Shown here in pieces: positions 1 to 51,545 of a stretch of DNA of 51,545 nucleotides; within the stretch, counting starts at the first letter, position 1, and every line of letters starts with the position of its first letter. The notes under the pieces are model-generated. The model had not been told where the DNA came from. It saw only the letters and a program-made list of their open reading frames with translations, and ran no database searches. Made by a program: the position numbers and the translations under genes. The stretch is from Candidatus Lumbricidiphila eiseniae (GTDB lineage: Bacteria > Actinomycetota > Actinomycetes > Actinomycetales > Microbacteriaceae): NCBI GenBank assembly GCA_002529645.1, contig NAEP01000025.1:1-51545 (forward strand), in the 5' to 3' direction.

Positions 1-616
1 GCCGAGAGGCATCCGTGAAGACATGCCCCTCACCACCGACCGCTCGAGCACCGTCAACATTGTCCGCCCGATTATCGATAAAGAGAAACTCTGCCGGGTT
101 GATACCAAGCTCGCGGATAACATGCTCGTAGATCGCGGGATCGGGCTTCACGAGGTGGAGCTCACCGCTAACAAAAACCCGCTCAAACAGGGCGGAAAAG
201 GTTCCGTGTCGGAGCCATCCTGAAAAATCAACGCCCGCGTTGGAAAGCAGCGCCAACCGGGTGCCGCCAGCCTTGAGAGCCTGTAATACGCGGAGGGTGT
301 CCGGGTTGAGGGAGAGCCAACTGCGGTGATCAAGAGCCCACATCTGGTCAATGTCGAGCGGATGCCAGCTCACCCCGATCTCATCGCCAACCCTCGCCCA
401 ATAGTCGGCGATTGACACGGTGCCGCGGTCCAGTTCTTCCCGGTGGTGCCAATAGGCCCGCCAGAACGCGGGGGTGTGCGCAGGCGTGATTCCAGCCCGC
501 TCGGTGAGCTGGAGCCGATCAGATTCCGGAGGGGAGTACGAGATCACCTCACCGTAGTCAAAGACAACAACGGCTGGAGCAAGCCGGAGCGGAGCGATCT
601 GATCGGCAGAATGCAC
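1..616 (-). CDS. HAD-superfamily hydrolase, partial (3' end outside window)
   Basis: The reverse strand is open from a GTG at 614-616 to the window edge, giving 205 residues and no stop, so the C-terminus is missing. The order of HAD motifs is visible: motif I VVVFDYGEV near residues 16-24, motif II LLSNAG in the middle, then a K-P-D-P motif III and FIDNRADNVDGA as motif IV. The second Asp of the usual DxD is Gly, as in subfamily IA members related to the phosphatase-like domain of epoxide hydrolases, so a phosphatase activity is not assured. An AGGTAGG ribosome site lies 7 bases before the GTG. It diverges from the next gene. The substrate cannot be told from the sequence. Confidence 0.85.
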   Translation of the reverse strand, partial: MHSADQIAPLRLAPAVVVFDYGEVISYSPPESDRLQLTERAGITPAHTPAFWRAYWHHREELDRGTVSIADYWARVGDEIGVSWHPLDIDQMWALDHRSWLSLNPDTLRVLQALKAGGTRLALLSNAGVDFSGWLRHGTFSALFERVFVSGELHLVKPDPAIYEHVIRELGINPAEFLFIDNRADNVDGARAVGGEGHVFTDASR

Positions 617-764
617 ACCGTCAAACCTACCTGAGTTTATGGCGAGAACGCGCCGAGCACCGTGGGAAAAAGAGTGCCCGATGATTCCTGATTACTCTGC
701 CAGGCCTGCCGGCATAGGCGGCCCGAATGACCGGTGCCCGGTCAGACTCAGGTATGGTCGAGGG

Positions 765-2039
765 ATGACCGAGGCCACGTTTGACGCGACCTCGGCGAGT
801 GGTTTCCGCCGGTTTCTTGCATCACGACAGGCTTTGTGGTGCGGCTTTACGATCATCCACCTGCTGCTCGCATCGCTCTGTTTTGCTGGACCGGGCAACC
901 CACTGGGCGATGTCACGGATGTTTATCGCAGTTGGGCGCTGCAAGCGCAGACCGGGCTCTCGCGAATGGGAATCGATACGCCCTGGGTGTACCCGATTCT
1001 TGCCTTTGCCCCGATGACGGTCGCGCTGCTGTTCGGTCCCGTTCTGTACGGCGCAACCTGGCTTGTGCTCGTCACCCTGCTGAACGGCATCGTCTTTTCT
1101 ATCCTGTTGGGATCAGGGTCGCTGTCGCGCCGACGCCGTATCGCCGCATGGTGGTGGATTCTCTTCCTCGTCCTGCTTGGCCCGGTTGCGCTCGGCCGTA
1201 TCGACACCGTCACCGTGCCGGTCGCGATTCTCGGACTGTTGTGGGCGGGAAGCCGCCCCCGGTTGGCGACGGCATTGCTCACCGTTGCGATGTGGATGAA
1301 AGTCTGGCCCGCAGCGGTTATTGCCGCCCTCGCTGTGAGTTCGCGGCGACGGCTCAACGTGTTCGTTGTGACAGCGTCGCTGAGCGCGGCCATCCTCGTC
1401 ATAAGCTTGCTTGCGGGTGCGGGGATGAATGCGATCGGGTTCGTGGCCGAACAGGCGGGGCGCGGGTTGCAGGTGGAATCGCCGTTCGCGATCTTCTGGT
1501 TGTGGCAGATCGTCGTGGGACATCAGGACGTCGGTGTTCGGTATTCGTTCGACATTCTCACCTTCCAACTGTGGGGGCCCGGCGTGGAAACAGCCGCGAC
1601 GCTCGCGACGCCGCTCATGGTCGTTCTCTCAGTGACCATCATCGGGCTGGGGATTCGCGCGACTCGGAGCGGGGCATCCTTTCTTGCGCTTTTTCCTCCG
1701 TTGGCACTGTGCCTGGTTGTCACCCTCATGCTGTCCAATAAGGTGGGGTCGCCGCAGTTTGTTTCATGGCTTGCGGCACCGATCATTCTCGGGCTGGTGG
1801 TGTCAACAAGGCGGTACCTCACCCCGGCGATTCTCACCGGCGGCATTGCGCTGTGTACCCAGGTGATCTACCCCTACTGGTACCGATGGCTGCTCTCAGC
1901 ACAGCCGGTGTTTGTGTTTGTGCTCACCCTCAAGATTGTGCTGCTGGTGGGCCTTCTGGGGTGGGGTATCGGGTCAGTGTGGCAGGCTGGAACCCGCGCT
2001 GCGGTTCGTCACCGAAACGCTCTCGCGCTCGTCAGTTAG
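765..2039 (+). CDS. Polytopic membrane protein, GT87/DUF2029-like mannosyltransferase candidate (paralogue 1)
   Basis: 424 residues starting at the ATG of MTEATF; a longer open frame back to 639 adds only a hydrophilic, low-quality extension. About ten membrane segments are visible, with the short charged loops and the WVYP, AMWMKVWP, ESPFAIFW and NKVGSPQFVSW blocks typical of polyprenyl-phosphate-sugar-dependent GT87-like glycosyltransferases of actinobacteria. Such enzymes add sugars to lipid or cell-wall acceptors on the outer face of the membrane. The same blocks, in the same order, occur in the gene at 9384-10691, so the two are clear paralogues. It is followed after 11 bases by the thiamine-binding gene. 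Sugar and acceptor are unknown, and family membership is inferred from motif pattern only. Confidence 0.75.
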   Translation: MTEATFDATSASGFRRFLASRQALWCGFTIIHLLLASLCFAGPGNPLGDVTDVYRSWALQAQTGLSRMGIDTPWVYPILAFAPMTVALLFGPVLYGATWLVLVTLLNGIVFSILLGSGSLSRRRRIAAWWWILFLVLLGPVALGRIDTVTVPVAILGLLWAGSRPRLATALLTVAMWMKVWPAAVIAALAVSSRRRLNVFVVTASLSAAILVISLLAGAGMNAIGFVAEQAGRGLQVESPFAIFWLWQIVVGHQDVGVRYSFDILTFQLWGPGVETAATLATPLMVVLSVTIIGLGIRATRSGASFLALFPPLALCLVVTLMLSNKVGSPQFVSWLAAPIILGLVVSTRRYLTPAILTGGIALCTQVIYPYWYRWLLSAQPVFVFVLTLKIVLLVGLLGWGIGSVWQAGTRAAVRHRNALALVS

Positions 2040-2050
2040 GGGAGGTCATT

Positions 2051-2374
2051 GTGCTCGTCGCGTTTTCTGTTGCGCCCAGCGGCACCGGTCGAGTGGATGG
2101 CTCCGTCTCCGACGCTGTTGCTGCGGCAGTGCGAGTTGTGCGGGAGTCGGGTCTGCCGCATCACACGGATGCGATGTTCACCACGATCGAGGGTGACTGG
2201 GATGCTGTCTTCGACGTGGTTCGCCGGGCCACAGACGCCGTCGCTGAGTTTGGATCGCGGGTATCGCTCGTGCTCAAGGCGGATATTCGGTCGGGATACA
2301 CGGGGGAACTTACCGGCAAAATGGAACGCCTGGAACGAGCGATTCTGGAACAGGCGAGCGACGAATCGGACTGA
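2051..2374 (+). CDS. MTH1187/YkoF-type thiamine-binding protein
   Basis: 107 residues from a GTG preceded by GGGGAGG. The whole protein matches the small ferredoxin-fold MTH1187 (DUF77) family: an initial strand LVAFSVAPSG, then VSDAVAAAVRVVRESGLPHHTDAMFTTIEG (given here as the family pattern in pieces: AVRVVRESGL, TDAMFTTIEG), and a final SLVLKADIRSG strand with an amphipathic helix ELTGKMERLERAIL. Members form tetramers and bind thiamine or hydroxymethylpyrimidine-like ligands; no catalytic role is established. It lies 11 bases after the GT87-like gene and is the last gene before the RiPP-like cluster. Its length fits the family. Confidence 0.85.
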   Translation: MLVAFSVAPSGTGRVDGSVSDAVAAAVRVVRESGLPHHTDAMFTTIEGDWDAVFDVVRRATDAVAEFGSRVSLVLKADIRSGYTGELTGKMERLERAILEQASDESD

Positions 2375-2795
2375 CAAGAACCTCGTCTGCGCAACTGCAG
2401 AGGCAGACTCGGGCCTGTGCTTGACGGACTGTCCCGGTGGCGGGACCGGATGTGATGGGGCTTCCCGCAACTTCAACGATGGCGGTCCCGGAACTACTGT
2501 TCCGCTTCCTCGTGCCATCTGCGGAAACCGGTTGGGCCTCGGATTCCAGAATCTTTTACGCATACGCGCGTCTGGCAATCGATACTGATCGGTAGTTACC
2601 AAGGGTAGGTGGCTCAATTTGATCGGTTATCTGGGTAGCGACGGGAGGGGGAGTCTCCGAGCTTGCCGAACCGATGAGACGATGCCGCCCGGTGACGGTA
2701 TCTGGCGATCCTGCGATAACTCTGGGAGTGAGTGATTGTTATCAGCGTTGGTCTCAGGAGCCAGGAATGTCAGAAAACTTATTTTGGATGATTGC
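2375..2795 (+). other. Gene-free stretch left of the peptide cluster
   Basis: About 420 bases without a credible gene. The open frames here (for example a reverse frame over 2036-2617) have no recognisable protein pattern and overlap the thiamine-binding gene. The right part becomes more AT-rich towards the promoter at 2796-2825, and this is the likely left border of the peptide cluster. Confidence 0.6.
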
Positions 2796-2825
2796 TTGAC
2801 TTCTTGAGAATTCTGTGATTATGCT
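2796..2825 (+). promoter_or_regulatory. Sigma70-like promoter of the peptide cluster
   Basis: TTGACT at 2796-2801 and TATGCT at 2820-2825 are separated by 18 bases, close to the housekeeping consensus and unusually good for this genome. Transcription would start near 2832, just ahead of the small open frame at 2858 and the three peptide genes. Confidence 0.65.
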
Positions 2826-2857
2826 TGGCGCAACGGTAGCACCGAGGAAGGGAACAT

Positions 2858-3076
2858 GTGTTGATGAGACGGCTGTTCGTCCCGGTGGACGCGGGAGGCG
2901 ATTTGCGTGCGGGAGCTTGTAGTGCTGGCGGGCTATTTCATGTCTTTTGCGGGTGTCCACCTTCGGCCTTCTGTTGGGAGTCTCATCCCCGGGAAAACTG
3001 TTGCTCGTTGAACTCTTCGGCGGAGTCCGTGCTCCGGTCTGAGGAGTTTTGGGATGAACGGGAGGAGGTGAGCTAG
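2858..3076 (+). CDS. Small Cys-rich open frame, possible diverged fourth precursor or leader ORF
   Basis: 72 codons from GTG 2858 (TTG 2861 and ATG 2864 are also in frame), with GAGGAAGGGAA upstream. It starts about 26 bases after the predicted transcript start and its stop codon directly abuts the ATG of peptide 1, so the two may be translationally coupled. Residues near the middle read DLRAGACSAGG and, a little later, FCGCP, which loosely resembles the LRSGA...C...G...CLCT layout of the three peptides. The remainder contains further Cys residues and an acidic tail but no known domain. It could be a decayed precursor, a leader ORF, or simply open by chance; coding status is uncertain. Confidence 0.35.
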   Translation: MLMRRLFVPVDAGGDLRAGACSAGGLFHVFCGCPPSAFCWESHPRENCCSLNSSAESVLRSEEFWDEREEVS

Positions 3077-3157
3077 ATGCAGAAGATTTCGGATGTTGCC
3101 CTGCGCTCAGGAGCGACGCTCCGCTGCGACAGAGGAGCGGGCTGTTTGTGCACCTGA
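3077..3157 (+). CDS. Candidate modified-peptide precursor 1 (26 aa)
   Basis: ATG start with GGAGGAGGTG seven to eight bases upstream; 26 codons ending TGA. The N-terminal part has K3-I4-x-D6 and L9-R10-S11-G12-A13; the C-terminal part has Cys17, then D-R-G-A-G, then C23-L24-C25-T26. The same framework recurs in the two next genes while third codon positions differ (LRSGA is CTG CGC TCA GGA GCG here), which shows selection on the peptide itself. I infer a leader of about 16 residues bound by the RRE of the downstream E1 enzyme and a Cys/Gly-rich core at the C-terminus. There is no signal peptide and no clear GG-type cleavage site. Confidence 0.8.
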   Translation: MQKISDVALRSGATLRCDRGAGCLCT

Positions 3158-3264
3158 GGCAGTAAGGGCGGTGATTATTAGAGTTCCGCCTCCTCTTGTT
3201 TTCTATGCGACCACGGTATTGCGTGTTCATGAGCTGTTACTAACTCCCAGAGGAGGTGGGGGAC

Positions 3265-3348
3265 GTGTGGAAAATCTCGGATTCTGTCCTACGATCGGGC
3301 GCGATGGTGGCGTGTAGCGGCTCAGGTGGAGGCTGTTTGTGCACCTGA
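3265..3348 (+). CDS. Candidate modified-peptide precursor 2 (27 aa)
   Basis: GTG start eight bases after AGGAGG, 27 codons. It keeps K3-I4-S5-D6, L9-R10-S11-G12-A13, Cys17, a S-G-S-G-G-G spacer and C24-L25-C26-T27. The last 17 bases before and including the stop are identical to precursor 1, but the LRSGA codons differ (CTA CGA TCG GGC GCG). The spacer between Cys17 and the CLC motif is one residue longer than in precursor 1. Spacing to precursor 1 is 107 bases, with no other gene between. Confidence 0.8.
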   Translation: MWKISDSVLRSGAMVACSGSGGGCLCT

Positions 3349-3370
3349 CGCGGTCGGACTTGCGGCGTCT

Positions 3371-3392
3371 CTGTGCTAGCCGATTAGCACAG
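3371..3392 (+). other. Short hairpin between precursors 2 and 3
   Basis: CTGTGCTA and TAGCACAG form an 8-bp perfect stem with a 6-base loop, 22 bases after the stop of precursor 2. No T-run follows, so it is more likely an mRNA-stability or processing element than a terminator. Confidence 0.4.
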
Positions 3393-3437
3393 TCAGCACC
3401 AGTAGCGTGTTCCAGTGATGTAGAGGAGGTGATGAGA

Positions 3438-3521
3438 TTGCGGAAGATTATGGATTGTCCACTCCGCTCCGGGGCTGCACTCGCTTGCAGCGGATCCGGC
3501 ACCGGTTGTCTTTGTACATAG
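3438..3521 (+). CDS. Candidate modified-peptide precursor 3 (27 aa)
   Basis: TTG start chosen because AGGAGG at 3424-3429 is eight bases away; the in-frame ATG at 3432 would sit only two bases from the ribosome site. The peptide keeps K3-I4-x-D6, L9-R10-S11-G12-A13, Cys17, S-G-S-G-T-G and C24-L25-C26-T27, and has one extra Cys at position 7. Its codons are the most diverged of the three (CTC CGC TCC GGG GCT for LRSGA; TGT CTT TGT ACA for CLCT), so conservation is at the protein level. It is the last peptide gene before the strong hairpin at 3549-3592. Confidence 0.8.
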   Translation: MRKIMDCPLRSGAALACSGSGTGCLCT

Positions 3522-3548
3522 ACCGTCGCTGTCTTTGTGCTTAGGTCG

Positions 3549-3592
3549 TTGGTGGGCTGGTGCCGAGTGCTTGCTCGGCACCAGCCCACCAA
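3549..3592 (+). terminator. Strong hairpin separating precursors from enzyme genes
   Basis: A 19-bp perfect stem (3549-3567 with 3574-3592) and a 6-base loop TGCTTG. No T-run follows, so full intrinsic termination is unlikely. Its place after the last peptide gene suggests partial read-through or mRNA stabilisation, giving more precursor than enzyme, as is common in RiPP operons. Confidence 0.7.
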
Positions 3593-3700
3593 ACAGTCTG
3601 CGCCCAGCCTCTGATGTCGGGCTTTGTGCCTGCATCTTCTTTCCGACCTGTGTAAGAACCACCTCGAAAGCACCGCAATAATAAGGAGGCCTGGAAGGCT

Positions 3701-4633
3701 GTGCGACTCCCGCTCTTCAATCTCTTCGAGTACCCAAAACACCCCCAGCTCTACGATGCGCTGCGAGCAGCCGGACCTGAGCGAGCTTGGACACTGATGT
3801 CGGACCTCGACAGACTGTTTTCCCCGATTTACCAAGAAGAAGTAAAGGAGTTCACTGCCACAACTCGCGCAAAGGTGATCAAGTTCATGAACATGGTCCC
3901 CGCTCTCTCAGGTGCCGACAAGTCCTCCTATGCCGATCAAGCCGCCGGGTACGGCCCGAAGTTGATGTTCGAGTCGACTTTCATTACTCTGTGGCTCGAT
4001 AACCCCGGGTTGTTATTCAAGGAAGTCGTGGAAGTCGTAGGCGCTGAGGAGCTTCGTGCTGCTCAGGAATTGGGACACGGTGTGCTTGCGTTGCCACTGC
4101 ATCTTGGCCCTTCGTACACCATCGGCCCCTTGATCTCCCACAGTATGCCAACTCGGCTTGTTTTCAATCGAATGAACTTCGATGAGATTAAACAGGCGGC
4201 GTTTCCAAACCTGCCCATTGAGGGCTTTCAGCTTGGTAGTGTGTCTGCATTCCGCGCTGGTCTCGCGGCAATGCGCTCAGGGATGGCGTTCTCAATCTTC
4301 CCGGAACTTGATCCACGTGGTGTTGATGCTCACCATGTGCCGGTCGAGTTCCTTGGGGTGCGCATTTTTGCCCCGTTGGGACCTGTCATCATGAGTCAGG
4401 CCGCACAAGCGCCGATGGTGCCGGTAGTGTTGTCTTCTCTCGGCGGTGGCAAATTTCGGCTCGTTTACCACCCGATGATTGAAGCCCCAAGCAAGGGTGC
4501 GTCGCCGACAGACGCACTTGTGCGGCTCTGGGCGATCATCGAATCAGAACTGATTACTGGGCAGACCGGTGAGTGGGAAATGTGGCATGAATTCGATCGG
4601 ATGCTGCCAAGCAGCGAGGAGGATCTGGCGTGA
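3701..4633 (+). CDS. LpxL/HtrB-type (LPLAT superfamily) acyltransferase homologue
   Basis: 310 residues from a GTG, with AAGGAGG eleven bases upstream. The core resembles lipid A/PIM-type acyltransferases: ALPLHLGPSY near 130-139 stands at the HX4(D/E) site, FNRM near 155-158 at motif II, and GMAFSIFPELDPRG near 194-207 with the conserved Pro-Glu of motif III, followed by APMVPVVLSS. The acidic residue expected four positions after His134 is Tyr139, so either catalysis differs or the protein binds rather than transfers acyl groups. No membrane helix is obvious. Its stop overlaps the next gene (GTGA), so it belongs to the peptide operon. An N- or side-chain acylation of the peptide is my inference; lipid-acceptor activity is the alternative. 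Confidence 0.75.
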   Translation: MRLPLFNLFEYPKHPQLYDALRAAGPERAWTLMSDLDRLFSPIYQEEVKEFTATTRAKVIKFMNMVPALSGADKSSYADQAAGYGPKLMFESTFITLWLDNPGLLFKEVVEVVGAEELRAAQELGHGVLALPLHLGPSYTIGPLISHSMPTRLVFNRMNFDEIKQAAFPNLPIEGFQLGSVSAFRAGLAAMRSGMAFSIFPELDPRGVDAHHVPVEFLGVRIFAPLGPVIMSQAAQAPMVPVVLSSLGGGKFRLVYHPMIEAPSKGASPTDALVRLWAIIESELITGQTGEWEMWHEFDRMLPSSEEDLA

Positions 4634-5409
4634 TTGAGGGTACTCCGGTCGTCGAGATTTCAGATCTGCGACGAACATACTTGGGCCCAGGCGGAGAATC
4701 TACTCACGCTCTGTCGGGCGTGGATCTTTCCGTGTACGCTGGCGAGCTTCTTGCAATCGTGGGACCATCCGGCTCTGGCAAGTCGACCCTGCTCCAATTG
4801 ATTGGTTGTCTGGATTCACCTACCTCAGGGAGCATTTTCCTCAGGGGACGGGATGTTGGGAGCCTCCAAGAGAAGGAGAAAGTCATCTTTCGACGAGATC
4901 ATATCGGCTTCGTATTCCAAGCTTTCTATCTTGTGCCCAGCATGACGGTGTTGGAAAATGTGGCGCTCTCGTCAATCATTCGGGATGAGAGCGCAGTGCA
5001 GTGGCGATCTGGTGCACTGGAACTGCTGCAACGGCTGGGTCTAGAAGGAACTGCTGAGCGGTTTCCGCATCAGCTGTCTGGTGGACAGAAACAGCGTGTG
5101 GCGGTAGCGAGGGCTCTGTTTAGTAAACCTGAGATTCTCCTTGCGGATGAGCCCACAGGCAATCTTGACGCAGCTAACAGTGATGCTGTTTTACAATTGA
5201 TCCGCTCAGCGGTTAATCGCGACACCGGTGCTGCGGGTGTTCTGGTTACTCACGATTTCCATGCTGCAAGCTTCGCGGATCGGGTCATAGCCGTTCACGA
5301 CGGGAAACTGGTTGACGAGCTTATTCTTGCGCGTGAAGCCCTCGGTGTCGGAGGTGACAGTGAGCATGTTGAACGCGTTCGTACGTGGATGGCGTCAGTT
5401 TCGCTTTGA
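4630..5409 (+). CDS. ABC exporter ATPase, LolD/MacB type
   Basis: 259 residues; GTG start overlapping the acyltransferase stop by four bases. Walker A GPSGSGKS at 45-52, Q-loop FVFQAF (Gln97), signature LSGGQ at 149-153, Walker B LLADEP and the H-loop VTHD are all intact, so it should be an active ATPase. The type pairs with FtsX/MacB-fold permeases, and such a permease follows with a 44-base overlap. The C-terminus is about 25 residues longer than most LolD proteins. It has no peptidase C39 domain, so any leader cleavage must come from elsewhere. Likely role: export of, or self-protection against, the cluster's peptide product. Confidence 0.93.
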   Translation: MIEGTPVVEISDLRRTYLGPGGESTHALSGVDLSVYAGELLAIVGPSGSGKSTLLQLIGCLDSPTSGSIFLRGRDVGSLQEKEKVIFRRDHIGFVFQAFYLVPSMTVLENVALSSIIRDESAVQWRSGALELLQRLGLEGTAERFPHQLSGGQKQRVAVARALFSKPEILLADEPTGNLDAANSDAVLQLIRSAVNRDTGAAGVLVTHDFHAASFADRVIAVHDGKLVDELILAREALGVGGDSEHVERVRTWMASVSL

Positions 5410-7840
5410 CTACCGTAAGTACCTCGCAGCTGGGATCGCGCTTGTCTTCGGCGTGGCTCTGCTTTTTGGAACGCTTGTCACATCGCAGAGCATTGGAGCT
5501 CAGCTCTCGGACAGGGTCAGCTCCTTTGGAGGTATCGGGGATCTTGGGCTTGTCCCGACCGTTGACGGACCCACGATCACGATGATGGATGTGGCAACCG
5601 TTGCGGCGTTACCGGGCGTCTCAACCGTTATCCCTACATTCAGTAAACAGACAGTTGCACGTTCGCATAAAAATGGAAGCGAAAGGCAGGTGGTGGTTAC
5701 CGGTTATCCGAGTGAGTGGAATTCGTCTCTGAGCGGTTTGTACGTTGACGGACGACTTCCGGATTCTGCGACACTTGAGGTGGCTCTTCCAACTGACGTG
5801 GCGAAAGGTCTGCGCGTGGTTCCAGGGGATGTGATCGATGTTGCGGGCACACAAGGGAGGGTTCGGTTTGATGTCGTTGGGCAGTTTGATCCCGGCCGAC
5901 TTGGTGCCTTGGCATATGACAATATCTTCGTTGATATTTCCACAGCACAGAGAATGTTCGGTGCCGAGAACCAAATCTCCCGCATAGATATTCAGCTGGC
6001 GGACACCTACACCGCAAACGGTTGGCAGGCTAAATTTGGTGACCAACTGCCAACAGGGATGCGTGTGCAGGACACTTCCGCAGTGTCGTCATCGTTCGCG
6101 CCGCTACTTTCTGCGATTACTCTCGTGCTTACGCTTGCCTCTTTGGTGACTCTCGTCATTGCCGCGTTGCTCGCTGCGATTGCTTTCGAAGGAATCGTGC
6201 AATCCCGGCGAGAGACCTATGGTGCTTTGCGAGCCCTCGGAGCGAGTGCCGGTTGGATAGCGAAGTCCGTGTTGATTGAGGCTGCCGTACTCGGTGTGCT
6301 CGGTTCCGTGCTTGGAGTTGGCGCAGGCTTTGCTGTCAGCCGGGGTCTCAACGTATTACTTGCCTCCGGCGGCACTCTCCCGGAGAGCGTTTCTGAGTTT
6401 CACTGGTGGCAGGTTGTTATAGGCCTACTCGTTGGTTTTTTAGCGAGCCTGCTCGGCTCGGCTCGGGCAGTCCGGCGAGTTATTACTCAGGTGCCCACCG
6501 TCACACTCACCGATTTCGCCGTGACGGTGAGACCTCGAGTCCATCTTGGAACCATTCTCGGACTTGCTCTACTCGGCGTTGGACTCGCTGCGTGCTTTGC
6601 GGATCCGCTTATGGCAAAGCTCGCAGGTGTACTAGCACTGTTGGCCAGCACCGCAGTGCTCACAGGACCAACCTTAACCGTGCTGGTGCGGCCGCTTAGT
6701 TTTATTCACTGGCCGGGAAGAGTGTCAGCTCAGCGGATCCGTCGTGTGCAGACGCTCGGCCCAACCACCGCGATGACTGCCGTCGTCGTCTGCCTGAGTA
6801 CAGCGTTAGTCGGGGGAGTGACGGCTATTAGTTCTGCAATGCAAGAGCAGCTGGGCCGACAGTTCGGGGCTGATATCCAGGTGTCCTCGCCTGTTCCTCT
6901 TTCCGATGATCTCTCACAGCGCATTAAGAGCACGTCGGGTGTGGCCACCACCTCGAGTACCGTGTGGGGACTGGCGGAATTTACTGGTGGAGGTCTGACT
7001 AGCCAGGTCGGATTCCTCGCCGTTGATCCAACCAGTTACTTTGACACAGCTCAACTCCCATGGCGCACCGGCAGTGATCGGACGACACCTGACCAGTTTC
7101 GAGTCGGCAACACCGTAATCTTGCCCGTCTCGGTGGTCGAGAGCCGGGGATTGAAAATCGGTGACACCGTGAGCATTAGCCGCGCTGGGCAGAAAAGAAT
7201 GCTGGAGATCATCGGAACATTCGCATCACTCTCGACCGGCAATCAGATTATCATCGACCGCGAAGCTGCCGCATTCCTCGGAGTGACTGGATCAAATGGG
7301 TGGAACGTAACTGCCGATCCTGGTATTGATGTTATCGATCTTCGCAATCTTATTGCCGGCAAACTCGATGATGTTCCCGGTGTTTCCGTTATCACGTCCG
7401 CACAGATGAAGCAGCGGGCCGAATCAGAACTGGGAACCTACACAAGCGCAGTATTCGCGGTGGTCGTTCTCGCTTTGTTGCTTGGGGCTATCGGAACTGC
7501 GGGCGTATTCGGACTGAGCGTGCAGCAGCGTCGTCGCGAAATTGGTGTCTATAGGACGATAGGTGCCAGTCGGCGGGATATTCGTAGTCTGGTTCGTTGG
7601 GAAGCGATCCTCATCGGAATTGCTGCCTCCATCCTCGGACTCCTCGTTGGACAGGCCGCCAGCATTCTACTTACGCAGATCATTGCTGCTTCCCTGGGAG
7701 TAACGCTTGCGGTTGCATTCTCTCCACTCGGACTCGTGGCGATCGTTGGCCTAGCGGTGACTTCGCTGGTCGTTGCTGCACTCGCGCCGAGCCGTCGCGC
7801 TAGTCGAATCGATCCAGTCGCAGCGCTCAGGGCGGAATGA
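5366..7840 (+). CDS. FtsX/MacB-family ABC permease
   Basis: 824 residues from ATG 5366; a GTG six bases earlier (5360) is in frame and also possible. Layout is that of large actinobacterial permeases: one N-terminal membrane helix (about 15-35), an extracytoplasmic MacB-PCD domain, a three-helix FtsX bundle (about 250-400), two further central helices, a second periplasmic-type domain, and a final FtsX bundle ending in a PSRRASRIDPVAALR motif. It overlaps the ATPase gene by 44 bases and the E1 gene by four (ATGA), which implies coupled translation. In Gram-positives this fold exports or extrudes peptides, antibiotics or lipoproteins; here the peptide product is the natural candidate. Confidence 0.9.
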   Translation: MLNAFVRGWRQFRFDYRKYLAAGIALVFGVALLFGTLVTSQSIGAQLSDRVSSFGGIGDLGLVPTVDGPTITMMDVATVAALPGVSTVIPTFSKQTVARSHKNGSERQVVVTGYPSEWNSSLSGLYVDGRLPDSATLEVALPTDVAKGLRVVPGDVIDVAGTQGRVRFDVVGQFDPGRLGALAYDNIFVDISTAQRMFGAENQISRIDIQLADTYTANGWQAKFGDQLPTGMRVQDTSAVSSSFAPLLSAITLVLTLASLVTLVIAALLAAIAFEGIVQSRRETYGALRALGASAGWIAKSVLIEAAVLGVLGSVLGVGAGFAVSRGLNVLLASGGTLPESVSEFHWWQVVIGLLVGFLASLLGSARAVRRVITQVPTVTLTDFAVTVRPRVHLGTILGLALLGVGLAACFADPLMAKLAGVLALLASTAVLTGPTLTVLVRPLSFIHWPGRVSAQRIRRVQTLGPTTAMTAVVVCLSTALVGGVTAISSAMQEQLGRQFGADIQVSSPVPLSDDLSQRIKSTSGVATTSSTVWGLAEFTGGGLTSQVGFLAVDPTSYFDTAQLPWRTGSDRTTPDQFRVGNTVILPVSVVESRGLKIGDTVSISRAGQKRMLEIIGTFASLSTGNQIIIDREAAAFLGVTGSNGWNVTADPGIDVIDLRNLIAGKLDDVPGVSVITSAQMKQRAESELGTYTSAVFAVVVLALLLGAIGTAGVFGLSVQQRRREIGVYRTIGASRRDIRSLVRWEAILIGIAASILGLLVGQAASILLTQIIAASLGVTLAVAFSPLGLVAIVGLAVTSLVVAALAPSRRASRIDPVAALRAE

Positions 7841-8940
7841 TGCTGAACGGTTCCCAGAAAGCGCTCCGCCCTCGAATTCGGGACAGCGTTCTCGTCTTCT
7901 CACGGGGGGACATTTTGCAGTTCTTCTGCACGATGGAACTCCGTGTGAAAGAATTTAACGTCCCCGATTTCGTAACCGAGCTCATACCCCTACTGGATGG
8001 CACTCGGACTGTTGCGGAGTTGGAATTCGCGATGCAGAGCTCCCACGGATACTCTTCAGAGGTACTGGCTGACGTTCTCGGAGTGCTGAGTGAAGAGCGC
8101 CTACTCGATCGAGCTGTGCCTTCCTCCATCACGAGCCACCGCTTCACCCGTCAGGAGCAACTGTTCGAAGAGTTTATCGCCTCCTATCCGCAACTGCCTG
8201 ACTCACCCCAGGTTCTGCAAGATCGCCTGGCACAGGCCCGGGTTGTGATCGTGGGAATGGGCGGCGCTGGAAGCTGGGTGTTGCAACCGCTTGTCGCTGC
8301 TGGTGTCGGGCGATTCGATATCCTCGACCCGGACGTGGTAGACGTAACAAACCTGAACCGCCAAGTTCTCTTCACCGAAGCGGATCTTGGAAAATCGAAA
8401 GTTAATGCCGCTGCAGGAAAAGCGTTGATGATCAATACCGCCGTTCAGATTAAAGCTCACCGTCAACGTGTGGAGTCACCGGACGACCTCAGCACAGCAC
8501 TCAGCAGTGCGGATCTGATCGTCAACTGTGCGGATGAGCCGAGCGTTGTTGCCGCGTCAGACACTGTGGCAGCTGCCGCCCAGCGCGCCGGTGTGGCTCA
8601 CCTTGTTGGGGGTGCCTACGGGGGAAACCTCGGGGTCTTGGGGATTAGCGTCATACCTGGACAAACTGTGTGTTGGGAATGTGTTCGTGCCGAGACAGTC
8701 AATGACCATGGCCGAGCAGAAATGGTAGCTCTGAAAGGGCGAACGCGCAGCGGCGGGAGCCTCGCTCCGGTGTCAGGCATTGTTGGGAATTTCATTGCCT
8801 GGGAAGCGCTGAGGATTCTACTAGGCCTCCCACTCGGATTGTCAAACCAAGTACGGGAGCTGGATATTATGACGCTCGAATGGCGTGTCCGGCCGGTATC
8901 CGCGCGTCCGAGTTGCACTAACTGTTCACACCTCGCGTAG
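7837..8940 (+). CDS. RRE-E1 (ThiF/MccB-like) peptide-adenylating enzyme candidate
   Basis: 367 residues; ATG overlaps the permease stop. Residues about 14-92 look like a winged-helix RiPP recognition element (strands VLVFSRG and VKEFNV, then LIPLLDGTRTVAEL). Residues 136-355 are an E1/ThiF fold: GMGGAG at 140-145, the LDPDVVDVTNLNRQ segment with Arg175, Lys186/Lys188, and NCADEP at 230-235. Two CxxC pairs (279/282 and 360/363) should bind zinc. I see no separate ubiquitin-like partner or catalytic Cys domain, as in MccB and PaaA, which adenylate a peptide carboxylate. It therefore probably binds the precursor leaders and activates the C-terminal Thr or a side-chain carboxylate. The chemistry that follows is unknown. 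Confidence 0.85.
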   Translation: MMLNGSQKALRPRIRDSVLVFSRGDILQFFCTMELRVKEFNVPDFVTELIPLLDGTRTVAELEFAMQSSHGYSSEVLADVLGVLSEERLLDRAVPSSITSHRFTRQEQLFEEFIASYPQLPDSPQVLQDRLAQARVVIVGMGGAGSWVLQPLVAAGVGRFDILDPDVVDVTNLNRQVLFTEADLGKSKVNAAAGKALMINTAVQIKAHRQRVESPDDLSTALSSADLIVNCADEPSVVAASDTVAAAAQRAGVAHLVGGAYGGNLGVLGISVIPGQTVCWECVRAETVNDHGRAEMVALKGRTRSGGSLAPVSGIVGNFIAWEALRILLGLPLGLSNQVRELDIMTLEWRVRPVSARPSCTNCSHLA

Positions 8941-9383
8941 CTGAGATTGCACTACAGCTGACGGTCACGCTTCGGATTGATCGGGTTCATGCCTTACGTA
9001 ATTGTGTGATGGACCAAGGGCGGGTGGCGACCCGAAGGACGACATGACAAGCTGCCGTTCCTGTCTGCCCTCCAGTCTTTGGTGAGTCTCGCTCAGCGTT
9101 TGGAAGTACGCACGCGCTAGTCTTTGGTGTCGGGTTGTCGTTCGGTCTCGCTCAGCGGCTTGCTGGTCGGCTTCCCACGTCGCTTTTCGACGAGAAGCAG
9201 GATCACACGGCAACATAGAACCAGAGAAACCACCAGAGTGCTGCACCTCCGACTAGAATCCGCTGCAAATATCCACGGCGTTGCACCGCATCACCCGTTG
9301 CGAAACGTGCACAGACTCCTCTTCAGCTGTGATGAGCTCCACGTTTGCTGTTTTCAAAACGCCCCCGACGTACGGAGAGATCG
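8941..9383 (+). other. Gene-free stretch right of the peptide cluster
   Basis: About 440 bases with no convincing gene. A reverse frame at 8965-9246 is open but has no recognisable pattern. Two imperfect copies of a GTCTTTGGTG...GTCTCGCTCAGCG pattern lie at about 9074-9097 and 9120-9157. This looks like a scar or border of the cluster. Confidence 0.5.
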
Positions 9384-10691
9384 ATGACCACAGCGGTTTC
9401 ACCGCGCGCAATTCTGAGCAACCGATCCGTTGTGTGGGGTGCATTCCTGCTTGTGCACGTGTACCTGTGCTGGGTCAACATCGCGTGCCCACAGGGATCC
9501 ATGAATGATCCCACTATGGTGTACAAGCAGTGGGTTGATCAGAGCCTCATCGGCAGTGGCCACCGGGTGGGTATCGACATCGCATGGGTGTATCCCGCAC
9601 TCGCGTTCATTCCGATGGTGCTCACGCGATTCTTTTCCGATGCCCTCATTGGGCAATCCTGGCTCGTCATGGTCACGGCGCTGGACGCGATTGTCATGTA
9701 CGCGCTCACTCGCCGCAGTTCACTCAGGTCCTCGTCGGCCATCCCGGTCGGACGCTGCATGGCGTGCTGGTGGTGGCTCGTGTTCCTCGTGCTTCTCGGT
9801 CCGATTTCACTCGCAAGACTCGACGCGATCTCGGCTGCTCTGGGTATTCTCGGGCTGTTGTGGGCGGTTCGGCGCCCGGTCGTTGCCGGGGTTATCACCG
9901 CTATCGCGATGTGGATCAAAGTGTGGCCGGTGGGGCTTGTTATCGTCATGTTTGTCACCCTGCGTCGCACACGGAGTCTTGTGCTGTCGGCTGTGTCTAT
10001 CGTGTCTTCGGGAGTCATTTTGGTCTGCCTGTCACTGGGGTCAGGGCTGAAAGTATTTGGTTTCCTGACCCAACAGACCGGTCGGGGCATCCAGCTGGAA
10101 TCGCCGTTCGCGCTCATATGGTTGGGGCAAAGGATCCTCGGCGTGCCGGGGATCTCCGTAGATTACTCGCTGGAACAGCTCACCTATGAGATTAACGGAC
10201 CCGGTGCCGATACGGTCGTTGCGATGAGCACCCTGGCCCTAGTGCTCGGAATTATTGCCGTTACCATTATTGCGAGCTGGGCGGTGGCACGGGGCGCTGG
10301 GTTCACCGCCGTGGCGCCACCGTTTGCGCTCGGAATGGTGACGGTGCTTATGCTCGGGAACAAGGTGGGGTCGCCGCAGTTTGTGAGTTGGCTCTCGGTG
10401 CCGATTGTGTTCGGTCTGGTCCTGTGGCGTCTCGAATTCCACATTCCCGCGCTGATTACCCTCGAAATCGCGCTTGTGACCCAACTGATCTACCCCACGT
10501 GGTACGACCAGTTGATCAGTGTCGCCCCGTTCATGGTGATCCTTCTCGCCCTCAAGACAGCGGGAATTGTGGCACTTTTCGTCTGGTCGGTACGGGCACT
10601 TCTGCGGGTCGAACGCACCCAGATCCGTCGCACTGCGGTTGCCGTGGGCGGCACGGTGCCTGAATCGGCGGCGCTGAGTCGTGCCGGATAG
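9384..10691 (+). CDS. Polytopic membrane protein, GT87/DUF2029-like mannosyltransferase candidate (paralogue 2)
   Basis: 435 residues from ATG 9384 with GGAGA upstream. It shares with the gene at 765-2039 the blocks WVYP, a WWW..FLVLLGP helix, AMWIKVWP, GRGIQLESPFA and GNKVGSPQFVSW, in the same order and spacing, so both come from one duplication. About ten membrane helices are visible. Probable role is transfer of a sugar from a polyprenyl-phosphate donor to an outer-face acceptor. The MFS gene follows after 35 bases and may be cotranscribed. The peptide cluster and the thiamine-binding gene sit between the two paralogues. Confidence 0.75.
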   Translation: MTTAVSPRAILSNRSVVWGAFLLVHVYLCWVNIACPQGSMNDPTMVYKQWVDQSLIGSGHRVGIDIAWVYPALAFIPMVLTRFFSDALIGQSWLVMVTALDAIVMYALTRRSSLRSSSAIPVGRCMACWWWLVFLVLLGPISLARLDAISAALGILGLLWAVRRPVVAGVITAIAMWIKVWPVGLVIVMFVTLRRTRSLVLSAVSIVSSGVILVCLSLGSGLKVFGFLTQQTGRGIQLESPFALIWLGQRILGVPGISVDYSLEQLTYEINGPGADTVVAMSTLALVLGIIAVTIIASWAVARGAGFTAVAPPFALGMVTVLMLGNKVGSPQFVSWLSVPIVFGLVLWRLEFHIPALITLEIALVTQLIYPTWYDQLISVAPFMVILLALKTAGIVALFVWSVRALLRVERTQIRRTAVAVGGTVPESAALSRAG

Positions 10692-10726
10692 TCACATCCC
10701 TTCGGGAACCGTGGCAGAATCGACCG

Positions 10727-12019
10727 GTGACTGCCGACCTGAATGTTCCGATACTGAGCAGCCCGGGCTCGGTTCTTAGTCCGAACCGTGTGCGGCTCGC
10801 TCTCGCCGCGCTCATGCTGGGTGGTTTTGCGATTGGGTGCACCGAATTCGTCGCGATGGGGTTGTTGCCGAATATCGCCGCGGATCTGCTCCCGGGACTG
10901 TATGCGCATTCTCCCGCAGCCGCGAACGCGAGTACGGGATGGATGATCACCGCCTACGCGGCGGGTGTTGTGGTTGGAGCACCGACGATTGCCGCGCTCG
11001 CGGCATCCTGGCCCCGCAAGCGTCTCTTGCTCACGCTGCTGTGCGCTTTTGTGGTGGGAACACTCGCGTCGGCGGCACTGCCGAGCGTCGGGTGGGTCAT
11101 CTGCGCCCGGTTTGCGGCGGGTCTGCCGCACGGCGCGTACTTCGGCATCGCCACCCTCGTTGCGGGGAGTTTGCTCGGCCCGAGCAAGCGAGGCCGTGGC
11201 ATTGCCATTGTCATTTCGGGACTGTCGGTAGCGAATATCGTGGGTGTGCCGGTCATCACGTGGCTGGGTCAAATTGCGGGATGGCGCGTGGCCTATCTTG
11301 TTGTTGCGGCGTTGTTTGCGGCGACATTTGTTGCGGTGTGGTGGGCGGTGCCGTGGCAACCGGGTGATGCGGGCGCAACCGCCCGGCGTGAGTTGGCCGC
11401 GTTTGGCCGAGGACAGGTGTGGTTTACGATTGCGACCGTTACGTTCGGCTTCGGCGGATTCTTCGCGGTGTACTCGTATGTCGCGCCGATGGCCACCGAC
11501 GTGTCCGGCCTTCCCGCGGGTGCGGTGCCGTTTGTTTTGATGACGTTCGGCATCGGGATGACGCTCGGTAATATCATCGGCGGTCGCCTGGTGGATTGGA
11601 GTGTGCGCCGTACGCTGTACATTTTCTTTCCCGCGCTTATCGTGTCCTTTGTTCTGTTCGCACTGACCGCACGATACCCGGTGGGGCTGTTCGGTGGATT
11701 TTTCCTTATTGCGATGACAGCATCGGTGCTGAGCCCTGTTATGCAGGCTCGACTCATGGACACTGCACACGAGAGTAAGGCGATTGCGGCATCCCTCAAC
11801 CACTCGGCGTTCAATATTTCCAATAGCCTCGGAGCAATGGCCGGGGGATACGTTATTGCTACCGGCCAGGGGTACATCGCACCGATCTGGGTGGGTGCGG
11901 GGCTCACCGTAATCGGCCTGATACTGGCGGTTCTTTCGTTTGGGTTGGACCGCCGGTGGATTCGCCGTGGTATCCATGTGCCGTATGCGACGGGCGCGAT
12001 CTCGACCGTTGACGTATAG
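10727..12019 (+). CDS. MFS exporter, DHA1 (AraJ/Cml-like)
   Basis: 430 residues from a GTG; twelve hydrophobic segments. The first helix reads GGFAIGCTEFVAMGLLPNIA, the hallmark of the AraJ/chloramphenicol-exporter branch of the DHA1 family, and the loop between helices 2 and 3 has the basic WPRKR motif A remnant. Such proteins are proton-driven exporters of sugars or drugs across the inner membrane. It follows the GT87-like gene by 35 bases and converges with metX. The substrate is unknown; a link to the peptide cluster cannot be excluded but there is an unrelated gene between. Confidence 0.88.
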   Translation: MTADLNVPILSSPGSVLSPNRVRLALAALMLGGFAIGCTEFVAMGLLPNIAADLLPGLYAHSPAAANASTGWMITAYAAGVVVGAPTIAALAASWPRKRLLLTLLCAFVVGTLASAALPSVGWVICARFAAGLPHGAYFGIATLVAGSLLGPSKRGRGIAIVISGLSVANIVGVPVITWLGQIAGWRVAYLVVAALFAATFVAVWWAVPWQPGDAGATARRELAAFGRGQVWFTIATVTFGFGGFFAVYSYVAPMATDVSGLPAGAVPFVLMTFGIGMTLGNIIGGRLVDWSVRRTLYIFFPALIVSFVLFALTARYPVGLFGGFFLIAMTASVLSPVMQARLMDTAHESKAIAASLNHSAFNISNSLGAMAGGYVIATGQGYIAPIWVGAGLTVIGLILAVLSFGLDRRWIRRGIHVPYATGAISTVDV

Positions 12020-12103
12020 CCGATGCTGATTCTGCCGTGGCGCCGCCGTGGCCGCGTCGGGTGACTCAGGGACAGCCCCGATTCGCTCCTTTGTTCCGGC
12101 CAG

Positions 12104-13309
12104 CTATGCGGTGAGTAACTTCGCAATTGCGGCCCCGACGGCGTCATCCTCAATGAGGAAGGCGTCGTGACCGTATTCCGACTGCAACACGATCGGCTCG
12201 AGGCCGTGCACGCTGTGCGGCATGTGTGTCGCGATCTCGCGCTGCGAACTGAGCGGAAAGTAGCGGTCGCTCTCTATACCGAGCACGAGACTGCGAGCCT
12301 GGATGCCGCGCAGTGCCGTCGCGACGGAGCCGCGTCCGCGTCCGACATCGTGTGAGTTCATCGCCTCGGTGAGAATGAGGTAACTGTTTGCGTCGAACCG
12401 GCGGGTGAACCGGTTGCCGTGGAAGTCGAGGTAGGATTCGACCGCAAACCGCCCCTGCCCACCGAGGGGGTTGAGCGTTGACTGCCAGCTCCGGGCAAAC
12501 CGAACATTGAGTTCGTCGGACGTGCGGTAGTTGAGCATTGCCATCCGGCGTGCGAGCGCGAGCCCGCGGGTGGGGCCGTCACCGTCCGGCAGATCGTAAT
12601 AGTTTCCACCGTGGAATGCCGGGTCAGCACGGATGGCTTCGATCTGCACTGAATTCAGCGCGATTTGATCGGCGGATGTCGCCGCGGGTGCCGCGAGCAC
12701 GACGATTCGCTCGACGGCATCGGGTGCTATGATTGCCCATTCGAGTACGTGCATTGCCCCCATCGAGCCACCGATAATAGCGGCAAACCGATCAATCCCG
12801 AGTGTCCGTGCGAACGCAATCTGTGCCCGCACCTGGTCACGAATCGTGAGGAACGGAAACCGTGAGCCCCACTCGCTGTGGTCGGGCGCGAGTGAGGAGG
12901 GACCGGTGCTGCCCTGACATCCCCCCAGCACATTCGGCGCGATGACACAGTATCGTTCAGTGTCGAGCACTCTGCCCGGGCCGACGAGGGTCGGCCACCA
13001 GCCCGAGGTGGGATGTCCCGGCTCCGCCTGTCCGATCACGTGGCTGTCGCCCGTGAGTGCGTGCAGCACAAGTACCGCATTGTCGCAGGCGGGCGAGAGG
13101 ATGCCCCACTGCTCGTACGCAATCCGGACGCCGGGAAGGTGCGCGCCGGACTCCAACTCGATGTCACCCACGGTCGTGAACCGGCGATTGCCGATCGGGT
13201 CTCCCTCTCGCCACGCTCCGGAGGCCGGAGGCCGCCCGGCGAGGGTCAACGCGCGCGCGTCGGTGATGAAGCTCGCGGGTGCGGCGTTCGCCTGGGTCTG
13301 AAAATCCAC
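12104..13309 (-). CDS. metX: Homoserine O-acetyltransferase
   Basis: 401 residues from a GTG. An alpha/beta-hydrolase of the MetX family: the oxyanion/HALTGDSHV segment, nucleophile elbow GGSMGAMH, ESDRYFP carrying the catalytic Asp, and YGHDAFL carrying the catalytic His. It acetylates homoserine with acetyl-CoA at the start of the methionine branch. It lies 154 bases downstream of metY on the same strand, the common actinobacterial pairing for direct sulfhydrylation. The substrate homoserine would come from hom at 26732-28045. The exact start is not firm, since the ribosome site AAAGGG is very close to the GTG. Confidence 0.95.
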   Translation of the reverse strand: MDFQTQANAAPASFITDARALTLAGRPPASGAWREGDPIGNRRFTTVGDIELESGAHLPGVRIAYEQWGILSPACDNAVLVLHALTGDSHVIGQAEPGHPTSGWWPTLVGPGRVLDTERYCVIAPNVLGGCQGSTGPSSLAPDHSEWGSRFPFLTIRDQVRAQIAFARTLGIDRFAAIIGGSMGAMHVLEWAIIAPDAVERIVVLAAPAATSADQIALNSVQIEAIRADPAFHGGNYYDLPDGDGPTRGLALARRMAMLNYRTSDELNVRFARSWQSTLNPLGGQGRFAVESYLDFHGNRFTRRFDANSYLILTEAMNSHDVGRGRGSVATALRGIQARSLVLGIESDRYFPLSSQREIATHMPHSVHGLEPIVLQSEYGHDAFLIEDDAVGAAIAKLLTA

Positions 13310-13463
13310 CCTTTGATTCTCACGAGTTTTGTGCGCTTGTGCGCGATTGTTACGCGGAAATCGGGGGGAGCGGTTGGCGTAGGCCGCAGGAGAGCATGTT
13401 CGCGCTCGATTGTTTCACTCGTGGCGTACCACGGCGCTCATCCTGCCGGGTTCCGGAGTCGGA

Positions 13464-14786
13464 CTAGGGAAGCCGCGCTGCCGCTGCCGCGAAGCGGGCG
13501 CAGGTCAGGCCCGCATCGAGATCCGTCTTGAGATCCTCGACATTCTCAATCCCGATCGACAGGCGAACCAGTCCCGGGGTAACCCCGGCGGTCAGCTGCT
13601 GTTCGGGGGTCAGCTGCGAGTGGGTTGTCGATGCCGGGTGAATGACCAGTGAGCGGACATCCCCAATGTTTGCGAGGTGTGAAAACAGGGAGAGTGAGTT
13701 AACAAGCGCCCGCCCCGCGTCTACACCCCCCTTGAGCTCGAACGAGACGACCGCGCCGACGCCCTTGGGCGCGTAGCGGTTGGCATTGGCGTACCACGGG
13801 CTGGAGGGCAGTCCGGAGTAGTTGACGTGTGCGACATCCGGGTGAACATCGAGCCATTCTGCGATCTCCTGCGCGTTCTGCACGTGCCGTTCCATTCGCA
13901 GTGAGAGAGTTTCGATGCCCTGGATAAGTTGCCAGGCGCTCGCGGGCGCAATCGCGGCGCCGAGATCGCGCAACAGCTGCACCCGGGCCTTGATGATGTA
14001 GGCGAGGCTGTCGCCGAGGATGCCGGTGTAGCTGGCGCCGTGGTATGACGGGTCGGGCTCGGTGAGGTCGGGGAACTTGTCCACATGCTGTGACCACGGA
14101 AAAGTGCCCCCGTCGACAATAATTCCGCCGATCACCGTGCCGTGGCCGCCGAGGAATTTTGTTGCCGAGTGCACAACGATGTCGGCACCGTGCTCAAGCG
14201 GGCGGATGAGGTACGGTGTGGCGATGGTGTTGTCGACAATGAGCGGGATGCCGCTCTCGTGCGCGATGGTCGCGACGGAGGCGATATCAAGGACATTGAC
14301 CCGCGGATTTCCGATCGTTTCGGCGAACAGGAGCTTTGTGTTGGGGCGGATGGCTCGCCGCCACTCGGCAGGGTCATCCTGATTCTCAACGAACGTTGTG
14401 TCGATACCCAGGCGTGCCAGCGTGTAGCGGAAAAGGTTGTACGTGCCGCCGTAGACCGACGCTGACGACACAATGTGATCGCCCGCGCGGGCAATATTGA
14501 GAACCGCGATTGATTCGGCCGCCTGTCCGCTTGCGAGAAGGAGTGCGCCGGTGCCACCTTCGAGCGCGGCAAGTCGCTCTTCAACGACCGCCTGGGTTGG
14601 GTTTTGGATGCGGGTGTAGATATTGCCGACCTCGGTGAGGGCGAAAAGACGCTCCGCATGATCGGTATTGTTAAAGACGAAAGACGTCGTCTGGTAGATC
14701 GGGGTAGCGCGGGCGTTCGTAAGGGGGTCGGGTGTGGCACCGGAGTGCACCTGCTTTGTCTCGAAGCACCAGTTCACGTCGCTCAT
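13464..14786 (-). CDS. metY: O-acetylhomoserine sulfhydrylase
   Basis: 440 residues, ATG five bases after GGAAAGG. A Cys/Met-metabolism PLP enzyme: TRIQNPTQAVVEERLAALEGG near the N-terminus (shown as TRIQNPT and EERLAALEGG), ASGQAAE, VDNT.ATPYL and the PLP-lysine motif HSATKFLGGHG. The length of about 440 and the long insertions mark the MetY type rather than cystathionine gamma-synthase. It makes homocysteine from O-acetylhomoserine and sulfide in the cytosol. It is transcribed ahead of metX. Confidence 0.95.
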   Translation of the reverse strand: MSDVNWCFETKQVHSGATPDPLTNARATPIYQTTSFVFNNTDHAERLFALTEVGNIYTRIQNPTQAVVEERLAALEGGTGALLLASGQAAESIAVLNIARAGDHIVSSASVYGGTYNLFRYTLARLGIDTTFVENQDDPAEWRRAIRPNTKLLFAETIGNPRVNVLDIASVATIAHESGIPLIVDNTIATPYLIRPLEHGADIVVHSATKFLGGHGTVIGGIIVDGGTFPWSQHVDKFPDLTEPDPSYHGASYTGILGDSLAYIIKARVQLLRDLGAAIAPASAWQLIQGIETLSLRMERHVQNAQEIAEWLDVHPDVAHVNYSGLPSSPWYANANRYAPKGVGAVVSFELKGGVDAGRALVNSLSLFSHLANIGDVRSLVIHPASTTHSQLTPEQQLTAGVTPGLVRLSIGIENVEDLKTDLDAGLTCARFAAAAARLP

Positions 14787-15082
14787 ATTTGCCTTTCCGC
14801 GGCGCCTGTGGAAGGGCCTGTTGCCACGGTATTGGGTGGGGGAACTGACCGCAAGAGAAGGTGCAATCTGGCGTCACGGAGGGAGATAGCCAACTGTTCG
14901 GGGCCATGACGCCCCGCTCATCACACTGCATTGGTTTGGGGGTGACGTGTCACTGAGCCCTGCCCTGCGTCGGCACGCACGCGTCTTGCCAATACGGTGC
15001 ACTTATCACAACGGTATAAATATCAGAAATATAACAATGAAAGATGATCGTATCTGCTAGAGGATACGAGAATGGAGCAGTG
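14787..15082. promoter_or_regulatory. Divergent control region of metY and the dehydrogenase gene
   Basis: Nearly 300 bases between divergent genes. The metY leader side has a GGGGC/GCCCC hairpin (about 14903-14918) and, next to the start, a GCC.TTCC/GGAA.GGC hairpin, so a structured leader is possible, but I could not fit it to a known SAM-riboswitch consensus. The other side (about 15000-15045) is strikingly AT-rich for this genome and probably holds the dehydrogenase promoter. Confidence 0.4.
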
Positions 15083-16117
15083 ATGCGCGCAGTAGTATTT
15101 ACCGCCGAAAAACGCCTGGCAATCGAAGATCGTGACATTCCGATACCGGGATTCAAGGAAATTCTTATCAAAACTGCGGCGGTGGGGATATGTGGAACCG
15201 ACACCCACGTCTTCGACGGAGAATTCGAAGGCACAGTCTTTCCGCTGGTCCCCGGCCACGAGGCAACCGGCACAATCATTGAGATGGGTGCGGGTGTCAG
15301 CAGAGGAGTCTGTGATTTTGCGATCGGCGACAGAGTCGCCGTTAATCCGAGCACAACGTGTGGTGAGTGCGAGTTTTGCCTGAACGGTCACCACAACCTC
15401 TGTCGATTCTGGAACGGGCTTGGCGTGGTCGCATCGGATGGCGCAGCGCAGGAGTACTTCCTGGCTCCGGCGCACAATGTGTACCGGCTCAAGAGCGACA
15501 CAGACATTTTTCACGCGGCTCTGATCGAACCACTTGCCTGTGCGATTCGTGGGTGGGATGTGCTGCCGCGACGCCTGGGTGACCACGTGTTGGTGTATGG
15601 CTCCGGCACGATGGGTCTGCTTATGGCACAGCTTGCAACACGAGCCGGTGCCGCGTCAGTGAGCATTGTCGACCTCAACACGGAGCGCCTTGCAACGGCA
15701 GCGGACTGCGGCATCCGCAACCGCTTTACCTCGCCGGACGAAGCTGACCGTAAGAAGTGGGATGTCGTCATTGATTGCACGGGAAGTATCAGCGCAATCG
15801 AGGATGGGTTGACGAGAGTGAAACCGGCCGGTTTCTTTCAGAATTTTGGTGTTGCACCCACCCATAAAACTGCCAACTACTCACCATTTCGGGTTTATCG
15901 CGACGAGATTTCTATTGTCGGAACGATGGCCGTGCTCAATTCGTTTGGCAGGGCGGTTGAAATGTTCGAGGCGGGTGTTATCAATGCTGCAGCAATGATT
16001 AGTCATTCCTTCACGATGGACGATTACTCGGTGGCGTTGGAGATGTTCCGATCGGGACAGGGACGGAAGTTGCAGATCCGACCACATGACACCGAATCCC
16101 GGGTTCTTGTGCCGTGA
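15083..16117 (+). CDS. Zinc-dependent medium-chain polyol/sugar dehydrogenase
   Basis: 344 residues from ATG 15083 (GGAG upstream). The catalytic-zinc motif GICGTDTHVF, GHEATGTI, the four-Cys structural zinc loop CGECEFCLNGHHNLC, and a Rossmann VYGSGTMGLLMAQ are all present, so this is an MDR-family NAD(P)-dependent dehydrogenase close to sorbitol/threonine/tetritol dehydrogenases. The DAK-type kinase gene starts 79 bases later, so the pair may oxidise a polyol to a ketose and then phosphorylate it. The actual substrate is not visible. Confidence 0.9.
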   Translation: MRAVVFTAEKRLAIEDRDIPIPGFKEILIKTAAVGICGTDTHVFDGEFEGTVFPLVPGHEATGTIIEMGAGVSRGVCDFAIGDRVAVNPSTTCGECEFCLNGHHNLCRFWNGLGVVASDGAAQEYFLAPAHNVYRLKSDTDIFHAALIEPLACAIRGWDVLPRRLGDHVLVYGSGTMGLLMAQLATRAGAASVSIVDLNTERLATAADCGIRNRFTSPDEADRKKWDVVIDCTGSISAIEDGLTRVKPAGFFQNFGVAPTHKTANYSPFRVYRDEISIVGTMAVLNSFGRAVEMFEAGVINAAAMISHSFTMDDYSVALEMFRSGQGRKLQIRPHDTESRVLVP

Positions 16118-16196
16118 CTGCCCCCACAACAACCACCAAAAAAGCTCGACCGATTCCCACCGGGAAGCGGTTTGTGGGTGCGATCGGAAGGAATCC

Positions 16197-18116
16197 GTGA
16201 CATATCTCAGGATTGATCCCACGACCTTTGCCAGCGACGCGGCGGCGGGATTCGTCGCTGCCCACGGTAGCCTCGTGCGCTCGGTGCCCGGCGGAGTTGT
16301 GCGTGCAACGGCGACTCAACCCGGCCAGGTTGCTGTTGTTATTGGCGGAGGGTCGGGTCACTATCCGGCATTTGCTGGACTGGTGGGGCCGGGTCTTGCA
16401 CACGGCGCGGCACTGGGTGAGGTGTTTGCCTCACCCAGTGCGCAGCGGGTGTTCACTGTCGCACGGACCGTCGCGACCGATGCGGGTGTTCTTCTGTGCT
16501 ACGGAAACTATGCGGGTGACGTCCTCAACTTTGACGATGCACAGCGGCGGCTCATTGCCGACGGCATCCCGTGCCGGACCGTGCGGGTCACAGATGATGT
16601 TTCCAGTGCACCGCCCACCGAGCGTGAGCGCCGCCGCGGAATCGCCGGTGGCTTGGCCGTGTTCAGGGCAGCAGCTTGGGCAGCTGAACAGGGATATTCA
16701 CTGGAAGAGGTAGCCCGTTTCGCTGCGTACGCAAATGCGAGCACACGCACCATCGGGGTTGCCTTTTCAGGGTGCGCACTACCCGGTGCCTCAGCCCCAC
16801 TGTTTTCCGTGCCGGTCGGTCGAATGGCGGTGGGAATGGGAATTCACGGTGAGCCTGGAATCGACGAGGTTTCGGTGCCTTCCGCCCGCGAGATAGCCGA
16901 ATTCTTCGTCACCCGACTACTTGCTGAACGCCCCGAGCACCCGAGTGCGACAAACGAGCGCACAGCCGTCATCCTCAATGGCCTGGGGTCGGTGAAATCT
17001 GAAGAGCTTTTTGTCGTCTACACCGCGGTTGCGAGGTGTCTTGAGCAAGCTGGTCTCACCGTTGTTGAACCCGAGGTCGGTGAGTTCGCCACAAGTTTTG
17101 ACATGGCGGGCATATCGCTGACGCTGGTGTGGCTGAACGCGGAGCTTGAACAGGCGTGGGTGTCACCAGCCTGTGCTCCGGCGTATCGGAAGGGTGTGCC
17201 CACTCTTGTGCACGAAGGTGACCAGAGCCCGACGCCGTACACCGCGCAGCCACGTGTGCCCGCTCTTGTGCGCGAAGCCGAGGCACATCTTCCCGAACTT
17301 CCGGTGTCGTGCGGTGAGCGGCCTGGCTTGCGGGAAGACGGGAATGTCCCGCGTTCGCGGCCAGTATCCGCGGTGTCGGCTGTCGGGTCGGCGGTTCCGC
17401 TATCGGCCGGGTTTGTGTCACCGGCATCGGTGCTCGCGGGGCGCACCGCAGCGGCAGCACTTGAGGCGATCCGGGCAAGCATTGACGAGAATGTAGACGA
17501 ACTCGGGCGGCTCGACCACATCGCCGGGGACGGTGATCACGGCATCGGGATGCAGCGTGGTGCCGCGTCTGCCGCGGCCGCAGCGCAGGCCGCGGCAGAC
17601 GCGGATTGCGGTGTCAAGATTGTTCTGTGTCGTGCCGGTGAAGCGTGGGCGGATGCTGCTGGCGGGGCATCCGGAGCGCTGTGGGGACGCGGACTACAGG
17701 CTATGGGTGAACATCTGGGCACTCAGCATTCGCCGACACCGAGCGATGTGGTTGCCGCGATCCTGGCCGCTCGGGATGCGGTTCACACGATGGGCAGGGC
17801 GGTTGTGGGTGACAAGACTCTTGTCGATGCACTCGTGCCGTTTACCGACACGCTCGCGGTGCAGGTTGCGAACGGGGCATCCCTTGTCGATGCGTGGCAC
17901 GTCGCGACGCAGGCTGCTACCGCCGCCGCTGTTGGAACCGCGGACCTGTCACCCCGTGTGGGTCGTGCCTGTTTACACACGACAAAGAGCCTGGGAACAC
18001 CAGATCCCGGGGCAATTTCTCTCTCACTCGCGTTCGCCGCGGTCAGCAGAGTTCTTGTTTCAGCGGAACACCGGAGGTCCGGCTCAGAGAATTTGCCCTC
18101 CACCCAGACGCGGTGA
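16197..18116 (+). CDS. DAK-type kinase (DhaK-DhaL fusion), dihydroxyacetone or tetrulose kinase
   Basis: 639 residues from GTG 16197 with GGAAGGA upstream. Residues 1-330 are a DhaK domain with [10 protein letters not shown] and the substrate-binding His in GMGIHGEPG; residues about 430-630 are a DhaL domain with the metal-binding [10 protein letters not shown]. The two are joined by a linker of about 90 residues rich in Pro/Ala and charged residues, longer than usual. ATP-dependent phosphorylation of dihydroxyacetone is the classical activity; relatives in actinobacteria act on erythrulose. The dehydrogenase just upstream supports use of a polyol. ung follows after 29 bases. Confidence 0.88.
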
Positions 18117-18145
18117 TCCTCGGTGGAAGCCGCAATAATAGAACC

Positions 18146-18871
18146 ATGTCGGCACCGCGTTCTCTCGAGGCTTTGGCCGACAAGGGGCTCATTCACTCTT
18201 CTTGGGCACAGGCGTTGGCCCCGGTAGCCCCGCAGCTTGCACAGCTGGGCGATTTTCTACGGGCCGAGACCGCAGCCGGGCGTGGATACCTTCCCGCGGG
18301 AAATCGGGTGTTGCGGGCATTTTGTACGCCGCTCGACCGGGTGCGGGTTCTTATCGTGGGGCAGGATCCGTACCCCACCCTGGGTCATCCCATCGGACTG
18401 TCGTTTGCGGTCGATCCAGATGTGCGTCCGCTGCCGCGAAGCCTGCAGAATATCTACCAGGAACTCGCTGCCGATGTGGACATTACCCCGCCGTTACACG
18501 GTGATCTCAGCTCATGGACACACAACGGCGTCATGCTGCTCAATCGAGTGCTGACCGTGCGCACGGGAACCCCGGCCTCTCATCGCGGGAAAGGGTGGGA
18601 GCAGATCACTGATCACGCGATTGCGGCGCTCGTCGCTCGTCAAACTCCGCTTGTCGCGATCCTGTGGGGGAGGGATGCGCAGAACCTGAAACCACAGTTG
18701 GCTGGCATTCCGACGGTGGAGTCAGTGCACCCCAGCCCGCTGTCGGCGGCCCGCGGGTTCTTCGGTTCGCGACCGTTTAGTCGAGCCAACGCACTGCTGA
18801 GCGCGCAGGGAGCCACCCCGATCGATTGGTCGATTCCGGATGCCTCCGCCGACCCGCTCACGGCAAGATAG
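18146..18871 (+). CDS. ung: Uracil-DNA glycosylase, family 1
   Basis: 241 residues from ATG 18146. The water-activating motif [13 protein letters not shown], the [10 protein letters not shown] strand and the HPSPLSA DNA-intercalation motif near the C-terminus define family 1 UDG. It removes uracil from DNA as the first step of base-excision repair. Length is normal. It is packed between the kinase gene and the acetyltransferase gene on the same strand. Confidence 0.97.
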
Positions 18872-18880
18872 CCTGTTTTC

Positions 18881-19459
18881 ATGCTCGAAGAGGAATATCA
18901 ACCGCGGCGGGTGTTGCCCGCTCATCTGCGGAAACCCGCTCCCGTGGAGGCTCTTTTTGACTACACGATCCGTGCGGCGACCAAAAATGACCTGCCCGAG
19001 GTGCGTGAAATCTACAACTATTACGTGAAGAACTCCACGGTGACCTTCGATGAGACCCCCATGTCACACGCAGCATGGCGGGCAAAGTTTGTGCAGCTGA
19101 CCGAGCTGGGGTTGCCGTTCATTGTCGCCGAATCGCCGAGCGGGCAGGTTCTTGGTTATGCGCTGGCGGCACCGTGGGGCACAAAGCGGGGATACCGATA
19201 CACCGTGGAGAACTCCATTTACCTCGGTCCGGCTGCATCGGGGAAAGGACTGGGGAAGGCGTTGCTCGGCGAGCTTGTTGCCCGAGCGAAGACGGCTGGG
19301 CTGCGGGAAATGATCGCTGTCATTGCTGATCAAGGGGCTGAGGCATCCCTCGCCCTGCACGCACGCTACGGCTTTGTCGAGGTCGGTCGGATGGGCCGCG
19401 TTGGGTTCAAATTTGACCGGTGGCTTGGCACCATCATGCTGCAGAAGACGCTCAAATAG
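18881..19459 (+). CDS. GNAT acetyltransferase, phosphinothricin-acetyltransferase-like
   Basis: 192 residues; ATG nine bases after the ung stop. From about residue 27 the pattern is that of the PAT/Bar branch: IRAATKNDLPEVREIYNYY, TVTFDETP, PFIVAE, GYALAAPWGTK, YRYTVENSIYL, then the acetyl-CoA loop SGKGLGKALL and AVIADQGAEASLALHARYGF (in pieces AVIADQGAEA, LHARYGF). Members N-acetylate small amines such as phosphinothricin, methionine sulfoximine or amino-acid analogues. The first 26 residues are an unrelated, charged extension. Physiological substrate unknown. Confidence 0.88.
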   Translation: MLEEEYQPRRVLPAHLRKPAPVEALFDYTIRAATKNDLPEVREIYNYYVKNSTVTFDETPMSHAAWRAKFVQLTELGLPFIVAESPSGQVLGYALAAPWGTKRGYRYTVENSIYLGPAASGKGLGKALLGELVARAKTAGLREMIAVIADQGAEASLALHARYGFVEVGRMGRVGFKFDRWLGTIMLQKTLK

Positions 19460-19794
19460 CGAGGGTGTTGAGTGTCCAGGGGGTAGGTGTTGTTCCCACG
19501 GAGGTTGTGGTGTGTTGGGGTCTGTTGCGCGGATAGGTGATATCTGATTTGTCTGGTGGTGAGGCCGGGTGGGAGGAGTTTCGTGAGGAGGTTCTCTGTG
19601 TGTGGTCTGGAAGGGTGGATCGGGGGTCATGATCGTGCAGATTGTGAAGGATTTCGGGGTCCGCACCCGCACTCCCGTGTTCAGATCGATGTGCCCCCGC
19701 AGTGGCACCCGGGAGCGGCCCGCGGGCAGGTCCCGGCAGGACGTCCGCGCCCCGGCGGGGCCGATTCGGCTCACCCAGCACAAGCGCACCGACC
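19460..19794. other. Gene-free stretch between convergent genes
   Basis: About 335 bases with no gene I can support. Part of it (19620-19815) is open in several frames on both strands, but none gives a recognisable family. It may be decayed coding sequence. Confidence 0.5.
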
Positions 19795-20232
19795 TCATGG
19801 TCGGGTACACCTAGATTCCTCGAGAGTGGTGCTGGATGCCCCAGAAACAGTGCTGGATGCCCCAGAAACAGCACCGGGTGTTCCCGGCGACACGTACCCG
19901 CCCGCTTCCAACCCCGCCTCGATCTCGAACCGATTCGTCAGCGGAGCACGCCCCGCGAGTGCGTACAGAACTGGCAGGAGCATCCCGTATCGGTGCCATT
20001 GTTCCCGGTGAACTGCTTCGTGTTCGAGCACCGAGTCACTGATATGGGAGTCAGTGAGGTAGCACCCTCCGACGCAGACGCCACCGCGGCGGAAACTCCA
20101 ACGGGGCATCCCGGTAAACACGAGCAGCCCGTTGCGCCGTTCGATGCGACCGGTGCTCCAGATGAACCCCCAGCTTGCACCGACCGCGGTTGCCCAGGCA
20201 TACCCGAGGCGCGCGAGAACCGAGGGGGTCAA
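19795..20232 (-). CDS. Small HEXXH-containing protein of unknown function
   Basis: 145 residues if the TTG at 20230-20232 is used; the start is uncertain because GGGGAGG almost touches it. The conserved-looking middle reads GLLVFTGMPRWSF, GGVCVGGCYLT, LEHEAVHREQWHRYG and NRFEIEAGLEAGGYV. HEAVH is a HEXXH zinc-peptidase-like motif and Glu residues follow at a plausible distance. I recall similar small proteins in Microbacteriaceae without an established function. The last 30 residues contain a duplicated VSGASST encoded by a 21-bp tandem repeat and may not be part of the ancestral protein. It follows pspA on the same strand. Confidence 0.6.
   Translation of the reverse strand: MTPSVLARLGYAWATAVGASWGFIWSTGRIERRNGLLVFTGMPRWSFRRGGVCVGGCYLTDSHISDSVLEHEAVHREQWHRYGMLLPVLYALAGRAPLTNRFEIEAGLEAGGYVSPGTPGAVSGASSTVSGASSTTLEESRCTRP
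19829..19870 (-). repeat. 21-bp tandem duplication
   Basis: Two perfect adjacent copies of a 21-bp unit beginning GTGCTGGATGCC (19829-19849 and 19850-19870). It lies in frame at the 3' end of the HEXXH gene and adds seven residues per copy. Confidence 0.9.
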
Positions 20233-20359
20233 CCTCCCCTGCCTCTCCGACGAGGGGCCACGCCGTCTTTGCAGAGGAGTCCTCTCATCGGAGTTGGCAG
20301 TGCCTCGAGGGCGGGCTCTCGTCGTCTTTGCGGAGGAGTTCTGGGCTGCGCGGCAGTGC

Positions 20360-21094
20360 TCAGGAGCCGATGGCTTTCGTGCCGCTCGCTTTGAGGGCGG
20401 CGAGCCGGGCGTCAACCTCGGTGAGCTCGCCCAGGTCATCGAGTTCATTGAACTGGGCGTCGAGGCTGGATGCTGCAAGCTCCGCTGCTCCGCGCGCGCG
20501 GGCTTCCTCCAGCCGAATCTTTGACTCGAAGCGCGAGACCTCGCTCGTCGGGTCCATGATGTCAATGGACTTGACTGCGTCATTGACCTTGTTTTGCGCG
20601 CTAGCTGTCTTTGCCCGGGCGATGAGTTCGGAGCGTTTGGTTTGCAGCTGCGTGAGCTTTTCTTTCATGCCGTTGAGGCCAGACTTCAACTTTTCGACGA
20701 CCTCGTTCTGCGAGATGATCTGTGGTTCTGCGGTGCGAGCCTCGTTCTCGGCGGAAATTTGACGACCGAGTGCCACCTTGGCGAGGTTGTCGAATTTGTC
20801 GGCACCGGCAGCGTCACCGGCGGTGCGCAGTTCGTCGGCCTTAGCGCTCGCGGCCAGCGCTTTGGCTCCCCAATTGCTTGCGGCTGCGACATCCTCACGG
20901 TGATCGTCTTCCAGCAGGCGCAGGTTTCCGATTGTCTCAGCGATCGCGGTTTCTGCCTCGCGTATGCTGTTCGAGTAGTCGCGCACCATCTGGTCGAGCA
21001 TCTTCTGCGGGTCTTCGGCCTGGTCAATGAGCGAATTGACATTCGCTCGGACAAGCTGCGAAATGCGGCCAAAGATGGACTGTTTTTGAGTCAT
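20360..21094 (-). CDS. pspA: PspA/IM30 family membrane-stress protein
   Basis: 244 residues, ATG eight bases after GAAAGG. Starts with an amphipathic helix (SIFGRISQLVRANVNSLID), followed by EDPQKMLDQMVRDY and a long coiled coil rich in Glu, Lys and Ala, the layout of PspA/Vipp1. Such proteins polymerise on the inner face of the membrane and stabilise it under envelope stress. The TPM-domain gene lies 125 bases upstream on the same strand, a frequent actinobacterial neighbour. The C-terminal 40 residues are acidic. Confidence 0.95.
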   Translation of the reverse strand: MTQKQSIFGRISQLVRANVNSLIDQAEDPQKMLDQMVRDYSNSIREAETAIAETIGNLRLLEDDHREDVAAASNWGAKALAASAKADELRTAGDAAGADKFDNLAKVALGRQISAENEARTAEPQIISQNEVVEKLKSGLNGMKEKLTQLQTKRSELIARAKTASAQNKVNDAVKSIDIMDPTSEVSRFESKIRLEEARARGAAELAASSLDAQFNELDDLGELTEVDARLAALKASGTKAIGS

Positions 21095-21219
21095 GGTGGG
21101 TACCTTTCGAGGTCTTGTTGCTGACAGTTCGTTACCGGGTGTGCGCGGTCGACACCAGGGAGGCTTGCGCTGTAACTGTGAGAATACAGTGTCGTCGAAG
21201 GGCTCGTGGGATGTTCGGG

Positions 21220-23268
21220 CTAAAAGCCTCCGCCGTCACCAAAGCCTCCTCCTCCAAAGTCACCTCCGCCGAACCCACCGGATGAGAATCCGCCGCCCCC
21301 GCCGCCAAAGAACCCGCCGCCGTTGTTGCCGCCGCTGAAGATCGAGTTGATAAGAATACCGCCGAGTACCGCTCCAAAGATGTCGCTGCCCCCGCCTCGA
21401 CGTCCGCCCATCCCGTCGAGGACTCCGCCCCCGCCGTTGAACGCACCGACATCCTCCTGCGCCAGCTGCTGCGCAGATGCCGCGAGCTGCTGTGCCCGCT
21501 GTGCCGATGCGAGAGCGGTTGCCGGATCGGACGACGCGAGCCGTTCCGCCTCCGCACCGAGTCGTCCGGCTTCGGACAGGCGGGTGCGAGCCTCCGGGCC
21601 GACCGCGCCGCGCCGCGCCACAATGTAGTCCTCCACGGCCTGCACCTGAGCGCGAGCAGCGGCAAGGGTGCGGCCAAGTTCTGAGGCCGCGCGCGCCTTC
21701 CCTTCGGCGGCATCCCGTGCCTGAGAGATCGCGTTATCAATGGTGTTATTGAGCTTGCTCAGCCGGGCAGAGAGCGTGAACGGGTCACGATCGGGTTGTT
21801 CGGCAAGCCCACGCACGGTCTCGATTTCGACCCCGACCCGATCGGCCAGTTCCCGCACGGACTCGTCCTGCATGGTGCGCCCGACCGATACATCGTTGGC
21901 GATATCGGCAAGACTCGCCGCAATGGCTGCGTCGGCGGCAGCGAGATCCGTTGCAACACGCTCCACCGCGGCGGTGAGGATTTTGGTCTGGTCGATTGCC
22001 TCTTCGGCAGCACGGATATTGACCGCTGCGTTGGCTGATGTGCCCTGCTGCAGGGCAGTTTTTGCGCTCTCGATCGCCGTGCGGGCGAAACTCATGCGTG
22101 ACGCGGCCTGGGCAGGGTTGTCTGCAATAGGCGCGAGGGCGCGAGCCGAGTAGGTGGGTTGCAGCCCGGCGAGTCGCTCGGCGGCCGGTGCGATGGTTGC
22201 TGCCGCGCTGTCAGCTTGAATTTCGATCGCGCTCAGCGCGGATGCCGCATTTTGTTGCAGAGAACGTAACTCGTCGAAGTTCTTCTCCTGGTCTGCGAGG
22301 GCCTGCCTCGCGGTGGAGGTGAACTGCAAGATCTGGGTGTACCACTGGCGTCTTTGCTCATCGGTGTCGGGAATCTCGTCGTCGAGAAGCTGCTGCAGTG
22401 CAAATGCCTGCGACATCTGTGACTTTGCATCGGCGATAGCAGCCCGGAACGGCGCCGTCGCCTCTTCACCGTAGGATGCCACGGCAAAACCGACCTCGTC
22501 CTCACTCGCCCTGATCGCATCATCCGCGCCTACGAGGGCCTTCCCGGCTTGCAGCCGGAGCTCGTCGAGGCTGGGTGGCGGTGGCGAACTCTGCTGCAGC
22601 GCGGGCCCAACGCCCCCGGCCCCGACCGGGAGGGCGGCTCGCTGCTGTACTTTACGGCGGCCGAACACGATGACAAGAACAACAGCGGCAATACCGAGCC
22701 CAAAGATGGCCCAGATAAGACCCCAACCGGATGAGCCGATTCTCGGCGCGCCATCCGAGGCAGAACTGGCACCCGCTGGTTTGCTCACCGCAAGCTGGTT
22801 GGCAGTTCCGACCGCAGCTCCGACCCAGTCATTTTTCTGCAGGGCGGGTTTGATGGTGCCGCTGCTAATCTGTTGCACCTGCGACAGCGTGAGTGTGCGT
22901 GCGCGACCCGAGTCGAAGTAGTAGCTGCGATCCTTGACCGCAACCGCGAGCACGTAGTCGTCGGAGCCGAGATTGCTGAGGCTCTGCGTCGCGGCCACCC
23001 AGTCTTTCGACGTCGCGGGGTTGGTAAACGAGTTGATGTAGACGACGTAGAGCTGACGGCCGGTCGCAGACTCCGCCTTGCGGATGGCCTCGGTAATCTG
23101 CGAGGTGTTGCCTCCCAGCACCCCGGCCTCGTCAATGACGCGGCTTCCGGCGAACTTAACCGGGTCATCGGCCCGGGCCGGGCCGGGAGCAGAACTCAGC
23201 GCGGTGATCCCGGTCAGTCCGAGAAAAAGTGCAACTGCAGCGAGGATGGTGTGAGGGGTGCGATTCAA
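21220..23268 (-). CDS. TPM-domain membrane protein with coiled coils and Gly-rich tail
   Basis: 682 residues from a TTG with GGAAAGGATC upstream. Signal peptide/anchor at residues 7-33 ending in PARA; TPM_phosphatase domain at about 38-165 (SRVIDEAGVL, YVVYINSF, DDYVLAVAVKDRSYYFDSG); membrane helix at about 187-206 (GLIWAIFGLGIAAVVLVIVFG); then about 370 residues of Ala/Glu/Arg-rich coiled coil; last 60 residues an extremely Gly/Phe-rich tail (GGGFFGGGGGG). TPM domains face outside and the coiled coil should be cytoplasmic. Its place directly before pspA suggests a joint role in envelope stress. The tail could mediate self-association. Confidence 0.9.
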   Translation of the reverse strand: MNRTPHTILAAVALFLGLTGITALSSAPGPARADDPVKFAGSRVIDEAGVLGGNTSQITEAIRKAESATGRQLYVVYINSFTNPATSKDWVAATQSLSNLGSDDYVLAVAVKDRSYYFDSGRARTLTLSQVQQISSGTIKPALQKNDWVGAAVGTANQLAVSKPAGASSASDGAPRIGSSGWGLIWAIFGLGIAAVVLVIVFGRRKVQQRAALPVGAGGVGPALQQSSPPPPSLDELRLQAGKALVGADDAIRASEDEVGFAVASYGEEATAPFRAAIADAKSQMSQAFALQQLLDDEIPDTDEQRRQWYTQILQFTSTARQALADQEKNFDELRSLQQNAASALSAIEIQADSAAATIAPAAERLAGLQPTYSARALAPIADNPAQAASRMSFARTAIESAKTALQQGTSANAAVNIRAAEEAIDQTKILTAAVERVATDLAAADAAIAASLADIANDVSVGRTMQDESVRELADRVGVEIETVRGLAEQPDRDPFTLSARLSKLNNTIDNAISQARDAAEGKARAASELGRTLAAARAQVQAVEDYIVARRGAVGPEARTRLSEAGRLGAEAERLASSDPATALASAQRAQQLAASAQQLAQEDVGAFNGGGGVLDGMGGRRGGGSDIFGAVLGGILINSIFSGGNNGGGFFGGGGGGFSSGGFGGGDFGGGGFGDGGGF

Positions 23269-23330
23269 CTCGGATCCTTTCCTTGGTTCGAGGATTCCTT
23301 CTGCACGCGGCTCGGGGCCGAGCGCTCCTG

Positions 23331-23403
23331 TGCCCCCGGAGGGATTCGAACCCCCGACCTACGGTACCGGAAACCGGCGCTCTATCCCCTGAGCTACGGA
23401 GGC
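23331..23403 (-). tRNA. tRNA-Arg (anticodon CCG)
   Basis: The reverse strand folds as a full 73-nt cloverleaf: 7-bp acceptor GCCTCCG/CGGGGGC, D arm GCTC...GAGC, anticodon CCG at 23368-23370, T arm GGGGG-TTCGAAT-CCCTC and discriminator A. CCA is not encoded. It reads CGG arginine codons. The arginyl-tRNA synthetase gene starts divergently 101 bases away. Confidence 0.95.
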
Positions 23404-23503
23404 GCACAATCAAGCTTCTAGGACACTATCACCTGAGTTGCTATGACCTCTCCCAGAACGCGCCGCCGGGTCGTCCTGCTTCGTGCGCCGGTAGGATTTG
23501 TGG

Positions 23504-25177
23504 GTGACCCCTGACGATCTCTCCCGCCTGCTCCAACGCCTCCTTGCCGAGATGGCAGACGAGGCTCGCGCTGCGGGCGGCGAGGTTGAGGTGGCACCAG
23601 AACTCGACGATATCAGCTGGATGCGCCCCAGGCTGCGTGAACACGGTGACTGGGCGTCCAACATTGCGCTTCGGGTGGCCGCAAAACTCGGACGATCACC
23701 ACGGGATGTCGCGCAACACCTCGCTGTCGGCCTTGCCGCTGCACCGGGTATTGCGAGCGTGGATGTCGCGGGGCCAGGGTTCATCAATGTTCGCCTTGAT
23801 GCCGCCGCAGCGGGGGTGCTCGCCAAAACTATCGTGGACGCTGGGGCGGGGTATGGGCGCGGGACATCCCTTGCCGATGCCGTCATTAACCTCGAGTTCG
23901 TGTCGGCGAATCCGACTGGCCCGTTGCACATTGGTCACACCCGGTGGGCGGCGCTCGGCGATTCGATTGCCCGGGTGTTGCGCGCGGCGGGCGCACAGGT
24001 GACGGGTGAGTACTACATCAACGATGCGGGCACCCAGATGACGAACTTCGGACGTTCGGTGCTCGCGGCCGCGCAGGGGGAGCCCACTCCGGAGGGTGGA
24101 TATCCCGGCGCGTATATTGCCGATCTCGCGCGGCGGGTGCGGGAGCGAGTGCCCGAGCTGCTGACGCTGCCGGAGGACGAGGCAGTGCGAATTGCCACGG
24201 ATGTCTCGTACGAGCTGCAGCTCGCCGAGATTCGCGAGTCGCTCGCACGATTCAATGTGCAGTTCGATGTCTGGACAAGCGAACGGCGGTTGCACGCGGC
24301 AGGACCCGATGGTCGATCTGCCATCGATCATTCGGTGGACCGACTTCGCGCACAGGGGCACGTCTACGATGCCGACGGTGCCATCTGGGTGCGAACAACC
24401 GATTTCGGTGACGACAAGGACCGTGTTATTCGGCGCGGTACGGGTGACTACACCTACTTCGCGGCGGATGCGGCGTTGTACCTCGACAAGGGTGACCGCG
24501 GGTTTGCACACAAAATCTACCTTCTCGGTGCTGACCACCACGGGTACGTTCACCGATTGAAGGCGCTCGCCGCTGCCGCGGGTGATGACCCGCAGCGCGA
24601 CGTTGAGGTGCTCATTGGCCAACTTGTCAGCGTCAATGGCGCCAAACTGTCAAAACGGGCGGGAAACATCATTGAGCTCAACGATCTGCAGGAGTGGCTG
24701 GGCACGGACGCACTGCGGTACACGCTCGCACGGTATCCCGCGGATTCGCCGCTGACGATCGACCCCGACATCCTGCAGCGGCGCACCAACGACAATCCCG
24801 TTTTTTACGTGCAGTACGCGCACGCCCGCACGAGTGCGGTCGCTCGAAACGCGGCGGCGGCGGGGGTGGAGCGTACCTCGTTTGTCCCGGGACTGCTTTC
24901 GGCCGAGTCGGAGTCGAGCTTGCTCGGCGTCCTGCAGGAGTACCCGCGCATCGTCGCGCAGGCGGCCGAGCTGCGGGAGCCGCACCGAGTGGCGCGCTAC
25001 GTCGAAGAACTGGCGGGGCTGTATCACCGTTGGTACGACACGTGTCGGGTTATTCCGCAGGGGGACGAGCCGGTGGGGGACATCCACCGTACTCGGTTGT
25101 GGGTGAACGACGCCGCGGGTCAGGTTATCCGCAATGCCCTGGAGTTGCTCGGGGTATCGGCACCGGAGCGGATGTAG
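23504..25177 (+). CDS. argS: Arginyl-tRNA synthetase
   Basis: 557 residues from GTG 23504, preferred over a TTG two codons earlier because AGGA lies seven bases upstream. Class I features: HIGHTRWAALGD with the full HIGH signature, EYYINDAGTQM, and NGAKLSKRAGN in place of KMSKS, which is normal for ArgRS. N-terminal Add1-like and C-terminal anticodon-binding DALR domains are present. It charges tRNA-Arg in the cytosol; a cognate tRNA is divergently encoded next to it. lysA follows after 140 bases, the classical argS-lysA arrangement of actinobacteria. Confidence 0.97.
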   Translation: MTPDDLSRLLQRLLAEMADEARAAGGEVEVAPELDDISWMRPRLREHGDWASNIALRVAAKLGRSPRDVAQHLAVGLAAAPGIASVDVAGPGFINVRLDAAAAGVLAKTIVDAGAGYGRGTSLADAVINLEFVSANPTGPLHIGHTRWAALGDSIARVLRAAGAQVTGEYYINDAGTQMTNFGRSVLAAAQGEPTPEGGYPGAYIADLARRVRERVPELLTLPEDEAVRIATDVSYELQLAEIRESLARFNVQFDVWTSERRLHAAGPDGRSAIDHSVDRLRAQGHVYDADGAIWVRTTDFGDDKDRVIRRGTGDYTYFAADAALYLDKGDRGFAHKIYLLGADHHGYVHRLKALAAAAGDDPQRDVEVLIGQLVSVNGAKLSKRAGNIIELNDLQEWLGTDALRYTLARYPADSPLTIDPDILQRRTNDNPVFYVQYAHARTSAVARNAAAAGVERTSFVPGLLSAESESSLLGVLQEYPRIVAQAAELREPHRVARYVEELAGLYHRWYDTCRVIPQGDEPVGDIHRTRLWVNDAAGQVIRNALELLGVSAPERM

Positions 25178-25317
25178 CTGTGCACCCGGCTCCGTGCTGT
25201 GCGCGTGTCGTGTGCGCTGTCTGCGGAGGGTCGCTGGTCGGTCACACGAAGAACCTGATCACCGGGAGGACGGGGGAGCGCCGACGCATCCCAAACCCTC
25301 GGTAGAATCGCAGTTCG

Positions 25318-26739
25318 ATGTATTCTTCTCTGGCCGACTCGGTTCCCCTTCCTTCGTTGTTGCCCGTCCCTGCGGATGCCAACGCGCTGTCGCCTGCCAT
25401 CTGGCCTGCGAGCGTGACCCGAACCGCCGACGGTCACCTCGTGATCGGTGGTGTGGATGTCGTGACCCTTGCCCGCGACTACGGCACTCCGCTCTACGTG
25501 GTTGACGAGGGGGAGGCCCGCGCCCGCGCCCGTGCCCTGCGTGATGTTTTCACCGCCGCGGCCGCGAGTATCGGCACCACCGTGACCGTGTACTACGCGG
25601 GCAAGGCCCTGCTCACCGGGGCGGTCGTGTCGTGGATGCTGGCCGAGGGGCTCAACATTGACGTGTGCTCGCCGGGCGAGCTCCGACTCGCGTTGGCCGC
25701 GGGTGCGGCGGCTGCTCGGCTTGGTTACCACGGAAACAACAAGTCCGTCCGGGAGATCCGGGATGCCGTGCGCGCCGGTGTCGGCGTCATTGTGCTCGAC
25801 AGCGAGATAGAGATCGATCGGGTCGCCGAGGCTGCGGCGTCGGTGGGGCGCAGACAGGCGGTGCGGTTGCGGGTTAACAGCGGCGTACACGCATCCACCC
25901 ACGAGTTTCTCGCGACGGCCCACGAGGACCAAAAATTCGGTGTGCCGCTGGAGCGAGCGGTGGAGCTGGGGGAGCGGATCAGGAATTACCCCTCGTTGGA
26001 ACTGCTCGGTTTGCACTGCCACACCGGGTCGCAAATTTTTGACGCCCGGGGTTTTGCCGTCTCGGCGGAACGGCTTATTCGGGCGCACGCGGCGCTCGCC
26101 GCGACCGCGCCGCTGCCCGAACTCAACCTGGGTGGTGGGTTTGGGATTGCGTATTCGGCCGAGGATGACCCGGCACCCATCACCGACACTGTGCAGGGGA
26201 TTATGAGCGCTGTTGCGGCTGCCTGTGCCGCCTACGGCACACTCGTGCCCCGACTGGCGTTTGAACCGGGCCGCTGGATCATCGGGCCGGCCGGTGTGAC
26301 GCTCTACACCGTTGGCACGGTGAAGCCGGTCCCGATTCCCGGCGGAACCCGCCACTACGTGTCCATTGATGGTGGCATGAGTGACAATGTGCGCCCCGCG
26401 CTGTACGGTGCTTGCTACTGTGTGCGTCTTGCCTCGCGCGTCTCCACCGCCGTGCCCACACTCGTGCGGGTTGTTGGTTCGCACTGCGAGGCCGGCGACA
26501 TTGTCGTCGATGCTGACTACCTGCCGGGCGATATCACACCCGGTGACCTCGTCGCGGTCCCCGCGACCGGGGCTTACTGCTGGTCACTCGGATCGAACTA
26601 CAACTACTTTCTGCGTCCGGCTGTTGTTGCCGTGAGCGCGGGCACGGCGCGACTCATGGTCCGGCGCGAAACATACGGTGATCTCTACACCCGTGACGCA
26701 GACCTGTCCGCTCAACCCTGGGAGGACTCGCATGATTGA
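25318..26739 (+). CDS. lysA: Diaminopimelate decarboxylase
   Basis: 473 residues. Fold-type III PLP enzyme: VYYAGKALL with the PLP lysine, HGNNKS, LGLHCHTGSQ, GGGFGIAY and EPGRWI for phosphate and substrate binding, and HCEAGD where the active-site Cys from the partner subunit is expected. It converts meso-diaminopimelate to lysine, the last step of the pathway, and also lowers the pool available for peptidoglycan. The hom gene starts inside its 3' end (8-base overlap), so the four genes lysA-hom-thrC-thrB are likely one transcript with argS. Confidence 0.97.
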   Translation: MYSSLADSVPLPSLLPVPADANALSPAIWPASVTRTADGHLVIGGVDVVTLARDYGTPLYVVDEGEARARARALRDVFTAAAASIGTTVTVYYAGKALLTGAVVSWMLAEGLNIDVCSPGELRLALAAGAAAARLGYHGNNKSVREIRDAVRAGVGVIVLDSEIEIDRVAEAAASVGRRQAVRLRVNSGVHASTHEFLATAHEDQKFGVPLERAVELGERIRNYPSLELLGLHCHTGSQIFDARGFAVSAERLIRAHAALAATAPLPELNLGGGFGIAYSAEDDPAPITDTVQGIMSAVAAACAAYGTLVPRLAFEPGRWIIGPAGVTLYTVGTVKPVPIPGGTRHYVSIDGGMSDNVRPALYGACYCVRLASRVSTAVPTLVRVVGSHCEAGDIVVDADYLPGDITPGDLVAVPATGAYCWSLGSNYNYFLRPAVVAVSAGTARLMVRRETYGDLYTRDADLSAQPWEDSHD

Positions 26740-28045
26740 ATACCGTTCGCTACGAGTGGGATTACTCGGCTGTGGATCGGTTGGATCACAGGTTGCTCGA
26801 CTCCTGCTCGAACACGGCGAGGAACTCGCCCAGCGTATCGGTGCCCGGATCGAACTGGTCGGCATTGCGGTGCGCGATGTCACCGCCTCCCGCGATGCGG
26901 AACTGCCGACCGAACTTTTCACAACGGACGCCCGTGACCTCATCCTCCGCTCTGACATCGTCATCGAGCTCATGGGTGGAATCGAGCCGGCTCGCTCGCT
27001 CGTGCTCGCCGCAATTGCGTCGGGTGCGGATGTGGTAACCGGAAACAAGGCGCTGCTCGCCCAGCACGGTCCAGAGCTGTTTGCGGCCGCGGAACAGGTT
27101 GGGGCACAGCTCTCATACGAGGCGGCGGTGGGGGGGGCCATCCCGATCATTCGACCGCTGCGGGAAAGCCTTGCGGGAGACCGGGTGGAACGTATCCTGG
27201 GTGTTGTCAACGGCACGACCAATTACATTCTGGATCGAATGGACACCACCGGCGCGAGCCTCGGGGATGCCCTCGCGGCGGCGACAGCACTGGGGTATGC
27301 GGAGGCCGACCCCACCGCCGACATTGGTGGGTACGACGCCGCGCAGAAGGCTGCGATTCTCGCGAGCATTGCCTTCCACACGAGTGTTCCGGTTGACGCG
27401 GTCTATCGTGAAGGCATTACCGAGGTGACCTCGGCACAGATCGAGTCGGCAAAGCGGGCGGGCTATGTGGTGAAACTTTTAGCCATTTGTGAGCGGCTCA
27501 CCGATCCGGTAACCGGACAAGAGGGTGTGTCAGCGCGGGTATACCCGGCGCTCGTGGCTCGCGGCCATCCGCTCGCCGCCGTGCACGGCGCGAACAACGC
27601 CGTCTTTGTCGAGGCTGCGGCGGCGGGGCCACTCATGTTCTACGGAGCCGGCGCGGGTGGGGTGCAAACGGCGTCCGCTGTGCTCGGTGACCTTGTTGCC
27701 ATCGCCCGCCGCCACGTCATCGGCGGGCCCGGTACCGCCGAGTCTATTCGGGCCGAGTTACCAATGTTCCCGATCGGTCGCATCCGCACGCGATATTCCA
27801 TTTCCTTCGATGTCGCCGATGAGCCGGGTGTGCTGGCGACGGTCGCGCAGTTCTTTGCCCAACACCGGGTTTCTGTGGAACAACTGCAGCAGACGGTGAG
27901 TGAAGAGACCGGGCGGGCTACGCTGGTGATCGGAACACACGAGGCGGAGGAATCTGCGCTCGCAGACACGACCGCCGCCCTGGCAGCATCGAGTGTTGTG
28001 ACCTCTTCCGTGTCCGTCCTCCGAATTGAAGGGGCAGTGTCATGA
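26732..28045 (+). CDS. hom: Homoserine dehydrogenase with ACT domain
   Basis: 437 residues from ATG 26732, six bases after GGAGG. N-terminal Rossmann [10 protein letters not shown], then [11 protein letters not shown], the catalytic-domain [11 protein letters not shown] and [15 protein letters not shown] segments, and a C-terminal ACT domain (about 350-430; [19 protein letters not shown] in pieces) typical of threonine-inhibited enzymes. It reduces aspartate semialdehyde to homoserine, feeding both thrB-thrC downstream and metX-metY elsewhere in this window. It overlaps lysA and, by four bases, thrC. Confidence 0.97.
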
Positions 28046-29145
28046 GTCCAAACGGCGCAGTGCCACAGACCGGGTCGCGCCAGTGGCGCGGCGTTATCCG
28101 AGAATACGCCGACCGGTTGGATGTCACGGACGCAACGCCCGTCGTGACCCTCTGTGAGGGGGGCACGCCCCTGCTGCCCGCACCCGCGCTCTCGGCCCGC
28201 ACCGGTGCCGATGTCTGGGTGAAATACGAGGGCATGAACCCGACCGGGTCGTTCAAAGACCGCGGAATGACGATGGCGGTGACAAAGGCCGTTGAGCACG
28301 GCGCGAAGGTGGTCATCTGCGCCTCAACCGGCAACACATCGGCCTCGGCCGCCGCCTACGCCGCCTATGCCGGAATCAAGGCCGCCGTGCTCGTGCCGGA
28401 GGGCAAGATCGCCATGGGTAAGCTCAGCCAGGCCATTGCGCACAGTGCTGAGCTTCTGCAGGTGCAGGGCAATTTTGACGACTGTCTCGATATTGCCCGC
28501 GACCTTGCCGCAAACTATCCCGTGCACCTGGTCAACTCGGTCAATAACGACCGGATCGAGGGGCAAAAGACGGCCGCGTTCGAGATTGTTGACACGCTGG
28601 GGGATGCCCCGGACTTCCATTTCATTCCGGTTGGCAATGCCGGTAACTACACCGCCTACACCCGCGGATACCGAGAGGATGTCGCCGCGGGACACGCGAC
28701 CCGGTTGCCGCGAATGTTCGGTTTCCAGGCCACTGGCGCAGCACCGATTGTGCGTGGAGAAGTTGTTCGCCAGCCGGAAACGATCGCGAGTGCCATCCGG
28801 ATCGGAAACCCGGCCTCGTGGGACCTCGCACTGCAGGCACGAGACGAGTCAAACGGGTACTTCGGTGCGATCAGCGACGACGCCATTCTTGCAGCGCAGC
28901 GCATTCTGTCGGCCGAGGTGGGAATTTTTGTGGAACCGGCCTCGGCAATCTCGGTGGCCGGACTGCTGGAGCGCGCTGACGCGGGCCACCTGCCGCGCGG
29001 TGCCCGGGTTGTGCTCACCGTGACAGGTCACGGCCTGAAAGACCCGCAGTGGGCACTGCGTCGGACCGATGGATCAGAGGTGCAGCCGACGGTGGTGCCC
29101 GTTGACACCGCGCAGATCGCGGCGGTGCTCGGACTCGCATCGTGA
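28042..29145 (+). CDS. thrC: Threonine synthase
   Basis: 367 residues; ATG overlaps the hom stop. PLP fold-type [16 protein letters not shown] carries the PLP lysine, followed by [16 protein letters not shown], the glycine loop VGNAGN, and a C-terminal [12 protein letters not shown]. Length matches the short actinobacterial type. It converts phosphohomoserine to threonine. The thrB start overlaps its stop by four bases, so the three genes should be translated in a coupled way. Confidence 0.97.
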
Positions 29146-30122
29146 CGGGGACCGTGCCTCACGCTGACGGTTCGATGGTTTCGTCGGTAGTTTCCACCGA
29201 GCCCGGCACAGTGCCGTGTGGTCGCCGTGTGCACGTGCAGGTTCCCGCGACCTCAGCGAACCTGGGCCCGGGATTCGACACTCTCGGCCTCGCCCTGGCC
29301 CGCTACGACGTGCTCGACATTGAGGTGGTGCCCACCGGGCTAGAGATTGAGGTGCACGGCGTTGGCGAAGGGGTCGTGCCACTGGATGCCTCGCACCTCG
29401 TCGTGCGCTCGATGGCCCACGCGTTCGCGCGGTGTGGGCTTCCGCTCCCGCCACTGCGCTTTGTTGCCCACAACACGATTCCGCACGGTCGCGGACTGGG
29501 CTCCAGTGGTGCAGCGATTGTCGCGGGCGTTGTTGCCGCGCAGGGGTTGTTGACGGGAATTACCACGTTCACCTCCGATGACCTGCTGGATATCGCGACC
29601 GAATTGGAGGGGCATCCTGACAATGTTGCCCCCGCGTTGTTCGGCGGGCTGACGATCGCGTGGACGACCGCGGACGGTCCGCGCCACAAGAAACTCAACG
29701 TGCACCGGGGGGTATCGCCTCTTGTGCTCGTGCCCGAGCACGAGATGTCAACCGCGCTCGCTCGCTCGCTGCAGCCGGAACACGTGCCGCACGAGGACGC
29801 GGTGTTCAACGTGTCCCGTTCGGCGCTGCTGGTTGCAGCGCTCATTCAGAGCCCCGAACTGCTGCTGCAGGCGACCGAAGATCGGTTGCATCAGGGGTAC
29901 CGGGCACAGGCGATGCCCGAGACGGATCGGCTTATTCGCGAACTGCGGGAGGAGGGGCATCCCGCCGTCGTTTCGGGTGCGGGCCCCTCGATTCTTGTGC
30001 TCTGCAACGACCCCGCCGAGCGGGTGCGCGCAATTGCGCTGGTTGCGCAGCGGTCAGAGACCGAGTGGCAGGCACTACCGTTGGCGGTGGATTTTCTCGG
30101 CGCGACGGTAACGGTGGGGTAG
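29142..30122 (+). CDS. thrB: Homoserine kinase
   Basis: 326 residues from a GTG that overlaps the thrC stop. GHMP-kinase motifs: [19 protein letters not shown], the ATP loop [17 protein letters not shown], and the C-terminal [11 protein letters not shown] motif 3. The first 28 or so residues before VHVQVPATS are an extension not seen in most ThrB, so a start nearer 29175 is possible. It phosphorylates homoserine for ThrC. It is the last gene of the operon; a repeat array follows. Confidence 0.95.
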
Positions 30123-30220
30123 TCGGTGGGATGGCCCGGAGAGCCCCGAGATCGGTTGCCCGGGTTGCTGGGGTGGGACTGTGGGTGAGGGCGGGAACTG
30201 TGCTGACTCGGTTGCACCCG

Positions 30221-30367
30221 GGGTGCTGCCGTATGCGATGGCGCGGGGCAAGCCCGTATGGGCGGCTGGGATGAAGAAGGGGTGCTGCCGTATGCGATGG
30301 GCGCGGGTGTCCCGGAAATATTGAAGCATATGGCCCAATGGGGTGCTGCCGTATGCAATGGGCGCGG
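30221..30367. repeat. Three direct repeats of about 27 bp
   Basis: Copies at 30221-30247, 30280-30307 and 30341-30367 share GGTGCTGCCGTATGC(G/A)ATGG and CGCGGG. Start-to-start offsets are 59 and 61 bases; the spacers are unrelated. They lie in the roughly 400-base gene-free gap between thrB and the convergent ABC permease gene. Confidence 0.9.
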
Positions 30368-30387
30368 GTCCCCGCTGAGAGGCGTAT

Positions 30388-30425
30388 CCCTCGGGGAACT
30401 CTGGAACCGCTATCGACCCCGAGGG
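30388..30425. terminator. Possible terminator hairpin after thrB
   Basis: CCCTCGGGG (30388-30396) and CCCCGAGGG (30417-30425) form a 9-bp perfect stem with a 20-base loop, followed on the plus strand by only three T residues. It sits between convergent genes and could act for either strand. Confidence 0.4.
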
Positions 30426-30530
30426 TTTGGAAACCTGTATCTCGGGCCGTGAGCCAACAGACGATTCACCAGGAGGTTTGAGAAATGGGTCAACGAAAAC
30501 CGTCCCGGTTGAACGGGCCGGATCGGGCAG

Positions 30531-31367
30531 CTATTTGAGACTCCCCGCCGTGATCCCCTCGGTGATCTGACGGTTGAATACAACGTAGATAGCGATCATC
30601 GGCAGGGTAATGATCGATAGCGCGGCGAACAGCAGACTGTAGTCGGTGACGTAGCGGGTTGAAAAGGCGAGTAGTCCCGTGGGGATCGTTCTCAGTGCAT
30701 CGTCCTGAATATAGAGCAGGGCCAACAGAAACTCGTTCCAGCAGGACAACGCGGAGAACACTGCGACCGTGGCAAGACCGGGCTTGAGGAGCGGAAGGGC
30801 CAGCATCGCGTAGATACGCAGGTCACCAGCGCCGTCGATGCGTGCCGCTTCAAACAACTCCTCGGGCAGAGCATCAAGATACACCTTCAGCAGGTAGGTT
30901 GCCAGCGGCACACCCATGGCGGTGTAGGGGATGATCAGGGCCCAGTATGTGTCCGTGAGTTCAAGATCCGTGAACATCGTGCTCTGGGCGATGAAGTACG
31001 ACTGGAGTGGCAGAATGAGGCCGAGCGATAGTAGCCCGAGCATCAGCCCGGACCCGCGGAACCGGTATCGGCTGAACGCGAATGCTGCGGCACTGGACAC
31101 TCCCAGAATGGCAAGCACCGAGACGGTCGTGATGAGAATACTGTTGAGTGCATACCTGCCAAGGTTGCCGATATCCCACGCGGTCGCCCACCGGGTGAGG
31201 TCGATGTGAGTGGGCAGCGCGAAGGGGGTGCTGAAGATCGCGGTGTTCGTCTTAAAGCTCGACAGCACCATCCAGATCAGCGGAACGATGTACGCCAGTG
31301 CAAGCAGCGCGAGCGCTGTCAAGACAAGCGGGCGGATGATTCGAACGCGCACAGCTACACTCACCAC
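30531..31367 (-). CDS. ABC sugar importer permease, MalG type
   Basis: 278 residues from a GTG that overlaps the preceding permease stop by seven bases. Six membrane helices, starting at residue 12, and the EAA-loop YLLKVYLDALPEELFEAARIDGAG (in pieces: YLDALPEELFEAA, RIDGAG) that contacts the ATPase. It forms the inner-membrane channel with the next gene for the lipoprotein-delivered sugar. No ATPase gene is in the cluster, so a shared MsiK-type ATPase is expected elsewhere. It is the last gene of the amino-sugar operon. Confidence 0.94.
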   Translation of the reverse strand: MVSVAVRVRIIRPLVLTALALLALAYIVPLIWMVLSSFKTNTAIFSTPFALPTHIDLTRWATAWDIGNLGRYALNSILITTVSVLAILGVSSAAAFAFSRYRFRGSGLMLGLLSLGLILPLQSYFIAQSTMFTDLELTDTYWALIIPYTAMGVPLATYLLKVYLDALPEELFEAARIDGAGDLRIYAMLALPLLKPGLATVAVFSALSCWNEFLLALLYIQDDALRTIPTGLLAFSTRYVTDYSLLFAALSIITLPMIAIYVVFNRQITEGITAGSLK

Positions 31368-32281
31368 ACCGCCTCCTTTGCGTTGGCCAGCGGTCTGCGC
31401 CGGGTTCGACCCTCTCGTCCGGTAGTGCGACGCAGCGCGGCCAGCAGCAGCCCCATTGTCACGACCACGGCGGTAAGTATGACCGCCATCGCCGAGCCAT
31501 AGCCCACCTCACCGGTTCGAAACACCGACTGGACGAGGTAGGTTGTCGGGATCTCGGTGGCATGAAACGGCCCACCGTTTGTCATCACGTAGAAGAGATC
31601 AAACGACTGAAAACCACCGGTGACGCAGAGCAAGACGGCGACTTCGATGGCATTGCGGATGAGTGGAACGCGGATCCGCCAGAGGATGTCCCACTCTCCC
31701 CCACCATCCAACCGCGCGGCTTCGATAACCTCCGAGGGCACTTGGCGGAGGGCGGCGTAGAAGATCGTCATGTAGAACCCGGCATAGATCCAACCGGAGA
31801 CGAGGCAGATCGCAAGCAGGGCGGTGTGCTCGTCTCCGAGCCACACCCGCGTCCAGCTCTCGAGGCCAAGTTCGGTCAGCGCTGCGTTGAGCAGACCGTA
31901 GTCGGGGTTGTAGACAAAGGACCAGAGAACCGCAACGACCACCATCGGTAGCATGACGGGAGTGAAGATCGCGACCCGGAACCAGATGGATCCCCGCCGC
32001 ACGGTGAGCACCAGGCCGGCGAGCAGGAGCCCGACCAACACCTCGACCACAAGCGTCAGCAAGATATAGACGATGACATTGATAAAGGATGTCTGGAACA
32101 CCGTGTCGTGGACAGCGTCAATGTAGTTGCGCAGGCCGACGAAGATCATGTCGCCGTAGCCGTTCCACTCCGTCAGGCTGTAGTAACCGGTCATCACGAA
32201 CGGTGTCAGTATGGCGAAGGCGAAAACCACAAGGGCGGGCGCGACAAAGAGGTACGGTGACAGGAACCGATGAGGCTTCAT
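31361..32281 (-). CDS. ABC sugar importer permease, MalF type
   Basis: 306 residues with six helices; N-terminus HRFLSPYLFVAPALVVFAFA (in part) and TPFVMTGYYSLTEW are typical of CUT1 permeases such as MalF/UgpA. The EAA loop is RQVPSEVIEAARLDGGG. It pairs with the MalG-type permease, whose start it overlaps. Upstream by 99 bases is the binding lipoprotein gene. Substrate is probably a GlcNAc-containing sugar by context, which is an inference. Confidence 0.94.
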   Translation of the reverse strand: MKPHRFLSPYLFVAPALVVFAFAILTPFVMTGYYSLTEWNGYGDMIFVGLRNYIDAVHDTVFQTSFINVIVYILLTLVVEVLVGLLLAGLVLTVRRGSIWFRVAIFTPVMLPMVVVAVLWSFVYNPDYGLLNAALTELGLESWTRVWLGDEHTALLAICLVSGWIYAGFYMTIFYAALRQVPSEVIEAARLDGGGEWDILWRIRVPLIRNAIEVAVLLCVTGGFQSFDLFYVMTNGGPFHATEIPTTYLVQSVFRTGEVGYGSAMAVILTAVVVTMGLLLAALRRTTGREGRTRRRPLANAKEAVW

Positions 32282-32380
32282 CCGGAATCTTCTTTCTACG
32301 CTGGGAAAAAGAGCGAGGGGTAAGACATGGGAGCGCCTGTGCTCAGGCTCCTTGGGTGGAGCAGATATCTTGCCGCGGTG

Positions 32381-33643
32381 TCAGCGGACCTGCTTGGCTA
32401 GCTGCGTCGCGGCATCCTCGGCAGATGTCCGCCCACCGAGGATTTCGGCGAGGGCGCGGTAGAACGCGCTGGCAACTTTGGGGTCAAAACCGGTGTCTGC
32501 AGGGCTTATCACAACCGGAGCTTCGGCGAGCAGGCTTCGTAGCCGGATAGTGCGCTCGTTAATGCCCGCAGACGGGGTTGCATTGAGCGGTACCGCGTCG
32601 GCGGCGATGAAGGCCGCGGTGTTCTCCGGGGTATAGAGCAGGGCAAGGAACTCTGCCGCCTTTGCACCCTTGTGGGGTGAGCTTTTTGCGTTGATAACGT
32701 AACCGGTAATGACGCCTTCGACGCTGCCCGTGTCTACCTCGGCGGGCATCGCCGGAAGGTTTACGTAATCAAAGTTCAGATCCGGTGCCTCCGTGATCGC
32801 CCAGCTTACGAGCCACGAACCGGTCGCGTGCATGGCGGCTTTTTGCTGGAAGAACAACTGCGCACCCGCGTTATCATCGATCGCGTTCGCCGACTCGTTT
32901 ACACAACCGTGCTGCCGTAGCGCTGTGATGTAGCCGAACGCCTTCTTCCACTCCGGTGTGTCGAAGCTCGACTTAGCGTCAAGAGCCCGGTTGTAAACCT
33001 CAGCACCAACAACCCGCGAGACGAGGTGGCCGAGCCAGTTACCCGCCGCCCAGAGGTCTTTATTTCCGGACGCGATGGGCACAATGCCGGCCGCGTTGAG
33101 GGTGTCGCAGGCTAGCAGCAGATCCTCCCAGGTTTTCGGAGGTGTGACACCGTGGGCAGCCAGCAGGTCGGTGTTGTACCAGATGACGTTCGAGACGTCC
33201 GCGATGCGCGGCACCATGCGTATCTTGCCGTCCACTGTCGCGGCTTTGTAGTGCACAGGATCCAGCACTCCCGCGAGCGGACTGCGTGTGACCTGCTCGG
33301 TCAGGTCAGCCGCAAAGCCGTCGGCGGTGCGCTGCTGCAGTCGTTTTCCGACCCACTCGAAGTAAATATCGGGCGCTTTGCGACCGTTGAGCAGATTCGG
33401 TAGGCCGATGGTCTCATACAGGTCATCGTTCTGGAAGTTAAGCTCGACCGACCATTCCGGGTTTGCCTTCTTGAACTGGTCGGCGACAGAGTTCCACACG
33501 GCAATCTGTGCTTCACCGGGCGACCCCATGGCGATGCGAAGAATCTTGTCTCCACCGGATCCGCCGGTGGAGCAGCCGGTGAGTATGAGTGTCATCGCGC
33601 CAGCGAGCGTCAGTGTCGTAGCCGCGATCCTATTTCTATTCAT
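32381..33643 (-). CDS. Extracellular sugar-binding lipoprotein (ABC importer)
   Basis: 420 residues from ATG 33643, preceded by AGGAGAG; a longer in-frame start would put 35 hydrophilic residues before the signal and is unlikely. Lipoprotein signal with LTGC lipobox (Cys24). The mature part has the cluster D/SBP family 1 pattern: AVWNSVADQFKKANPEW, NGRKAPDIYFEWVG, VPRIADVSNVIWYN. It captures the sugar outside and delivers it to the two permeases encoded downstream. Confidence 0.94.
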   Translation of the reverse strand: MNRNRIAATTLTLAGAMTLILTGCSTGGSGGDKILRIAMGSPGEAQIAVWNSVADQFKKANPEWSVELNFQNDDLYETIGLPNLLNGRKAPDIYFEWVGKRLQQRTADGFAADLTEQVTRSPLAGVLDPVHYKAATVDGKIRMVPRIADVSNVIWYNTDLLAAHGVTPPKTWEDLLLACDTLNAAGIVPIASGNKDLWAAGNWLGHLVSRVVGAEVYNRALDAKSSFDTPEWKKAFGYITALRQHGCVNESANAIDDNAGAQLFFQQKAAMHATGSWLVSWAITEAPDLNFDYVNLPAMPAEVDTGSVEGVITGYVINAKSSPHKGAKAAEFLALLYTPENTAAFIAADAVPLNATPSAGINERTIRLRSLLAEAPVVISPADTGFDPKVASAFYRALAEILGGRTSAEDAATQLAKQVR

Positions 33644-33719
33644 GCTGCTCTCCTGTTTTGAACGAGGGTCGGTGTTTGCTTGAGTGGTGGATAAGGGAGG
33701 GGGGGTCGAACTGCTTACG

Positions 33720-35084
33720 TCACCAGTCCGGATGGCCGCAGAGTTCATCGAGCGTCATGTCTACGACATCGCCGAACACTCTGCGATGCCGGGCGCGAAG
33801 CTCGGCGAGCACGGGTGCCAGCACCGACGAGCCATCATCGGCGAGCCGGTCAGTGTGCGTCAGGCTGCCGATTGCTTCGAGGGCGCGCACTCCCAGCTCG
33901 AACGACTCGAGCCAGGGGCGAGCTTCGGCAATGAGTGCGGTGTTCCTACAGCACCCGCTTAGCAAGTGATCAGCAGACGCCCGCAGTCTCGCAGCGAGGG
34001 GAATAACGGCCGCAGCGGCACGCATCGGGTTGCCGATGAGCATCTCGAACTGGTGATCCTCCAGGGCTGCAGTCACCAGTGGCGCATCGGCAGCGCTGAG
34101 GCACGACGAACGCACAGTGTCGGCAAAGTCGCGGTAGGCCCCGACATCCGCTGGCCCGACGACATCGCACAGCGCAACATCCCAGCTTGCTTCTGGGTCG
34201 TAGTCCTGCGGTGACCAGAGGTAGTCGGCGATCGTCGCAAACGCAATTTTGGATGACTCGAAAAGTTCCATGCCGTTCGCGATCACACCGCGCGACACGG
34301 TGTCCAGAAGCGGCGACCGGCCACGATAGGGGCCAATATGTAGCTCATGGCTCATCGCGAGGTCATTGACCGGGTAGTTGTCCCAATAGAGTGGTGGTCT
34401 ACCGGCGGTTCGTGCAAAGGTTTGTGAATCTGCAACATCGAGAGTGGCGGAGCAGATTGCACGACCGGTCCAGAACAGGTCGATCTCGGGGTGGAGAACT
34501 TCACCGAGGGCTGCGAGGTATGGCTCATCGCCATAGCCCCAGTATTCGGTCGGGCACACGACCAGATTCGCGATGGAGTCGCTGCCGACACTGAGGGCTG
34601 TAAATACCGTGTTTGCCAGTTTTCCCTGCGCCTCGGCGATGCTGCCGAATTGGCGAAGGTCTGCGTCGTGCTGGAGTCGCGCGGGGATATCATCCAGCAA
34701 AAGTCCAAAGCGGTGAACACCGAGAACCGAGACAGAAAGCAGCTTCGCGATGAGAGCGTCAATGTCCTCCGGGCTCGAGTAGCGAATACTCAGCCCCGGT
34801 GAGATGCAGTAGACCAGTTCCATTCCGTGCTGAGTGCACGCGCCTGCGAGGGCCGCTATCCGTGACAGGTCGTCGGTGCCGTAGGGTCGCGCCCAGTCGC
34901 GGCGCATGAGTGGATCGTCTTTGGGGGCATAGACAAAACGGTTCATCCCGCGCTCGCCAGTGAATCGGATCATATCGAGCCGCTGCTTGTGTGACCAGGG
35001 TCGACCGTAGAACCCCTCGACGATGCCGCGTTCGGCAAAGGCGGGTGTGCCCGTCTTGCCGATCCCATACCCTCGCCCGGTCAT
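33720..35084 (-). CDS. GH84 beta-N-acetylglucosaminidase (O-GlcNAcase-like)
   Basis: 454 residues; ATG overlaps the SIS gene stop by four bases. The N-terminal barrel carries the GH84 signature RGIVEGFYGRPWSHKQRLDM, NRFVYAPKDDP and the catalytic Asp pair in FGLLLDDIP (131-132), which promote substrate-assisted hydrolysis. There is no signal peptide, so it probably acts inside the cell on imported GlcNAc-conjugates. It lacks the extra domains of clostridial toxins of this family. The operon partners (GlcNAc-type kinase, SIS, sugar importer) fit scavenging of O-GlcNAc-type glycans or glycopeptides. Confidence 0.92.
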   Translation of the reverse strand: MTGRGYGIGKTGTPAFAERGIVEGFYGRPWSHKQRLDMIRFTGERGMNRFVYAPKDDPLMRRDWARPYGTDDLSRIAALAGACTQHGMELVYCISPGLSIRYSSPEDIDALIAKLLSVSVLGVHRFGLLLDDIPARLQHDADLRQFGSIAEAQGKLANTVFTALSVGSDSIANLVVCPTEYWGYGDEPYLAALGEVLHPEIDLFWTGRAICSATLDVADSQTFARTAGRPPLYWDNYPVNDLAMSHELHIGPYRGRSPLLDTVSRGVIANGMELFESSKIAFATIADYLWSPQDYDPEASWDVALCDVVGPADVGAYRDFADTVRSSCLSAADAPLVTAALEDHQFEMLIGNPMRAAAAVIPLAARLRASADHLLSGCCRNTALIAEARPWLESFELGVRALEAIGSLTHTDRLADDGSSVLAPVLAELRARHRRVFGDVVDMTLDELCGHPDW

Positions 35085-35809
35085 GTGCGCGACTCCAACA
35101 GTGCGTTGCGTGCATCGCCCACATCAATGTTGTTGCTCACGAAAACGCGCGGTGTCACCCCGGCATCAACAACCAGCGCAACCGCCTCTGCGACGATCGC
35201 GTTGACAATCGCCGCCCCCACCGCCGTCGATGTCGGTGCCACCGCTTGATCGAAGCCCGGTATATGAATCGCGGCGTCTCCCGGTTCCCCGCCGTTGTCG
35301 ATGACGACATCGGCCACCTCGAAGAGCCGGTGGGTACCTCCGCGCGCTGCGGTTGACTCGGAGTGACGCCTGCTGGTGATCGCGATCACGCTGACCCCGT
35401 GCCGTTTTGCTGTCTCGGCGGCTTCCACTGTGATCGGGTTGCGACCTGAATTGGAGAAGACCAGGAGCACATCGCCGGAGCGGAGACCGTGTCTTTCCAG
35501 GAGAATCTCGGCGAGTCCGGGTAGCCGCTCGAGACACGTGCTCATCGGGGCATCCGCGTGCAGCATGAGTCCCTCAAAGAGGATCGGGCGCACATCGACC
35601 AACCCGCCCGCTCGGTAGAACATCTCCTCGGCGAGCATGTGCGAATGACCAGAACCGAGGGCGTGGATGTCGCGACCGGCCAGTAGTGCATCGGCGATCA
35701 GTCGCGCAGCAGCGGCGATCGCCTCCCACTCCTCGGTCGCCACCCGGTCGATCAGGTGCGAGACGTGCGCCAGATATTGGCGACCGAAGCGGATCTCATC
35801 GTGGGTCAT
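35081..35809 (-). CDS. SIS-domain sugar-phosphate protein
   Basis: 242 residues from ATG 35809 after AAAGG; the open frame reaches further upstream but into the kinase stop region. The SIS pattern is clear: DIHALGSGHSHMLAEEMFYRAGG (in pieces DIHALGSGHSH, EEMFYRAGG), VLLVFSNSGRNP and VIAITSRRHS. It resembles the UPF0309/phosphoheptose-isomerase-like branch, with similarity to MurQ-type etherases in fold only. It likely isomerises or deacetylates/eliminates from a phosphorylated amino sugar made by the kinase next to it. One base separates the two genes. Confidence 0.88.
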   Translation of the reverse strand: MTHDEIRFGRQYLAHVSHLIDRVATEEWEAIAAAARLIADALLAGRDIHALGSGHSHMLAEEMFYRAGGLVDVRPILFEGLMLHADAPMSTCLERLPGLAEILLERHGLRSGDVLLVFSNSGRNPITVEAAETAKRHGVSVIAITSRRHSESTAARGGTHRLFEVADVVIDNGGEPGDAAIHIPGFDQAVAPTSTAVGAAIVNAIVAEAVALVVDAGVTPRVFVSNNIDVGDARNALLESRT

Positions 35810-35810
35810 G

Positions 35811-36731
35811 TCAGCCTTTCGTCCAGACGTATACAGCGGTGGCGTAGCCAGTGGCATCCCTGGCGAGGTGAAGTGCGCCGTCTAAGGCATCACCCGCCGG
35901 TCGCTGCTGAGTGATGATGTCACCGAGTCCGATGAGCGCATTATCGAGTTCTGGGCGCAGTTCTTCAGCGAGTCGGCCGCCGACTGCCAGCGGCGTCGCG
36001 AGAGCGCCACCCGCTGCACTCCAGGCTGCGCGCGCAGACGCGGTCAGTTCTGCAAGCGCCGTATTGAGGATGCCCCGCGCGAGCGCATCTCCCGCGCGCG
36101 CCGTCGCTATGACCACCGGTGCGAACTGCGCGATGTGGTCGACTGCGCGTGGGTGGGCGTGGATGCGGATGTGGGCGGAGTTGAGTTCGCCAAAGGCATT
36201 GCTTACCTCCCGGCTAAGCTCGGTGGTGGCGCTACGGCCGTCGGCTGCTCGCAGAGCCGCAGCGATGCCGGCTCGACCGATCCAGAACGCGCCTCCTTCG
36301 TCGCCGATGAGATAGCCGTGGCCGCCAACGAAGGTTGTGACGCCGCTTCTTGCGCGGGCCACACACGCCACACCCGTGCCGATTGCCATCATTACACCCC
36401 ACGAGCCCTCGAGCGCTCCGGCATGGGCGGTCACGCCGTCATCACAGATGAGGACGCGGGAACTGCCGGTGGCCTCGGCGATACGTGTCGCGAGTTGTGC
36501 GCACGCGGTCGAGTCCTCGGGCACGGTCGTGAGGCCCAACACTGCGACATCCGTTGGTGGTGCACCAGCGGCCCACCACGCGGTTATGATCGCATCACTC
36601 GTTGCTGCGACGGTGTCGGGTCTGCCCCAGCTCACTCCGGTTGCTTCGCCGGTCGCGCCGGTCGAGTGGCGTACGCGCACCGTCGACTGACCTCCGTCAA
36701 CGGCGAGCACATTCTGAGACACATCGGTCAT
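35811..36731 (-). CDS. BadF/BcrA-type ATPase, N-acetylglucosamine kinase-like
   Basis: 306 residues; ATG overlaps the gntR stop by four bases. ASKHA-fold motifs: phosphate-1 VDGGQSTVRV, the phosphate-2 region CDDGVTAHAGA, GVMMAIGTGV, and GGHGYLIGDEGGAFWIGR, which closely fits eukaryotic-type GlcNAc kinases. It should phosphorylate GlcNAc or a related amino sugar released by the GH84 enzyme. Cytosolic. Substrate is inferred from family and context. Confidence 0.9.
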   Translation of the reverse strand: MTDVSQNVLAVDGGQSTVRVRHSTGATGEATGVSWGRPDTVAATSDAIITAWWAAGAPPTDVAVLGLTTVPEDSTACAQLATRIAEATGSSRVLICDDGVTAHAGALEGSWGVMMAIGTGVACVARARSGVTTFVGGHGYLIGDEGGAFWIGRAGIAAALRAADGRSATTELSREVSNAFGELNSAHIRIHAHPRAVDHIAQFAPVVIATARAGDALARGILNTALAELTASARAAWSAAGGALATPLAVGGRLAEELRPELDNALIGLGDIITQQRPAGDALDGALHLARDATGYATAVYVWTKG

Positions 36732-37474
36732 GATGGAACCTGTGCCCGGTTGAGCGTCGCGTGGTTGTCCGTGACCTCGGCGCGTAGCTGGTACCTATCG
36801 CCGCGGTAGAGACAGGTAGCCACCATCACCACCCGTCCGGTGCGGTCAGCATCGACCATTCTCAGTCGCAGACAGGCTTGCCTACCATCAATATTGAGGA
36901 TCGCGCACGATCGCTCGTCAGCCAGCGTCGGCTCGATCAAAACACTGGCCGCGCTCGCGACAATCTTGTAGCGAGCGGCAAGAACCTCGTACAGCGAGCC
37001 TTCGAGGTCGGTCGCCCTCAAGCGGGGTGCGTATGCGACCGGGATCCGCACGTTCTCGATCGCCATGGGCTCACCACCGCCCAATCGGAGGCGCGTGATC
37101 GCGAAGACGGGGGAACCGGCCGGAATTTGCAGTTGCTCGGTAAGCGTATGGTTCGCTTCGAAGGTGCGAAATTCGAGCACACGGCTCGACGGGACAAGCC
37201 CGCGCGACCGCATATCCTGCGAGAACGACGTCAGTCCAAGCATTCGAAGAACAGGACTAAACGCGACGTAGGTTCCGGATCCGTGTCGGCGCTCAAGTAA
37301 CCCCTCGGAGACCAGGACGTCTATAGCTGCGCGCAGCGTCATGCGCGCCACTGCCCATTCCGTGGCCAGGTCACGTTCACTCGGCAGGCGCGTGCCCGCC
37401 CGCAACTCGCTCACCATCTCACGGAGCCGACCGCGCAGTAGCTCGTTCGTCGGTGCCTTCGAGCGAGGGAGCAT
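36728..37474 (-). CDS. GntR-family regulator with UTRA domain (DasR/NagR-like)
   Basis: 248 residues. Winged helix at 10-75 (LRAGTRLPSERDLATEWAVARMTLR in pieces: GTRLPSERDLA, VARMTLRAAI), then a UTRA ligand-binding domain from about 90. This is the HutC/DasR branch, whose members sense amino-sugar phosphates. It is the first gene of the amino-sugar operon and presumably represses it. TAGACCA half-sites upstream (37475-37716) resemble half of the DasR site. Confidence 0.92.
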   Translation of the reverse strand: MLPRSKAPTNELLRGRLREMVSELRAGTRLPSERDLATEWAVARMTLRAAIDVLVSEGLLERRHGSGTYVAFSPVLRMLGLTSFSQDMRSRGLVPSSRVLEFRTFEANHTLTEQLQIPAGSPVFAITRLRLGGGEPMAIENVRIPVAYAPRLRATDLEGSLYEVLAARYKIVASAASVLIEPTLADERSCAILNIDGRQACLRLRMVDADRTGRVVMVATCLYRGDRYQLRAEVTDNHATLNRAQVPS

Positions 37475-37716
37475 GTGTCCAAGTAGAACTCACGCTGAGC
37501 CAGTGTGTCTACCCGCCAATAGACCACTCAATCACGAAATGATCATGCGGAAATCGTCGGTATCGCACGCTTTTGCTGGGTTTACAGCGTGAGATACGCA
37601 CATATCACGTCCCTAGACCAGGCCGGTCATCACATAATCGCGTACCATTGATTAGACCACTTTTGCCCACTTCGCCCGGCACTCTGCCGCCACTGCACGG
37701 GCTGTATCATCTGTAC
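37475..37716. promoter_or_regulatory. Divergent control region with three TAGACCA half-sites
   Basis: The 240-base gap between gntR and the acetyltransferase contains ATAGACCACT near 37525-37534, CTAGACCAGG near 37612-37621 and TTAGACCACT near 37652-37661. These match one half of the DasR-type palindrome (TGGTCTAGACCA); the other halves are poor. They are candidate operators for the GntR protein. Confidence 0.45.
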
Positions 37717-38310
37717 ATGTTCGTGCGACCCGCCCGTCTCGACGATCTTCCGGCCATCTACCGCATCTGTGACGAGACGGGAACGTTTGTGAGCGAGGAT
37801 GATCGAACACCCGAGTTGCTCGGCCACGTCTATGCTGGCCCCTACGTCGTGGCGGGAGAAGATACGCGCTCGGTCGTCGTCGTTGACGGGCACGGAGTTG
37901 CGGGATACCTTCTGTGCGCGCTCGACACTAACGCGTTCGAACGGTGGCGCGAAACGACGTGGTGGCCAGGATTGCGTGCTGATTACCCACGAGTGCTCGT
38001 CGGTCGCTCCGCTGCAGATCAAGAGGTGGTGGATCTCATCCACGCGCCTCCTGTTGCCTCGGCGAGCATTGTGACGCAATACCCGGCTCATCTACACATC
38101 GACCTCCTGCCGCGTATTCAGGGCTGTGGCATCGGGGGGAAACTCATTCGTGAGTTAATCGAGGATGTGGCCAAGCGCGGCGTCGTCGGCCTGCACCTGG
38201 ATGTCGGAAGTGAGAACGTGAGGGCAATTGCACTGTACCGCCGCCTGGGGTTCACTGAGCTTGAGCGAACCTCCGACTCACTCTTCATGGGCAGGCTGAC
38301 CACTTTGTAA
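37717..38310 (+). CDS. GNAT acetyltransferase like the HAT-type domain of O-GlcNAcase
   Basis: 197 residues from ATG 37717. The pattern VRPARLDDLPAIYRICDETG, the AGPYVV and GYLLCALDT segments, PPVASASIVTQYPAHLHIDLLP (in pieces), and the acetyl-CoA loop QGCGIGGKL, followed by LHLDVGSENVRAIALYRRLGF, is that of bacterial relatives of the C-terminal HAT-like domain of animal O-GlcNAcase. The acetyl-CoA loop is intact. It is transcribed divergently from the operon that holds the GH84 hydrolase, which is the other half of the animal enzyme. Substrate unknown; an amino sugar is a reasonable guess. Confidence 0.82.
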   Translation: MFVRPARLDDLPAIYRICDETGTFVSEDDRTPELLGHVYAGPYVVAGEDTRSVVVVDGHGVAGYLLCALDTNAFERWRETTWWPGLRADYPRVLVGRSAADQEVVDLIHAPPVASASIVTQYPAHLHIDLLPRIQGCGIGGKLIRELIEDVAKRGVVGLHLDVGSENVRAIALYRRLGFTELERTSDSLFMGRLTTL

Positions 38311-38366
38311 CGGTGTGGCGCAGAAGTAGTTTCTCAACGCTCACCATCAAATCGACCGCCAGGGGG

Positions 38367-38395
38367 TGTTGCACTTCAGATCTTGAACACGGCGG
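38367..38395 (+). repeat. Solitary IS30-type inverted-repeat end
   Basis: TTGCACTTCAGA then CTTGAACACGG match the right-hand end of the IS30 remnants at about 39975-40003 and 49105-49133 with one inserted base. No other element sequence adjoins it, so it is a scar. Confidence 0.6.
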
Positions 38396-38436
38396 CACGC
38401 ATCCTCATGCTGTTGAACGGCATCGCCCTGCTCACA

Positions 38437-38946
38437 CTATTTATTTGGTTCCGATTTATCGATCATCGTGCCCAGCCGACGAATAGTCTCTGTGAGTTCA
38501 CTGGGGTTGCGGATCACGATCAGATATCGGCGGTTGCCGACCGTTTCAAAAAAGACGCCATCACCGCCCTGGTTCATGATGGCAAGGGTGGAATTGCCAA
38601 TGAGGCGAAGGCCGAGCCCATTGCGCCATGGGTTGGCCCGTTTCACGGCACAAGAGATGATGCTGTCGGCCGGAATGGTCTTTCGAAACGCGGGGAACCA
38701 GATTAGCCGAACAGCATCGTCCTTGAACTCGAGGCGGTGGTGACTCAGGCAAGCTCCTCCAAGGATCACAGCGGTGAAAGCCAACACGACGATGGCATAG
38801 CCCGGAGTTGACGGGGCAGTATCTGCAGCAAGCAGCGCGAAGATCATGACCGGAATACCAACCGTCAGGACCGCGAACATGACCAGAATCACCGGGGGGA
38901 GGTAGACGTTCGAGGTGCGATAGACCCGGGTTGTTGTCATTTTCAT
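38437..38946 (-). CDS. Small membrane protein, two helices plus PH-like domain
   Basis: 169 residues. Two membrane helices at about 16-38 and 49-70, then a soluble beta-rich part (HHRLEFKDDAVRLIWFP, DSIISCAVKRANPWRNG, GGDGVFFETVGNRRYLIVIRNP in pieces) that looks like the PH-like domain of YdbT/DUF304-type proteins. The end facing the cytosol carries the domain. No family name can be fixed. It converges with the acetyltransferase gene and stands alone beside IS30 debris. Confidence 0.65.
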   Translation of the reverse strand: MKMTTTRVYRTSNVYLPPVILVMFAVLTVGIPVMIFALLAADTAPSTPGYAIVVLAFTAVILGGACLSHHRLEFKDDAVRLIWFPAFRKTIPADSIISCAVKRANPWRNGLGLRLIGNSTLAIMNQGGDGVFFETVGNRRYLIVIRNPSELTETIRRLGTMIDKSEPNK

Positions 38947-39117
38947 GTGGCCGCCTTGATTTGGTCGTAACTTTTCCTGGTTTGGCGAGCAGACTGACGA
39001 ATCTGGTTAAGGTCGGTCGGGGCAAGGAGAAGCATGAGCATCGCGCACATAATCAGTGCAAACCGTCAAAACCCATAGCTCAACATTCTACCGCAACCTC
39101 GTGTTCAGGGCAGAAGC

Positions 39118-40003
39118 CCCGTATTCAAGGTTAGGAGCGCAACACGTGGTGGTGTTCGTGTTCACTGAGTCAAGGGTTGTGTTTCTATGGGTATACATGA
39201 CGGTCATGTGTTGTTAGGTTGGGCGGGTTCAGATCGAGAAGGGTGCGGGGTGCTGGGTGGCCTGTTCTGGGATGTTCGGTTGCATATCTGGTCCGGTGAT
39301 CACAATGCAGTACCGGGCAGAGCGGGCAGAGCGTCGGTGTCGGAAGCGAGCATCCAACTCCCATCGGCCACGTGTGTGTGCAGGATCGGATAGTGGTCTG
39401 GGTGATAGACAGGCTCCGGGCAGGGTGGACACCTCCGGATGATTCGTAGGCAGGTCTCGGATCGAGTTCCGAGAGGATCTGCGAATGTGGGTGAGTTGCG
39501 ACACGATCTACCGGTGGATCTACCACCCACACCAACACCACCGCCAGTTGTGGCAGTACCTACCCCGCACACACGCGATACCGTCGCAAACTCCTGGGGT
39601 AGACGGGTGTGTTCAGACCGTATCTGGTTCCGGATATCTATCCATGAACGCCCGACACACATCAACGACCGGTCCGTGTGTGGACACCTGGGAGTCAGAC
39701 TCTACCGTGGGAGCAAGGTCGGTGGGTGAGGGGATTCATACCGAGGTGGAACCAGTAAGCCGGTTCATTATCACCCCGGAAAACACACGCTCTGACCGCT
39801 GAGTAACGAACACCACAACGCTCGGAACCGACGCTACACACACCGACTTCTGAACCACAACCGACAAAGAGATCCAGGAGATCATCACCGAGATCAACAA
39901 CCAACCCCAGAAACACCTCAACCAGGCAACACCAACAGAAACCTACCAACACCACACACAACCACACCACCACAGTGCTGCACTTCAGACTTGAACACGG
40001 GGG
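39118..40003 (+). mobile_element. Degenerate IS30-family insertion sequence, about 0.89 kb
   Basis: Bounded by imperfect inverted repeats: CCCGTATTCAAGG at the left and CTTGAACACGGGG at the right. Between them lie pieces of an IS30-type transposase in changing frames: an N-terminal VIDRLRAG.W piece near 39408, CDTIYRWIYH near 39495, RISIHERPTHI near 39637, and EIITEINNQPQKHLNQATP near 39880. Stops and frameshifts interrupt it, so it is inactive. It is shorter than an intact IS30 member. Its right end lies some 200 bases before rho. A further TCGTGTTCAGGGC fragment just left of the element looks like another end. Confidence 0.85.
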
Positions 40004-40210
40004 TTGTCGGGAAGCAGGGCCGTAAGTGATAGGGTGTAGTTGCACCCCAGGTGTGACGCGATCGGAGCGTCGCGTCCAGTTCGTGCATTCCCAGCAATCA
40101 ATGCTTTCGCTCGCGCATGTCGGTGCGCCTTGTGCACAAACCCGATCCCCGCCAGCGAAGAGCGCTCCTCGGCTGGTCGTCGTACCGCCAGGGGGAAGGA
40201 AACCACACTC

Positions 40211-42637
40211 ATGACTACATCAAATCCCCTCAACAGTGCCGACTTGTCGGCTCTCAGACTTCCCCAACTTCAGGCCATTGCGGCTGAACTTGGCATTTCG
40301 GGAGCGGTGAAATTACGCAAGGGAGACCTCATCGCCGCAATCCTCGCGCACGGCAACCCATCCGCGGGATCGGACGCCGACGCCACCGCGTCAGACCGTC
40401 CCGCCGACGCCACCGCGTCAGACCGTCCCGCCACCGCCACCGCGTCAGACCGTCCCGCCACCGCCACCGCGTCAGACCGTCCCGCCACCGCCACAGCTAC
40501 CGCTCCTGTGGTTGCTGACACTGCGAGTGACCGGATTCTTCAGCTCCCAACGGGGAGGGATATATCTGCACTACGCACCGCGGGAGCGAGTGCTGACGGA
40601 GCAAATACGGTGGGGGTGAGTGCTGACGGAGCAAGCACCGCGGGCGCGGGCGAAGCAAGCAGCGACGGTGCGAACGCGGCTTCCTCCCGCCGCGGTTCCC
40701 GTCGCGCAACGAGCGCCTCCACTGCGGCATCCCGGCATGTTGCGGGCGGTGAATCGGGAATTTCACTCATTCCCTCCACCACTGATGTTCTCAACAACGC
40801 CACTGTTGCGGCAGTCAACGTTCCATCTGATCGCACATTCGATGAGGCCTCCCGCGAGGCGGCTCGTGCCGCCGTGCGGGAAGAGATCGCCGCCGCGACC
40901 GGTGGCGTTCTCGTGAGCGGAACCACTACCACCGACGGTGATGCTGCCGCTGAGGGCACCGGTGAACGCTCCTCACGCTCTCACAACCGTCATCGCCGCG
41001 TCAGTGACCGTGCCGCCGGTGCCGAGGGCGGCGAGGGTCAAGCTCAGAGCGCCGGGCAGAACCAGGAACAGCAAAACCAGGGACAGCAGGGCACCGGAGC
41101 ATCCGGTCAGCAGGCCGATGGTCGTGCCGACCGCCGCCGTCAGGGTAACCAGAACGAGGGCGGAGCATCCGAGGGCCGCCACGCTCAACAGGGTCAGGGT
41201 AACCAAAATCGTCAGGGAAACCAAAACCAGACCAATAACAACAACAATCAAAACCCAACCAATAACCAGAACCAGAACAATCAGGGCAATCAGAATCAAA
41301 ACAACCAGGGCAATCAGAATCAAAACAACCAGGGCAATCAGAATCAGAACGATCAGGGCCCAGACACTGACGGTCGCCGTGGGCGCTACCGTGACCGGAA
41401 GCGTCGCGGCCAGGGATGGAACGACGACGCCGAGCCGGAGATCCTCGACGATGATGTCCTCATCCCGATTGCAGGCATCCTTGATGTGCTCGACAACTAC
41501 GCTTTTGTACGCACGACCGGCTACCTGCCCGGCACGAGCGACGTGTACGTGTCACTCGGGCAGGTGAAAAAGTACAACCTCCGCAAGGGGGACGCCGTTG
41601 TCGGTGCCATCAAGCAGCCGCGCGAGGGGGAGTCCACTCGTCAGAAGTACAACGCGCTCGTCAAGGTCGACTCGATCAACGGACAGAGGGTGGAAGATGC
41701 CGCCACTCGCGTTGAGTTTCAGAACCTTACCCCGCTGTATCCGCAAGAGCGGTTGCGGCTTGAGACCGAGGCATCCAAGCTCACGCAGCGGATCGTCGAC
41801 CTCGTCGCCCCGATTGGCAAGGGCCAGCGTGGCCTCATCGTCGCTCCTCCGAAGGCGGGGAAGACGATCGTGCTGCAGCAGATCGCCAATGCAATCTCGG
41901 CCAACAACCCCGAGGTTCATCTCATGGTCGTGCTTGTTGACGAGCGACCGGAAGAGGTCACCGACATGCAGCGCACGGTGAAGGGTGAGGTCATCGCCTC
42001 CACCTTTGACCGCCCCGCGGAAGATCACACCACTGTTGCTGAACTTGCGATTGAGCGTGCGAAGCGACTGGTCGAACTCGGCCACGATGTCGTTGTGCTG
42101 CTCGACTCCATCACTCGGCTCGGTCGCGCATACAACCTCGCGACACCGGCATCGGGTCGTATTCTCTCCGGTGGTGTGGATGCCTCAGCGCTCTACCCGC
42201 CCAAAAAATTCTTCGGTGCCGCCCGCAACATTGAAAACGGTGGCTCGCTCACCATCCTTGCCACCGCGCTCGTGGAGACCGGTTCGAAGATGGATGAGGT
42301 TATCTTCGAAGAGTTCAAGGGCACCGGTAATTCCGAACTGCGCCTCTCACGGCAACTCGCCGACAAGCGTATTTTCCCGGCCGTGGATGTCAACGCGTCC
42401 TCCACTCGGCGCGAAGAAATGCTGCTCTCACCCGAGGAAGTGACAATCACGTGGAAGCTGCGCCGTGCGCTCGCCGGTCTTGACCAGCAGCACGCGCTTG
42501 AAGTCGTGCTCGGTCGGCTGAGAGAGACGCAGTCCAATGCGGAGTTTCTGCTCCTCATGCAGAAGTCCATTCCGGTTGTCGGCCACACCGACGCCGGAAA
42601 CGGCTCCGGGCAAAACTTCGAGAACGATCACCGCTAG
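40211..42637 (+). CDS. rho: Transcription termination factor Rho with N/Q-rich insertion
   Basis: 808 residues from ATG 40211; the ribosome site GGGGGAAGG is rather distant. Rho_N helical domain at about 8-50; then low-complexity Ala/Ser/Thr and Arg-rich sequence with four 9-residue repeats (57-92); an Asn/Gln-rich stretch at about 277-385; an RNA-binding OB domain starting at [14 protein letters not shown]; and the RecA-like ATPase with Walker A APPKAGKT near 545 and Walker [16 protein letters not shown]. The core is fully conserved. Rho is a hexameric RNA translocase that ends untranslated transcripts. Large N-terminal insertions are usual in actinobacteria; this one is notable for prion-like N/Q composition. 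Confidence 0.97.
40379..40486 (+). repeat. 27-bp tandem repeat, four units, within rho
   Basis: Four head-to-tail units encode (D/T)ATASDRPA. Units are nearly identical at DNA level, differing only at the first codon (GAC in units 1-2, ACC in units 3-4), a sign of recent slippage expansion. Confidence 0.95.
41282..41353 (+). repeat. 24-bp tandem repeat, three units, within rho
   Basis: Three units of CAGGGCAATCAGAATCA(A/G)AAC(AAC/GAT) type, each encoding QGNQNQN(N/D). They sit in the Asn/Gln-rich insertion and differ only by a few bases in the last unit. Confidence 0.9.
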
Positions 42638-42724
42638 CGCCGATACGGTGGGATGCCTCGCGCGGAGCGCGCAGACATCCCCCCGCTGCTGTCACCCGAC
42701 CCGACCGACTCTGCGAGGCATCCC

Positions 42725-43804
42725 GTGTTTGAATCTGTGCAGGTGCTGCTGGCCGAGCAGGCCGAACTGCAGAACGTGCTCGCCGACCCGACACTGCACA
42801 CCGATCCGGTCCGTGCAAAAAAAGTCAACCGCCGCTACGCGGAACTGAGCAAGATTGCTGCCGCAAACAGCGCGTGGCATCAGGCGCAGGCTGATCTTGC
42901 CGCTGCGGGCGAGCTGGCGAAAGAAGATGACGCGTTCGCGGAGGAGATTCCCGCGCTGACCGAAGGGGTGCGGGACGCACAGGAGCGGCTGCGACGGTTG
43001 CTCATTCCGCGCGATCCCGACGATGGGCGCGATGTCATTATGGAGATCAAGGGCGGCGAGGGCGGTGCCGAGAGCGCACTGTTTGCGGCCGACCTGCTGC
43101 GGATGTACGTGCAGTATGCGGCATCCAAGGGCTGGAAAACTGAGATGTTGGAGCGTAACGAATCCGACCTCGGCGGGTATAAGGACGTGCAGCTCGCGAT
43201 CAAGTCCCACGCGACCGACCCGTCGCAGGGAGTGTGGGCACACCTGAAATACGAGGGCGGTGTGCATCGGGTGCAGCGGGTTCCGGTCACCGAAACGCAG
43301 GGACGGATTCACACCTCAACGACGGGTGTGCTCGTCTTCCCCGAGGTGGATGAGCCGGAAGAGCTTGACATTAACCAGAACGACCTGAAGATTGACGTGT
43401 ATCGTTCGAGCGGCCCCGGCGGGCAGTCGGTGAACACGACAGACTCGGCAGTGCGAATCACGCACCTCCCGACGGGCATTGTTGTCTCGATGCAGAACGA
43501 GAAGTCACAGTTGCAGAACCGGGAGGCGGGAATGCGCGTGCTGCGTGCACGCCTGCTGGCCCGACAGCAGGAGGAGCTTGCGGCGGCGGCATCCGATGTT
43601 CGTCGCTCACAGATTCGGTCAATGGATCGGTCGGAGCGGATCCGCACCTACAACTTTCCCGAGAACCGGGTGGCCGATCACCGCACCGGCTATAAGGCCT
43701 ACAACCTCGATCAGGTGATGAATGGTGCGCTCGAACCGCTCATTGAATCGGCTATCCAGGCCGATGAAGAAGCCCGGTTAGCGCAGCTGGGGGAGGACGG
43801 CTGA
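42725..43804 (+). CDS. prfA: Peptide chain release factor 1
   Basis: 359 residues from GTG 42725 ([11 protein letters not shown]), with GAGG six bases upstream; the open frame extends to 42653 but the added residues are Pro-rich and unlike the family. Domain 2 has the stop-codon reading motif PVT in [18 protein letters not shown], and domain 3 the GGQ motif in [10 protein letters not shown] that triggers peptidyl-tRNA hydrolysis. Reads UAA and UAG. It follows rho by 87 bases. Its usual partner prmC lies beyond the inverted cysK-cysE pair. Confidence 0.97.
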
Positions 43805-43818
43805 GAGTAGCACCGGCC

Positions 43819-43910
43819 GGGGGAACAGCCTCGCCCGGTTAACGCAGCTCTTCCCGGCCCGACACCACCAAAAGACCTCGGGGGAACAGCCTCGCCCGGT
43901 GAGCGCAGCT
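43819..43910. repeat. 31-bp direct repeat, two copies
   Basis: Copies at 43819-43849 and 43880-43910 share GGGGGAACAGCCTCGCCCGG and CGCAGCT with two differences. The offset is 61 bases. The second copy overlaps the cysE stop codon. The gap separates the convergent prfA and cysE. Confidence 0.9.
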
Positions 43911-44517
43911 AGATCTGCCAGTCGCCAGCGGCGGTGAACGCCCCGGAGGCTTCCACGGTGTCCGCGGTTTCGCGGTCAAGAGGGCGTGCAACAGCGGGGA
44001 TTCCGACGAGGAGTGACCGGGGCGGAGCATCCCTGGTGACGACCGCATTGGAACCGACCGCGCTGCCAGCACCGATGGTGATGTCGCCGAGGATCTTTGC
44101 GCCCGCGCCCACGGTGACACCGTTTTCGAGAGTGGGATGGCGCTTGATTCCACGCGGGGTGTGACGCGGGGCCTTGCCGCCGAGAGTGACCTGGTGGTAG
44201 ATCATCACATCATCGCCAATGACCGCGGTTTCGCCGATGACGACACCGTTGCCGTGGTCGATGAAAAAGCGGCGACCGATCTGCGCTCCGGGATGGATTT
44301 CGACGCCGGTCAGGAAGCGAACAAACTGCGCTCCGGCGCGCGCGAGGAAGAACCAGCGCGCGCGCCACATCGCACCGAAGAGCCGATGCGCCCAGATGGC
44401 GTGTAGGCCGGAGTACACGAAGAGGATCTCCGCACTGCTGCGGGAAGCCGGGTCGTGCAGCTTAGCTGTCGCGATGTCCTCGCGCAGCCGTGTCGCAAAC
44501 CCCACGCGTTCAGACAC
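43909..44517 (-). CDS. cysE: Serine O-acetyltransferase
   Basis: 202 residues. N-terminal helical part ([13 protein letters not shown]) followed by a left-handed beta-helix of hexapeptide repeats with the catalytic region [20 protein letters not shown] (part) and [10 protein letters not shown]. It acetylates serine with acetyl-CoA in the first step of cysteine synthesis. cysK lies 25 bases upstream on the same strand, so the two form one operon. It is of the short type that lacks a long N-terminal domain. Confidence 0.96.
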
Positions 44518-44542
44518 GTCGATTTCTCGGAATCACCACTGA

Positions 44543-45478
44543 CTAGTCGAGCAAGCCCTCGTAGAGCACCGTTGAGAGGTAGCGCTCACCGTAGTCTGCA
44601 AGGATAACGACGATTGTCTTGCCCTTGTTCTCCGGGCGCTGCGCGATCTGAACCGCAGCGTACACCGTTGCACCCGAGGAGATACCACCGAGAATGCCCT
44701 CTTCGGTGCCGAGGCGTCGCGCGGTCGCGACTGCCTGGTCAATGTTCACGTTAAAGATGTCGTCGTACGCGGTTCGGTCCAGGATGTCGGGAACAAAGTT
44801 CGCTCCGATGCCCTGGATCTTGTGTGGGCCGGGGGCACCACCGTTGAGGATCGGGGACTCGGCCGGCTCAACACCAACGATCGTCACACCGGGCTTGCGC
44901 TCTTTGAGCACCTGACCAACACCTGAGATGGTGCCACCGGTGCCAATGCCGGTGACGAAGATATCCACACCACCGTTGGTGTCCTCCCAAATCTCCTCCG
45001 CGGTCGTCTTGCGGTGGATCTCAACGTTCGCCTGGTTCGCAAACTGCTTTGCGAGCACCGCACCGGGGGTCTCCGCCGCGATCTGTTCGGCTCGGGCAAC
45101 AGCACCACGCATGCCCTCCGGGCCGGGGGTGAGCACGAGCTGTGCACCGTAGGTGCGCAGCAGCGCACGCCGCTCCTTGCTCATGGTTTCGGGCATCGCG
45201 AGGATGACTTGATAGCCGCGTGCGGCCCCGACCATCGCGAGCGCGATCCCCGTGTTGCCACTGGTTCCCTCCACGATTGTGCCGCCGGGCTTGAGAACAC
45301 CGGATGCCTCGGCGGCATCCACGATCGCAATGCCGAGCCGATCTTTGACGCTTGCCGAAGGGTTGTAAAACTCGAGCTTGCCGAGCACTGTTGCGGGTGC
45401 GCCATCTGTAATGCGGTTGAGCTGCACGAGCGGAGTGTGCCCGAACGCTTTCGTGATGTCTGTGAATACCTTGCCCAT
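44543..45478 (-). CDS. cysK: Cysteine synthase A (O-acetylserine sulfhydrylase)
   Basis: 311 residues. PLP fold-type II enzyme: [15 protein letters not shown] with the PLP lysine, [12 protein letters not shown] substrate loop, [14 protein letters not shown] phosphate-binding loop, and [11 protein letters not shown]. It makes cysteine from O-acetylserine and sulfide. The C-terminal residue region [10 protein letters not shown] resembles those that contact CysE. It precedes cysE in the same operon, inverted relative to prfA and prmC. Confidence 0.97.
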
Positions 45479-45604
45479 GGTGGTGTCCTCCGGGATTAGG
45501 GGTGCCGTTGCGGCGGGTGAAATTGCGGGTACCGAGTTGCAAAATCGTCTCTGTCAGCCTACGGGTGTAATGCAAGTATCGGTGAGTGCGTTACATTCCG
45601 TTTC

Positions 45605-46567
45605 ATGAATGTTTCATCTGGCCCGGGACCGGTATCTGGTGCGGGTGGCCTGCGTGCGCTTCGTGACCTTATGGTTGCTCGCTTCGTGTCTGCCGGCGTT
45701 CCCACCCCGGTGGTCGACGCTGAGTTGCTGCTGTGTTACGTGCTCGGACTCACGCGTGGACAACTGCAGGTGCAGATTGCGCTGGGTGACCGGCGAGTGG
45801 ATGCCCCGGAGCGCACCGCGCTCGCTGCCCTTGTGCAGCGGCGCTGCCGCCGCGAACCGCTGCAGCACCTGACCGGGCGGGCACCGTTTCGCGCGCTCGA
45901 GTTGGCGGTGGGGCCGGGTGTGTTCATTCCGCGCCCGGAAACAGAACTCGTCGCACAGCTTGCGATTGATGATCTGCGGGCTGCCCGCGTTGCGGCTGCG
46001 GCGACAGGGTTGGACCCCTTTGCGGTGACGGAGCCGGGCGCCCTCACCCGGTTGCGTGCTGTTGACCTGTGTTCCGGCAGCGGCGCAATTGCCCTCGCGA
46101 TGGCGACGGAGGTGCCCGGTGTGCGGGTGTGGGCGGTCGAGAAATCCCCGGAAGCGTATGCATGGCTGACACGAAACGTCGCAGAATCCGGTGTCACCAC
46201 GCTGATACCGGTGTTGTCAGACCTCGGCACTGCAGTGCCGGAACTTGACGGCACTGTTGCGGTCGTGGCATCCAACCCGCCGTATGTGCCGATCGGGATG
46301 GTGCCGCGGGAGCCTGAGGTGCAACTTTTTGACCCGGAGCTTGCGCTCTACGGTGGTGACGACGGGCTTGATGTCGTGCGGGCACTCTCGCTGCGCGCGG
46401 GGGCGCTGCTGCGGCCCGGTGGCACGCTCATCATTGAGCACGGCGAATATCAGTCGGCGTCGGTGGCGGCGCTGCTCAGTGCCGACGGCTGGGGAGAGAT
46501 CAGTCACCATCATGACCTCACGGGTCGGGAGCGGGTGACCCGGACGGTTAAGCTGTCGGTTGCCTGA
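45605..46567 (+). CDS. prmC: Release-factor glutamine methyltransferase
   Basis: 320 residues from ATG 45605. N-terminal helical domain, linker with FIPRPETELV, SAM-binding VDLCSGSGAIALAMA, and the catalytic NPPYVP motif, all diagnostic of PrmC/HemK. It methylates the GGQ glutamine of release factors such as PrfA. In most actinobacteria it directly follows prfA; here the cysK-cysE pair lies between. The N-terminal region carries some extra residues (SGPGPVSGAGG). Confidence 0.95.
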   Translation: MNVSSGPGPVSGAGGLRALRDLMVARFVSAGVPTPVVDAELLLCYVLGLTRGQLQVQIALGDRRVDAPERTALAALVQRRCRREPLQHLTGRAPFRALELAVGPGVFIPRPETELVAQLAIDDLRAARVAAAATGLDPFAVTEPGALTRLRAVDLCSGSGAIALAMATEVPGVRVWAVEKSPEAYAWLTRNVAESGVTTLIPVLSDLGTAVPELDGTVAVVASNPPYVPIGMVPREPEVQLFDPELALYGGDDGLDVVRALSLRAGALLRPGGTLIIEHGEYQSASVAALLSADGWGEISHHHDLTGRERVTRTVKLSVA

Positions 46568-46655
46568 TCTGCCCGGCCTTGGGGCGCTTCCTGCTCACAG
46601 ACCTGTTTCGATCTGGGTGTCCCCCTGATCTGCCCGGCCTCGGGGCGCTCCTGCT
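46564..46655. repeat. 31-32-bp direct repeat, two copies
   Basis: Copies at 46564-46595 and 46625-46655 share CTGATCTGCCCGGCCT and GGGGCGCT. The offset is again 61 bases. Copy 1 overlaps the end of prmC and copy 2 the stop of the convergent ABC permease gene. Confidence 0.9.
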
Positions 46656-47862
46656 ACCGTCCGGGCCGGGCGAACACTTCCCGCAGTGAGAGCTTCCGGC
46701 CGTACTGGATAACGCCGCGTTCGAACAGGGTGATCCCGAGTCGGAGCATATATGCCCCCACGACCGCGAGGATCGCGGCGACGATGAGCCCCTGCCAGGC
46801 CTCGAGCGAGCCGACGGAGTTTCGGATAAGTGCGGTCATCGGCGAGAACGGCGGCAGGTAGGTGAAGATCGACACGACCGGTGTGTCCGGGTCGGTCAGG
46901 ATGGCTCCGAGCAGATACATCGGGATAACTGTGCCGACAATGACGACGCTGTAGAACGGTGCTCCCTCCTTCGCGCTCGGAACAGCAGCACCGATGGTGA
47001 GCAGCAGGCTCACGGTCATCATGACACTGGCCGCGAGGATGAGGACGCCGATGATCATCCGAATCGGATCAACGCTCACGGCTCCGATTGCGGAGAGATC
47101 GAGGCCGAACTGCGAGGTGATAAAACCAAAAATGCCCGCGATGGCGGCAAAAAATGCGAGTACCTGGATGATCCCAATGATGCCAATCGCCACGAGTTTG
47201 CCTCGGATGAGTGTGCTGGCACTGAGGGAGACGAGCATCATCTCGGAGATCCGGTTCTCTTTCTCTTCCACGGTCGCGTTGAGGAACTGGTTGCCAACCA
47301 GCGCCACAATCATGAAGTGCAAGACCGCAAGCAGCGCAAGTGGAAGCACAGCACCGAGGCCCGGCGCGACGGTGTCTCCCTGGTACGCGGTGACCTCCGT
47401 TTTAATCCCCTCGCGGATGTAGGCAGTGGTCTGGGGTGAGTCGAGTGCTGCTTCGACGCTTGCCGCGAACACACTCGAGGCGATTGTCGAGTAGGTGGCG
47501 TTTTTGATGACTCCCAGATCTTTTGCCGTGACCTGTGTGGGCTGGGCTGCCGGATCGGCGGGGTAGGCGATGTAGGCGTCAAGGGTTCCCGCTTTGACCC
47601 GTGCGACGGGGTCAGCGCCGACCGGTTTGCCCCCAAACTTCGTGGCGATGTCGGGTTGGACAAGGCCCGAGGCATCCGAATATTCGAAGGAACCTTGGGT
47701 GATAGCCGTTGCGTTCTGCGAGGCGGTGTTGGAACTCCACGTTACGATCAGCACGACCGCAACCATCACGACCGGAATGAGAAGGGCAGCAGCCCAAAAC
47801 GAGCGCCGACGCACCACCCGACGAACCTCGAAACCGATAACCGTGCTCAGTTGTGATGTCAT
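46654..47862 (-). CDS. ABC-2 type exporter permease (NatB-like)
   Basis: 402 residues. One N-terminal helix (SFWAAALLIPVVMVAVVLIV), a large extracytoplasmic part to about residue 165, then five or six helices clustered in the C-terminal half, including the NATVEEKENRISEMMLVSLS loop typical of NatB/YhaP-type permeases. The start overlaps the ATPase gene by four bases. These exporters extrude sodium, drugs or peptides across the inner membrane; the substrate here is unknown. Confidence 0.92.
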   Translation of the reverse strand: MTSQLSTVIGFEVRRVVRRRSFWAAALLIPVVMVAVVLIVTWSSNTASQNATAITQGSFEYSDASGLVQPDIATKFGGKPVGADPVARVKAGTLDAYIAYPADPAAQPTQVTAKDLGVIKNATYSTIASSVFAASVEAALDSPQTTAYIREGIKTEVTAYQGDTVAPGLGAVLPLALLAVLHFMIVALVGNQFLNATVEEKENRISEMMLVSLSASTLIRGKLVAIGIIGIIQVLAFFAAIAGIFGFITSQFGLDLSAIGAVSVDPIRMIIGVLILAASVMMTVSLLLTIGAAVPSAKEGAPFYSVVIVGTVIPMYLLGAILTDPDTPVVSIFTYLPPFSPMTALIRNSVGSLEAWQGLIVAAILAVVGAYMLRLGITLFERGVIQYGRKLSLREVFARPGR

Positions 47863-48764
47863 GCGGCATCCTCGTGTGCGGCGCGACCGTAGACGTGGAC
47901 GAAGATTTCATCCATACTCGTGGCGCGGGATTCAAAGGCCGAAACTCCGACATCCGCTCGGACCAGCTCGGCTAACAGTGTGGCATCGTCAGTGTCGACG
48001 GCCGGTTGCAGGTCGTAGCGATCACCGTCCTGCTTGGTGACCTGGTACAGACTCGAGGGCGGGATGCCTCGGGCCGCTCGCACTCGAATTCGACGCCCAC
48101 CGTACTGTTCTTGCACCGCCGCTAACGGACCGTATGCCTCGGCCCGGCCGTCGCGCAGCAGGAGTATCCGGTCGCAGAGCCGTTCGACCTCGTCCATCTG
48201 GTGGGTAACGAGGATGACGGTCGCACCGTGCTGTTGCTGCTCGTTGATGAGTTCCATGAGCAACTGGCGATTGACCGGATCGAGTCCCTTGGTGGGTTCG
48301 TCCAGCACCAGCAGCTCGGGCTCGCCCATGAGTGCCGTGCCGAGTTGTATTTTCTGCTGCTGGCCGCCGGAGAGGCTGCCGAGCTTGGTTTTTGCCTTGT
48401 CTGCAAGACCAACCCGCTCGAGATAGTCAGTCGCCCATTTCACCGCCGCGGGTTTGGCGTAACCCTTCAACTCAGCAAAGTAGGTCATGACTTCAAGAGT
48501 GGATTCTTTGCGGTAAAGACCGCGTTCTTCCGGGAGATAGCCGACACGGGTGTTACCGCCCGGCTGGTAGGGTGTGCCGCCAATGTGTAGGGTGCCGGAG
48601 GTGGGCACGATCATGCCGAGCAGGGCGCGGAGGGTTGTCGTCTTGCCGGACCCGTTGCTGCCGAGAAACCCGAATGTCTCCCCGGTCTCAACCTCAAAAG
48701 ACAGATCCTGGATGACCCGTTTGTCGCCGAAGCTCATGCTGAAGCGTTCCACGCTGACGATCAT
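47859..48764 (-). CDS. ABC exporter ATPase (NatA/DrrA-like)
   Basis: 301 residues from ATG 48764, eight bases after a G-run; an in-frame extension to 48815 is unlikely. Walker A GSNGSGKTTT, Q-loop LPEERGLY, signature SLSGGQQQKIQ, Walker B LLVLDEPTKGLDPV and VTHQMDEVE are complete. A C-terminal domain of about 80 residues (DUF4162 type) is present as in NatA/DrrA. It energises the permease encoded downstream. Confidence 0.95.
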   Translation of the reverse strand: MIVSVERFSMSFGDKRVIQDLSFEVETGETFGFLGSNGSGKTTTLRALLGMIVPTSGTLHIGGTPYQPGGNTRVGYLPEERGLYRKESTLEVMTYFAELKGYAKPAAVKWATDYLERVGLADKAKTKLGSLSGGQQQKIQLGTALMGEPELLVLDEPTKGLDPVNRQLLMELINEQQQHGATVILVTHQMDEVERLCDRILLLRDGRAEAYGPLAAVQEQYGGRRIRVRAARGIPPSSLYQVTKQDGDRYDLQPAVDTDDATLLAELVRADVGVSAFESRATSMDEIFVHVYGRAAHEDAA

Positions 48765-48834
48765 GGATGGCCCCCCATCGCAGGTGCGGTGCTCACAGGT
48801 TTGACCGTAGCACACTCAAGCACACCCAGTCCCG

Positions 48835-49133
48835 CCCGTGTTCAAGGTGGAGGTGCAGCACGTGGTGGTGTTTATGTTCACTGGGTCAGGGGTTGCACTT
48901 TTATGGGTATGCATGACGGTCATGTGTCGATCTGCCCTGTGCGCACGCGATGCCGTCGCAGGTTCCGGGGTAGACGGGTGCGAAGATTACGTATCTTGTT
49001 CCGGGTGTCTATCCATGAACGCCCCGCACACATCGACCTCACGCGCAACGGTCTGTGATGATGGACAACACACCACCACACCACCACACCACCACACCAC
49101 CACAGTGTCGCACTTCAGGCTTGAACACGGGGG
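48835..49133 (+). mobile_element. Internally deleted IS30 derivative, about 0.3 kb (MITE-like)
   Basis: Left end CCCGTGTTCAAGG and right end CTTGAACACGGGG match those of the remnant at 39118-40003, as do the next 70 bases from the left (TGGTGGTGTT...GTTCACTG...GTCA) and an internal piece coding RVSIHERPAHID. Most of the transposase is gone. Both ends are retained, so it could be mobilised in trans. Its right end reads out into the next gene. Confidence 0.82.
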
Positions 49134-49150
49134 TTTCGGTTGGATACAGT
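49121..49150 (+). promoter_or_regulatory. Hybrid promoter with -35 inside the IS30 end
   Basis: TTGAAC (49121-49126) lies in the right inverted repeat and TACAGT (49145-49150) just outside it, 18 bases apart. It points to the secreted-protein gene that begins 42 bases further on. Confidence 0.5.
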
Positions 49151-49191
49151 GGCGGAGTACTGGTTACACGTACCGGACAAAAGGAGGATCA

Positions 49192-50055
49192 GTGTCATCA
49201 ATTCACAACATGTCAGCGAGTTCCAGGTTGCGGACACCCGTGGCGTTGGGTACCGCGATCGCTCTCGGTGTTGCGATGTTTGTTGTAGCTCCCTCGGGTG
49301 CTAACGCGGTAACCGACACGTCTTTGGTTCTGGAGGCATCGGAAGCTGTGGTCTCTGAGTCGTTGGAGAATATCAAGCGCTCCGACGAGTCACTTCTCTT
49401 AGAACCCACCACGAGCGGTTCAACGATCGGTGAGGTGCGTCTTGGCGAGGGAACAGTGACCGTTCCGGCAACTCCCGAGGAGAGCGTCATCCTGACAAAC
49501 CCCGCGGGGCACAGTCTGGGTATCCGGCTACCACACCCAACCCAAACCGGTGAGGCAACCCTCTCCGACACCGGCACAATCACCTATCCAGGCGAGACCA
49601 CGGCGAACTCCGTGGTCGTCGGCGAAATCGGTGTTCAGATGTTGACAACCATCGCCCGCGCCGATGCACCCACCCGGTTCTCCTACGATCTGGAACTCAC
49701 CAACGCTCAGCGACTGGAAGCAACCAGCAACGGCGCAAGGGTCGTGAACGCACAGGGTGAAACCGAACTGGTTGTTACCAAGGCGTGGGCGAAAGACGCA
49801 AACGGCCACAACATCCCAACACGCTACGAAGTCACCGGATCCACCCTCACCCAGATTGTTGAGCACACCTCGGTACAGAACGCAACATACCCCATCGTTG
49901 CTGACCCGATCTGGCTAGCACCCTGGGTCCTGAAATGCCTCTTTGGCCTTGGGATCACGATGCTAGATATCGGACGAGCTCTTTTCCCGGGTACCCCGGC
50001 CTCGATTCTTGCTCTGCTCGGGCGGGGCGCAGTCGCTTGTATTTTCGGGAGGTAG
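49192..50055 (+). CDS. Secreted protein with YPIVADP motif and hydrophobic C-terminal segment
   Basis: 287 residues from GTG 49192, just after AAGGAGG. Signal peptide at 12-39 ending SGANA. The middle (40-232) is acidic, beta-rich and of no family I can name, with TLSDTGTITYPGE and ELVVTKAWAKDANGHNIPTRYEV (in pieces). At 233 comes YPIVADP, a motif I know from many actinobacterial secreted proteins ahead of a short variable C-terminus. Here that C-terminus is about 48 residues, strongly hydrophobic, Gly-rich, with Cys249 and Cys283 near its ends. It looks like a membrane-active peptide carried on a secreted pro-region. The next gene starts eight bases later. Confidence 0.7.
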   Translation: MSSIHNMSASSRLRTPVALGTAIALGVAMFVVAPSGANAVTDTSLVLEASEAVVSESLENIKRSDESLLLEPTTSGSTIGEVRLGEGTVTVPATPEESVILTNPAGHSLGIRLPHPTQTGEATLSDTGTITYPGETTANSVVVGEIGVQMLTTIARADAPTRFSYDLELTNAQRLEATSNGARVVNAQGETELVVTKAWAKDANGHNIPTRYEVTGSTLTQIVEHTSVQNATYPIVADPIWLAPWVLKCLFGLGITMLDIGRALFPGTPASILALLGRGAVACIFGR

Positions 50056-50062
50056 TGTCAGC

Positions 50063-50443
50063 ATGTTCGCTCGCCGCCGTTCGCTTGAAGAACTCACAGC
50101 CAAGCTTGACGCAGTTCTAGCCAAGATCGCGGCGCACCCCCTTCAATCGCCACTTGTGGTAGCGGCCTCTGAGGTCATCGGTACCCACGAAGGTGAAGAC
50201 AGGGTCGCAATTGATCGTGCACTCGCCGAACAACACCTCCCCAGCCTCACAGAGCTAGGAAAGATGACCATAAGGAGTATGTACAGTTTGGTGCGACTAC
50301 AGTGCAAGCGCTACAAGCTCATCGAAGCAATTGCACGCCTGAAACGACAACAGGGCATCCCCCCTGAAGAGGAAGCACCTGGCAACGACGGGTCCACGTC
50401 TGTTTCCGCTGAGGGCATCCTCCCTGAAGAGGAAACACCATAG
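50063..50443 (+). CDS. 126-residue protein of unknown function, paralogue of the gene at the right edge
   Basis: ATG ten bases after GGGAGG, directly behind the secreted-protein gene. Soluble and largely helical: LEELTAKLDAVLAKIAAHPLQS, GEDRVAIDRALAEQHLPS, LVRLQCKRYKLIEAIARLKRQQG (in pieces), with a C-terminal duplicated GI(P/L)PEEE(A/T)P motif. No membrane helix or signal. It matches the partial gene at 51200-51545 over its central 75 residues, so selection has kept both. A partner or immunity role for the secreted protein is possible from position alone. Confidence 0.7.
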   Translation: MFARRRSLEELTAKLDAVLAKIAAHPLQSPLVVAASEVIGTHEGEDRVAIDRALAEQHLPSLTELGKMTIRSMYSLVRLQCKRYKLIEAIARLKRQQGIPPEEEAPGNDGSTSVSAEGILPEEETP

Positions 50444-50894
50444 CCAAGTTCGGCGGTGAGTCGAACCGCGAGTGGCCCTTCTGAGGAGGATATGCCCTGG
50501 GCTGTGATGTCCGGGAGATTGTTTCGTGGATCGTGTGTTTCTGTTGACGGGTGACGGCCTCTGCGAGGTCGTGGGAGTGGCCGCCAACGGCGTTCCGACG
50601 ATTCTTATTGAGTAGCGGTGGCGATCTCTTCTGCTGAAACCACGGAAGAGATCGCCAGCGCGCCCGGTCTCGAAACAACCTTCCCGGGCATACAGAACGT
50701 TAAGACTTTCAAGCAATAACCGTGAATCTTTCAAGGAAGTCTTTTCACCCGACGTTTTCAACCAAACCGATGAGCTTCCTCTATCACCGGCCCTGATGGA
50801 AACCTGCCGAGCACCGGAATTCACCGTGGGCAGCGATGTTATACCGAACGACGGCAAGTACCAGCGTTATCATCATCACGACGAATCCAACAAT
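50444..50894 (+). other. Gene-free stretch
   Basis: About 450 bases with only very short open frames. One near 50527-50615 ends VAANGVPTILIE and could be the tail of a lost gene, but it has no start that convinces me. No repeats or strong hairpins seen. Confidence 0.4.
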
Positions 50895-51199
50895 CCCCGT
50901 GTTCAAGTTTGAAATGCAGCGCTGTGGTGGTGTGGTTGTGTGTGGTGTTGGCAGATTTCTGCTGGTGTTGTCTGGTTGAGGTGTTTTTGGGGTTGGTTGT
51001 TGATCTCGGTGATGATCTCTTGGAGCTCTTTGTCGGTTGTGGTTCGGAAGTCGGTGTGTGTGGGTAGGTAGTGTCGGTTCCGAGCGTTGTGGTGTTCGTT
51101 GGTTTCTGTGTTGCATGTGGTGTAGGGGTCAGCGAAGCTCGATCCGACACCTGCCTGCGATTATCTGGGGTGTCCACCCCGCCCGGAGTCTGTCTATCA
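50895..51199 (-). mobile_element. IS30 remnant, reverse orientation
   Basis: The end CCCCGTGTTCAAG at 50895-50907 and the following 200 bases are the reverse complement of the 3' part of the remnant at 39118-40003, including the codons for EI.TEINNQP. A second piece at about 51130-51195 corresponds to the N-terminal VIDRL.AGW region; the middle is deleted. The far inverted repeat is not found, so it is truncated. Confidence 0.78.
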
Positions 51200-51545
51200 C
51201 TACGACGGTGATGATGGTGCTTCTTCTTCAGGGGAGGTGCCCTGTTGTCGTTGCAGGCGCGCAATTGCTGTGGTGAGTTTGTAGCGTTTGCGGCACAGTC
51301 GCCCAAAACTGTAGGTACCCCTTGCGACCATCTTCCCTATTTCGACGGGGCTGGGGAGGTGTCGTTCGGCCAGCGCATGCTCGATTGCTGCCTTGTCCTC
51401 GCCTCTGTGGGCGTCAATGACCGCATTGGCCGCCACTACTGGTGGCGATTGAAAAGGATGCGCGAGCGTGTCAAGTTGTGTGTGTAAGCGGGTGGCGTCT
51501 CGGGGGTTAGAGGTAGCGGTTGATGCGTTCGGGGTGGACGAGTGA
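51200..51545 (-). CDS. Unknown protein, partial (5' end outside window), paralogue of 50063-50443
   Basis: The reverse strand is open from the window edge to a stop at 51200 (115 residues). A GTG at 51436 is in frame, but similarity to the gene at 50063-50443 begins earlier (LDTLAHPFQSP against LDAVLAKIAAHPLQSP), and no start codon occurs between there and the edge, so the true start is outside. Shared parts include GEDKAAIEHALAERHLPSP, KRYKLTTAIARLQRQQG and PEEEAP. It lacks the duplicated C-terminal PEEE motif. An IS30 remnant separates the pair. Confidence 0.65.
   Translation of the reverse strand, partial: HSSTPNASTATSNPRDATRLHTQLDTLAHPFQSPPVVAANAVIDAHRGEDKAAIEHALAERHLPSPVEIGKMVARGTYSFGRLCRKRYKLTTAIARLQRQQGTSPEEEAPSSPS

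What the first reader, a model, noticed from the sequence alone, without database searches (positions are those of the whole stretch)
2796..8940. Candidate new RiPP-type cluster: three tandem CLCT peptides, LPLAT acyltransferase, MacB-type exporter and RRE-E1 enzyme
Seen: a promoter, three homologous 26-27-codon genes, a strong hairpin, then four genes coupled by overlaps (GTGA, 44 bases, ATGA). Known: RRE-E1 fusions such as PaaA and MccB-like E1 enzymes adenylate precursor peptides. Inferred: the E1 binds the K-I-x-D/LRSGA leader and activates a carboxylate, after which a Cys thiol or another group attacks (thioester/thiolactone, amide or similar), the acyltransferase may lipidate the product, and the ABC pair exports it. 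There is no YcaO, LanM/LanB, radical SAM, lasso cyclase or protease gene. I know of no described class with this set.
Basis: partly seen in the sequence, partly recalled or inferred. Interest (0 to 1): 0.93.

Follow-up and report, generated by a model that had tools for sequence, protein, structure and literature searches.

The report
Lipidated thiolactone peptide gene cluster
A bacterium carries three tiny peptide genes beside genes for an E1-like enzyme, an acyltransferase-family enzyme and an ABC transporter, a set that recurs in other genera and is predicted to make a new kind of cyclic, lipid-tagged peptide.

Summary
Window 3077-3521 holds three genes for 26-27-residue peptides, then a 20-bp hairpin and four overlapping genes: PF03279 acyltransferase-family protein (LPLAT), LolD/MacB-type ATPase, FtsX permease, RRE-E1 enzyme. 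The same set lies in 8 more genomes. All 9 loci carry 1-3 peptide genes; 13 of 13 copies read start-x15-C-x(3-6)-C-[LM]-C-T-stop, and strict controls give 0. Three of these loci were found after the rule was set.

E1 resembles MccB/PaaA and keeps the adenylation residues. Two E1 relatives without LPLAT have upstream ORFs with the same leader but Cys-free cores starting with Ser. So the leader seems to track E1, the CxCT tail LPLAT plus ABC pair.

Best model (all chemistry inferred): E1 adenylates the C-terminal Thr, Cys17 closes a macrothiolactone, LPLAT adds an acyl chain, the ABC pair exports it. A ring closed in the tail is the main rival.

ThiF-like RiPP enzymes (MccB, PaaA, GrcB, EnfB, IndF) are known. 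My open-access searches found no paper pairing one with an LPLAT, so I call it a new variant of a known kind. No product is known.

The parts
2796..2825 (+). promoter-like site (TTGACT, 18 nt, TATGCT)
   Evidence: 9 of 12 matches, 0.3 expected by shuffling; consensus only
3077..3157 (+). precursor peptide gene 1: MQKISDVALRSGATLRCDRGAGCLCT (26 aa)
3265..3348 (+). precursor peptide gene 2, GTG start: MWKISDSVLRSGAMVACSGSGGGCLCT (27 aa)
   Evidence: start chosen by ribosome-site spacing (8 nt)
3438..3521 (+). precursor peptide gene 3, TTG start: MRKIMDCPLRSGAALACSGSGTGCLCT (27 aa)
   Evidence: start chosen by ribosome-site spacing (8 nt)
3549..3592 (+). 20-bp hairpin between last precursor and LPLAT gene, no T-run; likely attenuator or mRNA-stabilising element
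   Evidence: z -6.6 for 3522-3640; stems at the same place in 6 of 6 other loci folded, of 8 others
3701..4633 (+). LPLAT (PF03279), 310 aa, predicted acyltransferase with PatA/LpxM-like fold; H134 and E202 match the PatA dyad, Y139 stands at the HX4D acid
4630..5409 (+). ABC ATPase, LolD/MacB type, 259 aa
5366..7840 (+). FtsX-type permease, 824 aa, two FtsX domains
7837..8940 (+). RRE-E1 (ThiF/MccB-like), 367 aa; residues about 18-86 RRE-like in the model, 124-361 ThiF domain

Best explanation
Three short peptide genes, an MccB-like E1 gene, a gene for an acyltransferase-family (PF03279) protein and an ABC-transporter gene pair form one conserved cluster that is predicted to make an acylated C-terminal peptide macrothiolactone. 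Shown: gene set, order, peptide pattern, family membership and conserved catalytic residues; the folds are predictions. Inferred: the RRE of an E1 monomer binds the 16-residue leader; the E1 adenylates the C-terminal Thr carboxylate with ATP; the thiol of Cys17, which the fixed leader length holds at a constant place, attacks it and closes an 8- to 11-residue thiolactone ring. The LPLAT then likely moves a fatty acyl group from CoA or ACP to the peptide, perhaps to a Cys of the C-[LM]-C-T tail, and the LolD/FtsX pair likely lifts the lipopeptide out of the membrane. A protease outside the cluster would have to remove the leader, possibly after G12-A13. Step odds: RiPP cluster 0.95; C-terminal adenylation 0.85; intramolecular thioester 0.58; Cys17 as the nucleophile 0.33; acylation by the LPLAT 0.65; export 0.8.
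For: Peptide rule 13 of 13 copies in 9 of 9 loci, strict controls 0. L059, L062 and L063 were found by E1 after the rule was tabulated and fit it. Among the seven loci compared (L059, L062, L063 not included), flanking ORFs match only between the Arthrobacter loci; between genera only the peptides and the four genes are shared. E1: best solved relatives by profile are MccB (E 7.5e-41), then ThiF, MoeB and PaaA; with the single sequence MoeB and MccB tie. Foldseek rows 1-24 are MccB, row 25 PaaA; model pLDDT 90 with a beta-beta-beta-alpha-alpha-alpha N-terminus. R175, K188 and D233 are invariant in the 25-row alignment, with the 13- and 45-residue spacing of EnfB R167/K180/D225 as given in PMC12250964. 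Residue 17 is Cys in 13 of 13 CxCT peptides; in the candidate ORFs of the two relatives without LPLAT a Ser stands at the same distance after G-A. LPLAT: PatA and LpxM are all 14 fold matches with E <= 0.001 (best 1.9e-11); H134 in 22 of 23 and E202 in 23 of 23 rows align with the His and an acidic residue of PatA-type rows, matching the H126/E200 dyad of PMC4792965 (passages). A divergent locus, L075, again joins short peptides, E1 and a PF03279 protein, now with an MFS transporter.
Against: No product, mass or assay exists. GrcB and IndF make rings of 4-5 residues; a ring from Cys17 would be 8-11. The fixed C-x-C-T spacing suits a tail ring equally well, and a penultimate Cys is what the CxCT peptides share with 5 of 8 more distant loci. 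In L039 the ribosome site favours the first Met, so its leader may be 22 residues, not 16. No protease gene is in the window operon. The acyl acceptor is unknown; the GSCA peptides of L075 end in Ala, so Thr OH cannot be the general acceptor. The FtsX pair could be immunity rather than export. G12 is Glu in one copy (L047). The PF03279 score of the window LPLAT is barely over cut-off (23.1 against 22.3 bits).
Confidence: 0.33

Rival explanations
1. Same cluster and same C-terminal adenylation, but the ring would close in the tail: the Cys four from the end (C-[LM]-C-T, a 4-residue thiolactone) or the penultimate Cys attacks, and Cys17 pairs by disulfide or is acylated.
For: C-x-C-T spacing fixed in 13 of 13 while the loop after Cys17 varies from 3 to 6 residues. 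IndF closes W6 to I9, a 4-residue ring (PMC12150305). A penultimate Cys recurs in 5 of the 8 distant RRE-E1 loci with a convincing upstream peptide (L064, L067, L071, L072, L073).
Against: Two E1 relatives have no tail Cys but a Ser at the position of Cys17; L065, L066 and L074 lack a penultimate Cys. A fixed leader length is not needed for a tail ring.
Confidence: 0.27
2. The E1 does not cyclise: the activated C-terminus would be joined to another molecule (a nucleotide as in microcin C, an amine, or a lipid head group in an Atg8-like conjugation) and the LPLAT then acylates that group.
For: E1 is closest in fold to MccB. EnfB can amidate its activated peptide (PMC12250964). An E1 next to an LPLAT fits lipid conjugation (inference).
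Against: The C-terminal residue is Thr, not the Asn modified by MccB; three conserved Cys would be unexplained.
Confidence: 0.15
3. The peptides are not macrocycles: the C-x(3-6)-C-x-C cluster would bind a metal, or E1 would make a C-terminal thiocarboxylate, and the system is an acylated metallophore or sulfur donor.
For: Three closely spaced Cys; ThiF/MoeB are relatives.
Against: The window operon has no sulfurtransferase, desulfurase or metal-import gene and one search found no further shared gene between genera.
Confidence: 0.1
4. The short ORFs are chance or regulatory leader ORFs and the operon does something else.
For: They lie in a 5' region with a hairpin, as leader ORFs do.
Against: 13 of 13 copies in five lineages keep the pattern, strict controls 0; codon position 3 varies most; the one locus without them has a deleted E1.
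Confidence: 0.02

Closest known systems
Microcin C / MccB (and PaaA, pantocin A)
   Same: RRE fused to a ThiF-fold adenylating domain; top fold relatives, top sequence relatives with ThiF and MoeB
   Different: About 20% identity in the fold match; precursors end in Thr not Asn and have three Cys; LPLAT and LolD/FtsX genes beside it
GRC RiPPs (GrcA/GrcB, thiolactone)
   Same: RRE-ThiF enzyme that makes a Glu-Cys thiolactone with ATP (review PMC12250964, section read)
   Different: GRC has two radical SAM enzymes and a separate RRE, in streptococci; here none among the four genes, and an LPLAT. GrcB was not compared by sequence
Ind (IndA/IndF, indolylamide) and enterofaecin (EnfA/EnfB, imide)
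   Same: Small clusters: short precursor, RRE-ThiF enzyme, transporter; C-terminal carboxylate activated (PMC12150305 parts 1-2 of 3, PMC12250964 section)
   Different: Cores NWYFI and W[W]IVI instead of Cys-rich; Ind has an M16 protease; no acyltransferase named. PMC12150305 notes that the exact structure of enterofaecin needs more NMR
PatA / LpxM acyltransferases (PF03279)
   Same: Predicted fold and His/Glu dyad
   Different: 13-19% identity in the fold matches; Tyr139 at the HX4D acid; own sequence family in a peptide cluster
Autoinducing peptides (AgrD/AgrB)
   Same: Would be a ribosomal peptide thiolactone at the C-terminus (AIP thiolactones named in PMC12250964)
   Different: Would be made by an ATP-using E1, not by AgrB; no sensor kinase among the four genes

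Membership tests
RiPP pathway with RRE-ThiF (ThiF-like adenylyltransferase) enzyme | RRE domain fused to ThiF domain | tested here: met
   Model with N-terminal three strands and three helices, then ThiF fold, Foldseek to MccB over about 360 columns; ThiF in 25 of 25 rows, PaaA-like_N and PqqD in 1 of 25 each; the window row itself has no Pfam RRE hit
RiPP pathway with RRE-ThiF (ThiF-like adenylyltransferase) enzyme | complete ATP-adenylation residues | tested here: met
   R175, K188, D233 invariant in the 25-row alignment
RiPP pathway with RRE-ThiF (ThiF-like adenylyltransferase) enzyme | linked precursor gene with conserved leader and variable core | tested here: met
   13 of 13 copies in 9 of 9 loci; loop of 3-6 residues varies
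RiPP pathway with RRE-ThiF (ThiF-like adenylyltransferase) enzyme | modified peptide product | not testable with these tools
   needs mass spectrometry
Microcin C | precursor ending in Asn that receives a nucleotide | tested here: not met
   13 of 13 end in Thr
GRC RiPP | two radical SAM genes, stand-alone RRE and Glu/Cys core | tested here: not met
   none among the four window genes; one search found no further gene shared between genera; core Glu in 1 of 11 distinct peptides
Enterofaecin / Ind | aromatic WWIVI or NWYFI core | tested here: not met
   no Trp, Tyr or Phe after G12-A13 in any peptide
Lanthipeptide, YcaO, lasso, radical-SAM RiPPs | class enzyme in the cluster | tested here: not met
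   none among the four window genes; genes further away in the window were not all searched
PF03279 acyltransferase | family score over cut-off and His/acid dyad | tested here: met
   23.1 bits against 22.3, marginal; H134 22 of 23, E202 23 of 23; predicted fold
PF03279 acyltransferase | acyl transfer activity | not testable with these tools
   needs assay

The most novel reading that the evidence does not exclude
A RiPP class in which a ubiquitin-E1-like enzyme and a lipid-A-type acyltransferase work together on a tri-cysteine peptide, giving fatty-acylated macrothiolactones: a ribosomal, E1-made counterpart of autoinducing peptides and lipopeptide antibiotics, within a larger actinobacterial set of RRE-E1 peptides with swappable cores (CxCT, SASIS, SNSHGN, GSCA, LCG).
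Probability: 0.38. Interest if true: 0.87.

Novelty: new variant of a known kind. Interest (0 to 1): 0.74.

Why it matters
ThiF-like RiPP enzymes already described make quite different bonds (phosphoramidate, pantocin bicycle, thiolactone, imide, indolylamide). This set adds a conserved acyltransferase-family partner and a Cys-rich core, is compact (four genes plus peptide genes of 81-84 nt in the window), and has Cys-free candidate relatives with the same leader, so ring site, acylation site and leader rules can be tested by simple swaps. If right, it links bacterial E1 chemistry to peptide lipidation.

Tried and rejected
Rejected: chance short ORFs. Microcin C member (Thr, not Asn). Plasmid or phage carriage as a rule: LPLAT has no match in the plasmid collection; E1 has one, the 11.9-Mb Nonomuraea replicon L039; 7 phage records match parts of E1, none over 80% of it, though the PHROG of unknown function phrog_19840 matches residues 44-361. 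Rfam: no family in 1-12000. PADLOC: only generic ABC, LolE-like and E1-E2 matches.

First thought, dropped: the lost HX4D acid made the LPLAT look inactive. In PatA the working acid is E200, and D131A keeps 37% activity (PMC4792965, passages); E202 is kept here.

Limits. The E1 protein search scored only the 7998 best candidates and the LPLAT one 7999. The genome-contig scan gave 4 loci. Rates: E1 at E<=1e-50 in 1 of 396 genomes of the order, 4 of 206 of the Hiyo8 genus, one of them the decayed L048, 2 of 398 of the family, 3 of 16 of that second genus; (396 genomes of the phylum, cut-off 1e-30, 189 matched) only the own genome and G171 passed 1e-50. LPLAT in 2 of 395 of the family of L005: both are loci already known (L005, L007), so LPLAT without E1 was not tested independently. 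Most of the 32 other close E1 proteins lie on contigs that I did not fetch. The nine loci are five lineages: three Arthrobacter are syntenic, three of genus g377 nearly identical. L005 has broken LPLAT and permease frames in the record. The permease of L059, L062 and L063 matches the window one only in its C-terminal part but has an 879-codon open frame in each. E1 tree (39 rows): the 8 CxCT loci included (L062 left out) fall in a 22-row group (92/93, below the starred level), apart from the group of SASIS and SNSHGN (99/98). A1 used 24 of 32 other close E1s; A2 20 of 23 other LPLAT hits plus 2 loci; the PatA comparison 3 of 4 fetched rows (L056 dropped by my motif filter). Hairpins were folded in 7 of 9 loci; z is not significant in L006 (-1.1, 24 of 200 shuffles as good) and weak in L059 (-1.9). 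Peptides were picked among other ORFs by ribosome site and likeness; 4 of 12 loci gave no convincing one (L010, L068, L069, L070), and L065 and L066 end without Cys. The 55 control loci include E1 relatives and some overlapping stretches. ORF picking was heuristic.

Papers: PMC12250964 (abstract, passages, sections 14, 17, 20), PMC12150305 (parts 1 and 2 of 3; its supplement, with other ThiF clusters, not seen), PMC12710340, PMC7470986, PMC4792965 (passages only). The not-found claim rests on searches in the open-access library (listings only).


Full report
OBSERVATION. Three peptide genes lie at 3077-3157, 3265-3348 and 3438-3521, each 8 nt after AGGAGG. A 20-bp hairpin follows at 3549-3592, then LPLAT 3701-4633, ATPase 4630-5409, permease 5366-7840 and E1 7837-8940, overlapping by 4, 44 and 4 bases. 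A weak promoter-like site lies at 2796-2825. GC falls from about 0.60-0.62 upstream to about 0.55-0.58 over the cluster, and none of the 10 same-genus genomes listed has the E1 at the cut-off, which fits horizontal gain (inference).

SAME CLUSTER ELSEWHERE. E1 has 32 other close relatives (E <= 1.3e-63), after which scores drop to 4e-26. Scans with an E1 alignment gave loci in Arthrobacter Hiyo8 (L005), Cellulomonas telluris (L006) and Rothia halotolerans (L007), two more of the Hiyo8 genus (L046, L047) and three of a second genus of the window's own family (L059, L062, L063). All carry LPLAT, ATPase, permease and E1 in the same order; in L005 the LPLAT and permease frames are broken in the record. 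With the window that is 9 loci in five lineages.

PEPTIDES. A six-frame scan for C-x-C-T-stop finds 13 hits in these 9 loci, all just upstream of LPLAT. All 13 have a start codon exactly 16 codons before a Cys that is followed by 3-6 residues and C-[LM]-C-T; 11 of the 13 sequences are distinct. The same scan finds 0 hits in 55 other loci (269 kb) and 0 in the rest of the window; 2000 Markov copies of the region give 10 loose and 0 full-pattern hits. L059, L062 and L063 were found after the rule was tabulated. A tenth locus, L048, keeps LPLAT, ATPase and permease, but E1 has lost about residues 226-292 and the 440 bases before LPLAT, which begin at the contig end, hold no such peptide and in part read like a transposase (my reading, no family search). 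What lies beyond the contig end is unknown.

LEADER AND CORE. Two E1 relatives without LPLAT or CxCT nearby, in Virgisporangium (L008) and Nonomuraea (L039), have directly upstream the ORFs MIKVSEESMLVGATLA-SASIS (9841-9906) and (MDRPPV)MVKVEEVPLRVGAVTA-SNSHGN (9837-9923). G-A, the following three residues and then a Ser stand where the CxCT peptides have G12-A13, three residues and Cys17. In L008 the count from the start is also 16; in L039 it is 16 only from the second Met, and the ribosome site favours the first. So the leader seems to go with the E1, and the C-x-C-T tail with LPLAT plus ABC pair. This is the main ground for taking residue 17 as the nucleophile; with two loci it is suggestive, not proof.

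ENZYMES. E1 model: pLDDT 90. Foldseek ranks MccB first (E 3.6e-23), then PaaA, ThiF and MoeB; by profile MccB leads before ThiF, MoeB and PaaA, by single sequence MoeB and MccB tie. R175, K188 and D233 are invariant; C279, C282 and C360 are invariant and C363 nearly so, as for a structural zinc site (recalled). LPLAT: PF03279 just over cut-off, model pLDDT 94, PatA and LpxM as all 14 fold matches with E <= 0.001. H134 is kept in 22 of 23 rows, E202 and Y139 in 23 of 23. In a profile alignment with three PatA-type proteins (probability 97), H134 meets the His of HxGN[WF][DE], Y139 its acid and E202 an acidic position. PMC4792965 reports H126 and E200 as essential and D131A as 37% active (passages), so the LPLAT is probably active. 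ATPase and permease are of LolD/MacB and FtsX types.

HAIRPIN. A stem lies between the last peptide gene and LPLAT in 7 of 7 loci folded (window, L047, L006, L007, L059, L005, L046; L062 and L063 not folded), with different sequence between genera. z-scores run from -6.6 to -1.1; in the GC-rich L006 it is not above chance. It likely keeps peptide mRNA in excess over enzyme mRNA (inference).

WIDER SET. In one family (175 genomes, 12 with a match at 1e-55), other short peptides lie before distant E1s; 8 of the 12 loci examined gave a convincing one. L075 has two 19-mers ending GSCA, then E1 (33% identity), a PF03279 protein (54 bits) and an MFS transporter: a second, divergent pairing of E1 with an LPLAT. 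Others end LCG, LCS, VCG, PCT or ICDS, and two end without Cys (L065, L066). The E1 of L065 is followed by a protein with a sub-threshold M50 peptidase match (L077).

MECHANISM. Shown: genes, order, peptide rule, family membership, catalytic residues; folds are predictions. Inferred: leader binding, adenylation of Thr, thioester with Cys17, acylation, export, leader removal. The chief rival closes the ring in the tail.

KNOWN OR NEW. ThiF-like RiPP enzymes are an established kind. In the searches made I saw no paper that combines a ThiF-like RiPP enzyme with a lysophospholipid acyltransferase (0 occurrences of that term in the 20 of 25 papers listed), and none holds both CMCT and RiPP. The supplement of PMC12150305 shows other ThiF clusters and was not seen, so this family may be in it.

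Noticed in passing
L075 (G1732), peptides, E1, LPLAT, MFS: Divergent cluster: two tandem 19-residue peptides ending GSCA, RRE-E1, PF03279 protein, MFS transporter
   Followed up: partly
L067, L072, L073 upstream of E1: 39-residue peptides with a K-V-V-V-R-K-L-E-[KR]-L-E-T-T leader and a GCRN..C[GS] end before distant RRE-E1 genes; L065 and L066 have a similar leader and no Cys
   Followed up: partly
L008 9841-9906 and L039 9837-9923: Cys-free precursor candidates (SASIS, SNSHGN) with the same leader; the L008 E1 is followed by a glycosyltransferase (EryCIII-like)
   Followed up: partly
window 639-2039 and 9345-10691: Two GT87-like genes flank the cluster (the second below the Pfam cut-off), as if it had been inserted between them
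   Followed up: no
L048 1-5500: Decayed copy of the cluster: transposase-like stretch before LPLAT and an internal E1 deletion
   Followed up: yes
window 7837-8940: E1 residues 44-361 match phrog_19840, a phage protein family of unknown function (E 1e-37): phages may carry RRE-E1 enzymes
   Followed up: no
window 2826-3076: About 250 nt without an assigned gene between the promoter-like site and the first peptide gene, no Rfam match
   Followed up: partly
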